A stretch of DNA of 64,000 bases from Terriglobia bacterium (GTDB taxonomy: Bacteria > Acidobacteriota > Terriglobia > Terriglobales > Acidobacteriaceae), in contig JAIQGL010000011.1 in the NCBI GenBank assembly GCA_020072585.1, positions 186,001 through 250,000 of the forward strand. The letters are read 5' to 3'. The position numbers were made by a program, and so were the translations under genes. Below the pieces are notes generated by a model. It was given only the letters and a program-made list of their open reading frames with translations, was not told the origin of the DNA and made no database searches. This document shows positions 1-64,000 of the stretch, one piece after another. The stretch's first letter is position 1, and each line of letters starts with the position of its first letter.

Positions 1-16
1 TGAACACGTCGTTAAG

Positions 17-1456
17 ATGCTCTTCCTGAGCCCCGAGAAGGCGGAATGCGGTTACCTGAAACTGTCTCCGTCAATTAGTAACATGTGGTTCAACAAGTTG
101 GAAGTTGTATTGCCGGCTCGGAGGCTTCAAGGGAAGAGTTCCGAACGACGACTTCCCATCCGTTTGTTGTCGGAAAGAATCGAGCTGTTTTTCTCTAAGT
201 ACGGTGTTGGCGTATTATCCGTAGCGCTCGCTCTGGATCGGGAACCTGTCAGTCTTGATGAGGCATTGGAATTCAACTATAGGCTTTCTCAGGCCAGGGA
301 GCACACTGCTGCGAAGCTACGCACTCCTCATCCTTCCGACAATCCTGAGAAATGGTCTGCCCTACCTGAGCATATCAAGGCACAAGTTCCGGAACCTCCT
401 GCAACGAATGCGCCGCTTTTGGAGCAGCTCGGGCGGGTCGGTGGTGAGTTCACTCTCTTCGGGTTGGCCCACGAACTTCTGCGGCCTCTTGAGAAGCTGG
501 GTTTCCGTTCAGCGCAAGAAGAACTCTCTCCCTACACGGTGGCGAGGTTTGGCGAGAAGGTCGATCTGCAGAATGCCGAGGCTTGTGCCGACATGGCGGC
601 TTTTCTGTCAGCACTCGCCCAAGTGGAGGAACCCGGCCACGCAGGTGCGGCACGCGGTGAAATCGGCGTGACCAATGAAATGTTGAATCGGCGGCACTGG
701 GTGGGCGTTGGCCTTCTTGGTGCAGCGCATATTGTTGCGGATCAAGTGCCTCTGAGCCACCCTTTCAATACTGCTCGTGTACCTCGCGTCGTGCTGAAGT
801 ATTTCATTCCTTATTTGTTGGCGTTGCTGCAGCGACTTACTCTCCACCGGATTATTGATGAGGCCAGCATCTTGGTGATGTCAAAAGAGGATGATGCAGG
901 GCGCGCTCTCAGCGACCTCCGGAACCACTTGTTGGAGTTCGCTTTGGTGGGTCATTTTACAGAGGTCAGTACCAGGGAAGCTCTTCACCGGTATTATCGA
1001 ATGTGCCAGCAGGGCCTGGATGTCCGAAATGCTTTGAGCGACGCTCGCCAGGCTATAGCCGATCTCGATGCACGACATTCTGCGGAGAACCAGGCTCAGA
1101 TCGCACAGGAAACTTCGCGAAGCGTGGCTGCAACACGCGACTTACAACAAGACATGGCGAAAAACGTTGAGGCAACCAGGAAGCTCCACGAGCAGATGGC
1201 CCAACACTTAGATGTGGTTGCGCGTGTTCAGCTTATGGTCGAGTGGCTAGAGGTCTTCGTGGTTTCCGTTGCGGCTGCCGATCTGTGGCATTTGTTCTCC
1301 TATGAAAATAAAGGGTGGTTTCCGACATGGGCGGCCAAGTTTTTCAGGGACCGTGACTCATTTGTTTCATGGGGTGTCGTCTTAGCCGCTTTGTTTGCTG
1401 GAGCTATTACACTCTCTTTTATCCAACCCTGGCGTCACAGGAAGCATGGGTCCTAG
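17..1456 (+). CDS. Hypothetical protein with coiled coil and two C-terminal membrane segments
   Basis: I do not recognise this 479-residue protein. The middle is mostly soluble and helical. Residues about 340-395 (repeated Ala, Gln, Glu, Arg, Thr) look like a coiled coil. Two hydrophobic stretches near residues 405-425 and 450-470 are probable membrane helices, and the chain ends in a basic tail. This resembles CorA-like architecture but no GMN motif is seen. The frame stays open to the left edge of the window, so the true start may lie outside and the entry may be 5' partial. It converges with the TonB-like gene and is probably not part of the ubiquitin-like operon. Confidence 0.6.
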   Translation: MLFLSPEKAECGYLKLSPSISNMWFNKLEVVLPARRLQGKSSERRLPIRLLSERIELFFSKYGVGVLSVALALDREPVSLDEALEFNYRLSQAREHTAAKLRTPHPSDNPEKWSALPEHIKAQVPEPPATNAPLLEQLGRVGGEFTLFGLAHELLRPLEKLGFRSAQEELSPYTVARFGEKVDLQNAEACADMAAFLSALAQVEEPGHAGAARGEIGVTNEMLNRRHWVGVGLLGAAHIVADQVPLSHPFNTARVPRVVLKYFIPYLLALLQRLTLHRIIDEASILVMSKEDDAGRALSDLRNHLLEFALVGHFTEVSTREALHRYYRMCQQGLDVRNALSDARQAIADLDARHSAENQAQIAQETSRSVAATRDLQQDMAKNVEATRKLHEQMAQHLDVVARVQLMVEWLEVFVVSVAAADLWHLFSYENKGWFPTWAAKFFRDRDSFVSWGVVLAALFAGAITLSFIQPWRHRKHGS

Positions 1457-1646
1457 CCACAGAGTGGAAACGACGCATATGTGGGCGTCGATCGAGATAG
1501 TTTCAACACTTGAGACCGTTCAAAGAGCGACTCGTGATGTGGTAGTGCCACAAAATGGCTCGGGGCCAAGTGATTCCATCGCCACCGCTTTATTCCTCGT
1601 GTCCGTCCCGCGGCTGCATTCCGCCTGCGAAGCCATACTCCCAAAC

Positions 1647-2852
1647 CTATTGGCCTAGTGTGAAGTTGAGATTAATCTCCGTCCTCATCTCGATCACCTT
1701 GCCATCTAACCGGCCAGGCTGATATATCCACTCTTTTACGGCTTGTATTGCGGCCTCAGTCAGGAGAGGATTTCCAGAGATCACGTGAATGTCGCGAAGG
1801 CGGCCATCGGAGTCGATGAGTGCGTCCAGGCGCACGATTCCTTGCACATGCGCTTGCTTGGCGAACGAAGGATATCTGGGAGACGTGCTTTTCAACAAAC
1901 GCGGTTGCTCCACATTTCCACCTACCCGTGGAGCCGCTCTGGAGTCATCACCAAAACGATGCCAACCTTGATCTGACGGCGGAGCTTCATGGTCGGCCGG
2001 CGTCGTTGTTGTTGAATCGAATGGGGGTTCAGGGGTTGCACCCGGGGGGGCGGGTGGCGTCGCACTATGCTGTGGCTCTGGTTCTGGTTCAGGTGGCGTG
2101 CCACCGACTGTCGAGACTTCAGAAGGGCCGGCCACCACGAAGCTTCCAGCCGCTATCTTGGCTCCGTCCACAAAAACGCTGATCCGATATGTACCCTGGG
2201 GAAATGAATCAGAATTAAAATCCCAACAGTCTGCATGAGATGAGCCAGTCCAACCTGCGTCGGTGTATGAAGGCAATTGTGTCTGACTGTGGACGCGGCC
2301 GTCTGGGTTATATAGGAAAACGACGATGGTAAAAGATTGCCGGACTGGCTTGGCGGGATAGTGGAGGGACAGATCCCAGCCAATGAACCTGGTCGAATCA
2401 CTGTGAAACTCGGTTGCGTAGTTCCGATTCATCAAGGGCGGAGGCGGGGTTTGACCGCTCTCAAAAAATCGGAGCTGTTCCACTTGTGCATTGAGGGAAG
2501 AAATGAATCCGCTTGGCATCAGCGATTCCGAGTCAGACGGCCACGGAACTGGCTGAAATGAAGGTGGTTGAACAGGTGGAGGTTGAGCAGGTAGGGTAGT
2601 GCCGGCATTCCCTGAAGTCGTAGGGTTAGTCAGCGCAGAATAGTTGTTCGCAAGCCACACCAAACCCCCAATTATCAGAAGAATGACGAAGATTGCGGCT
2701 CCGGAAGAACCGCTTGTGCGTGTCTGCGGAGGAGGCGAAGGCGGGCGGACTGGAACGGGCGGGGATGGGCGAGGTGAAAAGGATGGCGAGCGCCTAAGCG
2801 GTTGCTCTTCTCCCTCGCTGATGATCTCACCGAATTTGTTTAACTTCGGCAA
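1647..2852 (-). CDS. TonB-family protein with cytoplasmic proline-rich N-terminus
   Basis: The 401-residue protein begins with a proline-rich cytoplasmic stretch (about 18-45), has one membrane helix (about 52-68), a long Pro/Thr/Ser-rich periplasmic region and a C-terminal TonB-type domain (about 315-401, with SPRYPSFAKQAHVQGIVRLD and AVKEWIYQP). Such domains normally contact outer-membrane or envelope partners. The start is a TTG preceded by GAGGTG. It follows the E1-like gene on the same strand after 127 bp, so it may be the last gene of that operon, but its role there is unclear. An extra domain at about 120-220, containing a tryptophan-rich segment, is unassigned. Confidence 0.75.
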   Translation of the reverse strand: MPKLNKFGEIISEGEEQPLRRSPSFSPRPSPPVPVRPPSPPPQTRTSGSSGAAIFVILLIIGGLVWLANNYSALTNPTTSGNAGTTLPAQPPPVQPPSFQPVPWPSDSESLMPSGFISSLNAQVEQLRFFESGQTPPPPLMNRNYATEFHSDSTRFIGWDLSLHYPAKPVRQSFTIVVFLYNPDGRVHSQTQLPSYTDAGWTGSSHADCWDFNSDSFPQGTYRISVFVDGAKIAAGSFVVAGPSEVSTVGGTPPEPEPEPQHSATPPAPPGATPEPPFDSTTTTPADHEAPPSDQGWHRFGDDSRAAPRVGGNVEQPRLLKSTSPRYPSFAKQAHVQGIVRLDALIDSDGRLRDIHVISGNPLLTEAAIQAVKEWIYQPGRLDGKVIEMRTEINLNFTLGQ

Positions 2853-2979
2853 TTGTAAGACACCTCAACAACCTGTTTTCGCCTCCAGGCCAAGTACGAA
2901 TACGTCACCTACTCCGAGGAATCCAGACCCCTGCTGTGTCGATTTGTTCGTTACTTTTGCGAAGTATCGTTGCGCATGT

Positions 2980-3972
2980 TCAGGAGCTGTATTCGCGAAG
3001 GTGAGGAGCGAGTTCAACCTCCTCGTAGCCATTCACCGTTGAATTCGTGTCGGCGCCGGCTTTCGCGGCGGCGCAAATTATTTCTTGGCTCTTCTGCTGC
3101 AAGTCTTGCTCCTCGGTCGGCGTTGCTGCTCGTGCTGGCGTTCCACAGGTGCCGCAGTCGGGGCGCATCTCTGTCTTGGCGAAGATGCACTTGAATGGTT
3201 CAGGGAAGATCCATTCTTTGCGATTGCCCCAAAACAGAAAGTCGTACGGAATGTCCGCCACTTGAGTGTCCGTTCCGCGCAACAGGGTCATGAGGGCCAA
3301 TTTTGCCTGCAACAGAGCAATGAAGTGAACGTCTAGACCTAGCCCGGGTTCCGCGCGAAACGCCGCCGAATTCTCCAAAGCCGAATAGGGAACCGTGCTT
3401 TTTGGCATTGTGGCCATGAAAGGCAATTGCTGAACCGAACCAATAACGCAATCGTAGCAAGGAGAGGCCCCCGGAACCACCCGCATAACATCGCCGCCAA
3501 AGGCTCTTTCATACGCGCCGGCGTAAATGGCCGGTATGGAGATCTTTTGCTCGAACCACAGATTGATGAGGCAGCGATTGATGTGGTATTTCGAGCGCTC
3601 ACTGTCCGTACACGCCATTACGATATCTGAGCCCGAGAGAAGCTGTGCGAGGTCCACGCCCTCATCTAGGACGTTGAGGTTGTACAGTTCAACGCTGGCG
3701 AAGGGATTGCAATTCAGAACAGCATCCTTGACTGCATCCGTTTTCAGCCTGCCCAGATCACGCACTCCACAGGCGTGGCGGACCACATTGTGCGTCTCTA
3801 GGCGATCAAAATCGATCAGGCGAAATTTTCCAACGGCACACTTAGCCAGTTCGACCGCCACGAGGGATCCGCCTGTCCCGAGGCCAACAACAGTGACAAC
3901 ACGGTTGGAGAGCACATCAGTCTCAATAACATCTTGCAGACGCGAAAAAAGAGATTTCTTGTCCATTTCCAT
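2980..3972 (-). CDS. E1-like (ThiF/MoeB-type) ubiquitin-activating adenylating enzyme
   Basis: The E1 superfamily adenylates the C-terminal glycine of a ubiquitin-like protein. Counting from the ATG at 3972 (330 residues), the Rossmann nucleotide loop GLGTGGS is at 30-36, the LIDFDRLETHNVVRH block (acidic residue, N62, R65) is at 52-66, K77 follows, and the CTD motif is at 121-123. Two CxxC pairs (C172/C175 and C273/C276) should bind the structural zinc of the family. An upstream ATG at 4017 would overlap the E2 gene; 3972 or 3966 fits better just after the E2 stop. A tail after residue 280 is low-complexity. It is the fourth gene of the JAMM/RING/E2/E1 operon. The E1-family call is secure; the substrate is unknown. 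Confidence 0.9.
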   Translation of the reverse strand: MEMDKKSLFSRLQDVIETDVLSNRVVTVVGLGTGGSLVAVELAKCAVGKFRLIDFDRLETHNVVRHACGVRDLGRLKTDAVKDAVLNCNPFASVELYNLNVLDEGVDLAQLLSGSDIVMACTDSERSKYHINRCLINLWFEQKISIPAIYAGAYERAFGGDVMRVVPGASPCYDCVIGSVQQLPFMATMPKSTVPYSALENSAAFRAEPGLGLDVHFIALLQAKLALMTLLRGTDTQVADIPYDFLFWGNRKEWIFPEPFKCIFAKTEMRPDCGTCGTPARAATPTEEQDLQQKSQEIICAAAKAGADTNSTVNGYEEVELAPHLREYSS

Positions 3973-3979
3973 TCCGATC

Positions 3980-4564
3980 TTATTTGTGCTTCGCCTCTTC
4001 GCCCGGCCAGTAGTCACAAGGCACAGTGTCGCATCCGCAGTGGCGTTCGTGATACTCGTAGCAGAAGAACCACGCTGCAGCCATAGTCACAATTTGAACA
4101 GCGGTTGTGTTCGTTTTCCAGGTGCCATCGCCGGGATACATAAGGCAAAGACTACCGTCTGAATACTGGTGCTTGGGCGACGATACCTCTGGATCAACGG
4201 CGAAAACTCTCGGTGCGGCGTAAGGGAAATCGTCAGGGTAGACAACGGAGATTGTGTACGAAGACGAGGCATTTTGCGGCCTCAGGCAGCCTACCCAACC
4301 TACTACAGCACCCGTCATATGCAGTTGGAAGGATGGAAAGCGGGCTTCCATAGCCTCTTTTTCATCAACCAGACGGCGTCGGTGGCTCTCGTACCATGCG
4401 AACCAGCGTTGGGGTTTCAACTGGGTAACCGGCTGATCGGTATTCCTTTCGACCGTGCCATTAGCCGTCTCCACAGTATCTTCCGGCCGGATGATCTCGC
4501 CTTCTGAAGTAATGTGTATGGGGCGTGATTCACTGAGTTGCTTTGCAATATCATCTGCGTCCAT
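3980..4564 (-). CDS. E2-like ubiquitin-conjugating protein (prokaryotic UBC fold)
   Basis: The 194-residue protein has the hallmarks of bacterial E2-like proteins. A helix begins around WYE at 57-59, then come strands, then VVYPDDFPYAAPRV (108-120, the conserved P-x-F/Y-P-x2-P loop), then YSDGSLCLMYPGDGTW with C140 as candidate catalytic cysteine and W149 behind it. The end CYEYH...WPGEEAKH matches the usual close of prokaryotic E2s. The first 50 residues are an extra disordered extension. C-terminal cysteines (168, 176, 178, 183) could bind metal. A GGAGG lies 11 nt before the start. It lies between the RING-like and E1-like genes and nearly abuts E1, so thioester transfer from that E1 is expected. 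Confidence 0.88.
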   Translation of the reverse strand: MDADDIAKQLSESRPIHITSEGEIIRPEDTVETANGTVERNTDQPVTQLKPQRWFAWYESHRRRLVDEKEAMEARFPSFQLHMTGAVVGWVGCLRPQNASSSYTISVVYPDDFPYAAPRVFAVDPEVSSPKHQYSDGSLCLMYPGDGTWKTNTTAVQIVTMAAAWFFCYEYHERHCGCDTVPCDYWPGEEAKHK

Positions 4565-4627
4565 TCAATTCATGACCTCCAATGTGTTGTTCAAGCCACG
4601 GCCGGGCCTCAGGCATCGAAGTCCAGC

Positions 4628-5536
4628 TTAAGAATCATCTCCCCGCCGCGACAGTATTAGATCCGCCAGCAGCGGGGCGGCCTCAAGAAACGGTGGATGC
4701 GCGGGATCAATCGGGCGGCTGCATTGCAGACTCTCGGAACCACTGATGAGCGCGGCCGATACTGCCGGGTAGGCCTGGGGGAAAACCGCAACCAGAGTAC
4801 CCTCTCGCCGCAGAATGTTTCCATCCATCACAAATGCAAGTTCCCCTGACGGCAGCAGGCGTGAGTCGAAATCGACGCGCGCATTTCTTAAGGCACTAAT
4901 CTCAGCCGACAGGCGAAGTCTTCCTTCAGCACTCTCGTACCAATTGGCGCTGCGTGGCACATCATTTTGCCCCGTTGATGATGGATCGCAGAACAATTCA
5001 AAGCAAACTGCAACGGGCGCGAGTTGAGCGGATTCTTTGCACGAAGATCTATATCGTTCCACCGCGTCATCCAAGCGGCGTGCCAGCTCAGAGTCCCGCT
5101 GCTGCGGATTCGTTATGGTATTGCTCGAAGTAAGTACAATGTGAGGCTCTGATAGCGGATGGTCCTTTTGAGTGATCATGACAAGATGTTTTGTTTCCCC
5201 CGCACCCTCCCTGAATGGGAAACGAAATACCAGCCGGCGGTCGGGAAGTAAAGAAGTAGCCACACCCGTGAAACCCCTCTTATCAATTTCCATCAACTCT
5301 GAAACAAGTCTCATCCGGCCCGCAGGAGCTTCATACCACTGGAAGTCATCTCCAACACCATTCAGCGATTGAAATGAATCGGCTGATGCTTCGGAATTGC
5401 ACGCCGGACACAAGAATTTCTCTGGTTCCGGCATCGATGCGCACCTTGTACAAAACCTTAGCTGGCAGGATTGGCAGATCCGGATCTCTGTGAGTGTTAC
5501 CAGATTTACACAGCGAGGGCAAGTGATACTGGTCAT
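4628..5536 (-). CDS. RING-like zinc protein with two E2/RWD-like repeats (candidate E3)
   Basis: From the ATG at 5536 the protein has 302 residues. The N-terminus carries eight cysteines as four CxxC pairs: C6/C9, C21/C24, C29/C32, C43/C46. The spacing fits a binuclear RING-like or double zinc-ribbon fold. Two diverged repeats follow (about 66-140 and 198-270), each starting with WYE, a G-R-x-R-L helix and a LLP turn. Both resemble the start of the neighbouring E2, but neither has a catalytic cysteine at the E2 position. In eukaryotes RING proteins often carry RWD domains; here the gene lies between a JAMM protease and an E2. An E3-like adaptor role is inferred, not shown. An alternative start at 5596 adds 20 residues with little support. 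Confidence 0.7.
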   Translation of the reverse strand: MTSITCPRCVNLVTLTEIRICQSCQLRFCTRCASMPEPEKFLCPACNSEASADSFQSLNGVGDDFQWYEAPAGRMRLVSELMEIDKRGFTGVATSLLPDRRLVFRFPFREGAGETKHLVMITQKDHPLSEPHIVLTSSNTITNPQQRDSELARRLDDAVERYRSSCKESAQLAPVAVCFELFCDPSSTGQNDVPRSANWYESAEGRLRLSAEISALRNARVDFDSRLLPSGELAFVMDGNILRREGTLVAVFPQAYPAVSAALISGSESLQCSRPIDPAHPPFLEAAPLLADLILSRRGDDS

Positions 5537-5687
5537 AAGCTTTCGGAGATGATCGCCGCCCGCTTCGCGGAGCTGCAGGCGTCTTCTGAATGCCAAAATG
5601 CTTCGGCCGCAAGGTACACAGACAAGCGGAGCTCCGTTCGTGGGACGCAGTTATTACGATCGGGCTTCGGAAACTGCTGTGGCGAAA

Positions 5688-6653
5688 TCATATCTGCTCA
5701 TCGGCCACATCCAATCGGCTGGATGAATCCCGTGAGAAAAACAGGTGAATATCCGATATAAATTGTGCGAGCTCTAAATTGCTATGCCAGAAATGCGCTG
5801 ACGTAATGTGAACTATAGGAGGGGTTTGTGGATGAGACTTGTCACATATAACGGTAACCTCCTGATGGCCCGGCCCGTTAACTGCGATAGCGATTCGCTT
5901 GTCAGGGAGGATTCTGGCGCTCAGGTTCAAACCTTTCGTTGTCAGCGCCATGATGCTGGCAAGCTCTTCCTTACCACGCCCCACTTCATACCAGTGGGGC
6001 TCGGTCAATGGCGCGTCGGCACCCTCATCCTGCGCCCGCGACGGCTCCGTGGCAGCTGTTATGCTAATTGTTGATATATTGCTTGTTGCGCCAGCAATAT
6101 ACTGCTGCTCCCAGCTATGTATGCTATCCATGAAGTGAGCGCGCTCCTCGACTGTCGGCGAGAAGATACAGTATCGCAACGAAGTATCCATACAATAACA
6201 GTGGCGCTTTACCTTGCTATCATCAGTAACTGTAAAAATCGGGAAAAGCAGAAGGCCGTCAATTTTATATGCAGGATCACTCAAAATTGCCCGGCAACCT
6301 ATTTCATCACCTGAACTTGGCTCCGTGAAATTTCTGGGATGCTTATGCCATTCTCCCAAATACTCCAGTTTGTGCTGATGATGCATGTTGTCGAGAAGGA
6401 ACTGGGAGAACCGCAGGTCACGCTCAAACATCACCGGATGATGAAGAGCCGAGGGGCCTGGAGGAGTGGCAGCGAGCACAACGCGCTCTGTACCTGGACC
6501 TATTGTCCCTAGCAGCAAACCACCGGTCTCCATTTCTTCCCGGGCACGAAGTACCTGGTTTTCAATGAAATCCAAGACACCCTTCGCAAAAATGATCTGG
6601 TGACTTTGCTTTATGGGTAAGATTGAATGTGATCCCCAGAACCTGAAGTCCAT
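5688..6653 (-). CDS. JAMM/MPN+ metalloprotease (deubiquitinase-like) with C-terminal E2/RWD-like domain
   Basis: The JAB/MPN+ family are zinc isopeptidases that remove or process ubiquitin-like proteins. From the ATG at 6653 (321 residues) the active-site set is complete: E42 in METGGLLLG, then H103-K-H105, and S113-x2-D116 seven residues later. The catalytic domain ends near 180. A linker leads to a C-terminal domain (about 219-305) starting with WYE and containing ILPDKR and HPQTPPIV, related to the repeats of the RING-like neighbour. The start at 6653 is preferred because GGGGG sits 7 nt upstream and the upstream ATG at 6686 overlaps the -10 box. It is the first gene of the leftward operon. 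Confidence 0.9.
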   Translation of the reverse strand: MDFRFWGSHSILPIKQSHQIIFAKGVLDFIENQVLRAREEMETGGLLLGTIGPGTERVVLAATPPGPSALHHPVMFERDLRFSQFLLDNMHHQHKLEYLGEWHKHPRNFTEPSSGDEIGCRAILSDPAYKIDGLLLFPIFTVTDDSKVKRHCYCMDTSLRYCIFSPTVEERAHFMDSIHSWEQQYIAGATSNISTISITAATEPSRAQDEGADAPLTEPHWYEVGRGKEELASIMALTTKGLNLSARILPDKRIAIAVNGPGHQEVTVICDKSHPQTPPIVHITSAHFWHSNLELAQFISDIHLFFSRDSSSRLDVADEQI

Positions 6654-6685
6654 TGACGATCCCCCAGAGGCTCTGCCGAGACTCA

Positions 6686-6713
6686 ATTATAGAACATTCC
6701 GTGTATATTCCAA
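6686..6713 (-). promoter_or_regulatory. Sigma70-type promoter of the JAMM-RING-E2-E1 operon
   Basis: Read on the minus strand, TTGGAA (6713-6708) is separated by 16 nt from a perfect TATAAT (6691-6686). Transcription would start near 6679, giving a leader of about 25 nt before the JAMM start codon. Confidence 0.65.
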
Positions 6714-6758
6714 GCTGGAACTTGCAGTGGAGTAAATGGACTTCGCAGGTTTTTGGTG

Positions 6759-6772
6759 TGCAAAATTTTGCA
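6759..6772. promoter_or_regulatory. Perfect 14-bp palindrome between the divergent operons
   Basis: TGCAAAATTTTGCA is an exact inverted repeat about 45 bp upstream of the leftward -35 box and upstream of the rightward coding start. It is a plausible operator for a dimeric regulator acting on one or both operons. No regulator gene adjoins it. Confidence 0.45.
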
Positions 6773-6915
6773 TTGCTTCCTGCCTGTTTGGAAAGTCATG
6801 CAATAATACAATCGAGTTCTTCAAGATAAGAATGCTTAGGAAGCTCTATCGATGGGGCCCGTCGCGCTGCATCCTACAAAACTCGTATGTGTTGCTAGGC
6901 CCGCCGGTCCCAAAT

Positions 6916-8604
6916 ATGTCGCAAATGTCTTCGCCTGAAGATGGCACGTTACAGGTGATCGTGCCGGCGAATGGAAGCACGATCGTGCACATTAAATCAT
7001 TGCCCGTCTGGCTGCACAACCCCGCTGCTCGTAAACGGTTCTTTCAATCCTTTGCGCGGCTCACCTCTCATCTGATCGGCGAGGCCAGGCGCCGCGGCGC
7101 TTCTGTAATCCCCTGCGGAGTCCGCATCAACAACTACCGATGGGATCAGGCGGCGGCATCAGCTTTGTTCGAGATTGAGTCATTTGATCTTGAAGAGCAG
7201 CTAATGTATACAAATCTGCTTCGTTATTGGAGCAGTTGCCTGATTGCAGCCGGTGGCCGCGGTGGCATCGACAAAATCGGATCCATGAGTGGAAATTCCA
7301 GATTGCGCATGGAGTCCAATTCTCGTTTCTCACCCCGGGCATGGGTATCTACCGAGCCACGATTTCTTGCGTTAGCCGAAGCCGAAATGAAGAGCAGCGA
7401 AGGAATTCCGAGTCTCGATTCTCTGGAAGTAGTGCCTCGCTCAACCAACTTTCTTACGGGAGTTCAATCATGGTTGATAGATGCTCAGGCTTTGCCCGCA
7501 ACCATCCGGGCGTTCGCGATCCTTCATCAGGCGCTCTATCTCCGCGCAAGAGCAATCGCTGGAAGGCAAGAGTCGCTCCCCTTCGTGAGCCAGCAGGTTC
7601 TTGAGCGTAACCGCTCCCGCGCGATATCGGACGGCCTGCAGGCGCGGTTCGAGCCAGGTTCCGCTCTGGCAAGCGAGACACTCCTTGATCTGATCGAGTC
7701 TTTGCGGGAAGAGTTCCAGATCCTGGAGGCAGAGCCGGAAGAACTCGCACCGATAATTCTGGGCGTTCATCTCCGGACCCTGGGATTTGGCGCCATGCAG
7801 ACGGAGAACGAACTGCTCCAAAAAACTGTGCGCACTTACAACAAGAACCAGGAATCACTGCAGGATGGACTCTCTGACCTGATCATGAAGGCAGGTTTGC
7901 GGGACCTCCTGCTGGAGAGGAACCAACAATCTTACGGCACCATGAGTTCAGAGCTGATGGCTTGGTGGGGATCCTGGCTGAAATCATCAACGCCCGGAAC
8001 GCGACATAAAGGTTCTGCAGGGGACCTAGCCACGTCACAAAGGCCCATGGGAGCAGCAAGAAAACCCGATGGGAGAATGCCTGAAAACCGGCGCAGGCAA
8101 GGTCCTGCAAAAGGAAGTGGCGAACCAAGCACGCCCTCGCAGCCGGGTAAGGTCGGCGACCATCTGAAGGCGTTGCTTGAAAAGAAGGAACTGGGTCCGG
8201 CTCCCAGCTTGCAGGAGCGGGTAACTTTGTTGCGCTCTTTTCGCTTAAATGCTAAATCCATGCAGATTGGCTTGGCCGTGTCACAGTTGCCTCCGGAACG
8301 GCAGTCGGTGGTCAAAGCCTGGCTCGCTCCCAATTCCGGGCGGGCAAGAGCATTTACGCCCGATAGCCAGCTTTGGAACCACCCGAACGCCGCGCAAGCA
8401 GTCGCCAATTGCCGCAATGAGGGGATGTCGGTGATGGCCGTGGAAGTACGGCAGGAGCAAGAAGTTCCGTTGCGGGACTGGCTGGCTGAGCTTAAAAGAC
8501 AAATTCCGCCGGACATCGAGTTGTTTAACTGGCTTCGTCCGCGTTTTCAAGGCAAAATTCGCCAGGAACTCATCCTGCTCAGACGCGAGGAGGCGGCAAA
8601 GTAA
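6916..8604 (+). CDS. Unrecognised protein, first gene of the zinc/KH-VWA operon
   Basis: I do not recognise this protein (562 residues from the ATG at 6916; the frame is open from 6736). The residues encoded before 6916 overlap the intergenic palindrome and look non-coding, but no start has a strong ribosome site, so 6832 and 6925 are also possible. The N-terminal 300 residues look like one globular domain rich in Trp, Arg and Leu (IKSLPVWLHNPAARKRFF near 24-41). A low-complexity basic linker (about 365-415) leads to a second small domain (about 425-562). No membrane segment or signal peptide is seen. Its stop overlaps the next start (TAATG), so it is translationally coupled to the zinc-finger/KH gene. 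Confidence 0.75.
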   Translation: MSQMSSPEDGTLQVIVPANGSTIVHIKSLPVWLHNPAARKRFFQSFARLTSHLIGEARRRGASVIPCGVRINNYRWDQAAASALFEIESFDLEEQLMYTNLLRYWSSCLIAAGGRGGIDKIGSMSGNSRLRMESNSRFSPRAWVSTEPRFLALAEAEMKSSEGIPSLDSLEVVPRSTNFLTGVQSWLIDAQALPATIRAFAILHQALYLRARAIAGRQESLPFVSQQVLERNRSRAISDGLQARFEPGSALASETLLDLIESLREEFQILEAEPEELAPIILGVHLRTLGFGAMQTENELLQKTVRTYNKNQESLQDGLSDLIMKAGLRDLLLERNQQSYGTMSSELMAWWGSWLKSSTPGTRHKGSAGDLATSQRPMGAARKPDGRMPENRRRQGPAKGSGEPSTPSQPGKVGDHLKALLEKKELGPAPSLQERVTLLRSFRLNAKSMQIGLAVSQLPPERQSVVKAWLAPNSGRARAFTPDSQLWNHPNAAQAVANCRNEGMSVMAVEVRQEQEVPLRDWLAELKRQIPPDIELFNWLRPRFQGKIRQELILLRREEAAK

Positions 8605-9896
8605 TGAAGACCGCCTCGGTTGAGTTGCATCTAGACGTCCGCGGATTGCGAAAACGTACCGGTGGTCCGCAAGATATTCTCGATGCCTGGAATTCGTCGG
8701 TCGCACAAATCTTCGGTCGAACACTGCACACCGGTGATTCTGCGGACCTTCTTTTACCGGACCACCGCAAGCTCTCGTATTTTGTCATCAGCACGCCGGC
8801 TCCGGTCGTTGTGACCGACCAGACAGATTTTTCAATTTACAGCCTGACCGAGGTCCCCAACGCGTACCCGCCTTGCCGGTACTGTGCCCGTGTCGATCAA
8901 AGGCGTGCAGGCTTCTTCAAGTGCGACCAATGCAAGGAGGAGCGGGGCACGGGCTTGTGCTTTGACCACGTGCGTTTACTGCGTAATGCCATCCGCAAAA
9001 GCAAGGTCATTGCGACTTGCGAGGAACACCTGCCAAAGTGCGAGTGTAATGAACGCGCAGAGTTCTGGTGTCTTGGGCCAGGATGCGGCGGCCGGGTTGC
9101 GTGGTGTTCCAGGCACCAGATGCAGCATCCCACCTCGCGAGAGGTCTACTGCTCGAAATGTTACCAGCAGATCTATCCGGCATGCGCTGTAGGAAGCTGC
9201 AATGAAGTGGCGCATAATCGTTGCGAGCATGTCGACCCGGCAGTGGGAGAGCCTTGCGGTCGCAGCGTGTGCAACATCCATGTGACGCGATGGCAGGTTT
9301 TTGGATACGAGAAGATTGGATTGGCGCGGTGCCAGCAGCACCGTGGCATCCGCGCCTTGTCTGATCTGGAGGTGGCCTGGCAACTAGTGGCCGGAACGGC
9401 CTTGCGGCATCTGCGTGGTGCCCAGAACAAGTACAATCTTCCTACACTGCCGTCCCTGAAAAACATTCTCCTGAAGGCACGGCGTCAGAAATATTCGGCG
9501 CGTTCGGTGTTGGTTTTCTTTCTGACCGTGGAAGACCAGCTCAAGCAGATTCGGCAGGCTTCTTCTCTTCACAGAAAAATGCAGGATTTGATCACGCGCG
9601 CAAGGCCGCGATGGAAAGAGCAGGTCGAGACAGAAGAGAAGGAAATCAACGAGGGCATGCTTCTGATGGAACGTCTGAAGGCGATCCTCGCGCAAAGCGG
9701 AATGTCAGATTTCATCAGCGTTATCGAACTGAGCGATTACCGGCCCAGATTCTTCAAGGGACCGACTCCTAGGCCAGCTTTGTTTGTTCGTTTGCCGCAG
9801 CATTTGGTGCCCCGTTTTATCGGGAAGGACGGCGTTAAGATCAAGGGCTTGTCACAACGGTTGGGAGTTGAGGTAAAAATAGAGAGACTCGCATGA
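8604..9896 (+). CDS. Multi-zinc-finger protein with C-terminal KH RNA-binding domain
   Basis: The 430-residue protein has an N-terminal domain of about 90 residues, then a cysteine/histidine-rich region (about 91-246) with repeated CxxC pairs and CxxH ends (CFDH, CSRH, CNIH, CQQH), suggesting several treble-clef zinc fingers. A helical segment (250-370) precedes a C-terminal KH-like domain (about 390-430). The KH signature is LVPRFIGKDGVKIKGLSQRL with the GKDG loop followed by a helix and a final strand, and implies binding of single-stranded RNA. A GAGGAGG lies before the start. The gene overlaps both neighbours (TAATG and ATGA). The combination is unusual; targeting of RNA or ribosomes for the VWA partner is inference. 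Confidence 0.75.
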   Translation: MKTASVELHLDVRGLRKRTGGPQDILDAWNSSVAQIFGRTLHTGDSADLLLPDHRKLSYFVISTPAPVVVTDQTDFSIYSLTEVPNAYPPCRYCARVDQRRAGFFKCDQCKEERGTGLCFDHVRLLRNAIRKSKVIATCEEHLPKCECNERAEFWCLGPGCGGRVAWCSRHQMQHPTSREVYCSKCYQQIYPACAVGSCNEVAHNRCEHVDPAVGEPCGRSVCNIHVTRWQVFGYEKIGLARCQQHRGIRALSDLEVAWQLVAGTALRHLRGAQNKYNLPTLPSLKNILLKARRQKYSARSVLVFFLTVEDQLKQIRQASSLHRKMQDLITRARPRWKEQVETEEKEINEGMLLMERLKAILAQSGMSDFISVIELSDYRPRFFKGPTPRPALFVRLPQHLVPRFIGKDGVKIKGLSQRLGVEVKIERLA

Positions 9897-11908
9897 ATTC
9901 GGGGAACATTTCGGGGCTCCAATGGGTGACGCTGCCGGCCCACTGCTCCCTTGGGGTCGAGGAGGTCCTGGTCGGACGAGAACAGCTCGACGCGCCGGGA
10001 GCGGCTTTGCTCGTTGCTTATCCCGGGGAACCCGCGGAGACCATTCTTCCCGTTATGGTGTACCCGGACGGCAATGTACCCGCGCGTGCACTGGTTACAA
10101 GCGAAGAACTCATCAAAAAACTGGGACTATGGGGCAATAACCGCCCGCATTGGCAACTGCGGTTCGGGGGCTTCGATTCCCCCATCGCCCGGGAAATCTG
10201 CCTCGAGATGGCGTCAGAGCAATCCATCGACCAGGCCTCGCAGTTGCTGGCATTTTCCAAAGAGCTGCCTGGCCGCATGATCTATACGGCTGCGCAAGCC
10301 TCAGCGGCAGGCCAGTTGTTGGAGGTAGAGTCGGTGCCGTTTCGAATCCGCAGCCTTGTTCCCGCTGCGGTACGGGACACCGTGTACACGATTGAAGCGC
10401 CGCATACCCAGGTCTCACTCTTCGCCTCCAGCCAGCGAGTGGGCGTGGACGTGGTAATACTGGCAGATTGCAGCGGCTCAATGAGCATTCCTGACCTGAC
10501 CGAGACCATGGAAGGCGAGACGGGCGCATCTTCATTCTTCCAGCGGGTAACCGGTGTTTGGAATCCGTCCAGCAACGTGCGTTCGGTACCCCGGATTCAT
10601 GTACTGCGCCGCGCACTTCTCGATTTGCTCGATCGCCGGCTCAGGGTCTCCGGATCGTCATCGCGCATTGCTTTGATCGGCTTTGGAACCGCACCCCGAT
10701 TGCTGTTCCCGTACCAGGAGGGAATGCTGCCGCTAGACCAGAGCACACCGCCCGAGAGTCTTCGCCGCTTCCGCGATATTATTGCCACCCTGCAGGCCGA
10801 CATGGGGGAAACCAGAATCGGTCTGGCCATCTCGTTTGCGGCTTCACATCTCTCCAAATATGGCAATCCTAAGAATGAGCGGCTTATCGTGTTGCTCTCG
10901 GATGGCGCTGACTGGGCACCAGCCAAAGATGAACAAACCGGTGAGATCCTCGAACAGGTCAGCGAGGAACCGGTCTCTCTCATGGAGCACCTGCATGAGG
11001 CGATGAAGATCCATCTTCATGCAATCGGTATCAGCAACGATCGTGTATACGATGATTACTTACGCAGGATAGGAAAGAGTGACCAGCAGATTGGCAATCG
11101 TCCGAACCACGCGCTACTGGAGCGGTTAGTCCAGGTGGGCGGCGGTGATCCCGCGCGCACAGGCGATGCACAGGTCGTCGAGGAATACTTTCATTCCCTG
11201 GCCGGCGGCATAACCCGGCAGGTTGATTTGCGTGGCATCCGAAGAGAAATTCCCCGAATGACGCCGGAGGAGCGTTCACGAGTGGAGCACGAAGTGTCCT
11301 CCGCGGAGCCTCGGAGTGAGGCTCCAGGCGTTGCAGAAGATCAGGAAACAAAGGCTCTTGCCAATGAGTTGGAAGGCTTGTACCAGGAAGTAAATCTACG
11401 ATGTATGAATCTTGTAGGAACCCGGTTGTTTGAGGCCTCGATTGAGTCGTATATCAAACTCCAGCAACACATTTCAGCGTCTCCCGCAAATTACTCGGAA
11501 TTTACGCTTTTCCTATTCTCGCTCTGGTCTGTATTCGACGATCAGATGATCCCATCTGTCCGCCACAAGCGGGAAACGCCGCCTCCTCCACTGGACGAGA
11601 TTCGTGAGTATTTATACAGCTCCCGGTTTAACGACATCCAGATATTACGAAATTTTGGCGCACATGACGTTTTGAGCGGAAGCAAGGCGGGTGAGAATGC
11701 GATGCGGATAGGCGAAATATTGAATCGCTATACCGGACAGACCTACATTGCTGCTGACGACGCCCAAGGTTGGTCTAAACTTCAAAAGAGCCTGCTTGAG
11801 GTTTTAAGAGATGTTCTGAAGATGATTATTGCCAAGCTCGAAGCTTTCGAGCGAACCCAAGGCACTAAGGAACCGCCAGAACAGGGGATCGTAATCCGCG
11901 GCTGGTAA
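9893..11908 (+). CDS. VWA-domain protein with C-terminal HEPN-like R-x4-H motif
   Basis: Of 671 residues, the first 180 form an unassigned beta-rich domain. A von Willebrand A domain spans about 183-440 with a full MIDAS: D192-x-S194-x-S196 (ILADCSGSMS), T307 (MGETR) and D337 (LLSDGADW). After a charged linker (440-480), an all-helical C-terminal domain carries LRNFGAHD, i.e. R586-N-x3-H591, followed by long helices. R-x4-H with Asn after Arg is the active-site signature of HEPN ribonucleases. That assignment rests on the motif and helical context only. The start overlaps the stop of the zinc/KH gene (ATGA). A metal-dependent scaffold with an RNase effector end is the favoured reading. Confidence 0.78.
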   Translation: MNSGNISGLQWVTLPAHCSLGVEEVLVGREQLDAPGAALLVAYPGEPAETILPVMVYPDGNVPARALVTSEELIKKLGLWGNNRPHWQLRFGGFDSPIAREICLEMASEQSIDQASQLLAFSKELPGRMIYTAAQASAAGQLLEVESVPFRIRSLVPAAVRDTVYTIEAPHTQVSLFASSQRVGVDVVILADCSGSMSIPDLTETMEGETGASSFFQRVTGVWNPSSNVRSVPRIHVLRRALLDLLDRRLRVSGSSSRIALIGFGTAPRLLFPYQEGMLPLDQSTPPESLRRFRDIIATLQADMGETRIGLAISFAASHLSKYGNPKNERLIVLLSDGADWAPAKDEQTGEILEQVSEEPVSLMEHLHEAMKIHLHAIGISNDRVYDDYLRRIGKSDQQIGNRPNHALLERLVQVGGGDPARTGDAQVVEEYFHSLAGGITRQVDLRGIRREIPRMTPEERSRVEHEVSSAEPRSEAPGVAEDQETKALANELEGLYQEVNLRCMNLVGTRLFEASIESYIKLQQHISASPANYSEFTLFLFSLWSVFDDQMIPSVRHKRETPPPPLDEIREYLYSSRFNDIQILRNFGAHDVLSGSKAGENAMRIGEILNRYTGQTYIAADDAQGWSKLQKSLLEVLRDVLKMIIAKLEAFERTQGTKEPPEQGIVIRGW

Positions 11909-12331
11909 TGGTACTGTTCAGCTTTATATTCTTTTTGAAGTGGACTTCGCCATCAAATCTAAAGATCGGCAACCCTGGATCCTGCGTAAATCCAGGTACA
12001 TTAAGGGGACGATAAGAGCATACATCCTGTATCACACGGTATCATCAGCTGTCCGCCAATACCGTTAGATATCAATGAATTACGTTACAGTGTCGCCCTG
12101 TCACGGCAGAGGTCGCGAGTTCGAGTCTCGTCGTCCCCGCCAGCTTTTCAATCACTTACGAAGAACCCGGAAAACCAATTTGGTCCACTAAGCACTTCCA
12201 GAGCACCGCGCAGGTGGTCGTGGTTACAGCAAATGGGACGAGCAATCTGCTCCTCAGGCGAGTTCTGCCAATATGCCAATGATCGCAGCCGCTACCCAAC
12301 CGGCAGCACGTTTCACAAAATAGACTTGAGT
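11909..12331. other. Intergenic region holding a tRNA-Asp 3' remnant
   Basis: No protein gene is convincing here. The stretch contains the tRNA-Asp fragment at 12098-12142 and, at 12005-12011, GGGGACG, which is exactly complementary to the fragment's acceptor strand CGTCCCC. Nothing else stands out. Confidence 0.6.
12098..12142 (+). pseudogene. tRNA-Asp(GTC) 3' fragment (candidate attachment-site remnant)
   Basis: The sequence contains an anticodon loop CTGTCAC (GTC anticodon), variable region, a five-pair T stem (one G-T pair) with loop TTCGAGT, acceptor strand CGTCCCC, discriminator G and CCA. No normal D arm or 5' half adjoins. Over 46 bp it matches 41882-41927 with four differences. Integrases commonly leave such 3' tRNA ends when islands insert. 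Confidence 0.65.
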
Positions 12332-12766
12332 TTATTCACCCCAGGTGTTGCTGCTCGACCTTCTCTCAGGATCCATCTGGCCCGAGAACAGGAGGACGAG
12401 CTGTCCTTCCTCATACCCCAATTCAACCCTGATCGGCCATCCGGCTGCATTCCGGCGCAGCCCGATAGAGTTGGGTCCTGAGATTTCAAACAGCTTGCAA
12501 CTTCCATTGATGCGAATACCGACGGAGATCACTCGTACGCCATTCGACGCCATATGCGTGGTGACACTTTCCATAGGAAACGATAGGCACTCCACCACCC
12601 AATCCCCGCCCTTTTCCCGTCGTTCGATCGTGGTCATCATGCCTCGCAGGTCTCGAGTCAACCACCCACACAGTGTTTCCCAGGAAGACGCACTTGGCGC
12701 CTGCTTCGTCTCCGATACTGCGGGAGCAGATATCCTTGTAAGTTCGCGATGAACAGCTGTGCTCAT
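12332..12766 (-). CDS. Hypothetical protein co-transcribed with a universal stress protein
   Basis: The 144-residue protein is not recognised with confidence. The second half has alternating beta-strand character (VISVGIRING, CKLFEI, IRVELGYEEGQLVLLFSG), suggesting a small beta-barrel or sandwich like DUF5335-type proteins, but that link is only an impression. A strong ribosome site (AGGAGG) precedes the ATG. The start codon is 9 bp after the end of the upstream stress-protein gene, so the two form an operon, probably under the palindrome at 13695. Confidence 0.7.
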   Translation of the reverse strand: MSTAVHRELTRISAPAVSETKQAPSASSWETLCGWLTRDLRGMMTTIERREKGGDWVVECLSFPMESVTTHMASNGVRVISVGIRINGSCKLFEISGPNSIGLRRNAAGWPIRVELGYEEGQLVLLFSGQMDPERRSSSNTWGE

Positions 12767-12775
12767 GGTGCCCTC

Positions 12776-13645
12776 CTATAAACGGTCTCGAACTGTAAGT
12801 ACCGGACATTCAGACTGGCGCACTACTTTCGACGCAATCGACCAACTGGCGTGGTCGGCCAGTGGGCGGGAATGCGTGACTGCCATCACGATCAAGTCCG
12901 CGTCGACTTGCTTGGCCGTTGCCAGAATTGTTTCGGCGGGATCTCCTGCCAAGGTCCTGAATACCGGCTGGCACCACAAGGCAGCGTCTTCCGGCACAAG
13001 CAGTTCCATCCGTGGGGCTGCTGTCTGATGTGATTCCGCATCGGCATCCTTTTCCAGAATATGCAAGAGAGTGAGAGTCGCGGCTGACTCCTCGGCCAGA
13101 GAAACGGCATATTGCGCGGCACGGAGCGAGTGCAGTTCAAGGTCGATGGGTAGAAGAATTGAAGAGAGCCGTTTGCCAGAAAGGCGAGCGTGCGGTCCAA
13201 CCGTGAGAACCGGAATGCCCATGTTGCGAAATAGTGCTTCAGCCTTGGACCCGAAGAACAATTTCGTCACGCCCTCAGCCGCGTGCGTGCCTATTACCAG
13301 CAAATCGGCGCGGTATTGTCCCGCCAGACGGGTGATCTCATCTACAACGTCGCCTTCAGCAACGATGCTTGTGCAACGCGTATCATCTTTTATATACGGT
13401 CTCATCCAAAGATCGAGAGTATCCTTCGCATTCGCTGCCGCCTCCGAAGGGAGCACCAGCGTCGGGTCAATGACATGGGCAACGACCAATCGTGAACCGG
13501 ACCGTTGCGCCAGCTCAGCGGCAATCTTCAGCGTATTTGCAGAGAAAGGTGACATATCCACAGCGACGAGGACAGTGTCAAAATGTACTCGCGTGGTCTT
13601 GAGGTGCGTTTCTTTCGGAGAAGAGAGTGCGCTCTGGTGGATCAT
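12776..13645 (-). CDS. Universal stress protein with two Usp domains
   Basis: The 289-residue protein contains two UspA domains, about 22-150 (VLVAVDMSPFSANTLKIAAE to VLTVGP) and 160-288. The first ends with the nucleotide-binding type motif GTHAAEGVTKLFFGSKAEALFRN; the second is degenerate at the matching site (VTHSRPLADHASWSIASKVV), so only one ATP site may work. Such proteins act in the cytoplasm in growth arrest, hypoxia or energy stress. GGAGG precedes the start. A CRP/FNR-type palindrome lies 50 bp upstream of the start codon, a good position for activation. It is followed closely by the 144-residue gene. Confidence 0.92.
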   Translation of the reverse strand: MIHQSALSSPKETHLKTTRVHFDTVLVAVDMSPFSANTLKIAAELAQRSGSRLVVAHVIDPTLVLPSEAAANAKDTLDLWMRPYIKDDTRCTSIVAEGDVVDEITRLAGQYRADLLVIGTHAAEGVTKLFFGSKAEALFRNMGIPVLTVGPHARLSGKRLSSILLPIDLELHSLRAAQYAVSLAEESAATLTLLHILEKDADAESHQTAAPRMELLVPEDAALWCQPVFRTLAGDPAETILATAKQVDADLIVMAVTHSRPLADHASWSIASKVVRQSECPVLTVRDRL

Positions 13646-13694
13646 AAGAGACCTCCAGTTACTCTCTAGCGTAGACCGGCCGGCACGAATCGAC

Positions 13695-13710
13695 CGTGAC
13701 GGGCATCACG
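13695..13710. promoter_or_regulatory. CRP/FNR-type site, CGTGA-N6-TCACG
   Basis: Perfect inverted repeat CGTGACGGGCATCACG, 50 bp before the start codon of the leftward universal stress protein. Confidence 0.65.
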
Positions 13711-13805
13711 GCCGAACATGACGATCTGCTGCCGCGACTGGGCGAACTTCGCACCTCACGAGCCGAACGCCGCAGCGTCGAAATGGGCCGATTGCATCGT
13801 TTAGC

Positions 13806-13821
13806 TGTGAACGCCGTCACA
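13806..13821. promoter_or_regulatory. CRP/FNR-type site, TGTGA-N6-TCACA
   Basis: Perfect inverted repeat TGTGAACGCCGTCACA. It lies 77 bp before the small rightward frame at 13898 and 160 bp from the leftward stress-protein gene. A hairpin (ACCGAAG-GGG-CTTCGGT, 13860-13876) lies just downstream. Confidence 0.6.
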
Positions 13822-13897
13822 GCACGCTCCCTCGGGCTTGGGCAAAAAACAATTTCAGCACCGAAGGGGCTTCGGTAAAACGGGGAGGACTTCAGCT

Positions 13898-14059
13898 ATG
13901 ACTTATCTTGAACAGTTCATGGCCCGCCGCGGTCATCCCCGCAGATCATTCTCCACATCGTGGGTGCTATCTGGGGGTTATATTTTCACGCGCCCTCTGG
14001 ACCGCTTCTTTCTCGCTTTCAACGCACCAGACCATGTGGATCCTTCCTCTATCCTTTGA
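13898..14059 (+). CDS. Small possible protein or truncated gene, 53 residues
   Basis: An ATG with GGGGAGG 8-15 nt upstream opens a 53-residue frame that overlaps the convergent rtcB end by 11 bp. The sequence is not recognised. The other forward frames also stay open here, so this may be the start of a gene broken by deletion or frameshift. The ribosome site and the palindrome at 13806 are the only support. Confidence 0.3.
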   Translation: MTYLEQFMARRGHPRRSFSTSWVLSGGYIFTRPLDRFFLAFNAPDHVDPSSIL

Positions 14060-15479
14060 CCACAATGAGCGGGAAGAGCTTTGCCACTTTATTGGCAAGC
14101 TGCGCCTCCGCGGTTGCCGCAACCACGGCATCTACGTCTTTGTATGCTCCTGGGGCTTCTTCAGCCACGCCTCGCAAAGACGGGCTTTTTACAATGATGC
14201 CTTGTGCGGCCAATTCGTCCACAAGTTGCCGGCCGCTCCAGTGCTTGGTTGCCGCATGGCGGCTCATCGAGCGACCGGCGCCGTGGCAGGCAGAGCTGAA
14301 AGCTTTCTGTTCGCTGCCAACAGTGCCGGCCAGTATGTAGGAGGCGGTACCCATAGTGCCTCCTATCAACACCGGTTGACCTGCCGTCTTGTAACCAGAA
14401 GGCAGTTCCGGCGCTTCCGGTCCAAAGGCGCGAGTGGCGCCTTTGCGGTGAACGAACAACTGCTCTTCATGTCCATTCACTCGATGAGATTCAAGTTTGC
14501 ACGTGTTATGGGAAACATCGTAAAGAAGTTGCAATTCTGCGTCAGGGAATACTTCTTCAAAGACCTGACGCGTGAGATGGGTGATGACCTGGCGGTTGGC
14601 CAGCGCACAATTGATCGCCGCTCGCATTGCACCCAGATATCGTTCGCCCAGGGGGGAACGGATGGGAGCACAGGCAAGTTCCCGGTCAGGAAGCTCAATA
14701 TTGTAGGAGGCGGACGCCTCGGCCATCTCCCGCAAGAATTCAGTGCCGATCTGGTGTCCTAGCCCGCGGGAACCGCAGTGGATGCTCACGACGATGTCAT
14801 TCTCATGGATGCCAAAGGCAGCGGCGGTCTGCGCATTGAAAATCTCCGCGACGTGCTGCACTTCCAGGTAATGATTGCCTGACCCAAGAGTGCCAACTTC
14901 ATCGCGCATGCGCCTGCGCGCCTGCTGGGAAACGTGTTCTGGCTCTGCGCCTGCCATGCGGCCACGTTCTTCGATGTGGTCGAGATCTGCAAGGTGTCCA
15001 TACCCTTTGTGCACGGCCCATTGCGCACCGCCATGCAACATCGCCGTCATCTGATCTTCCTCGAGATGCAGCCGCCCCGTGCTTCCCACCCCGGCGGGTA
15101 TCGCGCGTGCAAGAGCGTGGGCGAGATCTTTCTTGAAAAGAGAAATATCGGCCAATTTCAGGCCCGTGATCAATGTTCGCACTCCACAGGAAACGTCAAA
15201 GCCGACGCCACCGGCAGATATAATGCCACCCTGGTCAGGATCGAAAGCGGCCACGCCCCCAATCGGAAAGCCATACCCCCAATGCGCGTCAGGCATGGCA
15301 AAGGATGCTTTGACGATTCCTGGCAGCTTCGCCACATTCGAAACCTGCTCGAATACTTTGTCATCCATTTCCCGAACGAGCGTCTCTGTCGCAAAAATCA
15401 CACCGGGAACCCGCATTTTGCCCGCAGGGGGAATCCACCATTCCGTATTTGATATTCGCGTCAGACGATCTAAATCCAT
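14049..15479 (-). CDS. rtcB: RNA ligase RtcB
   Basis: RtcB joins RNA 2',3'-cyclic phosphate or 3'-phosphate ends to 5'-OH ends using GTP and manganese, repairing cleaved tRNA and other RNA. The 476-residue length is typical. Metal ligands and active-site blocks are visible: FDVSCGVR (Asp and Cys ligands), SIHCGSRGLGHQIG, YDVSHNTCK, and the C-terminal CHGAGRSMSRHAA with the histidine that is guanylylated in the family. GAGGGG precedes the ATG. It lies 9 bp after the archease gene, the standard RtcB partner. Confidence 0.96.
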   Translation of the reverse strand: MDLDRLTRISNTEWWIPPAGKMRVPGVIFATETLVREMDDKVFEQVSNVAKLPGIVKASFAMPDAHWGYGFPIGGVAAFDPDQGGIISAGGVGFDVSCGVRTLITGLKLADISLFKKDLAHALARAIPAGVGSTGRLHLEEDQMTAMLHGGAQWAVHKGYGHLADLDHIEERGRMAGAEPEHVSQQARRRMRDEVGTLGSGNHYLEVQHVAEIFNAQTAAAFGIHENDIVVSIHCGSRGLGHQIGTEFLREMAEASASYNIELPDRELACAPIRSPLGERYLGAMRAAINCALANRQVITHLTRQVFEEVFPDAELQLLYDVSHNTCKLESHRVNGHEEQLFVHRKGATRAFGPEAPELPSGYKTAGQPVLIGGTMGTASYILAGTVGSEQKAFSSACHGAGRSMSRHAATKHWSGRQLVDELAAQGIIVKSPSLRGVAEEAPGAYKDVDAVVAATAEAQLANKVAKLFPLIVVKG

Positions 15480-15488
15480 TGTTTCCCC

Positions 15489-15926
15489 TCATACATCCAC
15501 GACACATTGCGCGATCCACAGGCCGTCAGCACCCTGAAAGACTTTGAGTTCTGTCAGTGTGGCTCCCTTCACCTCAACCGCAGGATGGTGTTTATCTGGA
15601 ACGGCAGCTTCGCCCCACAGTCGGCCATGCAGATGACCATCCAGGATCGTCACCTCAAACTTGCTGAAAATCATGCGGCGGGCAGACATTTCAGCAATCA
15701 CCAAGTTCAACCAGTCCACAAAGAGGAATTCAATGTCGCTGGCATGGCAACTCACCTCTATGAGGACGACGGGGCGCACCAGTGCGGGGTCTGTGATGGT
15801 CGCGCACAAAGCCACGGCAGCCTCTTCGAAGGCCGCCTCACGCGTGGGACCAATCCCACGCACACCCATATCTGCCGCGTGCTCAAAGTGCTCCCAGCGG
15901 CGGGTAGGCGAATCAGCTATGCTCAC
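15489..15926 (-). CDS. Archease, RtcB activator
   Basis: The 145-residue archease promotes guanylylation and turnover of RtcB. Family features are seen: WEHFEHAADMGVRGIG at the start, the acidic FLFVDWLNLVIAEMS segment, and VKGATLTELKVFQ near the end. The start is a GTG with GGGGA upstream. It sits directly in front of rtcB on the same strand, confirming the pair. Confidence 0.92.
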   Translation of the reverse strand: MSIADSPTRRWEHFEHAADMGVRGIGPTREAAFEEAAVALCATITDPALVRPVVLIEVSCHASDIEFLFVDWLNLVIAEMSARRMIFSKFEVTILDGHLHGRLWGEAAVPDKHHPAVEVKGATLTELKVFQGADGLWIAQCVVDV

Positions 15927-15928
15927 TG

Positions 15929-16045
15929 CTATTCCCCAGCCGCACGTTGCGTTTTCTTCGAGAGCCAGTTCGCCAGAAGGTACCCGGCTTCAGAACGGTC
16001 CAGGAATCTGAAGCTGTTGGTCGTGTTGCTGATGGAATTCCCCAT
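15929..16045 (-). pseudogene. Truncated phosphoribosyltransferase-like N-terminus
   Basis: A strong ribosome site (GAGGGAGGG) precedes an ATG that opens only 38 codons. The peptide FRFLDRSEAGYLLANWLSKK resembles the usual N-terminus of predicted phosphoribosyltransferases of the COG1926 type (F-x-D-R-x-EAG-x-x-LA). It then stops 2 bp before archease. An intact start with a missing body suggests a deletion remnant; a functional micropeptide cannot be excluded. Confidence 0.45.
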
Positions 16046-16149
16046 AGGCCCTCCCTCTACTATCCTGAGGAGTTCCTGGAATATGGTCTGTGGAAGAACA
16101 AGAGTTGACTGCGCTGGGGTCAACCTTCATACCGAAGAGCCACAGAGAT

Positions 16150-17160
16150 TTAGATGGTCTCTACCAGAGCCTTGCTCTCAGCAAAAGCGTACTCAGCAAG
16201 CTTGCGCAGGCCTGCCACTCCACGGACCTCATTATCAAATAACGGGACCACCGCCCGCACCGAGCCGTCAAAATCCTTCCATATCTGGTTCATGTAAGTA
16301 TCCTGCATGGCGACACGGTTCTTGACGAACTCAGGCGAGTCGGCGTGGACCTGCTCTTTCTGTATCAGCATGTTCACAATCACGCCACCCACCGGGATGC
16401 CGAAGTCGTGAAACCATTGGATAAACCGTTTTACCACAGCGATGGGAAGTGCCTCCGGCAGCGTGATAAAGAAAAAAGCCGTCTTCTCCTTGTCCGTAAG
16501 GAGCACACGCGCGTGCTCAATTCGATCACGAAAGGCCAGCAAATAGTCCATCAGCGGATCTTTCTCCTTCTTCTTGGTAAAAGAAAGCAAGTCCCGCAAG
16601 GAGCGCGCCTCTTCGCGCGACTTCAGCATTTTGTTCACCCAAAGGGAATAGACACTGCTCATGCCCAGCAACCGGCGGGCATTCGCAGTCGGTGCTGTAT
16701 CGAATACGTAGGCGTCGTATTCGTTCTTGAACATCAGGTCCACCATGTTCTCGAACATGGCTGATTCTTCAAATGCCGGATTCATGGTGGCGCTCTCCAC
16801 AAAGGCATCAGCCTGCGTGGAAATCTCTGCGAATTTCAGAAACCACTGGATTTTTTGCTTAATGTCAGCCTTCGAGCGCTCGATTGTCTCTTTTGTGTCA
16901 ATCTCATAAGCCCACAGGTTGTTCACTCCTGTGACTGGCGTCGGTTTCCCGTAAACGTTCTGGTCCAGCAGGCCGCTCAGGCTATGTACCGGGTTGGTGG
17001 AGGCCAGAATAGTCCGCTTCCCCTGGTCGGCCAGATGTAGGGCAGCAGCTCCCGCCATGACTGTCTTTCCCACCCCGCCTTTTCCGCCAAAAAACATGTA
17101 TTTCAGGCCGGGTTTCGACCGTACGAACGCGCTCATGCTCAGCTCTATTTCGCCCATCAT
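16150..17160 (-). CDS. ArsA/Get3-like ATPase 1
   Basis: From the ATG at 17160 (336 residues) the protein has the deviant Walker A FGGKGGVGKT near residues 19-28, the switch-like region STNPVHSLSGLL where Get3/ArsA have DPAHS(L), and YDAYVFDTAPTANARRLL as Walker B/switch II. The ArsA family includes arsenite pump ATPases and tail-anchored-protein targeting factors. No arsenic genes adjoin. The variation TNPVHS instead of DPAHS is notable. The ribosome site GGAGG overlaps the stop region of ArsA-like ATPase 2, so the two are coupled. Confidence 0.88.
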   Translation of the reverse strand: MMGEIELSMSAFVRSKPGLKYMFFGGKGGVGKTVMAGAAALHLADQGKRTILASTNPVHSLSGLLDQNVYGKPTPVTGVNNLWAYEIDTKETIERSKADIKQKIQWFLKFAEISTQADAFVESATMNPAFEESAMFENMVDLMFKNEYDAYVFDTAPTANARRLLGMSSVYSLWVNKMLKSREEARSLRDLLSFTKKKEKDPLMDYLLAFRDRIEHARVLLTDKEKTAFFFITLPEALPIAVVKRFIQWFHDFGIPVGGVIVNMLIQKEQVHADSPEFVKNRVAMQDTYMNQIWKDFDGSVRAVVPLFDNEVRGVAGLRKLAEYAFAESKALVETI

Positions 17161-17164
17161 GTGT

Positions 17165-18148
17165 CTACCTCCGTCCATTACCGTACATCTGTCCGGCCAG
17201 ATTCTTAATCATTTCCAGACCGGTGACATCGCGCTGCATCTCCGGCACGTAACCCATGACCTGGTTGCCCAGCCTCTGCTTGATCTCGTCCATGTACTGG
17301 GCCTGCATCTGGATGCGATTTCGCAGGTAGGGTGGGCAGTGGTTCTTCAACAGCTCAGTTGGAAGCACGCGGTTGACCACATAACCGGCCAGCGGGACAT
17401 CGAACTTTGCAAACATCTGTGCCGCTTTTTCGGTATCGCCGATGATCATCCGCTCGGGGACGACAACAAAGAAGAATGCCGTCTTCTTCTTGTCGGTAAG
17501 AATGCTCGATGACTGGTTGATGCGACCCTTGATGTATTCAAGCTCGCTCAAGATATGGTCTTCTTCCGTTACTTTTTCGCGCTTCATCCGCGCCACCATC
17601 TCCTCATGCTCCCGCATTTCCTGACGAAGCTTGGTGATTCGATTGATCCACTCGTCATAGACCTTCGCCATGGAAAGGTAATAGAGAGCATGGCCCAGCG
17701 GCACCAAGTCGTAGATGTAGTAGTCGTAGTCGCCTTTGACGACAATATCCACGACCGCATCAAAAATCGCCGACTCTTCCATTGCGGGTTCAGCCGAAGC
17801 AGCTTTGATGTAGTTATCAATTTCTTCAGGGAGTTCGGTGAACCCATACATGTCGAGGATTTTCTTGCGAATCTCTTCCTGATATGCCTTGATGTGAGAG
17901 TCAGCGTCGATCTCCTGGGCGTAGAGGTTGGGCATGATTTCAACTGCGCCCTTGCCGAAAATATCCCGCTGGAAGATATCGCTCAGCGAAGCCTGGGGAT
18001 CAACAGAGAAGACCAGCACCTTTTTGCCCTGCTGGGCAAGCCAGTAGGCGGTAGCTGCGGAAAAAGTGGTTTTGCCGAGTCCGCCTTTGCCGCCAAACAT
18101 GATGTAGCGGCGGTCCGGATTTTTTTCAAATACTTCTCGCAATGACAT
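17165..18148 (-). CDS. ArsA/Get3-like ATPase 2
   Basis: The 327-residue paralog has Walker A FGGKGGLGKTTFS (19-31), the switch I motif VDPQASLSDIF (about 52-62) and YDYYIYDLVPLGHALYYL. A charged, probably coiled-coil insertion (REMREHEEMVARMKREKVTEE) is absent from ATPase 1 at this length. The two differ enough that they may form a heterodimer, as in two-subunit members of the family. GAGGA precedes the ATG. Two small related proteins lie directly upstream in the same operon. Confidence 0.88.
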   Translation of the reverse strand: MSLREVFEKNPDRRYIMFGGKGGLGKTTFSAATAYWLAQQGKKVLVFSVDPQASLSDIFQRDIFGKGAVEIMPNLYAQEIDADSHIKAYQEEIRKKILDMYGFTELPEEIDNYIKAASAEPAMEESAIFDAVVDIVVKGDYDYYIYDLVPLGHALYYLSMAKVYDEWINRITKLRQEMREHEEMVARMKREKVTEEDHILSELEYIKGRINQSSSILTDKKKTAFFFVVVPERMIIGDTEKAAQMFAKFDVPLAGYVVNRVLPTELLKNHCPPYLRNRIQMQAQYMDEIKQRLGNQVMGYVPEMQRDVTGLEMIKNLAGQMYGNGRR

Positions 18149-18203
18149 AGTGTCCTCACTCTCACAGCCAAAGTTCTATCGCCAATGCGTGCTCGAGTTG
18201 GCT

Positions 18204-18491
18204 TCAGAACATTGCGTCAGAAACATCTTTCTCGCGCAGCATGCGCCGTTTCCATGTAGCGATATTCGGAACCACATAAGGAAGCAGGCGCAAGGAGTAG
18301 TACGGAGGCAATATCGGTACACCAATCAAATCCCCCATCGTGATCAGGATAAAAAGGTGCTCCATACTTGCGCGTGTACGGACCGCATATCGCGACATGT
18401 CATGCGCGCCCATTCCGTACAATATTTCCTTGAGTTTGGTGAATGTGCTGCGCTTTTCTTCTTTTTTGGGTTCGTTTTTTTCTTCTGCCAT
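18204..18491 (-). CDS. Small paralogous protein A with hydrophobic segment
   Basis: The 95-residue protein has a charged N-terminus (MAEEKNEPKKEEKRS), a central part ending in a conserved hydrophobic block LGVP/IGVPILPPYYSLRLLPYVVPNIATWKRR, and a short acidic tail. It is a clear paralog of the next upstream gene. I know no function. Its position between that paralog and the ArsA-like genes, and its hydrophobic stretch near the C-terminus, make it a candidate partner or client of the ATPases. GGAGA precedes the ATG. Confidence 0.75.
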   Translation of the reverse strand: MAEEKNEPKKEEKRSTFTKLKEILYGMGAHDMSRYAVRTRASMEHLFILITMGDLIGVPILPPYYSLRLLPYVVPNIATWKRRMLREKDVSDAMF

Positions 18492-18518
18492 GATCTGTCT
18501 CCGTCTTGGTTGAGCACG

Positions 18519-18794
18519 TCACATGCCGTGCAGGTCGTATTCCTCTGATTCGGGAAGTTCTCGCGTGCGCGAAACGCGCCGCTTCCAGGTGGCTATGCTG
18601 GGTACTGCGTACGGCAACAGACGCAGTGAATAAATCGGTGGGAGCACCGGAAGTCCCAGCATGTCTCCCAGCGTCACCGTCAGAAAAACATTTTCGAGGG
18701 CTCCGCGCATCTCAGTTGCCTGCCGCTCAAACTCCCAGCCGGTCATTCCATAGAAAAAGTCACGCAAACGGGTGCCGAAAGTTTTCTGTTTCAA
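18519..18794 (-). CDS. Small paralogous protein B with hydrophobic segment
   Basis: The start is a TTG at 18794 with GGAGG 5 nt upstream; the longer open frame to 19124 has no support and overlaps the divergent gene. The 91 residues share with protein A the pattern (R)D/EIF/LYGM, a VTLGDMLGLPVLPPIYSL segment and LLPYAVPSIATWKRR, then an acidic tail. It is the first gene of the leftward ArsA-like operon. Function unknown. Confidence 0.72.
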   Translation of the reverse strand: MKQKTFGTRLRDFFYGMTGWEFERQATEMRGALENVFLTVTLGDMLGLPVLPPIYSLRLLPYAVPSIATWKRRVSRTRELPESEEYDLHGM

Positions 18795-18873
18795 TGTGAC
18801 CTCCGGGAAAAAGTTGCAGCTCGATTGCAGAGAGTGCTGGTAATATCGGCAAGACCGTCTTAACCACTCTTTT

Positions 18874-19545
18874 ATGACTGGCTCTTTGATAATCGCGCCG
18901 GAAGTGGGCCGTGGACTGTTCTTCCTGGCCGTTGTCATACTTGTCGGCTGGTTTGCAGCCGGTATGTTCTGGAATGTGCGTCGGGGAAATGCGGTCGCAC
19001 GATGGCTCCAGGAAGGACTCCCGCTGCTCGGCGGAAAAACAACGCTGCGCTGGCTCGGGTCTTCCGGTCTCGAGATGAAGATCCAGAGCCCCCACAGTCC
19101 GCTGCTAAATGTTGAAGTCTTCATTTTGCTGGAGCCTCGCGATATCCCTCTGCTTTGGGGTTATTTCCATGCCCGTGGCCGGCGCGATGTTTTGATTGTC
19201 CGTTGCCAGTCTTCCTCGATCCCCCAATTTCAACTCGAAGCCTTCGATCCCCATGCCTGGTCTGCGCGCAATTCTCAACAAGAAGCGGTGCGGAAACAGT
19301 GGTCTCCTGTGACTGTTCCTCAGGGGTTGAAAGTGGTTGCCTGTGGCGAAGGCGCACTGGAATCTGCTCAGGCCGTCCTCGCCCTCGCTGCGGAGAGTCA
19401 ACTACCGCTCGTCCGCCTGGCGGTGCGCCGCGCTGCACCTCAGCTCGAAGTCCAGTGGGAACTGCTGCGCTTTGACGATGGTTCTTCACGACGCCTCTTT
19501 GAAGCTCTCCTTCAAATCAACAAACAGTTATCAGCCCGGCCTTGA
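18874..19545 (+). CDS. Hypothetical single-pass membrane protein
   Basis: The 223-residue protein has one N-terminal membrane helix (about 13-35) and a cytoplasmic domain rich in beta strands (TLRWLGSSGLEMKIQ, VEVFILLEPRDIPLLW, DVLIVRCQSSS) with a final helix. It is divergent from the small-protein/ArsA operon, with 79 bp between starts, so shared control is likely. I do not recognise the family. A role with the ArsA-like ATPases is only suggested by position. Confidence 0.65.
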   Translation: MTGSLIIAPEVGRGLFFLAVVILVGWFAAGMFWNVRRGNAVARWLQEGLPLLGGKTTLRWLGSSGLEMKIQSPHSPLLNVEVFILLEPRDIPLLWGYFHARGRRDVLIVRCQSSSIPQFQLEAFDPHAWSARNSQQEAVRKQWSPVTVPQGLKVVACGEGALESAQAVLALAAESQLPLVRLAVRRAAPQLEVQWELLRFDDGSSRRLFEALLQINKQLSARP

Positions 19546-19547
19546 GA

Positions 19548-19594
19548 GCTCGCACCTGGCTTCCCGGGTTCTGCAAGCCAGGGCGAGCCCTTTT
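19548..19594. terminator. Bidirectional terminator hairpin
   Basis: GCTCGC-a-CCTGGCTT pairs with AAGCCAGG-GCGAGC around a 12-nt loop, followed by CCTTTT. It lies between the convergent ends of the membrane-protein gene and cstA. Confidence 0.8.
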
Positions 19595-19607
19595 GCGGGT
19601 GTTTAAA

Positions 19608-21644
19608 TCAGTCCGCTGCCATCATGCGTCCTTCAACCGGCCGTTTACGCATTTTTTGAAACGCTTTCCATGCATCCCATGCAATCAGCAACGCGGCGAT
19701 AAACAACAGCGCGGCCAGAACAATCATTCCTACCGCGCCGAAGACATTGATCTTCTGGGCTGCAATCGCCGGATTCGAGAGGATGCTGGCGTACAAGTTG
19801 TAGCCGGTTACGACAATGGCCGCCATGGTCGTGAGATACATGAAGAGCATGGGGAAGAAAGCATAGGATGGATTACGCTTGGTTGAATACAGCCAGAGTG
19901 TAACCACCAACAGCCCTAAGGCGGCCATCAACTGATTCGAGGCCCCGAATAACTGCCACAAGTAGATCCAAGTTCCGCTTAGAACCAGCACGAGTGTTAA
20001 ACCCATGGAGATAAATGCCGCGATGTGCGGGTTTTTGAAGCCAACCCATGCCCCACCCATCCATTCACCAAGTGTCACGCGCATCACGCGAAAAACAAGC
20101 TGAACGACCGTGAGCACGATCACCACGAACACGCCGAACCCAAGAGCTGTACCGTAGGCTGTCGGAAGAAGTCCGAAAGTCACGATGCCCAGGAGTTTGC
20201 CCACGCCGGCAGCAAAGGCGCCGGCGCCGACACCACCCGCAATCGAAACAGCAACCAGCGAGAGGAGCGCCAGGGAGTACTCCGCAAACATTCCGCCGCC
20301 GCCCACCGGCAGCGCGTCGGTTTCATATTCCAACTGCCGGGCTGTGCCGATGGAGCCTACCAGGGTATGCCATCCAGAAATCGCGCCACAGGCAATCGTT
20401 ACGAACAACATGGGCCATAGCGGCTGGATGGCCGGCAGAGTTTGCCCGGCAACTTGCTGGATGGGCATCCATGCCTTGAATACCGGCAATTGGAAAGTGA
20501 CCGCCTTGAGCATCTCGGCATTGCCGAAGAGACCCATAACGCCGGCCACAATGGCCCCGAGCGCTGAAAGCAGGATGGTCGTGAAGGTGAGCCAGAACCC
20601 GATATAGCTTACTGGTTGGGCAAATCGCCAGATTGGCAGCACGGTCCCTAAATACGAAAATGCGAAGACGAACAGGCACCAGAAGACGAAAGACGGAAGA
20701 ATTTTGATAGCGCCCGTCTGATCCAGGTACTTTGGGATTACCTTGCCTTCCGGCGTGATGGTGGTGATTCCCAGGCGGGGATCAGCCTTGGTTGGGTCAA
20801 CTACTGTGTACATAGGTTTGCGCCCGCTGATTCGATTGATTCCGTCGTCAATCTTTTCAATGATGCGGTTGATCGGGCCGGTGTAGGTGATTGCAGTTGC
20901 CGGTTTGCCATCGGGGGTGGTGCCCTTTGCAGGTGTCATACCTCTGGCGCCGATCGCCATTGATCCCACTGTAATGGTCAGCGCAATAAGCGTGACCAGG
21001 ATCAAATCGAATTTCCAGCGATACAGCATTTGCCCGGCGAGAAGAGCAGCAAGGGCAAGCATGAAAATGCCAAAAGGCACATCAGCGCGTGGATCCAGGA
21101 TCCCAGCGAGGATTCCCACGAAAGCTCCCGCAAGCAGAAGCAGATAGAAAAAGATGAAGACGAACAGAATAGTCCGCGTTCTTGGGGCAATCAGGCGATG
21201 GGCAATTGCCGAAAGCGAATTGCCGTCATTGCGCACCGCTACCATGATTGCGGAATAGTCGCTTGCCCATCCCACGAACACTACACCTAGTGTCAGCCAG
21301 AGCAACGCTGGCAGCCATCCCCAGAGAGCAGCAGCGGCGACTGGTCCAACAATGGGGCCGGCTGCGGCAACGGATTTGAAGTGATACCCGAAGAGCACAT
21401 TGCGTCCCGTAGGCATGAAATCCACTCCGTCCATGTAGAGCTTGGCAGGAGTTGCCTTTTTGTTATCGGGCTGCACGACATCCCGGTCGATCCGGCGTGC
21501 ATAAAAGTGGTATGCCAAGTAGATCATCAGCGCGCCCAGAATAGCCACGAACGCGGCATTCATCGGCACTTTGGCGAGAACAATGCCACCCAAAATAACT
21601 ACCGGCAGGAAAAGCAAAAGCAGCAATACTGTACGGATGTTCAT
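19608..21644 (-). CDS. cstA: Carbon starvation protein CstA family (pyruvate/peptide transporter)
   Basis: The 678-residue polytopic membrane protein carries CstA landmarks: DGVDFMPTGRNVLFGYHFKSVAAAGPIVGP (about 72-101), GWASDYSAIM and GWHTLVGSIGTARQLEYE. Members are proton-coupled importers of pyruvate or peptides, induced by carbon limitation. Length and helix count are normal. GAGGAG precedes the ATG. A CRP/FNR-type palindrome lies 251 bp upstream, far for direct activation but the nearest regulatory signal. Confidence 0.94.
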   Translation of the reverse strand: MNIRTVLLLLLFLPVVILGGIVLAKVPMNAAFVAILGALMIYLAYHFYARRIDRDVVQPDNKKATPAKLYMDGVDFMPTGRNVLFGYHFKSVAAAGPIVGPVAAAALWGWLPALLWLTLGVVFVGWASDYSAIMVAVRNDGNSLSAIAHRLIAPRTRTILFVFIFFYLLLLAGAFVGILAGILDPRADVPFGIFMLALAALLAGQMLYRWKFDLILVTLIALTITVGSMAIGARGMTPAKGTTPDGKPATAITYTGPINRIIEKIDDGINRISGRKPMYTVVDPTKADPRLGITTITPEGKVIPKYLDQTGAIKILPSFVFWCLFVFAFSYLGTVLPIWRFAQPVSYIGFWLTFTTILLSALGAIVAGVMGLFGNAEMLKAVTFQLPVFKAWMPIQQVAGQTLPAIQPLWPMLFVTIACGAISGWHTLVGSIGTARQLEYETDALPVGGGGMFAEYSLALLSLVAVSIAGGVGAGAFAAGVGKLLGIVTFGLLPTAYGTALGFGVFVVIVLTVVQLVFRVMRVTLGEWMGGAWVGFKNPHIAAFISMGLTLVLVLSGTWIYLWQLFGASNQLMAALGLLVVTLWLYSTKRNPSYAFFPMLFMYLTTMAAIVVTGYNLYASILSNPAIAAQKINVFGAVGMIVLAALLFIAALLIAWDAWKAFQKMRKRPVEGRMMAAD

Positions 21645-22104
21645 TGCGAACTCCTCACGGCAGGACCTGACGGTTCATGCCGATTCAAACAGATAGAGAC
21701 CTTGACCAGCCTCCAAGAAACCTGCCTCAGCGACGGTCCTGCCTTGCGGTCCGATTCGCAGCTGAGTTCATGCTTTACCGAGATGTCTGATTCCGCCGCG
21801 AATATCCAACACAGTTTGGGGCTAAAGCCCGTGCTGCGGCGCTGCCCTTTTCAAATGGTCAATAAAATCTTCCGCTCCCTGACTCCGCTTTTTCTGTGAC
21901 GCCCGTCACTGTCTAGACCTGTCGTCGGTTGCGGATTGCGAAAATACCCGTTTTTTATGAGGAGCATGTGACATGTGACACAACAAGTTGAGGAATGGTG
22001 TGAGAGCGTAAATTCATGGCCATTGACTTGACAATCGCAGCAGCGCACGCATGCGCGCGCCGGCAATGTAGATCGCACAGCTGACTGACTTGATGAAGAC
22101 TACC
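21645..22104. other. Intergenic region upstream of cstA
   Basis: No gene is convincing. It contains the palindrome at 21895 and a direct repeat ATGTGACATGTGACA (about 21966-21980), which lacks the dyad spacing of the other sites. It also lies downstream of the NAD-salvage fusion gene. Confidence 0.5.
21895..21910. promoter_or_regulatory. CRP/FNR-type site, TGTGA-N6-TCACT
   Basis: TGTGACGCCCGTCACT lies 251 bp before the cstA start. One outer base departs from symmetry. Confidence 0.55.
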
Positions 22105-24177
22105 CTAGGCAGATTTCACAAGTGCTGGAGTAACCAGCGCTAATGCTTCTGCTGTGGTCACAATTCTTGCTCCTCGGGCTTGAGCGTCAACCAGTACGCG
22201 CTGACCTTTTCCTGGATCGAGGGGCTGTATGGCGTCGATGACCACGGCAACTCGGCGGCCCCGATCCAGCAGCCCTTCGACTGTGCAGCGGACACAGTAT
22301 TCAGTCACGACCCCGAAAACCACAAATTCTGCATCTCGGTCCAACATTGGTAAACCTTGAGGTCCAATCTGCCCCAATAAAATATCCGTATTGGGATTGT
22401 CGAATACATTCAGTGTGTTCTTTTCCAGCACGATCTGCTGATATTGACTCAGGTCTTTAGGGAACACGTAGCCTTTCTGGTTAGGGACCACAAGCCGAGT
22501 GGCCGCGCATCCTTCAGGTATCAGCTCTGCTCCGGGCGTGCCTTTAAGGCAGTGCGGCGGCCATTCGCTGAGTTCCGGATCATCCATCAGATGAGCATCA
22601 ACCTCCGAGATAAGGAACACCTGACCCCGACGAACAACCTCAATCAGACGCTGAACATTCGGGATGATCGCCTCGGCGCCCGGAATATAGAGCTTGCCAT
22701 CCGGACTCATGAAGTCTCGCTGCACATCTACTTCCCAAAAGACAGTCTGCGGTGAAACCGCGCTCCCGGCAGCCCCAGCGTGTTTAGTAGACGATAAGCC
22801 GGCGAATTTGAGTCTGAGTTGATCGCTCAGTTTTTCCAGCTGCGAACTATAGTGGACAGGAAAAGGCGGGTCTGCTGGACCAAGCCCCAGAAAGCGCGGA
22901 GGCAAATGCTGCCGGGCGGCCAGAAATCTCGACTGCGCGGATCTGGCGACGACGGCAGGGGCCTGGGCAGCTGCTTCGAGCCGATGGCCTTCATGCATGA
23001 CCTGAACCAGGAGGGGCTCGGCGTCAGGAAATATTTCGTCCTCCAGAGCAATGACGTCTTCAGACAATATTCCGTCGTCGCCGCGAAACCGGAAAACCTG
23101 CTTGCGTCCGGGGTAAGTCTTCTTTTCAGGGCTAAACTTTGCCGTGCTGCGGACATGGTCCTCAAACTCGACCTCTACCAGTTTGTAAATGACACCTACC
23201 GTGGGCGAGTCTGCTGAAGTTGAAAGCGCCGTACCAACTCCGAAAGAACCAGCGCGGCCACCCGCAGCCAGAAGGGCCGCGATTCGCTCTTCAGTGAGAT
23301 CGCCAGAAGCAAAGATCTGCACGTCGTTCCAGCCAATCCCGTCCAGCCTTTGGCGCGTCCAGATGCTGTCCGAGACAACGTTGCCGCTGTCCAAACGAAT
23401 CCCGCGCGGTTTACGGCCCATTGCGATGATCTTTTCAATGGCGGCGCGCACATCATAAGTGTCAACGAGAAGCGTCGACTGTTCGGGAAAAACATTCAGG
23501 AAATTGCCGAATGCAACAGTCTCGTCATCATGGGCCATAATCCAGGAATGTGCCTGCGTTCCATACACCGGCATTCCAAAGACGTAACCAGCATACGCAT
23601 TGGATGTGCCTTCACAGCCCCCGATGAAAGCAGCACGTGCAGCAAGGACGCCGGCCTCAATTCCATGAGCGCGGCGAGAGCCAAATTCAATCACTGGCCG
23701 CCCGGCAGCAGCGGTCGTAATCCGCGCGGCTTTGCTTGCGATAACCGTTTGCAAATGGATGGCGGAAAGGAGACTTGTCTCCATAAGCTGCGCCTCTGCA
23801 ATCGGGGCCGTAACACGCAGGATAGGCTCGCCGGGAAAGAAGATCGTCCCCTCAGGCAAAGCCCACACGTCGCCGGTGAACCGAAATTTCCTCAGATAGT
23901 CAAAGAACTCTGACTGCACATGCCCAAAGAGCGGCAGAGCACGGAGATAGGAGATCTCCTCTTCAGAAAAGCGGACATGCTCCAGAAAATCAAGTGCCTG
24001 TTCGAGTCCGGCGGCAACCAGATAATTGCGATGCGGAGGAAGATGACGGACAAACAGCTCGAAAGTGGCGCGAGCAACAAAGCGATTTTGCACATACCCC
24101 GCGGCCATCGTGAGTTCATAGAGGTCGGTCAGAAGGCCTGAATAGCGAGGAAGCCACGAGTTATGCGATGAAGGCAT
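22105..24177 (-). CDS. Nicotinate phosphoribosyltransferase-nicotinamidase fusion
   Basis: The 690-residue protein joins two NAD-salvage enzymes. Residues 1 to about 440 are nicotinate phosphoribosyltransferase: TDLYELTMAAGY (17-28), EFGSRRAHG (164-172), GTQAHSW (206-212), RLDSGN (261-266), FASGDL and GVGT. Residues about 475-690 are an isochorismatase-fold nicotinamidase: D484 in VDVQRDF, K586 in LEKNTLNVF and C628 in VTEYCVRCT form the expected triad. Nicotinamide could thus be deamidated and ribosylated by one protein. AGAGG precedes the ATG, and a palindrome lies 123 bp upstream. A collapsed copy of this fusion occurs at 31376. Confidence 0.92.
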   Translation of the reverse strand: MPSSHNSWLPRYSGLLTDLYELTMAAGYVQNRFVARATFELFVRHLPPHRNYLVAAGLEQALDFLEHVRFSEEEISYLRALPLFGHVQSEFFDYLRKFRFTGDVWALPEGTIFFPGEPILRVTAPIAEAQLMETSLLSAIHLQTVIASKAARITTAAAGRPVIEFGSRRAHGIEAGVLAARAAFIGGCEGTSNAYAGYVFGMPVYGTQAHSWIMAHDDETVAFGNFLNVFPEQSTLLVDTYDVRAAIEKIIAMGRKPRGIRLDSGNVVSDSIWTRQRLDGIGWNDVQIFASGDLTEERIAALLAAGGRAGSFGVGTALSTSADSPTVGVIYKLVEVEFEDHVRSTAKFSPEKKTYPGRKQVFRFRGDDGILSEDVIALEDEIFPDAEPLLVQVMHEGHRLEAAAQAPAVVARSAQSRFLAARQHLPPRFLGLGPADPPFPVHYSSQLEKLSDQLRLKFAGLSSTKHAGAAGSAVSPQTVFWEVDVQRDFMSPDGKLYIPGAEAIIPNVQRLIEVVRRGQVFLISEVDAHLMDDPELSEWPPHCLKGTPGAELIPEGCAATRLVVPNQKGYVFPKDLSQYQQIVLEKNTLNVFDNPNTDILLGQIGPQGLPMLDRDAEFVVFGVVTEYCVRCTVEGLLDRGRRVAVVIDAIQPLDPGKGQRVLVDAQARGARIVTTAEALALVTPALVKSA

Positions 24178-24299
24178 AAATCCTCTTCATCAAAGGGCTC
24201 ATATGACCGACAGGGGCCAGCGCTTTTCGATCCAGCGTGAGACGTTGATGCAGCCAAGCCAGTTACCCCTACAGGCTAGCTCGGCATAAGGAACCGCAC

Positions 24300-24315
24300 C
24301 GTGACCGCTGTCACA
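24300..24315. promoter_or_regulatory. CRP/FNR-type site, CGTGA-N6-TCACA
   Basis: CGTGACCGCTGTCACA lies 122 bp upstream of the NAD-salvage fusion gene and just after the end of the capA-like gene. Confidence 0.6.
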
Positions 24316-24338
24316 GCAGGCATCTGATGCTCAAGCCG

Positions 24339-25433
24339 CTACTGAGCCAGAAGCAGGACATTCTGCGAAGTTAGTTCGATCCTTGCGCCAAATTTTTCTC
24401 CCTCACGCTTTAATACCTCGTACAGCCATTGAGCATCTGCGCTCGAGGCGGACTGAAGACGGAATTGCCTGATCTGCATCGGCACCATCTCCAGTGCCAT
24501 CAGGGAACCGTTCGGATTCAAGTGCAAAAAGTACATCAAAGTTAAGTCGTCTCGAAAAGCTTCATACCCGGCAATTCCTTCGTAGTCGTTGATGAAGTCA
24601 CCGCAGCCGTAAAGTATGAGCTTGCCCTGATAGACCTCTAGCCCTTTGGCATGGTGCGATGAGTGTCCATAAACGACATCAATCGCAGCTTTATCAATCA
24701 GATCGTGAGCAAATTGCCTGTGCACAGGGTCTACGTCGTAACCCCAATTTGCGCCCCAGTGAATAGAAAAAATGGCCGTGTCGCCCGGCTGTTTCCAGGT
24801 GGCCACGTTCTTTTGAACGTCTAAAAGGATCGTATCAGAAAGGTTGGGAAGAAAGTTTACTCCCGGTTTGTCCCAATCTGCGGACCAGTCGACACTTACA
24901 CCGCTCGAAGCGTGCCCGTAAGCATAAACCAAGACTCGGTTTTGGCGACCGCCATCGAGAACAGCAGGTTCGGCCGCTCGCTCTGAATTTTGACCAGCAC
25001 CCGCAGTCTTGATGCCAGCACCATTAAGCGCTGCTACAGTTTCCGTGAGACCCTGATAGCCGAAGTCCAGTATGTGGTTATTCGCCAGGACCGCGCAGTC
25101 AATTCTCGCCGCCTTTAAGCAAGGTATGTTTTGTGGATGCATACGGTAGTGAATATCTTTTTCGGCCCAAAAGCACTTACTGACGGTCACACTGGTTTCT
25201 AAATTAATGATCCTGAAATCAGGACTGACATGCTCCAGTTCAGCCAAAGCATCTCCCCACACGTAAGGGAAATCGACCGGTCTAGGCATGCGGCCATTCT
25301 CGGCTTCCGCTAAGGCCACGTAATCCCGTGCGTCGCGGACATACGATTCCTTCAGTATGGGGTCGCTTGGATGCGGCAGGATCTGGTCAATTCCTCTGCC
25401 GAGCATGACGTCACCGCAAAGAAACAGTGTCAC
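24339..25433 (-). CDS. CapA/PgsA-family putative metallophosphatase
   Basis: The 364-residue protein belongs to the CapA family named for poly-gamma-glutamate capsule synthesis but broadly a metallophosphoesterase fold. Motifs: GDVMLGRGID (7-16), INLETSVT, LANNHILDFG, IFSIHWGANW and VYGHSSHHAKG. The start is GTG with a weak ribosome site; no signal peptide is seen, unlike many membrane-anchored CapA proteins. It begins 7 bp after the truncated PEP synthase frame and may be transcribed with it from the palindrome-marked promoter at 25803. Confidence 0.85.
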   Translation of the reverse strand: MTLFLCGDVMLGRGIDQILPHPSDPILKESYVRDARDYVALAEAENGRMPRPVDFPYVWGDALAELEHVSPDFRIINLETSVTVSKCFWAEKDIHYRMHPQNIPCLKAARIDCAVLANNHILDFGYQGLTETVAALNGAGIKTAGAGQNSERAAEPAVLDGGRQNRVLVYAYGHASSGVSVDWSADWDKPGVNFLPNLSDTILLDVQKNVATWKQPGDTAIFSIHWGANWGYDVDPVHRQFAHDLIDKAAIDVVYGHSSHHAKGLEVYQGKLILYGCGDFINDYEGIAGYEAFRDDLTLMYFLHLNPNGSLMALEMVPMQIRQFRLQSASSADAQWLYEVLKREGEKFGARIELTSQNVLLLAQ

Positions 25434-25439
25434 GGGCTT

Positions 25440-25745
25440 TCAGCCTATTCTGCTGCTGCAAAGGCTCACTTCTTCACAACAGCAACTAAGATGTAGTTTC
25501 CTGCTCTCCACGCAGAATAGCTCCGGATCCAGTTTGGAAAAGATCTGTTCTAGTTTTTCGCGAAGACCCTGTTCTTCCAGCAGTCCCCAGTACGCATCGG
25601 TGGTGACGGCGAATCCATCCAGAACCCCCACACCTTTCAGCTTCAATGCAGCAAACAGTTCACCAAGCGACGCATTCTTCCCGCCAACACGCGCTATGTC
25701 GCTCATTCGAATCTGTGAAAATTTCAAGGTGAAGGACTGATCCAT
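25440..25745 (-). pseudogene. Truncated phosphoenolpyruvate synthase N-terminus
   Basis: From an ATG with AAAGGAG 5 nt upstream, residues 1 to about 80 match the N-terminus of PEP synthase/PPDK nucleotide-binding domains (VGGKNASLGELFAAL, GFAVTTDAYWGLLEEQGLREKLEQI). The normal protein has about 800 residues; here the frame turns into an unrelated cysteine-rich tail and stops at 101 residues. The ATP-binding body, swivelling domain and catalytic domain are absent, so it cannot be active. The upstream signals are intact, with a palindrome 57 bp upstream. Confidence 0.7.
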
Positions 25746-25802
25746 GACAGCTCCTTTGGTTAACAAGGTTTATCAGGTTACCGGAGGCCATTATGGGCTC
25801 GC

Positions 25803-25818
25803 TGTGATTTTGATCACC
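25803..25818. promoter_or_regulatory. CRP/FNR-type site, TGTGA-N6-TCACC
   Basis: TGTGATTTTGATCACC lies 57 bp before the leftward PEP synthase remnant. The eight inner dyad bases GTGAT/ATCAC are symmetric. Confidence 0.6.
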
Positions 25819-25867
25819 ACTTCGGGTTAGTCCTTTCATCGTGGTTTTCACGGCTGTCATCCTGCAA

Positions 25868-25883
25868 CGTGATGCCTGTCACA
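25868..25883. promoter_or_regulatory. CRP/FNR-type site, CGTGA-N6-TCACA
   Basis: CGTGATGCCTGTCACA lies 165 bp before groEL and 122 bp before the leftward remnant. Confidence 0.6.
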
Positions 25884-26048
25884 GCGGGGTAGGTCGGTCA
25901 CGCCGAAGATTGATATGTGAGTTAGTTTGTAAGCCTTGCAACACTGCTCCTGTCCTCACTTGAGTGTCCAATCGTATACCCGTTAGGGGAAGGCGCAGGT
26001 GGAAGGTTCAGAAATTTTGCAGGGAACGATAGAGCGAAGGAGGAAGCC

Positions 26049-27674
26049 ATGGCTAACAAGCATGTGCTTTTTCGAGCAGAAGCCCGCGAGAAAGTCCTTC
26101 ATGGAGCTGGCCTTATCACAGATGCAGTTCGTGTAACCCTTGGGCCGAAATCCAAATGTGTCCTCATTGAGAAAAAATGGGGCAAGCCCCTGGTCTGCAA
26201 CGATGGGGTCACCATCGCGAAGGAATTCCAATTGGCGGATGCAGAAGAAAACCTGGGCGCGCAGATGATGCGCGAGGCCGCAGAGCGCACGGGCGACGCT
26301 GTGGGAGACGGCACAAGCACCTCTACCGTTCTGGCCTATGCGCTCTACGCTGACGGTGTGCGCAATGTCGCCGCCGGCGCAAGCGCCATTGACATCAAAC
26401 GTGGGTTAGATCGAGGGCTGAAAGTCGCCGTCGAAGCTCTCAAAGGGCTGTCACGCCCGGTCAAGTCTTCCCTCGAAAAAGCGCAGGTGGCGACCATCTC
26501 CGCTCACAATGATGGTGTGATCGGCCAACTCGTGGCCGATGCAATTGAGAAGGTTGGATCCGACGGTGTGGTATCGGTTGAGGAGACCAAGGGCACGGAA
26601 ACCACGATTGAACTGGTTGAAGGAATGCAGTTTGATCGTGGCTTTCTCTCACCCTATTTCATCACCGATCCGCAAAGGATGGAAGTGGTTCTTGAACAAC
26701 CGATGGTATTGCTCTACGAGCACAAGATCAGCGCTATCAAGGACCTGCTGCCTTTGCTGGAGCAGGTGGTCAAAGCCGGAAGCCCGTTGTTGATTATCGC
26801 GGAAGATGTGGAAGGCGAATCATTGGCGACCATGGTCATCAACAAGCTGCGAGGCACGTTGCCGGTGGCTGCCGTCAAAAGCCCGGGATTCGGAGACCGG
26901 CGCAAGGAGATGCTGCAAGACATGGCCATTCTCCTCGGTGGCCACGTTATTTCAGAAGAGTTGGGAATCAAGCTGGAGAATGTCACTCTGGACCAGTTGG
27001 GAAAGTGCAAGCGGGTCGTGCTCAACAAAGAAACCACCACCTTGATTGGCGGCGAGGGCAAGAAGGAAGAGATCGAGGGGCGAAAGAACGAACTGCGCAA
27101 GCAAATCGAGGAGACCAAATCTGACTACGATAAGGAAAAACTGCAGGAACGTCTGGCTAAGATCTCCGGTGGTGTAGCGGTGGTGCATGTGGGCGCAGCC
27201 TCAGAGTCAGAGTTGAAGAATCGCAAAGAAGCTTTTGACGATGCGATCAGTGCAACCAGAGCTGCTATCCAGGAAGGCATCGTCCCGGGTGGGGGACTGG
27301 CGTTGTTAAAGCTCATTCCCTCGATTGAAGCCGCCGAACTTCATGCCGAAGGGGACGAACTCACAGGCCTGCGCATCCTCAGACGCGCCCTTGAAGCGCC
27401 AACCCGCCAGATTGCGGAAAACTCCGGTGCAGATGGAGGCGTTGTGGTCGACAAGATGCGCAACAGCTCCGGGAATGTTGGGTTCGACGCTGCCAAGGGG
27501 GAGTATCTCGACTTGGTGCAGGCGGGCATCATTGATCCGACCAAAGTTGTACGCGTCGGACTGGAAAACGCAGTTTCGGTTGCAGGCGTGCTGCTCCTTG
27601 CAGAAGCTACGTTAACCGAGATTCCCGAGAAAAAAGAGGAGCCGCATCGTACGACCGGCGACATGGAATACTAA
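26049..27674 (+). CDS. groEL: GroEL-type chaperonin, stand-alone copy
   Basis: The 541-residue chaperonin has the ATP site [11 protein letters not shown] (about 86-96; consensus DGTTTATVLA), the VTLGPK block at 27-32, and [21 protein letters not shown] with the catalytic aspartate. The C-terminus ends HRTTGDMEY instead of the Gly-Met repeats of housekeeping GroEL. No groES adjoins. Changes in the most conserved loops ([22 protein letters not shown]) suggest an accessory paralog. GAAGGAGG precedes the ATG. Stress or hypoxia control is inferred from the palindrome upstream and the surrounding genes. Confidence 0.95.
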
Positions 27675-27770
27675 ATCCGGGGGATTCATCTCATGATGCG
27701 CCCCAAGTATGAGGGGGCAGTTCGCTGACGTGACTCCGGGCAGATAACACCTGAAGGCTTATTTTTGAGT

Positions 27771-28238
27771 TTACGAGGAAGATCTCTTGTATTTTCCCAT
27801 CAGCTCGGTCTGAGCTAGAATGTGCCCTTTCATCGCAGCCTCCAAATCGGATTTGCCGGCGCCAGCCTTCAGATTGACCTCACGATCAAGAGCGTACATG
27901 CGGAAGTAATAGCGGTGGGTCCCGGAAGGCGGACAAGGCCCGGTGTATCCGAGGCGCCCACCATCATTTGCTCCCTGGACACCACCTCCGGTCACTCTCT
28001 CTCGCTTAGGAACGTTCTCTTCAAGTTGAGTCACGCTTGAGGGAATGGCATAGATCACCCAATGCGTGTAGCCGCCTGGCCGCGGAGCATCAGGGTCATG
28101 CACGATCAATGCAAAGGACTTGGTACCGTTTGGGGTTCCTCTCCAAGAGAGTGGCGGAGAAATATTGTCACCATCACAGGTAAACCTCTGCGGTATGTCG
28201 CCTTCGGCTTTGAATGCCGTGCTCGTCAAATGAAACAT
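27771..28238 (-). CDS. PEBP family protein (YbhB/YbcL, Raf-kinase-inhibitor-like)
   Basis: From the ATG at 28238 with AGAGGT upstream, the 155 residues match bacterial phosphatidylethanolamine-binding proteins: FTCDGDNISPPLSW, IVHDPDAPRPGGYTHWVIYAIP, and the GYTGPCPPSGTHRYYFRMYALD block. Known relatives bind small anions or lipids and their bacterial role is poorly defined. The alternative start at 28340 would add 34 unsupported residues. A palindrome lies 122 bp upstream. Confidence 0.9.
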   Translation of the reverse strand: MFHLTSTAFKAEGDIPQRFTCDGDNISPPLSWRGTPNGTKSFALIVHDPDAPRPGGYTHWVIYAIPSSVTQLEENVPKRERVTGGGVQGANDGGRLGYTGPCPPSGTHRYYFRMYALDREVNLKAGAGKSDLEAAMKGHILAQTELMGKYKRSSS

Positions 28239-28360
28239 GGGCGCACCTCTTTGATCGTTTTGATTATCGGTTTGGCCGGAAGGTTGGACAAACGGCTGCC
28301 ACGCAGAGATCTCGGTTACAGAGTGATCAATGCATCCCAAATCAGTCTAAGGTGACGCGA

Positions 28361-28376
28361 TGTGATGCTGGTCACT
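28361..28376. promoter_or_regulatory. CRP/FNR-type site, TGTGA-N6-TCACT
   Basis: TGTGATGCTGGTCACT lies between the divergent PEBP gene (122 bp) and the universal stress protein gene (187 bp) and could serve either. Confidence 0.6.
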
Positions 28377-28563
28377 GCTGGAGTGAGATCCGGGCAGAAT
28401 CATCGTAATGGGGCGTTTCCTGGTGACATTGTTCGGCATCAGGCAATAAACGCCACCGAACTCCGGAAACCATGGCCGTAATTTATGTGCCTCCTAAACT
28501 GTGCGCACCGGAAGAAAGGCAACCCGGCATCCAGTGACAGTTTCACGGGGAATCGAGGTCAAT

Positions 28564-29478
28564 ATGTTAACGAGTGTAAGCCAACGTTTAATTGAATTTA
28601 AGCGGATAGCGGTCCTGACGGACCTGGAGAGCAATTCAGAGAAGATGGTTCGTTACGCGGCTTCGTTGGCGCGCTGGTATGGATCCGAGTTATTGCTCGT
28701 TCATGCCTACGCGCCGGAGTCCTCCATGGCAATCCCTTCTCAGCCGCTCCCGGTTTGGCCCGCAAGCGGATTGCCTCCCAAACAAGATGCGGAACAGAAA
28801 ATCAAGGCTCTGACCGACAAGCTGAACCTGCATGACCTCCGGACGAAAGCCATGATCCGCGAGACTAGTATTGGACGGATTCTGGACGAGGTGGACGAAT
28901 GCCGCCCAAGCCTATTGGTGCTGGCCACCCATGGACGCGAGGGAGTCGCAAAGTGGCTGGTTGGTTCGATTGCCGAGGAAGTGTTCAGAAGAGTGCAATG
29001 GCCTGTCCTGATTCTAGGACCTGGTTGTTCGCAAACAGAATCGGCGCCTCAGAAACAGTTCGAACGAGTTCTATATGCCACGGATATGTCGGCAGTTTCC
29101 TTGACGGCATTGCAGTATGCGTCCGGAATCTCTCACGATCATGAGGCACAACTCATTGCTTTGTATGTTGAGCCTGATCCAAAACTGGGATTCTCATTCA
29201 ATCGGGTCATGGCCCAACAAAAACTGGAGGACTGGCTGCAGGACCATATTGATGGCATGTCTGCGGCATTGATCGGCGCCCATTGCCTGGTCGATGTCGG
29301 CAAGCCGGGAACCAGGATTGTAGAGGTGGCAGCGCAGCAGCAGGCTGATCTTGTGGTCATCGGCGCTCGTGGGTTAGGTGGCATTTCCGGACCAGCGAGT
29401 CATTTCATCGGCGGTACAGCTTATGAGATCAGTTGTTGCTCGAAATGCCCGGTCCTGATTGTGCCTCAACCACGCTAG
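28564..29478 (+). CDS. Universal stress protein with two Usp domains
   Basis: From the ATG at 28564 (GAGGT upstream) the protein has 304 residues in two Usp domains. Domain 1 ends LVLATHGREGVAKWLVGSIAEEVFRRVQWPVLILGP and domain 2 ends LVVIGARGLGGISGPASHFIGGTAYEISCCSKCPVLIVPQ. Both keep the G-x2-G-x9-G(S/T)-type nucleotide loop, at least in outline. It is closely similar in layout to the protein at 57297 (shared LPVWP segment and the KLEDWL helix), so the two are paralogs. An open frame from 28501 adds an unlikely leader. Confidence 0.92.
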   Translation: MLTSVSQRLIEFKRIAVLTDLESNSEKMVRYAASLARWYGSELLLVHAYAPESSMAIPSQPLPVWPASGLPPKQDAEQKIKALTDKLNLHDLRTKAMIRETSIGRILDEVDECRPSLLVLATHGREGVAKWLVGSIAEEVFRRVQWPVLILGPGCSQTESAPQKQFERVLYATDMSAVSLTALQYASGISHDHEAQLIALYVEPDPKLGFSFNRVMAQQKLEDWLQDHIDGMSAALIGAHCLVDVGKPGTRIVEVAAQQQADLVVIGARGLGGISGPASHFIGGTAYEISCCSKCPVLIVPQPR

Positions 29479-29549
29479 ATATTGCCAGCGTAGCTGTCGT
29501 CGCTGAGCGGCTTTCTGTTGTGCCGTGCATGCCCGGGCGTGTGGATGGC

Positions 29550-31304
29550 TCATGCCGCACCAGAGCGCCGACTCTCGTTGACAACGTGTTCCACCGGCAT
29601 CGCCTTCTTGCCTTCAAAGTATGCATCTGAGATGTATTGCGAAAGCATTCGCTGCGTGTTGAAGAAAGAGCCGTTGAGGGCGATGGCGAGGCGCATGACT
29701 TCAGCATAGGCGGCGGGACGGCCATAGAACATCGGCACGATGATCTTCTCCAACTTGTGGTATAGAGAAGCGATCTCATCCGCTGAAGTCTCTGGAATTT
29801 CCTCGCGTCCGATGTCCCAGCCCGTTGCACCTTCGACGTGTCCTTCGAGCCACCATCCATCAGGAACACTAAAGCTGGGCACTCCGTTCAGCGCCGCTTT
29901 CATGCCGCTTGTGCCGGATGCTTCATGTGGTCGCTCCGGTGTATTGAGCCATAGATCCGAACCGCTCGTCAGTAGAGAGGCCCACCGCATGTCATAGTTC
30001 TCCACATAAACAGAACGGACCGCATTCTTCAGGGCTGCCATCGCCGCAAAGACATGACGAATCTGCTCCTTTCCTTGTTCATCCTGTGGGTGCGCCTTAC
30101 CGCCATAGATGATTTGAAAAGGCCCCACGTTGCGGGCAATGGATCTAAGTCGCTCGAGGTCGGAGAACAAGAGGTCCGCGCGTTTGTACGCAGTTGCACG
30201 GCGCGCGAAACCAACAGTCAATACGTTGGCATCAAGCTGGACGCCTGTCGCACGTGCTACTTCCCCGATGAGCGCGCTCTTGGTTTGAGCGTGGGCGTCT
30301 TGAATTTCCTTTAGAGGGATGCCGATTGCATAGCGGAAATAAAGATTGTCGCGGCGCCATTCCGGAATGTGCCGGTCATAGAGCTCCTGGAATGGTGGTG
30401 ATGCCCAGGTGCCGGCGTGCACACCATTGGTAATGGCCCGGATCGAGTACTCGGGAAACATACCCCGTGACACTTCGCCATGTTGCATGGCCACACCATT
30501 GATGTAGTGAGAACAGCGCAAGCCTAAGTCAGTCATGTTGAGCACTTTGCCGCCCAGACAGCCGGCCCTTTCCAAGGCGGTGGTGCGATCGTTACCTAGG
30601 ACGCGTCGCACGACGTCGCTTGAAAACTGGTCGTGACCGGCGGGCACCGGGGTATGGGTTGTAAAAACGCATTTCTTGCGCACGAAGGCAAGGTCCTGCG
30701 CAGATGCCTCTGCTGGGGATCGTCCCGCAACATGTTCTTCCAAAAGCGCGAGCGTCAGTAGCGCCGGGTGTCCTTCATTCATGTGGTACGTCATGAGGTG
30801 ATGATGCCCCAACTGGCGCAACATCGCGATTCCGCCGATACCCAAGACCGCTTCCTGGCAGAGACGATAGTGCTCGTCACCACCATACAACTGGTCTGTG
30901 ATGGTCTGAATAAAAGAAGGGTTTTCTGGAAGGGCTGTGTCCAGGAGATATACAGGAACGGAATGCCCGCTACAACCGCGGATGGTATATTGCCATGCCC
31001 GTATCGAGATCTTTTGCCCTTCGAGGACAAGAAAAGAGCGTGCCTCGAGCGGCTGCAAGACTTGTTCGGGGGTCCAGACTGACGGGGTCTCGGATTGATT
31101 TCCATGCGCATCGAGATGTTGCTCAAAGTATCCCTTGCGGTGCAGTAACGTCACTCCCGCCATCGGTAAGCCCATATCGGCGGCAGAACGCAGGGTGTCA
31201 CCAGCCAGAATCCCCAATCCGCCCGCAAAAGTCGGCAGGCCTGCCTCCAGAGCGATCTCCATAGAAAAGTATGCCGCACCAAGTGGATGAGAGTTCATTG
31301 TCAT
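29550..31304 (-). CDS. glgP: Alpha-glucan phosphorylase (GlgP family, TIGR02094-like)
   Basis: The 584-residue enzyme should release glucose-1-phosphate from glycogen or maltodextrin using pyridoxal phosphate. Motifs include YFSMEIALEAGLPTFAGGLGILAGDTL near the start, YHMNEGHPA, FTTHTPVPAGHDQF, NGVHAGTW and, near the C-terminus, RPHEASGTSGMKAALNGVPS containing the PLP lysine. The length is that of the short actinobacterial/acidobacterial type rather than the 800-residue type. It converges with the stress protein gene. The truncated NAD-salvage remnant lies upstream on the same strand. Confidence 0.93.
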   Translation of the reverse strand: MTMNSHPLGAAYFSMEIALEAGLPTFAGGLGILAGDTLRSAADMGLPMAGVTLLHRKGYFEQHLDAHGNQSETPSVWTPEQVLQPLEARSFLVLEGQKISIRAWQYTIRGCSGHSVPVYLLDTALPENPSFIQTITDQLYGGDEHYRLCQEAVLGIGGIAMLRQLGHHHLMTYHMNEGHPALLTLALLEEHVAGRSPAEASAQDLAFVRKKCVFTTHTPVPAGHDQFSSDVVRRVLGNDRTTALERAGCLGGKVLNMTDLGLRCSHYINGVAMQHGEVSRGMFPEYSIRAITNGVHAGTWASPPFQELYDRHIPEWRRDNLYFRYAIGIPLKEIQDAHAQTKSALIGEVARATGVQLDANVLTVGFARRATAYKRADLLFSDLERLRSIARNVGPFQIIYGGKAHPQDEQGKEQIRHVFAAMAALKNAVRSVYVENYDMRWASLLTSGSDLWLNTPERPHEASGTSGMKAALNGVPSFSVPDGWWLEGHVEGATGWDIGREEIPETSADEIASLYHKLEKIIVPMFYGRPAAYAEVMRLAIALNGSFFNTQRMLSQYISDAYFEGKKAMPVEHVVNESRRSGAA

Positions 31305-31375
31305 CTAAGCACCTACCGTTCTTTCCACATTTCGATCTGCATTGGTTCTCAAAACTCCCACCGCTCTGGGAGTAT

Positions 31376-31618
31376 TCACGCTGAAAGCGCACCTGGAGTA
31401 ACAAGAGCTAGTGCTTGTGCTGTTGTGAGCAGCCGGCGCCGCGCGACCGCAATTGTTCCAGGATCTCTCGTGGCGTATGAAGCTGAGGCTTTCGGCGGCA
31501 GATGGCGGACAAAGAATTCGAAAATAGCTCGCGCCGGGAAATAGTTCTGGAAGTAGCCCGCCATGGTGAGTTCATAGAGGCCGGTGTGGAAGCCGGAGTG
31601 TGTTCCGCGGAGACCCAT
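31376..31618 (-). pseudogene. Internally deleted copy of the NAD-salvage fusion
   Basis: The 80-residue frame from the ATG at 31618 (GAGGT upstream) begins like the fusion at 22105: TGLYELTMAGYFQNYFPARA and FEFFVRHLPP match its residues 17-48. It then jumps to RRLLTTAQALALVTPGALSA, which matches the last 20 residues of the nicotinamidase end (671-690). About 600 residues are missing, while start, frame and stop remain. It must be inactive as an enzyme. A palindrome lies upstream at 31757. Confidence 0.75.
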
Positions 31619-31756
31619 ATGGAAACCTCGCCAGGCAGGCACTTTGTTTTTGATGATTGGCTCCAAGTTATAACGAACTCCCGGTACGGGAGCAGCTGAA
31701 GTCCGTATCCTTTCGGAACCTTCACTGAAATTCTTCTTTACGGCAGCGATCGCGTA

Positions 31757-31772
31757 TGTGACCTGGGTCACT
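31757..31772. promoter_or_regulatory. CRP/FNR-type site, TGTGA-N6-TCACT
   Basis: TGTGACCTGGGTCACT lies 138 bp upstream of the deleted NAD-salvage copy. A half-site repeat (GGGTCACTGCTGAT) follows directly at 31780. Confidence 0.55.
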
Positions 31773-31786
31773 GCTGATTGGGTCAC

Positions 31787-32121
31787 TGCTGATCAAGAGA
31801 AGTCGAGGCACCCAGGGCACGAAGGGAACGGAGCTGCGGCGGCGACTGGTGAGCAATCTGCACCAAAAGGTACGATATACAGGTCTTGAATTCGGTTTTC
31901 GGCTTCATCGTCCCTGATATGAAGAATCTTCGGTAGCGATTGCCGTTGAAATGTCACTGTTTCGCCACTTACCACTAAGTGGCGTAAACCTTGTTTTAGA
32001 CAGTTATGCACGCGGGTGAGAGAATTGCGACAAATGGAAGAATGGCACATCCCGTATGCCTGGAGAGAATCTTTGAAAATGTTAGTATTCCGTGGCAAGC
32101 TTTCATCGAATCGAAACGAAA
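31787..32121. other. Intergenic region with a strong inverted repeat
   Basis: No convincing gene. At 31959-31989, CGCCACTTA pairs perfectly with TAAGTGGCG around CCAC, extended by GTTT/AAAC with one bulge. No T-run follows, so it is more likely an operator or RNA hairpin than a terminator. A minus-strand frame of 101 residues (31793-32098) is not recognisable. Confidence 0.5.
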
Positions 32122-32862
32122 ATGTTTAGCAATGCTCCGAATTGGCGGCTGTATCGTTTTCCCCGCAAGCTCCGGTCTGCACGAGCATTTGCAGTGGTGT
32201 CTGGCTTGCTGCTGGCAGCGAGCGTGCCAACAGATTTTTTCTGCTCTGTGGCGCGCGCACAGCAGACTGATCCGGCGTCCCCTGTAGTGGTTCAGCCAGG
32301 TGCGCCAGGTAAGCCGAGCACGAGGTTGCCGCCGTCCGCAACGGCAAAGCTGCCGCCACGCTCGCAAGCGGAAGTGGAGTTCATGCAAGAAATGATCCTG
32401 CATCATGCGCAAGCGGTAGAGATGACGGCACTGATTTTGTCGCATACTGGGGACAAGGATCTGCGGTCGCTGGGGGCGCGCATCAGTAGCTCGCAGTCAG
32501 ACGAGATCAAGTTTATGAGGCGCTGGCTGGCGGCCCGTGGAGAACCAGTTTCCATGCCGATGCCGGGAATGCGGGGCATGGACAGCCATCCAATGGCCCT
32601 TATGCCCGGTATGCTTACCTCGGCACAGATGGAGGCGTTGCGGAAGGCGAAGGACACCGAGTTCGACCATTTATTCTTGACAGGAATGATTCAGCACCAC
32701 AATGGCGCTTTGACCATGGTGAAGGATTTGTTCGACACCGCGGGCGCGGGACAGGATGCCGAGCTGTTCGACTTTGCGACGGATGCGGACAATACTCAAC
32801 GAGCCGAGATCAGGATTATGCAGACAATGTTGGAGAAAAAATTTCCGGAGGAGAAACAATGA
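32122..32862 (+). CDS. Exported DUF305 protein
   Basis: From an ATG at 32122 (or 32092) the protein starts with basic residues and a hydrophobic signal (AFAVVSGLLLAASVPTDFF, cleavage likely near ARA-QQ). The DUF305 domain follows with its paired histidine-methionine motifs: FMQEMILHHAQAVEM, DEIKFMRRWL, FDHLFLTGMIQHHNGALTM and IRIMQTML. A Met-rich insertion (SMPMPGMRGMD...MALMPGM) suggests copper binding in the periplasm. The stop overlaps the next start (ATGA), so it is coupled to the LVIVD-type protein. Confidence 0.88.
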   Translation: MFSNAPNWRLYRFPRKLRSARAFAVVSGLLLAASVPTDFFCSVARAQQTDPASPVVVQPGAPGKPSTRLPPSATAKLPPRSQAEVEFMQEMILHHAQAVEMTALILSHTGDKDLRSLGARISSSQSDEIKFMRRWLAARGEPVSMPMPGMRGMDSHPMALMPGMLTSAQMEALRKAKDTEFDHLFLTGMIQHHNGALTMVKDLFDTAGAGQDAELFDFATDADNTQRAEIRIMQTMLEKKFPEEKQ

Positions 32863-34874
32863 ACCGAGTGCAAGGTCTTGCTATTCGCATGGCGGTTATC
32901 GCAATCATTTTATTTCCCGGGGTGAGCCGACCGCAGTCACAGGCGCAGACGCCTGCGCCTCCACCGCCCGCGCAGCAACCCGCGGAGGAAGAACGGAATC
33001 CATTTGCTCCGGAGCCCGCTCCTGTGCTGCCACCGGGCATGACGGGGGCGGATGCAAACGATCCGCGCGCCAAGCTGGCTCCGGGCCTCTATGACGCTGG
33101 TGAAGCATCGCTGGGGTTGAAGCACCTTGTGCTTGTCAGGAAGCCTGAAGCATTTCAACTCGGGACCGCTGATCCTGACGACCCAAAGGTGCAGAAGACG
33201 CTGGGTCGGCTCGGCATGAGCGATACCTCAAAGATGCCGAAGCCGATGCAGCTGGTGCGCGCGCAGCTTGCTTTCGCGAACTCGGATTTTGCATTCCAGG
33301 GCAACCACCTGTTTCAGGGGAATTTTTATGGTGTGAGTATCTATGACATTTCCAAGCCGGCAAATGCCAGGTTGCTGACTTCTCTGGTGTGCCCTGGCGG
33401 ACAGGGTGATGTGTCAGTGTATAAAAACCTGCTGTTCATGTCGGTGGAGGCGCCGAATGGACGTCTGGATTGTGGCACGGAGGGCTTTCCGCCGGAGCCT
33501 CCCCCGCCCGCAGGCCAGGAAAAAGAAAACAGACGCCGCCCGCCGGTAGCGCAAAAGGACCGTTTCCGCGGCGTGAGAATCTTTGACATCTCCGACATCA
33601 GAAATCCCAGGCAAGTCGCGGCGGTGCAGACGTGCCGCGGATCACACACGCATACCCTGGTGGTCGATCCGAACGACAAAAACAATGTTTACATATACGT
33701 GTCAGGCACGTCGTTTGTGCGTCAGCCGGAAGAACTGGCCGGATGCTCAGGTGAAAAGCCGGACAAAGACCCGAATACAGCGCTGTTTCGTATCGAAGTG
33801 ATCAAGGTTCCGGTGGCTGCGCCGCAGGACGCGAAAGTGGTGTCCAGCCCTCGGGTATTTATCGATGCCCGGACAAACGCGATGAACGGCCTGAATAATG
33901 GCGGCACTCATGGCAAGCCTGGCTCGGAGAAGCCGAAAGATACGGACCAATGCCATGACATCACGGTGTATTCGGCGATCGGGTTAGCGGCGGGTGCGTG
34001 CTCCGGAAATGGAATCTTGCTCGACATCAAGGACCCGGTTCATCCAAAGCGCGTGGATGCAGTGAACGATCCGAACTATTCGTATTGGCATTCGGCTTCG
34101 TTCTCGAACGATGGGAGCAAAGTCGTGTTTACTGACGAGTGGGGCGGCGGCCTGGGGGCGCGATGCCGTCCGAACGATCCGAACAAGTGGGGCGCGGACG
34201 CCATCTTTGGTCTGAGCAACGACAAACTGACTTTCGAGAACTATTACAAGATGCCGGCTGCGCAGAGCGACGCGGAGAACTGCGTGGCGCACAACGGCTC
34301 TCTGATTCCCGTTCCGGGCCGCGATATTGAAGCGCAGGCCTGGTACCAGGGCGGCATCTCCATCATGGACTTTACTGATGCAGCCCATCCATTTGAAATT
34401 GCCTATTTTGACCGCGGGCCGATTGATCCGAAGGTGCTGGTGCTGGGCGGCGAGTGGTCGGCGTATTGGTACAACGGCTACATTTACGGTTCGGAGATTG
34501 CGCGCGGCCTGGACGTGTTTGAACTGACGCCGACCCAGTTTTTGACCCAGAACGAAATCGACGCGGCAAAGGCGGTTCGGGTCAGTGAGCTGAATGTGCA
34601 GAACCAGCAAAAGATCGAGTGGCCGGCAAAATTGGTCGTCGCGAAGGCGTACGTGGACCAATTGTCCCGGTCGCAGGCCCTGCCGCCGGACAAAATCGCA
34701 GCTCTACAAAAGGCAATTCAAAGCGCGGAGAGTTCGCACATGAACAAGAGTGCGCTGGCGGAGTTGAAGCACCTGGCGCCGTCATTGGCCAAGGACGCCG
34801 GCACGGTTAAAAGCCAGGCAGATGCGACACGGCTACGTGCTTTGGCTGAGATTCTGGAGCATCCAGCAGCGTAA
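32859..34874 (+). CDS. Exported LVIVD-type beta-propeller protein
   Basis: The 671-residue protein has a signal peptide (about 1-30), a Pro/Ala-rich spacer, then beta-propeller-like repeats with phrases such as GVSIYDISKPANARLLTSL, GVRIFDISDIRNPRQVAAV, GILLDIKDPVHPKRVDAV and GISIMDFTDAAHPFEIAYF, which are LVIVD-repeat style. A C-terminal helical tail (about 560-671) follows. Such proteins are extracellular and of unknown function. The ATGA overlap with the DUF305 gene implies a shared role, possibly at a metal-rich surface; that is inference. Confidence 0.82.
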   Translation: MNRVQGLAIRMAVIAIILFPGVSRPQSQAQTPAPPPPAQQPAEEERNPFAPEPAPVLPPGMTGADANDPRAKLAPGLYDAGEASLGLKHLVLVRKPEAFQLGTADPDDPKVQKTLGRLGMSDTSKMPKPMQLVRAQLAFANSDFAFQGNHLFQGNFYGVSIYDISKPANARLLTSLVCPGGQGDVSVYKNLLFMSVEAPNGRLDCGTEGFPPEPPPPAGQEKENRRRPPVAQKDRFRGVRIFDISDIRNPRQVAAVQTCRGSHTHTLVVDPNDKNNVYIYVSGTSFVRQPEELAGCSGEKPDKDPNTALFRIEVIKVPVAAPQDAKVVSSPRVFIDARTNAMNGLNNGGTHGKPGSEKPKDTDQCHDITVYSAIGLAAGACSGNGILLDIKDPVHPKRVDAVNDPNYSYWHSASFSNDGSKVVFTDEWGGGLGARCRPNDPNKWGADAIFGLSNDKLTFENYYKMPAAQSDAENCVAHNGSLIPVPGRDIEAQAWYQGGISIMDFTDAAHPFEIAYFDRGPIDPKVLVLGGEWSAYWYNGYIYGSEIARGLDVFELTPTQFLTQNEIDAAKAVRVSELNVQNQQKIEWPAKLVVAKAYVDQLSRSQALPPDKIAALQKAIQSAESSHMNKSALAELKHLAPSLAKDAGTVKSQADATRLRALAEILEHPAA

Positions 34875-35170
34875 ACTTGAGCCGCCTTGGCGAAATCGCT
34901 GAGAGAGCGAGGGACCTCGCGCGGCCTTTGTTCAGCCGCTGAGCAAAAAGATTCCATCGCCGGCCCCGCGCCCAGCGAAGGTCTGGGCGCTCGAATCGTG
35001 TGCCACCCATCGCTTCATTTGATGCCCAGCCTTTCTGCGGCGGGCCGGATGTGATAACGGAGGAGATGTTGTCCTGAGTATGACTTCTCCTCCTCATGGG
35101 GCTTGCAAACAACCAACTCTCAGGCCTGATAGGGGGTCTTGCGAAGACTCTCGTTCATCAGTTTGCTATT

Positions 35171-36271
35171 TCAATTTGAACTGGCGCCTCGCACGTGAGC
35201 ATTCTCCCAACTCCGAACCTTGCGGCGTGCTTCATCGAAAATTCGTTCGTAGTTCCGCAACCGGACCTTCCGGGACGTTTCCGGGTCGAGTAGCTTCCAC
35301 AAAGGCTCGTATTGATAGAAGACCTTCATATACTTGGACTGATCTGGCGGCGAGGCCGCATCCGTGCCAAACAAAAAACGGTCAGGGTAGCGTTGCATCA
35401 GATCCGCCATGGTCTTTGTCGTTTCCGGGCTGGCCACAATGTACTTGGCGGCTTCGTCCCAGGAGATGTCGAAGTAAACGTGATGGAAGGCGGGATCACG
35501 CAGTATCTCTTCGATGCTCACAGCGTAGTTCTTGCTCGGGCGGACCGTACGACCCAGGCCCATATGGGCCCAGATCGTGGTCGCGTTCGGGTGCCTATTG
35601 AAGAGGGCCTTCATCTGATTCAGGTAGGCAGGTTCGGCCCCCTCCTTGGCAAAAGGAATGTCGATATCGTTGTGGATCAACACAACCAGGCCGGCTTCCG
35701 CGGCAAAATCGAGTATGCGATCAAGAGCCGGGTCCTGAAGGCTCGCAACTTCGCCCGGTATCTTTGCCGCCACAAACTCTTTGTGAATCGTGAACTCGCC
35801 GATGCCAGTGAACACGCCGGGAAAGGTCTGGAGCACTCTGCGAATGTGGTCCGCGGCGTACATGTCCGTGGGGTTGAAGCCGGTGATCATGGGATCAAAG
35901 CGGGCCTGCTGTTCCTTCGTCAAGGATTTGTATGCCATCGCAATCCACGCGTCCGTGAACGAGTAGTAGTACAACGGAGCATCACTGTGCAGGTAATAGG
36001 TCGGAGCACGATCGCCGTCAATGCGGTACGACCACTGTTGCTGTAGGGGGATGCCGAACAACGCCACCCGCCCGGCTTTACTTCCCATTGTGCTCAGAAA
36101 ACCGCGAACGCTGGGGCCCTCCTGCACGTTGTTGGTCAAGTGGAAATGTGAATCATTGAATTCATAACTGTTGGTTTGCGTGCGCGCCGGCATAACGCTG
36201 ATGATTAAAAGCACGGCGATCGGTCCGGCGCACAGCAACTGTCGCGCGCATTGCGAGAAAAACCTTCTCAT
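35171..36271 (-). CDS. Exported amidohydrolase (amidohydrolase_2 family)
   Basis: From the ATG at 36271 (AAGGA 11 nt upstream) the 366-residue protein has a signal peptide (cleavage near ARTQT) and a TIM-barrel metallohydrolase core. Likely metal-site segments are NDSHFHL, VLIHNDIDIPF, IWAHMGLGRT and FLFGTDAASP with the late aspartate. The family includes decarboxylases and lactonases of aromatic compounds; the substrate here cannot be told. The gene lies 16 bp downstream of the repeat protein on the same strand, suggesting an operon of secreted proteins. Confidence 0.82.
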   Translation of the reverse strand: MRRFFSQCARQLLCAGPIAVLLIISVMPARTQTNSYEFNDSHFHLTNNVQEGPSVRGFLSTMGSKAGRVALFGIPLQQQWSYRIDGDRAPTYYLHSDAPLYYYSFTDAWIAMAYKSLTKEQQARFDPMITGFNPTDMYAADHIRRVLQTFPGVFTGIGEFTIHKEFVAAKIPGEVASLQDPALDRILDFAAEAGLVVLIHNDIDIPFAKEGAEPAYLNQMKALFNRHPNATTIWAHMGLGRTVRPSKNYAVSIEEILRDPAFHHVYFDISWDEAAKYIVASPETTKTMADLMQRYPDRFLFGTDAASPPDQSKYMKVFYQYEPLWKLLDPETSRKVRLRNYERIFDEARRKVRSWENAHVRGASSN

Positions 36272-36287
36272 ATTGGCCGTTTTCCTT

Positions 36288-37505
36288 TTATTTCTCGCCG
36301 TCCTCTTCATGTTCTGACTTTTCGCCTTGGCCTTCATGGTCGATTTGCAAAGACGCAACAGCAATGCCGGAGCGTCCGTCCGCTAGCTCGTACTTAAAGG
36401 CCAATCGGAAATGGTCGTTGAACGCGAACCGGCCGACGCTGACCGCAGTCACTGTGGAACCGAAAAGCAGATCTCCCGTCTGGAGCACGGCAACCGGTGA
36501 AGCCCCGCCGGTCAGCTCGACGAAAATGCCCTGGGCGCCATTTGCCTCGATCACGGAGACCGCGACAGCTCCAAGGTTATTGATCGAAGGGTGCTCGAAT
36601 TCGGCGAAGAAACCGTTCGTTGGATCGGTCCGGGCCGTAATGCCATGGCCATCTCCCGAAAGGATCTCAACGCCTAGAGCGACCCCGGCAAAATCCGCGG
36701 CCACGCCGGCATCATTGATGACCGGATCGCCGAATCCAAAGAAATCAGGATTGCTGATTGTGTCAATGACATCAATCACACTGGCAGGACCAGGCGGCAG
36801 GCCGTTGCTCGGCTCATCCCGGTTTGGAGTAATGAGAAAAATGCCTTCGTTTCTGTCCTTCAGAATTCCTCGGAAGACGATCTCGCCCGAGGCGTTGATG
36901 GCCACGTTTCCAAATGCTCCAAAGTTTGAATTCAAGGTATCGAGTACAGGAGTGAGTGCTCCGCCGTCTCCGGTGAAGATGATCGATGACCTGAGACCAT
37001 TCCTTGGAGCAAAAAAGGCGACTGTTCCGGCGGCGTTGATGGAAGGCGATCCAAAACCCAGGCCGGACAGTCCTTGGACTGTCGAATCAACAATGGTCTT
37101 TGTAGCAAATCCGTCGCTGGTAAAGATGCCAGTGGCGCGTCCTCCTGTATTCAGGTTGGCATGGAAGGCGACGATGCCCGCGGCATTGATCACCACATCG
37201 TCCGCGAAGGAAGTGAAGTTGGTGCCGCTGGTCGAAGCTATTGGTTTCAGCTCGCGGCGGTCCCATTTGAAGACTTCCTGGCCAGTACTGCTTTGCATGG
37301 CAACGAACGCGACCGCCCCGCGATTGTTGATTGCCGGAAACTGTGAGAATGAGGCAAGGCCCTGAGTGCTATCGGCTACATTCACAAATTTGATATGAAT
37401 GTTTTGCGGGGTCTCTGCGGAAGCTTGGCCGGCAAACAGCGCGAGCAATAATGCTACGGCCCAACTTCCTAATTTACTTGCGGCTGGACCGGTGTTCTTT
37501 ACCAT
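36288..37505 (-). CDS. Exported repeat protein with (I)N-x2-G-x-VAF motifs
   Basis: The 405-residue protein (ATG at 37505; the frame is open to 37571) has a signal peptide ending near ASAETP. The body is a repeated beta structure: PAINNRGAVAFVA, VVINAAGIVAFHA, PSINAAGTVAFFA, VAINASGEIVFRG, PVINDAGVAADFA, PSINNLGAVAVSV. This is the DUF7453 type seen in surface proteins of bacteria with cell-surface anchors, but no anchor is present; the end is highly charged (EGQGEKSEHEEDGEK). Function unknown. Confidence 0.8.
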   Translation of the reverse strand: MVKNTGPAASKLGSWAVALLLALFAGQASAETPQNIHIKFVNVADSTQGLASFSQFPAINNRGAVAFVAMQSSTGQEVFKWDRRELKPIASTSGTNFTSFADDVVINAAGIVAFHANLNTGGRATGIFTSDGFATKTIVDSTVQGLSGLGFGSPSINAAGTVAFFAPRNGLRSSIIFTGDGGALTPVLDTLNSNFGAFGNVAINASGEIVFRGILKDRNEGIFLITPNRDEPSNGLPPGPASVIDVIDTISNPDFFGFGDPVINDAGVAADFAGVALGVEILSGDGHGITARTDPTNGFFAEFEHPSINNLGAVAVSVIEANGAQGIFVELTGGASPVAVLQTGDLLFGSTVTAVSVGRFAFNDHFRLAFKYELADGRSGIAVASLQIDHEGQGEKSEHEEDGEK

Positions 37506-37602
37506 TGTTCTTTCGGTTTCCCTGGGGACATGTATGCGATCTCGCAATCTGCTTAATTGGGCCAGCATCACTCTCTCCTTTTTTATTGAGCGTTAGGGAT
37601 TT

Positions 37603-37866
37603 TCACGGAGCTAAAAAATTTCGAATTTTCGTCTGGTTTTGAAAGCCTTGTGCATTTGGCTGTATGGCACACGCGCTTGCTTGCCCAGGAAGACGAAGTT
37701 CCCGGCCGGTGGGGCAATGAGGGCAGGCGGGGTTGGGGGGCGTGAGTTTCTGCGCTGACGCCCAGGTCACCGCGCCAAACGCCCATGCTAGAAACGCGAG
37801 CGCGGCAGCCAGCAGTATCCAGATTGATCCGGTCTTTCCTGGATGCTGATCAAGGTTGTAGCTCAT
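37603..37866 (-). CDS. Small membrane protein with CPHC motif
   Basis: The 87-residue protein is preceded by GGGAGG. It has a hydrophobic helix (about 14-36) and then PACPHCPTG, a CxxC pair that could bind metal or be redox-active. I do not recognise it. It lies among genes for exported proteins on the same strand. Confidence 0.6.
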   Translation of the reverse strand: MSYNLDQHPGKTGSIWILLAAALAFLAWAFGAVTWASAQKLTPPNPACPHCPTGRELRLPGQASACAIQPNAQGFQNQTKIRNFLAP

Positions 37867-37952
37867 TTATCCTCCCTTTCATCGCAAGGTGAGAGGGGTG
37901 TTCCCCTCCCCACCTTGCTGTGGATTGTGCTGCAACGAAGCCATGTGTCCTG

Positions 37953-38528
37953 CTACCTGCGGTCTTCTTCCTGGAGCTTGGGGATGCCGGCGGCGAACCA
38001 GACTCCGCCCACATTACGGATGAGCAATACCGGAGAGTCACAGGGGGTCGGCAGGGCCGGAGACAGGAAATCGTCGATTCTAAAGTCCCCGTCAGCCGCA
38101 AGGGCTACACCGGCCAGATTTGAACTGTGTGCGGTCGCGGTGCCGGCCGCCCCGCAGAAAAGCGTGGCGTGGACGCTCTGCCCGGCATTGGTTCCAATGC
38201 CGTTACCCGATGCCAAGAGCAGGCCGCGGCCCACAACCTTGATATGCCCATCGGGGCCTACCGCAGCCTCAAGGTCTGCGATCCTCCAGGGCGCGCCAGG
38301 AGGAACACCCCGCACCACGTTGAGGTTGACTGTCCCATTCGCGGCGACTCCGGTAACAGGAATGACCCCGATACCGCCTTTGAATTTCAGGAAGGTCTCA
38401 GAGTCAGTATTATTTTGTGCGGAGGCGAAGCCAGTCAGCGCAAGCGCCATGAGGGCTACGAGTAATCCGCGACCCACATTGCGTGCCGCACCACGATTGT
38501 GAAAGGTATCATTGCGAGTGTTGTCCAT
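37953..38528 (-). CDS. Exported hypothetical protein
   Basis: From an ATG at 38528 with AAGGAG upstream, the 191-residue protein has a clear signal peptide (VGRGLLVALMALALTGFASAQ) and a small beta-rich domain (VIPVTGVAANGTVNLNVVRGVPPG...). Similar proteins are frequent in Acidobacteria, without known function. It probably heads the leftward run of exported proteins. Confidence 0.72.
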   Translation of the reverse strand: MDNTRNDTFHNRGAARNVGRGLLVALMALALTGFASAQNNTDSETFLKFKGGIGVIPVTGVAANGTVNLNVVRGVPPGAPWRIADLEAAVGPDGHIKVVGRGLLLASGNGIGTNAGQSVHATLFCGAAGTATAHSSNLAGVALAADGDFRIDDFLSPALPTPCDSPVLLIRNVGGVWFAAGIPKLQEEDRR

Positions 38529-38577
38529 ATTCTTCTCCTTATTTTTGAACATGTGAAAAAAATTGCCGCACACAACC

Positions 38578-38814
38578 TCATCCGATCCCGTTTTCTTCGG
38601 AGGAGGCGGTTCTCAGCATGTCCAGCAGAAGCTGCGGCAATTCTTCAATCGACTGAAAGTTTGCCGTGCGCCCTGATGCCACATGCTCGACTCGCCCCTC
38701 AAGTTGTCCTTCACGAGCCTTAGCGCTTCCCCGGAACTGGACCACGAATGCGCTTGTGTGCGGGAACCCCTTCATCACGATCCCAAAATAGCCCGCCACC
38801 CGGATGCGAGTCAT
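38578..38814 (-). CDS. Small hypothetical protein
   Basis: The 78-residue product (or 65 from the ATG at 38775) contains FVVQFRGSAKAREGQLEGRVEHVASGRTANFQSIEELPQLLLDML, a beta-beta-helix pattern that I associate with short acidobacterial proteins of unknown role. It is 49 bp upstream of the exported protein and divergent from the large regulator at 38950. Confidence 0.6.
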   Translation of the reverse strand: MTRIRVAGYFGIVMKGFPHTSAFVVQFRGSAKAREGQLEGRVEHVASGRTANFQSIEELPQLLLDMLRTASSEENGIG

Positions 38815-38949
38815 AACGTAATCGTCATCTCAAGGTAATGTTTTGGTGGTGGTGGCGATGGACGGGAAACAATATTTTGCGTCCGGTGTGCGCCTGAAAG
38901 TATCCAACTGGAGTACCATAGGCCCAACCGGCGGTTTTTCCCTACATTC

Positions 38950-41739
38950 GTGAAAACCATCACGTTCGGACGATTTCGACTCGACCTCACCAACGAGTGC
39001 CTGTGGCAGGGCACGCGAGCAATATCATTACGGCCGAAGGCTTTCGGGGTGCTGAAAATACTGGTCGAGCATGCTGGCGAACTCGTTAACAAGCAGCAGA
39101 TGTTCGATGCCGTTTGGCCGGGCACGTTTGTCGGGGATGCTGTCCTTAAGGACAGCATCCGGCAACTGCGAGAAGCGTTGAGCGACGACGCCGGTTCTCC
39201 CAGCTACATTGAAACAGCACATCGCCGCGGCTATCGTTTCATTGGGAAGATTTCTCAGCCAGCATTGGACAAGCATTCAATTCCACAGCCGGGGCCTGGC
39301 TCCGTTTCACTCCCGCTGAATACTTCCGCGCCGGGCTCCTCGCCGGTCGCAGTCCGGGCGCTTGGACGCGACGCGGAGCTGGCCAAGATGCTGAGCTGGC
39401 TGGACCGGGTTCGCACAGGCGAACGTCAAACTCTCTTCATTACCGGGGAGGCCGGAATAGGCAAGACTACTTTGGTCCAGGCTTTTCTGGAACAAGCGGA
39501 ACAAGTCCCGGGAATAGTCGTGGTACGCGGACAATGCCTGGAGCACTTTGGTTCAGGCGAAGCTTATTTACCCGTGCTGGATGGATTCTCCCGGCTGTGC
39601 CGCTCTTCTGCCGGTGCGCCAGTCCTGGGGGCCTTGCGTGAGGAAGCCCCGTCGTGGCTGACCCATATGTCGTCTTTAGCGCCGCGATCAGAAAGAGATG
39701 ACCTGCAATCTCACAGCGGGAGCACTACGCGCGAAGGCATGCTGCGCGAAATGGCTGAGGCGATCGAGAGGCTTACCTCCGGCTCACCCTTGTTGCTGGT
39801 TCTCGAGGACTTGCATTGGAGCGATTACTCCACTCTTGATTTAGTTTCCTATTTGGCGCGACGCAGGGATCCCGCGCAGTTGATGATTATCGGCACCTAC
39901 CGCCCTGTTGATGTGATTCTCTCCGACCACCCCATCAGAGGCGTGAAACGGGAGCTACAAGCACACAGCCTGTGCCACGAGATTCCGCTCGAGTACCTCA
40001 CCGAAGAGACAGTCGCACAATACCTGGCGGCAAGATTTCCCGGTCGCGACCTTCCGAGCCGGTTGCGACACACGATATACAGGCGGACAGATGGCAACCC
40101 GCTCTTCATGGTCAATTTGGTTGAGTACCTGACAGATCACAGAGTCATTGTCGAAGATCAAGGGCGGTGGAAATTATGTGTTGAGTGTTCGGAAATAGAA
40201 CACGGAATTCCCTCAAGCCTCAAAGAGCTGATTGAAAAACAAATCGAGCGCCTCAATACGGATGAGCGTGCGGTGCTGGAAGCGGCCAGCGCTACAGGAA
40301 TGGAATTCTCTACCGTAGCGGTCGCCGCTGGACTTGACATGCCTACCGCATGGGTTGAAAAGCACTGCGAAGAACTGGCGCGTCGCCATCATTTTCTTTC
40401 TCCTGCGTGGCTTTCCGAGCTACCCGACGGCACTGTTACTTCGCGACACAGATTCAATCACGTACTTTATCGCGAGGTTCCCTACAGCCTGATTTCGCCC
40501 ATGCGGCGCGCGCAGATTCATCAGCGAATTGCCGAGCGGGCGGTGGAGATCTTCAAGGATCGCGCCAATGAGATTGCAGCGGAGCTGGCCATGCATTTCG
40601 AGCAGAGCCGGGACTGGCCACGCGCACTGCAATACCTTATTGAAGCGGCCAGGACCGCTACCCAACGGTCGGCTCACCATGAAGCGGTGGAGCTCTCCAG
40701 AAGAGGATTGGAGGTGCTGAAGCGGCTGCCCGAAGCGACCGGACGCGCGCAGCAGGAAATCACGCTCCGCATGATGTTGAGCGTATCTCTTATGGCCTTC
40801 CAGGGGTTTGCAGCTGATGAGATGGAGAAGATCCATGCGCTTGGCAAAGAATTGCTCCGGTTACAGGGGCCGTCCCCGCAGCTGTTTAATATGCTCGCCT
40901 TGCTGGTCTTGTTTTACAAGTTCAGCGGACAAATCCAGTCGGCCCAGTTCATCGCAGAACAGTTGTTACAGATTGCCGAAACGCTCAACGATTCGGCCCT
41001 GACCATGGAAGCGCACCGCACGATGGGCTCAGCTCTGATCGAACAGGGTAAATGCGCTGAGGCACTGAAATACTTCAATCAGGCTTCTGCTCTGTACCCG
41101 GCCAACCGCAACCACCGTTACACTCTGGCCATCGCCCATGACTGCAAGGTTGTCAGTGAATGTTTCGCAGCGCGGGCCTTATGGGGCCTTGGCCACCCCG
41201 ACGGTGCTTTGGATCGAATGCGGGGAGCGTTAGCTTTCGCCAGAGAACTTTCTCACCCGGCAAGCTGGATATTCGCCGCGCACTTTTCCGCGCAACTTCA
41301 CCAATTGCGAGGTGAGGCAGTGCTTGCGCGCGAGCGTGCGAGCGAAGTTGTGAAACTGGCGGATGAATACGGACTGGATCTCTGGCAGGAGCTCGGCAAT
41401 ATTGATATGGGTTGGGCGGAGGCCGAACTTGGGAACAGGCAGCAGGGTATTGATCAAATGCAACGCGGTATAGCAGCTTATATGGCCACCGGAGCTAAGC
41501 TGTGGTGCCCTTACTTCCTGGGATTGTTGGCTGGCCAATTATCCAGATCAGGACGCGTGGAAGAAGGTCTCCGCACGATTGGCCAGGCTTTATCCCTTGC
41601 TGAAGAAAGCGGAGAACTCTATGCCATGGACGGTTTGTATCGGATCAAAAACGAGCTGGTTGCTCAGACTGATCATGGACCGCGGACAACAGATACCGGG
41701 CGGAATTCTTCAAGAATGCTAAGACGGATCTACCATTAG
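38950..41739 (+). CDS. Winged-helix transcriptional regulator fused to AAA-type ATPase and TPR region
   Basis: The 929-residue protein starts at a GTG. Residues 1-105 are an OmpR/CadC-type winged helix (LRPKAFGVLKILVEHAGELVNKQQMFDAVWP, IETAHRRGYRFIG). Residues about 138-400 are an AAA_16/STAND-like ATPase with Walker A TGEAGIGKTT (165-174) and Walker B LLLVLEDLHWSD. From about 540 on there are helical TPR-like repeats. There is no membrane helix, so it senses an intracellular signal. Its targets are unknown; the divergent leftward cluster of small and exported proteins is the nearest candidate, 135 bp away. Confidence 0.88.
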   Translation: MKTITFGRFRLDLTNECLWQGTRAISLRPKAFGVLKILVEHAGELVNKQQMFDAVWPGTFVGDAVLKDSIRQLREALSDDAGSPSYIETAHRRGYRFIGKISQPALDKHSIPQPGPGSVSLPLNTSAPGSSPVAVRALGRDAELAKMLSWLDRVRTGERQTLFITGEAGIGKTTLVQAFLEQAEQVPGIVVVRGQCLEHFGSGEAYLPVLDGFSRLCRSSAGAPVLGALREEAPSWLTHMSSLAPRSERDDLQSHSGSTTREGMLREMAEAIERLTSGSPLLLVLEDLHWSDYSTLDLVSYLARRRDPAQLMIIGTYRPVDVILSDHPIRGVKRELQAHSLCHEIPLEYLTEETVAQYLAARFPGRDLPSRLRHTIYRRTDGNPLFMVNLVEYLTDHRVIVEDQGRWKLCVECSEIEHGIPSSLKELIEKQIERLNTDERAVLEAASATGMEFSTVAVAAGLDMPTAWVEKHCEELARRHHFLSPAWLSELPDGTVTSRHRFNHVLYREVPYSLISPMRRAQIHQRIAERAVEIFKDRANEIAAELAMHFEQSRDWPRALQYLIEAARTATQRSAHHEAVELSRRGLEVLKRLPEATGRAQQEITLRMMLSVSLMAFQGFAADEMEKIHALGKELLRLQGPSPQLFNMLALLVLFYKFSGQIQSAQFIAEQLLQIAETLNDSALTMEAHRTMGSALIEQGKCAEALKYFNQASALYPANRNHRYTLAIAHDCKVVSECFAARALWGLGHPDGALDRMRGALAFARELSHPASWIFAAHFSAQLHQLRGEAVLARERASEVVKLADEYGLDLWQELGNIDMGWAEAELGNRQQGIDQMQRGIAAYMATGAKLWCPYFLGLLAGQLSRSGRVEEGLRTIGQALSLAEESGELYAMDGLYRIKNELVAQTDHGPRTTDTGRNSSRMLRRIYH

Positions 41740-42380
41740 GGTGCTTCCCCCACAATCGGGAAAAATCCTGCATCAGGCGGGGGCAGTCCAACCACAGAAT
41801 GCGGTGCCTTGTGTGAACTTACGTGTACTTCGGCAAGTCCCCACGTATTTGTAAGTTGTTGTACAACCTGAAACCGTAGCGCTGTCACGGCAGAGGACGC
41901 GGGTTCGAGTCCCCTCGTCCCCGCCAGTTGATTTCCCTTTTTGATTCAGTGCGTTACAACCACACCCTTGCGTTGGTTTTTCGGAAAATCGGATCGTAAG
42001 TCATTTATTTTCTGCCTATTAGGGACAGTTCGAAAGTCCAGTCAGGTCGCATAAAGAGCAATAATAGACATTCTCGCAACCAACTGCGGTCCAGAAAATG
42101 ATTGTCGCGGTAGGGGCGGCCATCGCCTGATCGCCCCCGCACAAACAGTCTGATTTCTTCTGTACGTTCACGTCCGCCATTCGGTTTAGGGCCTGCTTGC
42201 GGACCGGTTTGATCGGTTGACCAAGACGTCGTTTTCAAGGGCCCCGCTCGTCGTCGGCCCTTGTCGGGTAGTTTCGGCAGCCACGCATGGCTGGCCTGAA
42301 GTCAACGCACCTCCCCAATCGAATCACGGCTTAGTAAAGCCTTTGTTTTAAGAAATATAGAGGAAATCATCGCTGCTTGC
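41740..42380. other. Intergenic region with second tRNA-Asp fragment
   Basis: No gene is supported in this 640-bp stretch. It holds the tRNA-Asp 3' fragment at 41882-41926. A minus-strand frame at 42005-42238 is not convincing. Confidence 0.55.
41882..41926 (+). pseudogene. tRNA-Asp 3' fragment, second copy
   Basis: CTGTCAC loop, T arm with TTCGAGT, acceptor CGTCCCC, G and CCA match the fragment at 12098 at 42 of 46 positions. The T stem has one C-C mismatch and the anticodon stem does not pair, so this is not a working tRNA. The two copies are 29,784 bp apart in the same orientation. Confidence 0.65.
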
Positions 42381-42409
42381 TTGACATACTCATTTAATAC
42401 TCATAATAT
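42381..42409 (+). promoter_or_regulatory. Sigma70 promoter of the ribbon-helix-helix operon
   Basis: TTGACA (42381-42386), 17 nt, TAATAT (42404-42409). This is a near-ideal housekeeping promoter, about 30 bp before the first ATG. Confidence 0.7.
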
Positions 42410-42414
42410 ACTCA
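42386..42414 (+). repeat. Three ATACTCA repeats with exact 11-bp period (candidate operator)
   Basis: ATACTCA occurs at 42386, 42397 and 42408, one helical turn apart, covering the spacer and -10 of the promoter. Ribbon-helix-helix proteins bind such short tandem repeats, and one is encoded downstream, so autorepression is likely. Confidence 0.65.
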
Positions 42415-42439
42415 GCAGATAAAGAAGCAAGGACCCTGC

Positions 42440-42661
42440 ATGCTACAAACAACAGGAAGACTTGGAAACGAACATGAACCAACAACGATTAACCCCGGAA
42501 AAGGGTTTAAAGCCAAAAGCATTGAAGATGCCCCGCAGCTTCCGGATCCTGACGACGGGACTGAAACCGTAGAAGGATTCAGCAGCATGCCCATCTTGCT
42601 CCGTGATCGCGTGAGATGTGTAGAGCCGAAACTTGAGGTACAGAAACCTGGACAAATCTAA
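42440..42661 (+). CDS. Hypothetical protein, first gene of the ribbon-helix-helix operon
   Basis: The 73-residue frame has an AAGGA site 8 nt upstream and begins 30 bp after the promoter. The product is polar and rich in Pro, Asp and Glu, probably disordered, and is not recognised. Its stop is 45 bp before the ribbon-helix-helix start. Confidence 0.5.
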   Translation: MLQTTGRLGNEHEPTTINPGKGFKAKSIEDAPQLPDPDDGTETVEGFSSMPILLRDRVRCVEPKLEVQKPGQI

Positions 42662-42706
42662 ATGGAATTACTTTCAATCGAAATCGAGAATCTGGAGAAA
42701 CCCACC

Positions 42707-43021
42707 ATGGAAAAAAAACGTTTGCAATTTGATTTCACGCAGGAGGCTATTGATGAACTAGACCAACTCAAGGAGAAGACTGGCCTTCCGACGCGGGCTG
42801 AGTTGATCCGCCATGCCTTGAGATTCTTCCAGTGGGCTTATGACGAAACCGCAAATCACAAAGCCACTCTTCTGTTGGAGAAGAACGACAGGCTACGCGA
42901 GGTCATATTTCCATTTTGGACGGCTGGCAGAATGGAAACAACAGCGTCCGAAACCGACGAAGGAACCAAAGAAAGTAAGCCCGCCGAGGCTGCGTACTTT
43001 AAAGCTCGGTCGGCAGGCTAG
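42707..43021 (+). CDS. Ribbon-helix-helix DNA-binding protein
   Basis: From an ATG at 42707 (GGAG 9 nt upstream) the 104-residue protein starts MEKKRLQFDFTQEAIDELDQLKEKTGLPTRAELIRHAL-, a classic ribbon (KRLQFDF) plus two helices. The C-terminal half is helical then disordered and acidic. It is likely a dimeric repressor of its own operon through the 11-bp repeats. It could be the antitoxin of a toxin-antitoxin pair, but the downstream membrane protein does not look like a known toxin. Confidence 0.75.
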   Translation: MEKKRLQFDFTQEAIDELDQLKEKTGLPTRAELIRHALRFFQWAYDETANHKATLLLEKNDRLREVIFPFWTAGRMETTASETDEGTKESKPAEAAYFKARSAG

Positions 43022-43037
43022 TGACAGACACCCTGGG

Positions 43038-43070
43038 AGCTGGCGGATGGGCGAAGTCCCGTCGCCAGCT
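43038..43070. repeat. Inverted repeat between operon genes
   Basis: AGCTGGCG (43038-43045) pairs exactly with CGCCAGCT (43063-43070), enclosing a second GGG/CCC pairing. It has no T-run, so it is probably an mRNA hairpin between the ribbon-helix-helix gene and the membrane-protein gene. Confidence 0.5.
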
Positions 43071-43094
43071 TCCTAAAAACTTGGAGGTATAGAT

Positions 43095-43466
43095 ATGTCA
43101 GAAAATGAACCAGATGAATTCAAACCTTATTCAAGAGTTCTGGGGCCGTATTTAGGACCAGAAATTGACATTCTTGTCTCGCGGGCACGAATTTACATAC
43201 ACCCACTTCTCGAGAAAGAGCTTGATCTCATAGCCGTGACATCGGAAAATATGAGCCTAGACATGACGCTCTGGTCGATCTGTGCTGGCGTGCTTCCGAC
43301 AGCGATAGCCACCTTGTACACGGAGTTGACACCGACAGCCCGCCTCGGCTTCCAAACCGCTGCATTGGTTGCCTGCATCATTGGTTTCACCTCCTTCATC
43401 CGTTGGATGCGGACTCGAAATTCGCTACGCAATATCATTAGCGAGATAAAAAGCCGCAAAGCATAA
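43095..43466 (+). CDS. Small two-helix membrane protein
   Basis: The 123-residue protein has GGAGG 9 nt upstream of its ATG. Two hydrophobic helices (about 60-75 and 83-102) follow a polar N-terminal half, and the tail is basic (RWMRTRNSLRNIISEIKSRKA). I do not recognise it. It is the last gene before the terminator at 43489 and so belongs to the ribbon-helix-helix operon. Confidence 0.65.
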   Translation: MSENEPDEFKPYSRVLGPYLGPEIDILVSRARIYIHPLLEKELDLIAVTSENMSLDMTLWSICAGVLPTAIATLYTELTPTARLGFQTAALVACIIGFTSFIRWMRTRNSLRNIISEIKSRKA

Positions 43467-43488
43467 GAAACCGATTTCGGAAAAGGCG

Positions 43489-43516
43489 CCTCGATCTTTG
43501 GTCGAGGTTTTTGTTT
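43489..43516 (+). terminator. Rho-independent terminator
   Basis: CCTCGA pairs with TCGAGG around TCTTTGG, followed by TTTTTGTTTT, 22 bp after the membrane-protein stop. Confidence 0.8.
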
Positions 43517-43960
43517 TATGGGCCTATGCGACGGTTGATTTATCTCGCTTAGTCAGGCGGCCTGAAGTGGATTCGGCTGCAACACGAGTTCTCTAAAATC
43601 ATGCGCTAAGGCCGAAGCTCAATGGAGTCCAAAAAGTTTGGAAATCGTCCGTTACTCCCCGCCAGCTTTTTCATGACTTAAAGAGCAATCGTCCCAAAAA
43701 GTCCAATCCATGCCCTGCGCACAGTTGCGAAAGTCTCCTGTCATCATCCTGGCCAAAACGCAAATGATTTAAGGCCTAACAGGCAGATGTCCGCTGTGGT
43801 CTTGATCTCCGGCCGATATAGATTTCAAGCAATGCTGAATGAGTGTCATGGCATAAACTGCTTTTGCGGTGACGTTCCTCTACTGAGACTTTGATTCTGG
43901 ATCAGCCATCCAGTTTTGAGATCATTCGTCATAGATTCAACGGGATGATCTGTTACGCTG
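43517..43960. other. Intergenic region upstream of the P-type ATPase
   Basis: No gene. It holds the short tRNA-end-like repeat at 43657. No magnesium riboswitch pattern was recognised, though a leader RNA before an MgtA-type gene would not be surprising. Confidence 0.45.
43657..43680 (+). repeat. Short repeat of the tRNA-Asp end and its flank
   Basis: CCCCGCCAGCTTTT (43657-43670) is identical to 12135-12148, and the next ten bases match at seven positions (TCATGACTTA against CAATCACTTA). It may be a third, mostly eroded attachment-site copy. Confidence 0.4.
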
Positions 43961-46492
43961 ATGCTGAGGAATGCCATGCCGGAGGCGTCTACCACAGTTG
44001 CAGTGCCCGCCCTGTCAGCCAGCAACAAAGGCCTGTCATCGCAGGAGGCTGAAGAGCGGCTCAACCAGTTTGGGCAAAACGATCCTGCGCCTGTGCAGCG
44101 TGGTTCAGTGTTTGCGGAGTTGTCTCTGCTGTTGGTGAACCCCCTGGTGATCATTCTGCTGATCGCCGCCATGATTTCCGGCATGATTGGACAAATGCTG
44201 GATGCCGGCATCATCATCGGCATGGTGCTGATTGGGACCGGCATCAACTTCTTCCAAACTTACCGCTCCAAAATCGCCATAGAGAATCTGCGAGCACGCG
44301 TGGCGCCCACTGCAACCGTGCTGCGTGACGGTCGCTGGCAGGAGATTGACCGGAAGAAGCTTGTTCCCGGAGACACGGTCCGACTTTCCGCGGGAGACAT
44401 GGTCCCCGCCGACTCACGTCTTCTCGTATCGCGCGATCTCTATGTTCAGCAGGCGGCGCTTACGGGCGAATCCCTGCCTGCGGAGAAGGAGGCGAATGGC
44501 GACGAGGCTTCATCGAGTCCTGATTCCCGCAACATGGTTTTTCTGGGCACTTCCGTCGTCAGTGGGACAGCTACGGCGACGGTGGTGGCAACCGGCCGCA
44601 AAACAACGTTCGGCGACATAGCTGACCGCCTGGCTGCTCGTCCGCAGGAAACAGCGTTTGATCGCGGCTTGCGGCAGTTTGGCACGCTCATTATGCGTGC
44701 GGTTGTTTTTCTGGTTCTGTTTCTGGTGGTCGTGAGCATTGTGCTGCACCACGATCCATTGCAGTCTCTGCTCTTTGCCGTTGCGCTGGCCGTAGGCCTC
44801 ACGCCGGAATTTTTGCCGATGATCACCTCCGTCACTCTGGCAAGAGGCGCTGTAGTGATGGCGCGCAAGAAAGTGATTGTGAAGCATCTCTCCGCCATTC
44901 AAAACTTTGGCAGCATTGACGTGCTGTGCAGCGATAAGACCGGAACTCTCACGACCGGCGAAATGGTGCTTGAACGTTCCGTGGACCCATCAGGACAGCC
45001 ATCAGACCGCGTTTTTATGCTCGCCTGGCTGAACAGCAATTTTGAAACGGGCATCAAGAGCCCGCTTGATAAGGCGATCTGCAATCTCCCGTGCCCGGGT
45101 TCAGATCAGTTTGAGAAATGCGACGAAATTCCGTTTGATTTTGAGCGGCGCCGGCTCTCGATTGTCGTCAAGGACGTGTCCGGGCGAATGCTGATCAGCA
45201 AAGGCTCCCCCGAAGGAATTTTTTCGCTTCTCTCCTCATATGAGAGCCAGACGAAGGTTTTACCCGTTGACGCTGCTGCGCTGGCAAATTGCCGGACTAC
45301 CTATGAAGACCTTAGTAGCGGAGGGTTTCGCGTACTGGCCGTTGCCTATGCGCGCGTTCCTGCCCAAAGCGCTTATTCAGTTGCCGATGAACGTGCTTTA
45401 ACGCTGGCCGGTTTTTTAGTCTTCGGCGATCCTCCCAGAAAAGACGCAGCAGCGGCGGTTGCGGCCCTCAAGCGCGACGGCGTAGAGGTAAAGATCATTA
45501 CCGGCGACAACGACCTTGTCAGCGGAGCAATTTGCCGCCAGGTGGGCATTGATGCAGGGAAAATCGTGCTTGGCGCGGAACTGGAAAAGATCAGCGACGG
45601 CGCTTTGGCCCATGTGGCAGAACAAGCTACGGTCTTCGCGCGTGTCTCTCCGGCGCAGAAGAACCGCATCATCATGGCGCTCAAGCATCGCAGCCACGTA
45701 GTCGGCTATATGGGGGACGGTATTAATGATGCGCCTTCTCTTCACGCTGCCGATGTTGGCATCTCCGTTTCTTCAGCGGTGGATGTGGCGCGCGATGCCG
45801 CCGATATTATCCTGCTGGAACCCGGGCTGCAGGTGCTGCATGAGGGAATTCTCGAAGGCCGCAGGGCCTTTGGCAACGTCATGAAGTATTTGCTGATGGG
45901 GACCAGCTCTAACTTTGGCAACATGCTCAGCATGGCGGGAGCATCTTTGTTTCTTCCCTTCCTGCCCATGCTACCCACGCAGATCCTGCTGAACAACTTT
46001 CTCTATGACATGGCACAGGTCACGATTCCCAGTGACAATGTGGATGAGGCCTATATTCGCTCGCCGCAGCAATGGGACATTAAACTGATTCGCAATTTCA
46101 TGATCTTCATCGGGCCCATCAGCTCCATCTATGATTTTCTGACCTTCTATGTTCTTCTGTTTCTGTTGCATGCGGGTGAGGCAGAGTTCCATACGGGATG
46201 GTTTGTCGAATCACTCGCCACACAGACTCTGGTTTTATTTGTTATCCGCACCAGCGGAAACCCTTTTCGCAGCCGTCCCAGCCGTTCCTTGATCGCTACA
46301 ACTTTGGCCATTGTTCTGCTTGGCATTCTGATTCCGCTGACTCCCGTCGCCGGTAAACTGGGATTTACCCCTTTGCCCCCCATTTACTTTGTTTTCCTTG
46401 CCGCCGCTACCTTGACCTATCTTCTATTAGTAGAAGCAGCGAAGCGAATTCTGATGCGGGAAACCTTGCGGACGAAGAGCAGCAGCTTATGA
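43961..46492 (+). CDS. mgtA: MgtA-type P-type cation ATPase
   Basis: The 843-residue P-type ATPase has the TGES motif (LTGESLPAEKEA), phosphorylation site SDKTGTLTTGE with D325, KGSPEG, GDNDLV and GDGINDAPSLHAADVGIS. The C-terminal signature LLNNFLYDMAQVTIPSDNVDEAYIRSPQQWDIKLIRNFMIFIGPISSIYDFLTF is characteristic of magnesium importers MgtA/MgtB rather than calcium pumps. It should import Mg2+ across the inner membrane. The nearest unrelated gene ends 495 bp upstream, so it is probably monocistronic. Either the ATG at 43961 or 43976 may be used. Confidence 0.9.
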   Translation: MLRNAMPEASTTVAVPALSASNKGLSSQEAEERLNQFGQNDPAPVQRGSVFAELSLLLVNPLVIILLIAAMISGMIGQMLDAGIIIGMVLIGTGINFFQTYRSKIAIENLRARVAPTATVLRDGRWQEIDRKKLVPGDTVRLSAGDMVPADSRLLVSRDLYVQQAALTGESLPAEKEANGDEASSSPDSRNMVFLGTSVVSGTATATVVATGRKTTFGDIADRLAARPQETAFDRGLRQFGTLIMRAVVFLVLFLVVVSIVLHHDPLQSLLFAVALAVGLTPEFLPMITSVTLARGAVVMARKKVIVKHLSAIQNFGSIDVLCSDKTGTLTTGEMVLERSVDPSGQPSDRVFMLAWLNSNFETGIKSPLDKAICNLPCPGSDQFEKCDEIPFDFERRRLSIVVKDVSGRMLISKGSPEGIFSLLSSYESQTKVLPVDAAALANCRTTYEDLSSGGFRVLAVAYARVPAQSAYSVADERALTLAGFLVFGDPPRKDAAAAVAALKRDGVEVKIITGDNDLVSGAICRQVGIDAGKIVLGAELEKISDGALAHVAEQATVFARVSPAQKNRIIMALKHRSHVVGYMGDGINDAPSLHAADVGISVSSAVDVARDAADIILLEPGLQVLHEGILEGRRAFGNVMKYLLMGTSSNFGNMLSMAGASLFLPFLPMLPTQILLNNFLYDMAQVTIPSDNVDEAYIRSPQQWDIKLIRNFMIFIGPISSIYDFLTFYVLLFLLHAGEAEFHTGWFVESLATQTLVLFVIRTSGNPFRSRPSRSLIATTLAIVLLGILIPLTPVAGKLGFTPLPPIYFVFLAAATLTYLLLVEAAKRILMRETLRTKSSSL

Positions 46493-46531
46493 CCAATGCT
46501 TACAAGCACCGCTTAGGCGTGGACGAGCAGC

Positions 46532-47308
46532 CTATTTGGGTGTTTTCAACAGGCTAAGCACGAAGAGTACAGCAGAAATAATTACAACGGTAGGCCCCGA
46601 TGTGGAAGTGTGCAACACATAGTTGCTCAGTACAAGTCCCAATCCGACCGCTAATGCACTGGCGGTGCAGGAAAACAACAGGAACTGCGCAATATCTCTG
46701 CCCAAACGGCGACCAGTAGTGGCCGGAAGAATAATCAAAGCTCCGGCAAGCAGCCCACCCATGAAACGCAGGCCGACCAGCACGGTAAGACTGAACGCAA
46801 GAAGAAAATAGAGATTGAGCCGATTCAGCTTCACTCCGGTAGCAGCAGCCAATTCTGTTGAAAACAAGGAGAGGGTCAACTGGTCCTTGAATTGAAGCAC
46901 AAACACAATAATTGCGATAACGCACGCAACACCTGCGGCGAAAGCAGGGGATGATAACTGCTGGAATTTGCCGAAAAGCGCTTCAACCAGGTCTTCTTTA
47001 GGTGTGAGTACCGCCCCGATAGCGACTGAAGCTGCGAATACAACTCCGATGATGGCGTCTGTAGTGAACCCGGTCTTTTTTTGCAGCTGCCAGATCAGGA
47101 GCGTACCAAGGAAAAGCGCCGTCCCGCCGCCCAGCAGCGGGCTGAAATTCAGCAAGAATGCCAGACCAAGTCCTGGCAAAGCAATATGAGAGATGACATC
47201 GCCAGCTAAAAGCATGCGCCGCATTAAAGCAAAGCTGCCCACCATGCCTGCGGCTATCGCGAACAGCAATGCCAGAACAGCCGAATAGGTTTCGCTCCCG
47301 GGAGTCAT
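46532..47308 (-). CDS. Zn/Mn-type ABC transporter permease (ABC-3 family)
   Basis: The 258-residue protein has about eight membrane helices and family landmarks: AIAAGMVGSFALMRRMLLAGDVISHIALPGLGLAF, TDAIIGVVFAASVAIG, and VGLRFMGGLLAGALIILPATTGRRLG. The family imports zinc or manganese. Its ATG overlaps the stop of the ATPase gene. No periplasmic binding-protein gene is present nearby, so the transporter must use one encoded elsewhere. Confidence 0.9.
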   Translation of the reverse strand: MTPGSETYSAVLALLFAIAAGMVGSFALMRRMLLAGDVISHIALPGLGLAFLLNFSPLLGGGTALFLGTLLIWQLQKKTGFTTDAIIGVVFAASVAIGAVLTPKEDLVEALFGKFQQLSSPAFAAGVACVIAIIVFVLQFKDQLTLSLFSTELAAATGVKLNRLNLYFLLAFSLTVLVGLRFMGGLLAGALIILPATTGRRLGRDIAQFLLFSCTASALAVGLGLVLSNYVLHTSTSGPTVVIISAVLFVLSLLKTPK

Positions 47309-48045
47309 AGCTTTGTGCCCGTACCAGTCAATGTTCCCCGGTGATCATGCTGATGCTGATAGTACTGCGGGGGGGCGGAATAGAGTTCCGCGAGCATATC
47401 TGGTGTAAGCATTTCCTGTGGCGGCCCCAGGCAGGGCCTGTCTTTGCAGAGGCACAAAACCAGATTGGCGGACCGATGCACAACACTGAGATCGTGCGAT
47501 ACCATAATTACCGTCAGCCCTTTCTGCCGCCGCAACTGCGCAACCAATTCATAAATCCGTTCTTCTGCCAACTCGTCAAGGCTTGCAGTGGGTTCGTCAA
47601 ACAACAACACATTCGGGTTGCCCAAAAGGGCGAATGCAATCAAGGCTTTTTGAAACTGTCCGCCAGAGACAACTCCAACATTTGCGTGAAGGAGGTCTCT
47701 GGAGAGGCCAACGATTTCAGCAACCGACTCGATCTCTTTTGCGGAGAGTTTCAGAAAACGTGCTTTTGCGGCAAGAAGGTCATACACGCTGAGAGGCAAC
47801 TGACGGTCTGCTGCGACCCTTTGTGGAACATAGCCGACGCGCGCAGCCGGTGACCAAACAATGTCACCCTGAAAAGGGACCAGCCCCAGAAGGGCCTTCA
47901 ACAGGACTGTCTTGCCGGAGCCGTTCGGGCCAATCACGGCCAGATCGTCGCCGGCATGAACATCGAAACTCAAGCCACGAATGACAATACGATTGCCGAA
48001 GGCGATGGAGAGATTTCGAACGGAAAGAATGTTTGCAGGCGTCAT
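47305..48045 (-). CDS. Zn/Mn-type ABC transporter ATPase
   Basis: Preceded by GAGGAG, the roughly 246-residue ATPase has Walker A GPNGSGKT, the signature VSGGQFQKALIAFAL (a Phe-for-Gln variant of SGGQ-x-Q), Walker B NVLLFDEPTASLDE and the switch histidine (MVSHD). The C-terminus is histidine-rich (YYQHQHDHRG), as in zinc/manganese transport ATPases. It is coupled to the permease by a 4-bp overlap. A palindrome at 48213 lies 168 bp upstream. Confidence 0.92.
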   Translation of the reverse strand: MTPANILSVRNLSIAFGNRIVIRGLSFDVHAGDDLAVIGPNGSGKTVLLKALLGLVPFQGDIVWSPAARVGYVPQRVAADRQLPLSVYDLLAAKARFLKLSAKEIESVAEIVGLSRDLLHANVGVVSGGQFQKALIAFALLGNPNVLLFDEPTASLDELAEERIYELVAQLRRQKGLTVIMVSHDLSVVHRSANLVLCLCKDRPCLGPPQEMLTPDMLAELYSAPPQYYQHQHDHRGTLTGTGTKL

Positions 48046-48212
48046 CAACTCCTCAGTTTCCGCTTACCATTCATTCAATCAACAGGGGCTGAAGACAAAA
48101 GTTTACTTCGATTTCTCAATCAGATTCGCTGCAATTTTAAAGCGGCCTCTTGTGCAGGGTTTCACATTCCAACCCCTTGCTTACAGTTTAGAGAGGGAAG
48201 ATCACAACCATA

Positions 48213-48228
48213 TGTGATCGCCGTCACA
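48213..48228. promoter_or_regulatory. CRP/FNR-type site, TGTGA-N6-TCACA
   Basis: TGTGATCGCCGTCACA is a perfect CRP-consensus dyad. It lies 168 bp upstream of the leftward ABC operon and just upstream of the candidate rightward RNA, which may be its real target. Confidence 0.68.
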
Positions 48229-48249
48229 TGCTTACATTTTTAACCGGCG

Positions 48250-48500
48250 TTAGCCTCTAGATATCGGTAAAGGCGAAACGGGAGGCCCGCTCTCTAGCGG
48301 GAACGGACCTCCATTCGAACTTGCAGAGTACCGAGTCTTCCGAAGGGAGTCGGAGGACGGCCAACCGGCTGCTTTGTGATAAGCGGTAGGGCTGGCACTT
48401 GCAGATGCAGCATCCTCACAGCAGGGCTGTGGCTCCCGTGGGACAAGGCGAATTCAGCCGAAGTCAACAGGTTCACACTACGGAGTCACGGCCCTTTTTT
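48250..48500 (+). ncRNA. Candidate structured RNA with terminator
   Basis: About 250 nt without a protein gene fold into a chain of stems. CGGTA (near 48265) could pair with TACCG (near 48330), enclosing GGAGG/CCTCC and the perfect CCCGCT-CTCT-AGCGGG hairpin (about 48284-48299). More paired segments follow, and the region ends in a 13-bp stem and six T residues. The RNA begins soon after a perfect CRP-type site. It matches none of the riboswitch consensus sequences I can recall. A trans-acting regulatory RNA or leader of the macA operon are both possible. Confidence 0.5.
48424..48500 (+). terminator. Long terminator stem of the candidate RNA
   Basis: GGGCTGTGGCTCC (48424-48436) pairs with GGAGTCACGGCCC (48482-48494) through 13 pairs, two of them G-U, followed by TTTTTT (48495-48500). 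The 45-nt loop holds smaller hairpins. Confidence 0.6.
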
Positions 48501-48566
48501 ATGAAATGCCCGATTTGACAGCGCTCAACCGCAACGCGGCGGGTAATTGTGGCACCCATCCGGCCA

Positions 48567-48582
48567 TGTGATTCTGATCACG
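48567..48582. promoter_or_regulatory. CRP/FNR-type site, TGTGA-N6-TCACG
   Basis: TGTGATTCTGATCACG lies 96 bp before the macA-like start, downstream of the RNA terminator, so the efflux operon probably has its own promoter here. Confidence 0.62.
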
Positions 48583-48678
48583 GCACACCTCTCTAAACTC
48601 CAGCTAACCTGTGGGTAAGCAAATTCTGCTGCGCTCATCCTTTGGTTTCTCATGGGCGCAGGAAGGAGCTGGGGCATT

Positions 48679-50127
48679 ATGCCTTTAATAGCAGAGCAGC
48701 CTCCCAAGGTAGTTGCGATACCGGCCATCGTTCCCGCACCGATTGTGCATCCTCGCAGGCATTTCAAGCTGAAGTGGATATTCTGGATCTGCCTTGCCAT
48801 ATTGCTTGCCGCCGGCGGATTGTATTGGCGGTCCTACTCGCAGAATAAAATCAGTTTTGATACCACACCCATTGAGCGCGGTTCGATACAGTCCACCATC
48901 ACCGCAACTGGCACGTTGAACCCGGTGGTCAATGTGCAAGTGAGCAGCCAGGTTTCCGGCAACATCAAAGCACTTTACGCGGATTTTAATACCAAGGTCA
49001 CCAAAGGCCAGTTAGTGGCACTGATTGATCCGCAGATCTTCCAGGCGCAGGTGGACCAGGCAAGTGGGGCTGCCGGCGCCGCGCGGGCCGCTGTTGTTAC
49101 GGCACAGGCGCAGGTGGAAAAGGCCAGGGCGGAGCTGGCCGGAGCTGTGGCGAACAAGGACAATTTGCAGGCGGTGCTGGCCAAGGACAAGGCCAGCGCT
49201 CTCAACGCAAAGATACAGTTTGAGCGCTCGGATTCTTTGTTCGCAAAAGGGATCGTCTCACAACAAGAACATGACACGGCGAAGGCAAACTACGATGCCT
49301 ATGAAGCGCAACTGACCGCCGACCAGTCTCAGATAGCCGCAGCCGAAGAAAATATCCGGTCAGCACAGTCACAGATCAACGTGGTCCTCAGGCAGTTAGA
49401 GGCAACGCAAGCACAACAACGGCAGTCTGAGGCTGTCCTGGCGCAAGCGATGATCAATCTGGGACACACCCGGATTCTCGCACCCGTTTCCGGGACCGTG
49501 ATCGCACGCCACTTTGATGTAGGACAGACCGTGGCCGCTTCATTCCAGGCTCCGGACATCTTCGACATCGCGCAGGATCTCACCAAAATGCAGGTGGACA
49601 CGAACGTGGACGAGTCGGATGTGGGCACGATACGGGCGGGCCAGCCGGCTACGTTCACCGTTGATGCATATCCAGACACAACGTTTCGCGCCGTTGTAGT
49701 GGATGTCCGCAAAGCCCCGATCATTCAGCAGAATGTAGTGACCTATGATGTTGTGATCGGCGTCAGCAATCCCGAGGTCAAACTCTTCCCCGGCATGACC
49801 GCCAACGTCTCGATTCTTACGGCGCGGCAGGAGGATGTGCTCAAGGTAGCGAATGCCGCGCTGCGTTTCCATCCGGCAGCGGATTTGTTGAAACAAGCTG
49901 GCGTGAGCCCGCCAAAAGGCGGTGGAGCACAAATCTATCTGCTGAGGGAGGGAAAGCTCACAGCGATCCCAATCAAACTCGGGCTCTCGGACGGAAGATC
50001 AACCGCAATTACCGGCTCGGGACTAAAGCCGGGAGACGCCGCCGTGATTCGAGCAATTACATCCAAGGCATCCAGCACCAGCAACAGTGCCACTGCGCCC
50101 AGCCCGCAGAGGGGCCCGAGAATATAA
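48679..50127 (+). CDS. MacA-like periplasmic adaptor of an efflux system
   Basis: From the ATG at 48679 (AAGGAG upstream; the frame is open from 48652) the 482-residue protein has one N-terminal membrane helix (about 30-50) and the HlyD/MacA layout: a lipoyl half (ATGTLNPVVNVQVSSQVSGNIKALY), a long helical hairpin rich in Ala and Gln, the second lipoyl half (ILAPVSGTVIARHFDVGQTV) and beta-barrel domains. It should link the MacB-like inner-membrane pump to an outer-membrane channel, which is not encoded here. It is the first gene of a three-gene operon. Confidence 0.9.
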   Translation: MPLIAEQPPKVVAIPAIVPAPIVHPRRHFKLKWIFWICLAILLAAGGLYWRSYSQNKISFDTTPIERGSIQSTITATGTLNPVVNVQVSSQVSGNIKALYADFNTKVTKGQLVALIDPQIFQAQVDQASGAAGAARAAVVTAQAQVEKARAELAGAVANKDNLQAVLAKDKASALNAKIQFERSDSLFAKGIVSQQEHDTAKANYDAYEAQLTADQSQIAAAEENIRSAQSQINVVLRQLEATQAQQRQSEAVLAQAMINLGHTRILAPVSGTVIARHFDVGQTVAASFQAPDIFDIAQDLTKMQVDTNVDESDVGTIRAGQPATFTVDAYPDTTFRAVVVDVRKAPIIQQNVVTYDVVIGVSNPEVKLFPGMTANVSILTARQEDVLKVANAALRFHPAADLLKQAGVSPPKGGGAQIYLLREGKLTAIPIKLGLSDGRSTAITGSGLKPGDAAVIRAITSKASSTSNSATAPSPQRGPRI

Positions 50128-50137
50128 GAGCATAGAT

Positions 50138-50887
50138 ATGCCATCTCTCATTGATGTTCAACATCTCGGCAAGAGTTACAACCTTGGTGAAACGACGGTC
50201 CACGCTCTGCGGGATGTTTCTTTGCAGATTGAACGCGGATCTTTCGTCGCGGTGATGGGACCCTCTGGCTCAGGCAAATCCACTTTTGTAAACCTGCTTG
50301 GCTGCCTTGATCGCCCAACGTCCGGCCGCTATCTGCTGGACGGTTTTCCAGTGGAAGACCTTGACCGCGATCAACTGGCCGAGATTCGCAACCGAAAGGT
50401 CGGATTTATTTTCCAGAACTTCAGCCTGTTGGCGCGCACCAGCGCCCTGGAAAATGTAGAGTTGCCGCTTCTTTACGCCGATCATGATGTGCCGGACGCG
50501 GAAGAGCGTGCGCGAAATGCCCTGGCTTCCGTGGGCCTTGCTGGCCGCGAATTGAGCCAGCCGAGCCAGCTTTCCGGCGGCCAGCAACAGAGAGTGGCGA
50601 TCGCGCGGGCCCTGGTCAACAATCCTGAGATTCTTCTGGCGGATGAGCCCACCGGCCAGCTTGACTCCCGCACCAGTGACGAGATCATGAAGATCTTTCA
50701 GGAATTGAACCGTGTGCGGGGGATCACGATTATTTTGATAACGCATTCGGACGAAATAGCCGCTTACGCGAATCACATTATCCGCTTCCGTGATGGCCAG
50801 GTGGTGAGCAATGAACCGGTTGTTCATCCTGCTTATGCCGGCGCGCAAATGCGGTTCGTCCCCAGTGCTGTGAAGGTGCTGCAATGA
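50138..50887 (+). CDS. MacB-like ABC transporter ATPase (separate subunit)
   Basis: The 249-residue ATPase has Walker [12 protein letters not shown]-loop FIFQNFSLL, signature [16 protein letters not shown], Walker [13 protein letters not shown] and switch His (ITHSDE). It belongs to the LolD/MacB group. In Escherichia coli MacB this domain is fused to the permease; here it is separate, with the permease starting inside its stop (ATGA). Confidence 0.93.
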
Positions 50888-52119
50888 AACGTCTGCTTTC
50901 GGCTGTTCGAATTGCGTTGCGCGCTTTGAAGGTCAATAAAGTCCGCTCATCTCTCACCATGCTCGGTATCGTGATCGGGGTCGCCGCCGTGATTGCGACC
51001 GTCGCCGTGGGATCAGGGGCCACGCAGCGCGTGCAGCAACAGATTGCAAGTATCGGCAGCAATCTGGTCATGATTATTCCGGGGAGCCTCACTTCGTCCG
51101 GTCTGCACATGGGCACCGGCAATGCAATTACGCTGTCTGAAACCGATGCCAGGGAGCTAATGGCCCAGTGTCCTGAGATATCCGTGGCGGCGCCGGTCGT
51201 CCGAGGCGGGGCGCAAGTGGTATATGGCGACAGCAACTGGGGCACGATCATAATGGGCACGACCCCGGCCTATCTAACCATCCGCGATCTTTTTGTCTCC
51301 AAAGGAGCTGGCTTTTCTGACCGCGACGTTGATTCGGCGAACAAGGTGGCTGTGCTGGGACAAACCGTCGTCGACAATCTTTTCGGCAGTGTAGATCCGA
51401 TTGGCAAGTCCATTCGCATTAAGCATGTGCCCTTCACAGTTGTTGGAGTGCTGGAACGGAAAGGCCAGTCGCCTACAGGCCAGGACCAGGATGACAATAT
51501 TTTGATGCCGATTTCAACCGCGAAAAGAAAGGTCATCGGGAGCAGATCAGCCAATGGTGACGCAGTGAATAGCATTCTGGTGCAGGCAACGAATATGAGC
51601 CAAATCGAAACGGCGCAGGATGAGGCCCGGGCACTGCTCCGCCAGCGGCATCACCTTCAACCTGCGGAGGATGACGATTTTTCGATTCGCAACATGCAGG
51701 AAGTTTTTGCAGCGCAGGAAACGTCCTCGCGGGTCATGTCGCTCATGCTGGCGGCGGTCGCATCCGTATCGTTGATCGTAGGCGGAATCGGCATCATGAA
51801 CATTATGCTGGTTTCTGTCCGGGAGCGCACTCGCGAGATCGGGCTGCGCCAGGCAGTGGGCGCCAAAACGCGCGACATCCTTACCCAGTTTCTAGTGGAG
51901 GCAATAACGCTTTCCATTGCAGGCGGCGCCGTGGGGATTGTAGTGGGAATCACTGCATCGGCCATTGTTTCCAGGCTGGCCAACTGGCAGACGGTGATCG
52001 GTGTGGGCTCGGTGCTTCTCGCGGTGCTCTTTTCGGCCCTGGTAGGAGTTGCATTCGGCTATTATCCGGCCCGTAAAGCAGCATACCTGGATCCAATTGA
52101 GGCCCTGCGCTACGAATAG
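50884..52119 (+). CDS. MacB-like ABC transporter permease
   Basis: The 411-residue permease has the MacB/FtsX pattern: an N-terminal helix (SLTMLGIVIGVAAVIATVAVGSGA), a large periplasmic domain and three C-terminal helices, with the conserved MNIMLVSVRERTREIGLRQAVGA segment and GYYPARKAAYLDPIEALRYE ending. With the adaptor it would export a peptide, lipid or drug. The start overlaps the ATPase stop by 4 bp. Confidence 0.93.
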   Translation: MKRLLSAVRIALRALKVNKVRSSLTMLGIVIGVAAVIATVAVGSGATQRVQQQIASIGSNLVMIIPGSLTSSGLHMGTGNAITLSETDARELMAQCPEISVAAPVVRGGAQVVYGDSNWGTIIMGTTPAYLTIRDLFVSKGAGFSDRDVDSANKVAVLGQTVVDNLFGSVDPIGKSIRIKHVPFTVVGVLERKGQSPTGQDQDDNILMPISTAKRKVIGSRSANGDAVNSILVQATNMSQIETAQDEARALLRQRHHLQPAEDDDFSIRNMQEVFAAQETSSRVMSLMLAAVASVSLIVGGIGIMNIMLVSVRERTREIGLRQAVGAKTRDILTQFLVEAITLSIAGGAVGIVVGITASAIVSRLANWQTVIGVGSVLLAVLFSALVGVAFGYYPARKAAYLDPIEALRYE

Positions 52120-52201
52120 GTACGAACGACGACTGAACAAACACAAACCCCTTGGCAAAATTCTTCGTTGCTCTCGCATGGTCTTTTTGCAACCTGCCTT
52201 C

Positions 52202-52217
52202 TGTGATCCGCATCACG
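52202..52217. promoter_or_regulatory. CRP/FNR-type site, TGTGA-N6-TCACG
   Basis: TGTGATCCGCATCACG lies 33 bp before the proposed GTG of the L,D-transpeptidase gene, unusually close, so the true start of that gene may be further in. Confidence 0.62.
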
Positions 52218-52250
52218 GGCGTTTCGGCTCAGAAGAATTGAAAATGATAA

Positions 52251-53957
52251 GTGGCCGTATCAAACCCATATCGTCGCACATTGATCTTCCTGATCTGCCT
52301 CCAACTGTCTGCTCTGTCTGCCGAAGGACGCGGAACAATGCAGTCAGGGACCGCGGAAACATGTTCGGCGATTACGCCATCAGATCTTTGCCCGCTGGTC
52401 GAGGCCGGCCAGCTCAGTGATTTGCGCTGGCCCAATTTTTCAGACCTGCGTAAAGACGTGCGGGACTTTTATCTGCCTTTCAACTACGCGCTCACCTGGA
52501 CAAAAGAGAGCCAGCCAACGCCGCAGGCCCGCGCGTTGATTCATCTGTTGCAAGACGCCGACAAGAAAGGGCTGCGAGCGGAGGATTACGACGGCCCCTT
52601 CTGGAATGAACGTCTCGCTCGTCTCACGCCACCCGCTCCCCCGGCTTCATCTCTTGACCTGGCCCGCTTTGATTTGGCATTGACCATATCGGTCATGCGA
52701 TATATCTCCGCGCTTCACAATGGCAGAGTGACGCCTCGGCATTTACAGCTTGGCCTGGATATAGAACACAAGAGATATAAATTAGGTGAGTTTCTCCGCT
52801 CTCGCCTGGTGGGAGCGCAAGACGTCAATTCCGTTGTTGAAGAAGTCGAGCCATCCTATGCGGGATATAGGCGTACTCGAACTGTGCTAGAGCATTATCT
52901 GGCCCTCGCGCGCGAAGGCGAAGGCGATCCGCTTCCCGCTTTCAAGAAGCCGCTTAAGCCCGGCGACGCTTACCCTGGATTAAACCAACTGACCAAACGC
53001 CTGCAGCGCCTGGGTGATCTGCCGCCAACAGACCTGGCTTCACCCCAGGCCACAGTTTACAAGGGCGAGCTCGTTGAAGGAGTCAAACGTTTTCAGCAGA
53101 GACATGGATTGCAGGCAGACGGGGCGATCGGCCGGGCTACATTCAATCAGCTAACTACACCTTTAAGCCGCCGCGTAGCCCAACTCCAATTGACCCTGGA
53201 GCGCTGGCGCTGGCTGCCGCCCGATTTGCCGCGACGGATCATCGCAGTCAACGTGCCTGAATTCCAACTGCGCGCTTATGATGACCATCACCCATCTCTG
53301 GCGATGCGAGTCGTGGTTGGAAAAGCTTTTCCGGAACTTCAGACACCGGTTTTCCAGGACCAGTTGGAATACCTGATATTTCATCCTTATTGGAATGTGC
53401 CCATTCGCATTACCCGGAAGGAGCTGATACCTGCAATCAGGAAAAATCCCAGCTACCTGGCAAAGCATGGATTTGAACTGGTCAACCGCGCGGGGCAGAG
53501 CGTTGCCGTAGATATTACAGACAAGACGGTAATGACCAAGCTAGGCACAGGAGAATTCTGGGTTCGTCAAAAGCCCGGCCCTGAAAACGCGCTGGGACCA
53601 ATTAAATTTGTTTTTCCCAACAACTATGCTGTCTACCTTCATGGCACCCCTGAACGTGCACTCTTTTCGCATTCCCGCCGTACCTTCAGTCATGGCTGTA
53701 TCCGAGTTGAAGATCCCTCGGCGCTGGCAGCCTGGGTATTGCACGATGCCCCCTCATGGACGAGCGACCGCATCCAGGAAGCCATCAACGGTGCGGATTC
53801 TGTGCGTGTGGACTTACCCGTGCCCATTCCAGTGCTGGTGCTGTATGGCACAGCACTTGTCGATGAAAATGAAGAGGTCCATTTCTTTGAAGACGTATAT
53901 GGCCAGGATAAAAAGCTGGAGCAGGCACTTGCCAGAGGATATCCTTACCCACGCTAA
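52251..53957 (+). CDS. L,D-transpeptidase, YcbB/LdtD type
   Basis: The 568-residue protein (GTG start; ATG at 52338 also possible) has a short hydrophobic export signal, an N-terminal scaffold domain (about 60-190), a peptidoglycan-binding domain (about 235-300, VKRFQQRHGLQADGAIGRATFNQL) and a YkuD catalytic domain (about 330-500) with HGTPERALFSHSRRTFSHGCIRVEDP holding the nucleophilic cysteine. Such enzymes make 3-3 peptidoglycan cross-links under envelope stress. The YcbK-like gene follows, the same pairing as in enterobacteria. Confidence 0.92.
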   Translation: MAVSNPYRRTLIFLICLQLSALSAEGRGTMQSGTAETCSAITPSDLCPLVEAGQLSDLRWPNFSDLRKDVRDFYLPFNYALTWTKESQPTPQARALIHLLQDADKKGLRAEDYDGPFWNERLARLTPPAPPASSLDLARFDLALTISVMRYISALHNGRVTPRHLQLGLDIEHKRYKLGEFLRSRLVGAQDVNSVVEEVEPSYAGYRRTRTVLEHYLALAREGEGDPLPAFKKPLKPGDAYPGLNQLTKRLQRLGDLPPTDLASPQATVYKGELVEGVKRFQQRHGLQADGAIGRATFNQLTTPLSRRVAQLQLTLERWRWLPPDLPRRIIAVNVPEFQLRAYDDHHPSLAMRVVVGKAFPELQTPVFQDQLEYLIFHPYWNVPIRITRKELIPAIRKNPSYLAKHGFELVNRAGQSVAVDITDKTVMTKLGTGEFWVRQKPGPENALGPIKFVFPNNYAVYLHGTPERALFSHSRRTFSHGCIRVEDPSALAAWVLHDAPSWTSDRIQEAINGADSVRVDLPVPIPVLVLYGTALVDENEEVHFFEDVYGQDKKLEQALARGYPYPR

Positions 53958-54034
53958 ATATAATGATGCGCTTGCTTCGACTAAGGGGAACATCTCATAG
54001 ACCAGACGTCTTGGCGTGATAAACTTATGCGATC

Positions 54035-54568
54035 GTGTTGCTACTCGTGGTTTCGTTTTTCGCCCTTCTTGGCCCGGTTGCACCCTCAACCATGGCCTCT
54101 CCCGCAATAAGCACCGTCGAGCCTGTCTACAAACTGCGGCTTTATCACACACATACCAACGAGTGGCTTGACATTGTCTACCGCCACGGAGACAGCTACG
54201 ATCCTGCGGCGCTCAGCCAGCTTGAATACTTTCTCCGTGATCATCGGACGGGCGAAGTCCATCCCTATGACCCGCGGGTCTTTGATCTGCTACGGGAGCT
54301 GGCCATCTCGCTGGGGCGGCCGAATACGGAAATCGACGTGGTATGCGGGTATCGAACCCCATGGAGCAACGAGTTTCTCAGAAGCCGCTCTTCCGCGGTA
54401 GCCCGGCATAGCCTGCACATGCGCGCCATGGCTATCGATATTCGCCTTCCCGGTGTTTCAACGCGCCACCTGCGCGATGCTGCTCTTGATCTCCATCGGG
54501 GTGGCGTGGGCTATTACGCGCGAGAACAGTTCGTGCACGTCGATGTAGGCCGCGTTCGCCGCTGGTAG
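54035..54568 (+). CDS. YcbK-like M15-family peptidase (DUF882)
   Basis: The 177-residue protein begins at a GTG, with a hydrophobic export signal (LLLVVSFFALLGPVA). The M15 zinc-peptidase motifs are visible: CGYRTPWSNEFLRSRSS, VARHSLHMRAMAIDIRLPG (H-x6-D) and REQFVHVDVGRVRRW (H-x-D). It probably trims peptidoglycan peptides. It lies 77 bp after the L,D-transpeptidase gene. Confidence 0.88.
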   Translation: MLLLVVSFFALLGPVAPSTMASPAISTVEPVYKLRLYHTHTNEWLDIVYRHGDSYDPAALSQLEYFLRDHRTGEVHPYDPRVFDLLRELAISLGRPNTEIDVVCGYRTPWSNEFLRSRSSAVARHSLHMRAMAIDIRLPGVSTRHLRDAALDLHRGGVGYYAREQFVHVDVGRVRRW

Positions 54569-54895
54569 ACGCGCTCATCAGGCGTCGCCAAAGTGGGCTT
54601 CTCGGACCACGGAACACTCCCCCCTTGAACACTATCTTGTTACCTACTTTTGTAAATCTTATCTGATCTCGGATTCCATGATGTGGTCACATTGGTGGTT
54701 GACTGTGCCTTATCCGGGCACTTATTGCGCGGCTGCGCGCGAGTTGTTCAATCCCCTATTTTCATCACTGAAGTATGTGACCGGGCGCACATCCGTTGGT
54801 ATTACGCCGTTTGTATTCTCATATTGGATACAAAAGCAGATTGCCCTGGTAAGTGGAACGCACGTCGGAAACAGGGCACTCTCGAGGAGGAACAA
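54569..54895. other. Intergenic region before the PEGA gene
   Basis: No gene. A degenerate palindrome TGTGA-N6-GCACA at 54776-54791 has one break in the core and is not counted among the sites. The open frames here run into the PEGA gene but lack start signals. Confidence 0.45.
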
Positions 54896-56233
54896 ATGAA
54901 ATTCCCAAAATTCCGACGTTCATTCGTCATCCTGGCTTTACTTGCGATTACCATACCGCTGGCACTGGCACAAAAGCCGGAAAACGCCACAGTGCGAGTG
55001 AATGTAACTCCGGATGAGGCCTATATATTCATTGATGGACAGCCTTATACACACCGCAGCCACACGCTCAGAATGGCGCCGGGCGAGTATACGATCGGTG
55101 TGTACAACTACGGTTATGTGGCACAGGTGCAGAAAGTCACGTTGAAAGAGGGCGATAACCCGGAGATCAATGCCAGACTGGCTCCGGTTGCAGGCACTGT
55201 TTCCGGCCCCTGGGGACGCATACAGATTGAAGGCAACGCTAACGACAAGGCGGCGGTATTTCTCAACGGCATGGGCCCGGAGTATTTCGTGGGCCACATC
55301 GACGAGATGAACAACGACATACTGTTCAAACAGCGGCTGATTGTTCCGGTCGGCACCTACGAACTCATTCTGGTAAACCCGAAAGAAACAAAGCCGTTTT
55401 TTACCGGCCAAGTTGAAGTGCGTCCTAATGAGCGGGTCATTGTGGATGTCGCTCCGGAGAAAAACACCCGGACTTACAAACCCTGGAAAGACGGAGAAAA
55501 ATACACAGCCTTTAAGCGTTTTGAGGCGGGTACCGCCACTGCAACAATTGCAGTTGCTCCCGTCACGGCGAACATCGCACTGGACAAAAACCGGATCAAC
55601 TGTGGAGAGAACGTGCGGCTGACCTGGAACTCCGCTGAAGCAGCCCACGTCTTTATCACGGCCAACGGCAAGCCTCTGACCGAACCGACACTTGCGGGCG
55701 AACAGAAGTTACAGCCCCTGGAAAACACAAAGTATGAACTTCGCGTCGCAGGGCCTGGAGGGATCGTAGTTTCCAGCACTGCGGTGGACGTCAATACGGC
55801 AGTCAAGGCATCATTAATGGCTACCCCATCCGATGTCACCTTCAACAAAGTCGGTGACAAAGCGGTGGAACCAGCCACTTCCAACCTCAAATGGACGGCC
55901 TCAAACGCTGACGCTGTTCGCATTGATCCAATCGGAACAGTAAGTGGCGCCAGCGGCACTCAGCCTCTAACCTTGGTTCCAACGCAAACCAGCCTCGGTG
56001 CACTGAATGAGACCAAGGCCTACACAATCACGGCGACCAATATTTGCGGGGGGGCCGATACGCAGACGGCCACAGTGCATCTCACCGGCACCATTGAGCC
56101 TGAACCGGTACCTGAAACGGTAGCTGAGCTCAAGTTGCCTCAGACTGCTTCGCCTCTGCCGTTGCTCGGTCTGCTGGGATTTGGCTCTGTATTCACGGCG
56201 TTTGCACTTCGTGGATTTCGCAAAGGTCATTGA
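54896..56233 (+). CDS. Exported PEGA-domain protein with LPQTA sorting signal
   Basis: From an ATG with GAGGAGG upstream, the 445-residue protein has a signal peptide (cleavage near ALAQ-KP), a PEGA domain (about 30-105, VNVTPDEAYIFIDGQPY, LRMAPGEYTIGVYNYGY), a second beta domain (115-200) and two Ig-like segments. The C-terminus is a sortase signal: LPQTASPLP, a hydrophobic stretch and a basic RGFRKGH tail. The gene converges on a sortase gene across a terminator, so the pair should be enzyme and substrate. Sortase substrates are unusual in diderm bacteria. Confidence 0.88.
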   Translation: MKFPKFRRSFVILALLAITIPLALAQKPENATVRVNVTPDEAYIFIDGQPYTHRSHTLRMAPGEYTIGVYNYGYVAQVQKVTLKEGDNPEINARLAPVAGTVSGPWGRIQIEGNANDKAAVFLNGMGPEYFVGHIDEMNNDILFKQRLIVPVGTYELILVNPKETKPFFTGQVEVRPNERVIVDVAPEKNTRTYKPWKDGEKYTAFKRFEAGTATATIAVAPVTANIALDKNRINCGENVRLTWNSAEAAHVFITANGKPLTEPTLAGEQKLQPLENTKYELRVAGPGGIVVSSTAVDVNTAVKASLMATPSDVTFNKVGDKAVEPATSNLKWTASNADAVRIDPIGTVSGASGTQPLTLVPTQTSLGALNETKAYTITATNICGGADTQTATVHLTGTIEPEPVPETVAELKLPQTASPLPLLGLLGFGSVFTAFALRGFRKGH

Positions 56234-56269
56234 TCATACGTAAAGCCTGACCACCTCAGGCTCATCCGG

Positions 56270-56299
56270 GCCCGCCGGCTTAAAGCCGGCGGGCATTTT
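56270..56299. terminator. Bidirectional terminator
   Basis: GCCCGCCGGC pairs perfectly with GCCGGCGGGC around TTAAA, then ATTTTC. It separates the convergent PEGA and sortase genes. Confidence 0.85.
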
Positions 56300-56328
56300 C
56301 TTGTGGTCCTGTATCTTTTATCGAGGGC

Positions 56329-57045
56329 CTATTTTCTAAGCGATGCTTCCACAATGAACCGGCGTGGCGCCGGTCCAATGAAATAAAATGGATAGCAAGT
56401 AACAAGGGTCAATGATTGGGCGTCTCTTGGCTGTAGCACACTCACGTCATCCGGACCTGTGATTAAAATGCGATCGACAATGTAGGTTTCAGAGGTATTC
56501 ATTGTCTCCAGTACGATCGCGTCGCCTTGGTTGATGTCTTTGAGGTTGCGAAAGAACCCATCCCGATGTCCGGCAAGGCCAACATTCCCTTTTTCTCCCG
56601 GCGCGGCTGTTCCGGCGATCTGTCCCACACCCCGGTTCAAAGTAATATTGTCCGTACCGCCCAAAACCGGCGCCTCCAGGTGGATACTGGGTATTCGCAA
56701 GATGGCAAGCGGAACCCTTCCTGCGCCTGCGCCGCGAGACCTGCTTGCACTGCTTACCCGACCATCCCCAACTCCTGAAAGCCTATCGCCGTCTGCGGTA
56801 AGCCCTTCTGCGGCCACTGCCGCAGACTTTTCATCGCGTATCGAACTATTTACCGTTTCATGTCTGGCTTCAAAGCTTTTCATTGCAGCGCGAAACATTA
56901 CGGCCCGGTGAACGTATGCAGTTAAACAAACTGTGAGCAGAACGAACCCACCTGTCAGCAGCAACCGCTCGACCACATGCAATAGCCTGAACAGCGGCGT
57001 GCGCCGTGCGAAACGTTGCCCATGTCTGACGCCAACTGGTCCCAT
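56329..57045 (-). CDS. Sortase, class D-like
   Basis: The 238-residue protein has an N-terminal membrane helix (about 28-48), a Ser/Gly-rich stalk and a sortase domain (about 105-238) with the active-site histidine in GNVGLAGHRDGFFRNL, the catalytic cysteine in LTLVTCYPF and the arginine in APRRFIVEA. LPxTA-type signals are typical of class D/E sortases, which fits the neighbouring LPQTA protein. GAGGT precedes the ATG. A CRP/FNR-type palindrome lies 48 bp upstream. Confidence 0.9.
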   Translation of the reverse strand: MGPVGVRHGQRFARRTPLFRLLHVVERLLLTGGFVLLTVCLTAYVHRAVMFRAAMKSFEARHETVNSSIRDEKSAAVAAEGLTADGDRLSGVGDGRVSSASRSRGAGAGRVPLAILRIPSIHLEAPVLGGTDNITLNRGVGQIAGTAAPGEKGNVGLAGHRDGFFRNLKDINQGDAIVLETMNTSETYIVDRILITGPDDVSVLQPRDAQSLTLVTCYPFYFIGPAPRRFIVEASLRK

Positions 57046-57093
57046 GGAGACCTCAATCTAAGAAAACATTAAGCCAGTTGCTGTGGGGACAAC

Positions 57094-57109
57094 TGTGACA
57101 TGGATCACG
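57094..57109. promoter_or_regulatory. CRP/FNR-type site, TGTGA-N6-TCACG
   Basis: TGTGACATGGATCACG lies 48 bp before the leftward sortase gene. Confidence 0.62.
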
Positions 57110-57234
57110 AGGCCCGGCAGAGGGTCACTTGTGCTTTGGTCTTGTCCCAAGCAGACCACGCAGCAGGAACGATGGACCCTGTGGCAAGTGAAGATCGACG
57201 GCCCTGGGCTTGTGTTCCGCAGGTCACTGGATGG

Positions 57235-57250
57235 GGTGATCTGCATCACA
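57235..57250. promoter_or_regulatory. CRP/FNR-type site, GGTGA-N6-TCACA
   Basis: GGTGATCTGCATCACA lies 46 bp before the rightward universal stress protein, the same position as the site at 13695 has to its gene. Confidence 0.62.
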
Positions 57251-57296
57251 GCAATCACCAAATGTATTGCGCCACAATACGTGAAAGGAGACTCTC

Positions 57297-58208
57297 ATGA
57301 CGTCCCCCGTGCCTCTTCCGCGACATGTACAATTCAGCAACATCGCGGTACTCACCGATCTCGGCAGAGATGCAGAACAGTCAATGCGCTTCGCCGCTTC
57401 ACTTGCCCAGCATTTCGGCGCAAGGTTGACCGTAGCTCATGCGTGTCCTCCAGACTTTTACGTTTATGTTCCATCTGAGTCGTTGCCGGTCTGGCCCGGC
57501 AATGGCCAGTCAGCAAAAGAGCGGGCCGCACAACAAACCGGTTCATTGATTGAGAAGGCAGGGCTTGCACCTGCGTCAGTCAACGCGGTCATAAGCTCCA
57601 CCAGCATGCATGAACTTCTGGAAGATTTGGAATTGCGAAAACTTGACCTGCTGGTGCTGGCGCCGCATGCAAGGAGCGCAATCAGCAAGTTGTTGTCTGG
57701 CTCTGTAACCGCCGAAGTACTTAGAAGATCACAATGGCCGGTGCTGGTTTTGCCGCCAGGGGCTTTGAATACCCAACCAACCTATTCACAGTTTCACAGA
57801 GTCCTGTTCGCTACTGACCTCTCTGAAGTTTCGGCCAAAGCTTTTGCCTATGCGGCAGGGATCGCGGAAGACAGCAACGGGCAGATGGTGGCTCTGTACG
57901 TTGATGAGGATGGCCCCGCATTCTCATTTGAACGTGTTATGGCTCTGCAAAGACTGGAGGACTGGCTGCACCGGAAGTCCGCGGTCTGCGGCATTTCCCA
58001 CCGGCCTGAATGTATCGTCCGCTTCGGAACGCCCGCAGAGGAAATCCAGCAAACCGCCTCAGAGTATGAGACGGACTTGATTGTCGTGGGGGCCCGGGGG
58101 CTTGGCGTAATGTCAGGAATTGCGAGCCACTTTGTGGGCGGCACGGCATATAAATTGGCCTGCTCGTCGCCATGTCCGGTGCTGCTTGTTCCGGACAGAC
58201 ACGACTGA
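57297..58208 (+). CDS. Universal stress protein with two Usp domains
   Basis: The 303-residue tandem Usp protein follows AAAGGAG. Domain 1 (about 14-150) ends LVLAPHARSAISKLLSGSVTAEVLRRSQWPVLVLPP; domain 2 (about 165-300) ends LIVVGARGLGVMSGIASHFVGGTAYKLACSSPCPVLLVPD. It is the closest relative in the window of the protein at 28564, sharing the LPVWP and RLEDWL segments. Hypoxia or energy-stress control is inferred from the palindrome 46 bp upstream. A small gene follows after 13 bp. Confidence 0.93.
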   Translation: MTSPVPLPRHVQFSNIAVLTDLGRDAEQSMRFAASLAQHFGARLTVAHACPPDFYVYVPSESLPVWPGNGQSAKERAAQQTGSLIEKAGLAPASVNAVISSTSMHELLEDLELRKLDLLVLAPHARSAISKLLSGSVTAEVLRRSQWPVLVLPPGALNTQPTYSQFHRVLFATDLSEVSAKAFAYAAGIAEDSNGQMVALYVDEDGPAFSFERVMALQRLEDWLHRKSAVCGISHRPECIVRFGTPAEEIQQTASEYETDLIVVGARGLGVMSGIASHFVGGTAYKLACSSPCPVLLVPDRHD

Positions 58209-58221
58209 TCGGGAGGGAATC

Positions 58222-58479
58222 ATGAGAGATCGACTCAAAGAAATCTATCTCTTGCTTGGACGAATTCTGAACAACCCGCGAGCTTTTGGATTGGGCGACC
58301 GCGTACCAAGAGCCCTTGATGAGGCCCTCAGCAAATTGCGGCAGGAATTAATGGAAGAACTGCGAGAGGAAGCTGCCGGCGAGGATTTTCTTGAGGCCGA
58401 ATTATCGCAGGATGCTGACCGCAAGACCTTTCCGGCCGAAACTGCAACATCGTTTTCAATCCGCAAGACGGGAACGTAG
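58222..58479 (+). CDS. Small helical protein downstream of a stress protein
   Basis: An ATG with GGGAGGG upstream opens 85 codons. The product is mainly helical (LKEIYLLLGRILNNPRAF, ALDEALSKLRQELMEELREEAA) with a polar tail. It is not recognised. Only 13 bp separate it from the stress-protein gene, so they are co-transcribed. Confidence 0.65.
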   Translation: MRDRLKEIYLLLGRILNNPRAFGLGDRVPRALDEALSKLRQELMEELREEAAGEDFLEAELSQDADRKTFPAETATSFSIRKTGT

Positions 58480-58784
58480 CTCTCGGGCTTGTCCATCATG
58501 TCGCCATGTTGAAAGGACCCCCAGCCTTGTGTCTGACATCCCTTGCCGGGGCTGGTCTATGTCATTCAGGGACATCTCGGCAAAGTAAGCTCAGCGATTG
58601 AACCCTTATTTTGACATCTCAAATCCTGGATGCGTTGCAGTCCGCAGAACCAGAGCTAAGCCGGATGTGAACCGAAATGAACCAGTCCGAGAGCCTAAGA
58701 TCTTCGCAGGCGCTCTATGCCTGGCATCTGGTATAGAATCTGCTGGCCCGGAAATTCAGGGCCGCATTTGCTGCGAAGTCAACC
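58480..58784. other. Intergenic region
   Basis: I see no gene, palindrome or terminator of note in these 305 bp. Confidence 0.4.
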
Positions 58785-59249
58785 ATGCAGGAGCCCTCCA
58801 GTATCCACCTTTGGGTAATGGCAAGGGCCGGCGTGAAAGTAGAAAGGTGCCGCGTGGAAGCAATCGAGATAAAAAGCAGTGACACAGCCAGGCTGGAAAT
58901 ATCCACCATGGTCCGCTCCTGGGTCAATACCAATCCTGCCACTCAGGGAATCGCCAGTGTGCAACTCAGATTAGTTGAAGGAGAGTTGCGGATAGCCATC
59001 CAGGGCGCCGCGCAGGGCGCTCCATTCAACTGGGGAGAAGTAGCTGTTGAAACCGTTTATGCTGAGAATGCATCTTCCCGCCGCGGCATGGCATTCGTCG
59101 CCAACTACCACTTCGAGTTTCTCGACACATTAATAGAAGGAAACGTAAACGCAGGGCTGCTTGTGTTGGCGGCATTCCATACTTTCCATGACGGCAGCCA
59201 CCGCTCAAATTATTTTTCCCGCGAATTCTTCCACGAGGCGGCCCTGTGA
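58785..59249 (+). CDS. Small beta-rich protein, tandem paralog 1
   Basis: The 154-residue protein (the ATG at 58818 is an alternative) has a beta-barrel-like pattern: RSWVNTNPATQGIASVQLRLVEGELRIAIQGAA, NWGEVAVETVYAENASSRRGMAFVANYHFEFLDTLIEG, GLLVLAAFHTFHDGSHRSNYFSREFFHE. It is clearly paralogous to the next gene. Similar small folds act as lipocalin-like binding proteins; no family is recognised. The next gene starts within its stop. Confidence 0.7.
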   Translation: MQEPSSIHLWVMARAGVKVERCRVEAIEIKSSDTARLEISTMVRSWVNTNPATQGIASVQLRLVEGELRIAIQGAAQGAPFNWGEVAVETVYAENASSRRGMAFVANYHFEFLDTLIEGNVNAGLLVLAAFHTFHDGSHRSNYFSREFFHEAAL

Positions 59250-59650
59250 ATCACGTGGCTCTGGAACAGATGCAGGAACATGCCGCCGCAGAGGCGGAGC
59301 TCGACCTGAGTTTATTGGCTGGAAACTGGGTCAACACCAACTTGTCGCCTTCATTCATTCGCAGCCTCCAGCTTGAGCCAGGACCCAACCAGCTTATAAT
59401 GCGCGTCACCGGCGCAGACTCCGGATCACCCAAGGATTGGGGAGAAGCTACAGCGCAGGTATTCGCTGAGAATACGGCCTCAACGCAGGCGATGGCCTTT
59501 AGCGCTTTGTTCGATCTGGGCGGCATGGACAGCCTGCTGCAGGGATATGTGGTCAAAGGTGTGCTCGTGATCGTAAGTTTCACGCGGGTGAAGGACGGAA
59601 GAGAGCGTTCCAGCAGTTTCGGCAAAGAGTTCTTCTACCGGGTACCCTGA
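59246..59650 (+). CDS. Small beta-rich protein, tandem paralog 2
   Basis: The GTG start overlaps the previous stop (GTGA). The 134 residues repeat the same landmarks: LAGNWVNTN, a SLQLEPGPNQLIMRVTGAD strand, DWGEATAQVFAENTASTQAMAFSALFD, GVLVIVSFTRVKDGRERSSSFGKEFFYRV. The tandem arrangement suggests a heterodimer or divided function. The two monooxygenase genes follow, so a role with them is possible. Confidence 0.7.
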   Translation: MNHVALEQMQEHAAAEAELDLSLLAGNWVNTNLSPSFIRSLQLEPGPNQLIMRVTGADSGSPKDWGEATAQVFAENTASTQAMAFSALFDLGGMDSLLQGYVVKGVLVIVSFTRVKDGRERSSSFGKEFFYRVP

Positions 59651-59710
59651 GCGGCGGTAGCTGCAACCCGGCTTTTGTAGAGACAATTCCAGCATTGAGG
59701 CACGAGAGGA

Positions 59711-60823
59711 ATGGATAGGCCACTGCGTTTTCACTGGAGCCTTTCTCAGGCAGGTGACAAACTCCGGCGGGCGCAAGCCACGGTCAGGATGTCCGGCCTG
59801 TTTGATATCAACCAGCAGATTGAAGTGTGCCGCCATGCCGAGCAGAACGGCATAGAGTCCATGTTGATGGCGATTGGATTCACGCGGCCCGATCCGCTTC
59901 AGTTGTCCATCGCCATCGGCCTGCAAACGGAAAAAATAAAATTCATGGTGGCCTGCCGCTCCGGGCTTGTTTCGCCCACGTTCTACGTTCAACAACTCAA
60001 TACCGCATCAACTCTTCTTCCGGGCCGCATTTTGGTGAACATCGTATGCGGACACACGCCGCACGAACTGCGGTACTACGGTGATTTTCTGGACCATGAC
60101 GAGCGCTATCGCCGCACCGGCGAGTTCCTGACCGTCTGCAATGGCCTATGGAGCGGTTCTTTCCCTTACAGCTTTCGGGGCGAGCATTACAAGATCGAAA
60201 AGGCGCGCCTCCATACTCCGTTTTTCGGTAACGGTAGAAACGCGCCTGAGATTTTTGTCGGCGGAAATTCTCCGGAAGCCGCAGACCTCGCCATCCATCA
60301 TGGCTCATGCCTATGGAGATTTCCGGCGGCACCAGATGCTCTAGAAGAGCAGATTCGCCCGGTGCTGGACCATGGGACTGAGGTCGGGTTGCTCGCATCG
60401 ATCATTGCGCGGCCCACGCGCGACGAGGCCCTGGCAGTGGCGGCCGCCCTGCTCACAAGCGTGGGCGGAGAGGCCCGCGTTGTCCATCAGCAGTTCGCGG
60501 CCAAGGTGGATTCAGAAGGCTTCCGCTCAGTGTATGAGATGGCACAGGCCAATCCCGGCTGGATTACACCGTGGTTATGGACCGGCGCTGTACCTTTTCT
60601 GGGCGCACCAAGTATTGCGTTGGTAGGGTCATTCGAAGAGATAGCCGACGCGATCATGCTCTACAAGCAAGGCGGGATTACGCAATTTCTCTTCATGGGC
60701 TGGCCCGATCGGGAGGAAATCGATTACTTCGGCTCCGGCGTGCTGCCCCTGGTCCGTGCACGAGAGCAGAACCACCACGCCAGAACGCTTACAGGCGAGC
60801 GCGTGCAGACAGAAAGCGCATAA
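59711..60823 (+). CDS. Luciferase-like flavin-dependent monooxygenase 1
   Basis: The 370-residue protein belongs to the bacterial luciferase family close to alkanesulfonate monooxygenases (SsuD-like). Supporting segments: GIESMLMAIGFTRPDPLQLSIAIG, FMVACRSGLVSPTFYVQQLNTASTLLPGRILVNIVCGHTPHELRYYGDFLDHDERYRRTGEFL, and PEIFVGGNSPEAADLA. A reduced flavin cofactor from a separate reductase is expected. No sulfonate transporter or reductase adjoins, so the substrate is open. GAGAGGA precedes the ATG. Confidence 0.9.
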   Translation: MDRPLRFHWSLSQAGDKLRRAQATVRMSGLFDINQQIEVCRHAEQNGIESMLMAIGFTRPDPLQLSIAIGLQTEKIKFMVACRSGLVSPTFYVQQLNTASTLLPGRILVNIVCGHTPHELRYYGDFLDHDERYRRTGEFLTVCNGLWSGSFPYSFRGEHYKIEKARLHTPFFGNGRNAPEIFVGGNSPEAADLAIHHGSCLWRFPAAPDALEEQIRPVLDHGTEVGLLASIIARPTRDEALAVAAALLTSVGGEARVVHQQFAAKVDSEGFRSVYEMAQANPGWITPWLWTGAVPFLGAPSIALVGSFEEIADAIMLYKQGGITQFLFMGWPDREEIDYFGSGVLPLVRAREQNHHARTLTGERVQTESA

Positions 60824-60828
60824 CGGAA

Positions 60829-61974
60829 ATGGCCCACACCATCTCCAATTCGCACACAAGCATGAACAATGACAGCGCCAGCGCGGTCAAACCGTTACGG
60901 TTCCACTGGAGACTTCTCCAGCGGGGCGAGCAGCAAGGCGTTACCCGAGCAGGCCAGGCTGATTCAATGGAAGCCGGACTTCCCGACTTGCCGGCGCAGG
61001 TGGACTTCTGCCGCCAGGCTGAGGAAAGCGGCATTGATTCATTGCTGGTGGACATTAATTTTGCCAAGCCTGAACCCATGATGCTGGCTACGGCGCTGGG
61101 CGTGAAAACACGGGCAGTAACATTCATGGTGGCCATCCGTTCGGGAGTGATCTCGCCCGCTCTTTTCACGCAGCAGGTGAATACGCTTTCCGTGCTGACC
61201 AATGGCCGAGTGAATCTGAACGTTGTGGCGGGCCACTCGCCGGACGAGCAACGTTTTTATGGCGACTGGCTGGCCCATGATGAGCGCTATGCGCGTACCG
61301 GCGAGTTCCTTGAGATATGCCACGGGCTGTGGAAGAAGAACGGCGGCGTGAATTTTCGCGGCAATTACCTCCAGGTGGAAGATGCGCGTATTAACACGCC
61401 CTTTGTATCGCCTGCCCGGTCCGCTCCCGAGATTTTTATTGGCGGCAGTTCAGATCAGGCGCGGGACCTGGCCTTGCGTTATGGCACATGCTGGATGCGG
61501 CTCGGTGACGCGCCGGCGAATGTCGCCGGCGCCGCCGGGGCCGTGCTGAGCGCTGGCAAGGAACTAGGGCTCAGGCTTTCGATCATCTGCAAAAGCACCC
61601 GCGAGGAGGCGCTGGAAGCGGCGCAGGAGCTTGTATCGAGCGCCGAAATCACGCCGCGCAATTCAGCCGAAGAGAACCGCTTCGTACGTGAAAGCGACTC
61701 CCACTCCATCCGCAAGCAGTATGCGGTTGCGGAGTCCGAGTGGCTTACCCCATGGTTGTGGACGGGAGCAGTCCGCACGCACGGAGCACCATCCATCGCC
61801 ATAGTCGGCACCCCCAGTATCGTGGCCTCCGCAATCCTTGAGTACAAGCGCGCCGGGGTTACCCACTTTATTCTTTCCGGCTGGCCGAAGCTTGAAGCGA
61901 TGACGCGCTTCGGACGTGAGGTGATTCCCCTTGTGCGCGAACTTGAGGGCCAAGCGCGCCCTCCTGTTGAATAA
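60829..61974 (+). CDS. Luciferase-like flavin-dependent monooxygenase 2
   Basis: The ATG at 60829 lies 5 bp after the stop of monooxygenase 1, so the pair is coupled. The 381-residue protein is strongly similar in layout: PLRFHWRLLQRG, FMVAIRSGVISPALFTQQVNTLSVLTNGRVNLNVVAGHSPDEQRFYGDWLAHDERYARTGEFLEICHGLW, APEIFIGGSSDQARDLALRYG. Two-subunit luciferase-like enzymes are known, so the pair may form a heterodimer, or have two substrates. The longer open frame from 60571 overlaps the first gene and is rejected. Confidence 0.9.
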   Translation: MAHTISNSHTSMNNDSASAVKPLRFHWRLLQRGEQQGVTRAGQADSMEAGLPDLPAQVDFCRQAEESGIDSLLVDINFAKPEPMMLATALGVKTRAVTFMVAIRSGVISPALFTQQVNTLSVLTNGRVNLNVVAGHSPDEQRFYGDWLAHDERYARTGEFLEICHGLWKKNGGVNFRGNYLQVEDARINTPFVSPARSAPEIFIGGSSDQARDLALRYGTCWMRLGDAPANVAGAAGAVLSAGKELGLRLSIICKSTREEALEAAQELVSSAEITPRNSAEENRFVRESDSHSIRKQYAVAESEWLTPWLWTGAVRTHGAPSIAIVGTPSIVASAILEYKRAGVTHFILSGWPKLEAMTRFGREVIPLVRELEGQARPPVE

Positions 61975-62070
61975 AGCTTGCGCATCGCTCAGGGTTCACT
62001 ATCCACCCTTTTCGCTGTAGTAAAATCCTCAGATGATAGCGCAACCGATTGATTCAACACCGGAGCGGAT

Positions 62071-63291
62071 GTGACGGCTCCGGATCCCAACCCACATGCC
62101 AGTACAGTCCACCAGCAGGGCAGCCTTGAGAGCCGGTTTCGAAAGCTCGTAGAAGCGGCGCCGGACGCCATCCTTGAGGTCAATGAGCAAGGGCGGATCA
62201 TGTTTCTCAACGAAGCAGCCGAGCGGATGTTTGGATACAGCCGAGGCGAAATGCTGGGATTAGACGTTGAAAACCTTGTACCTGCCGCGATGCGGGGCGG
62301 CCATGCTAAACACCGCGCCTCTTACGCCAGCCGTCCCAACACGCGGCCCATGGGGACTGGCCTGGAGTTGCAAGGACAAAGAAAAGACGGATCGCTCTTT
62401 CCCGTGGAAATCAGCCTTAGTCCAAACTGGATTGAAGGTTCGCTCCATGTGATTGCTTCCGTGCGCGACATCACGGAAAGGCGGGTGGTTGAAGCACGCA
62501 TCCGCGCTCTGCGCGAACAATATACGGCGGAACTAACCGCCAAGAACGAACAACTGGAAGCGCGCAGCCGTGAAGCCGAGCAGGCAAACCGGCTGAAGAC
62601 TGAATTCCTGGCCAGCATGAGTCATGAACTGCGCACGCCGCTGCACACAATCATCGGCTTCTCTGAATTGCTGACGGAACAACTGGAAGGGCCGCTCAAT
62701 GAAAAACAGCACCGCTTTGTCGGCCACATCTCACAGGACGCACGGCATCTGTTGGAACTGATCAACCAGATCCTGGACATCAGCAAGATCGAATCCGGCC
62801 ATCTGGAACTGAGGCGCGAAGCATTCGACTTTGACCATTGTGTTGGGGAAGTGCTGGCCGGCATACGTAATCACGCAGCCACAAAGAACATCACATTGGA
62901 AAACCAGAACAGCTTTCATGACGCGCTGTTTGCTGACCGGCTACGCATGAAGGAAATCCTGTACAACCTTCTGAGCAATGCGGTGAAATTTACCCCGGAG
63001 GGCGGGCGCGTCTGGTTGGAATCGGGCCGCGAAGGTAATTCTTTGCGCGTTTCCGTCTGCGATACAGGCATCGGCATCCCGCAACAAGAGCACCCCTCGA
63101 TCTTTGAGAAGTTCTATCAGGTTGGGGACTCGAGTGCTGGAGTACGCGAAGGTACAGGCCTTGGCTTGCCCATCACCAAACATCTGATAGAGCTACATGG
63201 AGGCACAATCAGCGTTGAAAGCTGGCCGGGAAAAGGCAGCCGCTTCACCTTGACCTTGCCCCTGGCACCATCGCGTGATGAGAGATCATGA
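62071..63291 (+). CDS. PAS-domain histidine kinase
   Basis: The 406-residue kinase starts at GTG with GGAG upstream. A PAS domain (about 19-135, ILEVNEQGRIMFLNEAAERMFGY, IASVRDITERR) is joined by a coiled coil to HisKA (H185 in ASMSHELRTPLHTIIGFSELL) and HATPase with NLLSNAVKF, DTGIGIP, EGTGLGLPITKHLIELHGG. It has no membrane segment, so it senses an internal signal. Its stop overlaps the start of the receiver gene (ATGA), which should be its partner. Confidence 0.93.
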   Translation: MTAPDPNPHASTVHQQGSLESRFRKLVEAAPDAILEVNEQGRIMFLNEAAERMFGYSRGEMLGLDVENLVPAAMRGGHAKHRASYASRPNTRPMGTGLELQGQRKDGSLFPVEISLSPNWIEGSLHVIASVRDITERRVVEARIRALREQYTAELTAKNEQLEARSREAEQANRLKTEFLASMSHELRTPLHTIIGFSELLTEQLEGPLNEKQHRFVGHISQDARHLLELINQILDISKIESGHLELRREAFDFDHCVGEVLAGIRNHAATKNITLENQNSFHDALFADRLRMKEILYNLLSNAVKFTPEGGRVWLESGREGNSLRVSVCDTGIGIPQQEHPSIFEKFYQVGDSSAGVREGTGLGLPITKHLIELHGGTISVESWPGKGSRFTLTLPLAPSRDERS

Positions 63292-63683
63292 AACGAATCT
63301 TGATTGCCGATGACAAAGCAACCAGCCGCGAACTGCTGCGCACTGTTCTGGAAAGACAGGGCTACATGGTCACTGAGGCCGCGGATGGCGGGGAGGCTTT
63401 GGAGAAAGCCCAGGCAGAAACTCCTGACTTGATCCTGCTTGATCTGCAAATGCCTGTCCGCACTGGATATGAAGTGCTTGGCGAATTGCGCCAGGACCCC
63501 CGCTATGCCAGTCTCCCAGTCATTGCTCTTACAGCCAGCGCCATGCCGGGGGACCGCGAAAGGGCATTGGCTGCGGGCTTCACGGCATACATTGCAAAAC
63601 CGGTGGCGCTGGCGCAGCTTCGCGCCGAGGTCCAGCGCTTGCTCCACACAGAAGTTTCACCACCCATCGATGGAACTCACTGA
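63288..63683 (+). CDS. Single-domain response regulator (CheY-like)
   Basis: The 131-residue receiver domain has D8/D9, phosphoacceptor D52 in LILLDLQMPVRTG, the T in ALTASAMPG and the K in YIAKPV. It has no output domain, so it must act by protein contact or in a phosphorelay. It is coupled to the kinase and converges with the sigma-54 activator gene, overlapping its end by 7 bp. Confidence 0.92.
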   Translation: MKRILIADDKATSRELLRTVLERQGYMVTEAADGGEALEKAQAETPDLILLDLQMPVRTGYEVLGELRQDPRYASLPVIALTASAMPGDRERALAAGFTAYIAKPVALAQLRAEVQRLLHTEVSPPIDGTH

Positions 63684-64000
63684 GGGCCTTCCCGCAGTCC
63701 GAACTTTTTCATCTTGTAGCGCAACGCATCGCGGCCGATTCTGAGCAGGCGGGCGGCCTTTGACTGGTTCCCTGCCGCCTGGGCCAGCGCATCCATTACC
63801 AGCTTTCTTTCGTGCTCTTCAAGGGACTGGTTCCCTTCCTCTGACGGGCCATGCGAATTCGTGAGTTGGGGCGCGCGCATGCCATGCGGTATTAGAGGCG
63901 GAAGATCCATCACATCAATCATCTCGGTCATGGTCATCATGCAGCCATGTCCAATCACGTTTTCCAATTCCCTTACGTTTCCCGGCCATGTATGGCGGCC
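63677..64000 (-). CDS. C-terminal part of a sigma-54-dependent activator (partial)
   Basis: Reading from the right edge, GRHTWPGNVRELENVIGHG is the end of the sigma-54 interaction AAA domain. After a linker comes a Fis-type helix-turn-helix, EHERKLVMDALAQAAGNQSKAARLLRIGRDALRYKMKKFGL. The gene enters the window from the right, so the N-terminal sensory and most of the ATPase domain are outside. NtrC-like response regulators end exactly this way. Confidence 0.9.
   Translation of the reverse strand, partial: GRHTWPGNVRELENVIGHGCMMTMTEMIDVMDLPPLIPHGMRAPQLTNSHGPSEEGNQSLEEHERKLVMDALAQAAGNQSKAARLLRIGRDALRYKMKKFGLREGPQ

Follow-up and report, generated by a model that had tools for sequence, protein, structure and literature searches.

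Organisation of the operon

Within the 64,000-nucleotide stretch of DNA that was analysed (the window), an operon on the minus strand between positions 6686 and 2980 encodes, in order of transcription, a JAMM protein, a zinc-finger protein, an E2 and an E1. By longest frames, the JAMM/JAB protein P0003 occupies 5688..6686 (minus strand; ATG likely at 6653, M12) and the translation of P0002, the zinc-finger protein with two repeats, occupies 4628..5596 (minus strand; ATG likely at 5536, M21); the E2 gene P0001 (3980..4564, minus strand) is overlapped by the longest frame of the ThiF-like E1 gene P0004 (2980..4017, minus strand). Taking the longest frames, the genes are separated by gaps of 91 and 63 bases, and 127 bases lie downstream of E1. 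The coordinates given in an earlier note on this DNA proved correct, its residue numbers being counted from the ATGs at M21 of P0002 and M12 of P0003.

The motifs of three of the gene products are clear. P0004 matched ThiF with 108.8 bits against a cut-off of 28.1 (E 3e-31). P0003 has the JAMM residues E53, H114, H116 and D127 (H-x-H-x10-D) and matched Prok-JAB with 30.5 bits (cut-off 25), the PADLOC JAB models placing its peptidase domain at about residues 27-168 (6183..6608, minus strand). In P0001 the E2 domain, counted from its WYE, comprises residues 57-194 (3983..4396, minus strand); the PADLOC E2 model matched at 2.4e-20, and the catalytic C140, a Cys common to 29 of 29 E2 rows, lies inside the E2 profile match. 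Pfam Prok-E2_B gave 20.3 bits, under its cut-off of 25.4. P0001 also matched a PADLOC cyclase model, in the C-terminal part of that model only (424-531 of 542), which we read as an E2 portion.

The N-terminal 54 residues of the E2 (4403..4564, minus strand) were compared with the free LGGEY peptides of about 57 residues found in a sister operon. The comparison scored 7.1 bits, a value reached by one of 1953 scored shuffles, and a plain hmmsearch gave a weak match (3.7 bits, E 0.023, eight sequences); the suggestion of a likeness therefore comes from the shuffle test and not from the search.

Residues 26-66 of P0002 (5399..5521, minus strand) form a putative RING/FYVE-like zinc cluster with eight metal-binding residues in four pairs, all Cys: C26-x2-C29-x11-C41-x2-C44-x4-C49-x2-C52-x10-C63-x2-C66. 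We take the x4 spacing to be closer to FYVE/PHD than to classical RING. No RING family model matched P0002 above its cut-off, the best Pfam scores being FYVE_2 (17.6 bits, cut-off 27.2) and IBR (12.8 bits, cut-off 24.3), and the best PDB sequence match was TRIM31 at E 0.21. The description of the repeats as joined to a RING is thus plausible, but the domain falls under the cut-off for every RING family, and we call it RING-like and do not assign it to RING. P0002 may have E3 activity.

Of the surrounding genes, neither of the divergent W622 and W430 was matched in the 99 other genomes searched with each, and plasmids gave no match to W622, W430 or W671; PHROGs returned nothing for P0001, P0002 or P0003. 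The two best-ranked plasmid matches of the window's E2 adjoin genes annotated as CBASS. A contig scan of genomes with an E1 alignment returned mostly the sister operon, probably because three of the four alignment rows came from that operon.

Three copies of one domain on the zinc-finger and JAMM proteins

P0002 and P0003 carry three copies of one domain of about 90 residues that opens with WYE: R1 (P0002 residues 87-190; 5027..5338, minus strand), supported by pairwise, profile and model comparisons; R2 (P0002 residues 219-322; 4631..4942, minus strand), supported by pairwise and profile comparisons; and J (P0003 residues 232-318; 5733..5993, minus strand), which is similar to R1 and R2 and which, like them, we consider UBC/RWD-like and Cys-less. 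BLOSUM62 local scores exceeded the maximum of 1000 shuffles for every pair (R1-J, 81 against 48; R2-J, 64 against 54; R1-R2, 57 against 48). The identity of the other repeats to R1 is 22 and 27%. The earlier note had assigned one shared domain to four segments, the fourth being the E2. The mutual relationship of R1, R2 and J bears this out (0/1000 shuffles per pair), but the E2 copy is not established by the same pairwise test: its score with R1 was 39, reached in 20 of 1000 shuffles, with R2 32 (p 0.073) and with J 24 (p 0.62). A kinship of J with the JAB C-terminal domains of sister operons was also considered, and was unsupported (hhalign, P 0.39).

The motifs reported to unite the four segments are shared in part. 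All four start with WYE, at residue 57 of the E2, residues 87 and 219 of P0002 (67 and 199 from M21) and residue 232 of P0003 (221 from M12), but the LLP/ILP turn is absent from the E2. The P-rich loop is recognisable in all four as an aromatic-or-His-P-x-x-x-P stretch (FPYAAP, HPLSEP, YPAVSA and HPQTPP), of which R2 has only half. As the earlier note had stated, the catalytic Cys is confined to the E2, where C140 lies 22 residues past the P-rich stretch. None of the repeats has a Cys at this distance; those that follow the stretch in R2 (at 11 residues) and R1 (at 35) do not fit, and J has none after it.

In 100 genomes, its own included, P0002 was found in its own genome together with one weak match to the zinc region, in an ORF that appears to encode a secretion-type ATPase ending in a zinc domain. 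Among 396 genomes belonging to the phylum it was found in its own only, and in plasmids not at all. Viral contigs had no match with P0002 or with A3, an HMM built from the three repeats alone. No orthologue of the zinc protein with repeats was therefore found among the searched genomes, plasmids and viral contigs, so that this architecture rests on one genome.

Profile, tree and model comparisons with E2 domains

We ran A3 on sets of 396, 5, 294 and 200 genomes, a few genomes being in more than one set. At E<=0.001 it matched, over all runs, its own three copies, one E2 and a frame in genome G803, the last being rejected as a chance frame antisense to a transposase-like ORF. The E2, from genome G621, was the one place matched in the 294 genomes of a planctomycete phylum (E 3.8e-4, 22.8 bits); it bears the Cys and adjoins an E1, and profile comparison identifies the ORF as an E2 in its own right (P 2.7e-8; 115 columns, among them the Cys, WNP and the C-terminal region). 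Between E 0.001 and 0.01 four more genomes appeared in the 396-genome run, one of the matches (G358) being a vWA-like ORF.

Profile comparison with hhalign linked the three repeats together to the G621 E2 (P 9.8e-9), to a Phd-fused E2-like set (P 1.3e-5; 22 rows, which count one place, L018/L029, twice) and to 28 E2 rows from which the window's E2 was left out (P 0.006). The JAB C-terminal domains, used as negative control, gave P 0.39, and for each of four E2-type targets none of 150 column shuffles matched the real score. Jointly, the repeats are therefore similar to E2-like domains beyond chance, and this similarity, with the A3 match to the G621 E2, supports the UBC/RWD reading indirectly. 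When ten E2 rows had been used in a previous profile comparison, the probability was only 4% (P 0.011). That the Phd-fused E2-like domain is dead was rejected, Cys being kept in 16 of its 22 rows with Ser in five and Ala in one. At E<=1 Pfam gave neither P0002 nor P0003 an RWD (PF05773), UEV or UBC row, in a search whose HMMER filters drop most weak matches, and the sole match of the repeat HMM among PDB sequences was a ribosomal protein (E 0.65).

Taken singly, the repeats differ in what they match, R1 giving P 0.11 against the Phd-fused set and 0.092 against the E2 set, and here a second reading has to be weighed, namely that they are a small alpha/beta domain of some other fold whose likeness to E2s is limited to the WYE helix and the P-rich turn. 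This would fit R2, which aligned with the G621 E2 over 21 N-terminal residues only, and J, which alone gave P 0.048-0.11 against E2-type targets, values that we call non-significant. However, the alignment of R1 alone to the G621 E2 runs for 72 columns and extends from WYE to beyond HPLSEP (P 6.6e-8), that of R2 alone to the Phd-fused set covers 50 columns, WYE not among them (P 1.5e-4), and the shuffles of the three together point the same way. We therefore regard a different fold as improbable.

In structure prediction, the R1 model has the UBC/RWD order of a helix, four strands and helices (pLDDT 77, pTM 0.66), a fold that is not independent because 41 of the 44 alignment rows are E2 or E2-like. 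With Foldseek, 49 of its best 50 matches (of 537 at E<=10) were titled E2, UEV or RWD, the remaining one being a Fanconi core complex chain; the best E was 0.020 and none reached 0.001. VIA Z was at most 5.9, and values below 8 may reflect a common arrangement; the RWD domain of RNF25 was among these VIA rows (Z 5.2, 100 residues, rmsd 4.2). The profile of the 44-row alignment matched E2 structures (best E 4.2e-7), as a result of the E2 rows that it contains. Modelled from the repeats only, J came out poorly (pLDDT 48), without a significant Foldseek match or a VIA Z >=5, which is a further point for the other-fold reading. A UBC/RWD fold, as first suggested, is thus the best reading of the profiles and of the R1 model, and R2 and J presumably share it.

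The earlier note had also suggested duplication of a UBC-fold domain into inactive adaptor copies, which we took to mean copies of the operon's own E2. A recent duplication of this E2 into inactive adaptors would account for the WYE that opens the first helix in P0001, the repeats and the G621 E2, since among 46 P0001-like ORFs listed only L016 (WWE) has W-x-E there. A small tree (23 sequences, 87 columns), however, placed the window's E2 with CBASS E2s (support 96) and next with the sister E2s (92), and the repeats outside; R1 paired with the planctomycete-side G621 E2 (support 74), and support for the split of R1, R2, J and this E2 from the rest was 36. In profile comparison P0001 gave P 2.5e-20 with the E2 set and only a weak 0.1 with the G621 E2, and in pairwise alignment it resembles the repeats weakly or not at all. 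The position of the window's E2 in the tree implies that the repeats are not recent copies of it, and we consider such a duplication very improbable.

Relation to known systems and proposed role

The searches of the nine neighbouring proteins separate the operon from several known systems. Profile searches recognised no Ubl, and therefore not the tandem Ubl of Bil (BilABCD), and no CD-NTase gene as in CBASS; tandem FtsH-type ATPase/MoxR genes of the FtsH ternary module were likewise not found among the nine, the only match being to vWA (W671). A likeness to type II CBASS and 6A-MBL lies in the window's E2, E1 and JAMM proteins, which match the PADLOC E2, E1-E2 and JAB models; the NCBIfam 6A-MBL model matched P0003 and P0004, though far under its cut-off. 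In contrast to both systems, E1 and E2 are here separate genes, there is an extra zinc protein with repeats, and neither a CD-NTase nor a metallo-beta-lactamase match was obtained in the nine proteins.

Two published arrangements are also among the closest. In Iyer et al. 2006 (PMC1779556), type 6e operons combine an E1, a JAB, a Cys-less E2-fold (RWD-like) domain and a zinc protein, and the inactive domain, proposed to bind Ubl, is stand-alone or fused to poly-Ubl; in the present operon the zinc and JAMM proteins carry copies of it. The operon also differs from type 6e, as described there, in having a predicted active E2 and in that no Ubl was recognised in the nine proteins tested. The FtsH ternary Ubl module, in Kaur et al. 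2020 (PMC7159879), has separate JAB, E1, prokaryotic RING-type E3 and E2-containing genes; the window resembles it in its separate genes and a nearby vWA gene, but its nine proteins lack FtsH, MoxR, EAD1 and Ubl matches, and the section that describes the module does not mention RWD-like repeats. Among the literature matches listed we recognised no earlier bacterial RING-like or JAMM protein with RWD-like repeats, which is no proof of absence.

The arrangement has parallels in the ubiquitin system of eukaryotes. There, inactive E2 folds typically serve as adaptors, both on RING ligases and within JAMM complexes. In RNF25 (RWD-RING) a Cys-less UBC-fold domain is attached to a RING, and the partner of the JAMM peptidase BRCC36 contains a UEV, i.e. 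a Cys-less UBC fold partnered with a JAMM protein. Both are likenesses of plan only, and no sequence link was found.

The reading that we favour, and hold to be probable, is that the operon encodes a reversible ubiquitin-style system in which R1, R2 and J are Cys-less UBC/RWD docking modules carried by its RING-like and its JAMM protein. The system would consist of the E1 P0004, the E2 P0001, the RING/FYVE-like zinc protein P0002 and the JAMM peptidase P0003, and the repeats would be copies of one domain closer to a G621-type E2 than to the operon's E2. By analogy with RWD and UEV domains they may act in docking: P0002 and P0003 would both be recruited to one partner, whether a scaffold, the modifier or the charged E2, and conjugation and its reversal would then take place at one site. 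A more specific version, with a dead E2-derived docking domain on the attaching and removing enzymes, no ubiquitin-fold protein and a short peptide as modifier, for instance the first 54 residues of the E2, seems to us a long shot.

Alternatively, the repeats may have a UBC fold but bind, in place of the conjugation machinery, the substrate or a signal of stress or phage, each copy being a recognition module that picks out what the zinc protein and the JAMM peptidase act on. Recognition modules may diverge, as the repeats strongly have, and those of P0002 had no relative in 99 or 395 other genomes, as for a fast-changing conflict gene. However, for one domain found on both an attaching and a removing protein a shared machinery partner is simpler than target recognition; we consider target recognition conceivable but rather unlikely.

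If docking through Cys-less UBC/RWD repeats is confirmed, the eukaryote-like solution of an inactive-E2 adaptor would exist in a bacterial operon, on both writer-like and eraser proteins, and the four genes offer a compact set for reconstitution. The origin of E2-derived docking domains, whether before eukaryotes or twice, would then become testable.

A minus-strand operon for conjugation enzymes

The minus strand carries four closely spaced genes (6686 to 2980), which encode the JAMM protein P0003, the zinc-finger protein P0002, the E2 P0001 and the E1 P0004. Taking the longest frames, the genes for P0001 and P0004 overlap, and the remaining gaps within the operon span only 91 and 63 bases. 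P0004 matched ThiF with 108.8 bits and P0003 matched Prok-JAB with 30.5 bits (cut-off 25); P0001 was recognized by the PADLOC E2 model (2.4e-20) and fell below the cut-off in Pfam. The JAMM metal site of P0003 is intact (E53, H114, H116 and D127), a cysteine is present at the catalytic position of P0001 (C140), and residues 26-66 of P0002 contain eight cysteines.

Three divergent genes (6736-11908, plus strand) begin 49 bases from the operon, again in the longest frames, and encode a 622-aa protein, a Cys-rich protein with a sub-threshold KH match at its end and a vWA protein; searches of 99 other genomes matched neither of the first two. On the operon's far side a protein (17-1456, plus strand) matches the PADLOC CorA-like model (6.4e-7), and outside the window, past its low end, there is a large protein kinase with HEAT repeats (L060, 9565-12720, plus strand).

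Three repeats and their likeness to E2s

Two segments of P0002, R1 (from residue 87) and R2 (from residue 219), and one at the C-terminus of P0003, J (from residue 232), start with WYE; the sequence continues with a stretch resembling a helix, a turn formed by LLP or ILP and then a P-rich one. All three are without the catalytic cysteine. The earlier note had assigned this pattern to P0001 as well, which has WYE but lacks the LLP/ILP turn. Local alignments between the repeats scored above all of 1000 shuffles (81 against a maximum of 48 for R1-J, 64 against 54 for R2-J and 57 against 48 for R1-R2), whereas shuffle p values for P0001 were 0.020 to R1, 0.073 to R2 and 0.62 to J; R1, R2 and J are related by this test, which shows no clear similarity of P0001 to them. 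In the organism's own genome, a repeat profile built from R1, R2 and J alone found only these three segments at E<=0.01.

We ran the repeat profile over 294 genomes of a planctomycete phylum (the phylum of genome G483, a planctomycete by its record), and the sole match at E<=0.001, on contig 89 of genome G621 (E 3.8e-4, for one genome), came unsought and is the most telling result on the E2-likeness of the repeats. The matched ORF (L056, 484-981, 165 aa) starts with QWYETEAGRARL, its HPLLEP corresponds to HPLSEP of R1, and further on it has a cysteine, WNP and WFLNYWVWKSTGRWP, much like the E2s of a related E2/E1/JAB operon in other genomes (the sister operon). Pfam did not name the ORF, but profile comparison identifies it as an E2 (115 columns, P 2.7e-8), and the gene after it encodes an E1 (ThiF 1.2e-13). 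One match per 294 genomes does not reach significance by E-value alone, and the single match at E<=0.001 in 200 further genomes was due to chance; chance is an unlikely explanation for the G621 match because of the ORF's identity, i.e. an E2 beside an E1. Directly ahead of these two genes lies one for a small protein ending RHGG (L056, 3-479, plus strand), possibly a candidate modifier without a recognized Ubl fold, and the same contig encodes SAM domains and a NACHT/STAND-like ATPase (L056, 5240-8455, plus strand).

An initial profile-profile comparison of the repeats against a set of ten E2 rows gave a weak result (probability 4%, P 0.011). Taken together, R1, R2 and J gave P 9.8e-9 against the G621 E2, P 1.3e-5 against E2-like domains fused to a Phd-type antitoxin domain (22 rows, one place counted twice) and P 0.006 against 28 E2 rows from which the window's P0001 was left out, compared with P 0.39 for the negative control; for each of four targets, 0 of 150 column shuffles reached the real score. 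Singly, R1 was linked to the G621 E2 (P 6.6e-8, 72 columns) and not to the other sets (P 0.11 for the Phd-fused domains, 0.092 for the E2s), and R2 was linked to the Phd-fused set (P 1.5e-4) and to the G621 E2 (P 2.5e-5, 21 residues). The proposed profile comparison connected the combined repeats with E2-type targets, but J singly had no significant link (P 0.048-0.11) and is therefore assigned through its resemblance to R1 and R2.

Predicted structures and origin of the repeats

The R1 model (pLDDT 77, pTM 0.66) runs helix, four strands, then helices. E2, UEV or RWD stood in the title of 49 of the 50 Foldseek matches listed for it (of 537 at E<=10; best E 0.020), the remaining one being a Fanconi core complex chain, and VIA Z scores were up to 5.9 (a Mediator complex chain), with 5.8 for Ube2W. 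The model shows that R1 is compatible with an E2/UEV/RWD-type fold, although this is not an independent discovery of the fold because 41 of the 44 rows in its alignment were E2s or E2-like. The J model, whose alignment had R1 and R2 as its only other rows, was poor (pLDDT 48, pTM 0.33; two short strands, helix, four strands, helix). None of its Foldseek matches was significant (best E 0.56) and every VIA-align Z stayed below 5; some RWD, UEV and E2 chains stood within the 50 rows listed per method.

A tree built from 23 sequences (87 columns) grouped P0001 with CBASS E2s (support 96) and, together with these, with the sister-operon E2s (92); by this placing, R1, R2 and J are not recent copies of the adjacent P0001. 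R1 and the G621 E2 formed a pair (74) that J joined (57), the split separating the repeats and the G621 E2 from the rest had a support of only 36, and branching among R1, R2 and J was poorly supported. Since WYE is also found in the G621 E2, as in P0001 and the repeats, an older common origin of this N-terminal end in all of them is possible. One of the 46 P0001-like ORFs listed, in L016, has WWE at the WYE position.

Known systems, the modifier and proposed working

Prokaryotic RING fingers associated with such conjugation systems were reportedly treated in a 2011 paper. Published studies describe E1/E2/JAB operons with RWD-like inactive E2s (2006; PMC1779556) and vWA-centred systems with JAB, E1, RING-type E3 and Ubl-E2 genes (2020; PMC7159879), mention another Ubl-conjugation module, which has EAD1 fusions (PMC8195603), and give counts of Bub operons (PMC13373217). 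Among the nine neighbouring proteins, we looked without success for the features that define Bil, CBASS and the FtsH ternary system. In the literature searched we found no description of a repeated UBC-like domain on the RING-like and JAMM proteins of one operon, an arrangement found here in one genome.

No Ubl was recognized among the nine proteins tested. The first 54 residues of P0001 (4403-4564, minus strand) resemble the ∼57-residue LGGEY peptides of the sister operon: 1 of 1953 scored shuffles (2000 made) was as good, but a plain search gave the match just 3.7 bits. The sister operon (L017-L019 and L027-L046; e.g. L019, 6934-10668) is widespread and encodes the ∼57-residue peptide, an E2, an E2-like domain with a Phd-type antitoxin domain, an E1, a JAB protein and a metallo-beta-lactamase, the last five genes (E2 through metallo-beta-lactamase) being present in 19 of 21 loci. 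LGGEY occurs in all 21 detected peptides (one place counted twice) and is the exact end in 6 of them.

From what is known of these families, P0004 would activate the modifier, which would then be carried on C140 of P0001; P0002 would assist its transfer, and P0003 would process it or take it off. Eukaryotes use RWD and UEV domains as docking modules, and the Cys-less repeats, present on both a writer-like and an eraser protein, are best read as putative docking modules for a shared partner.
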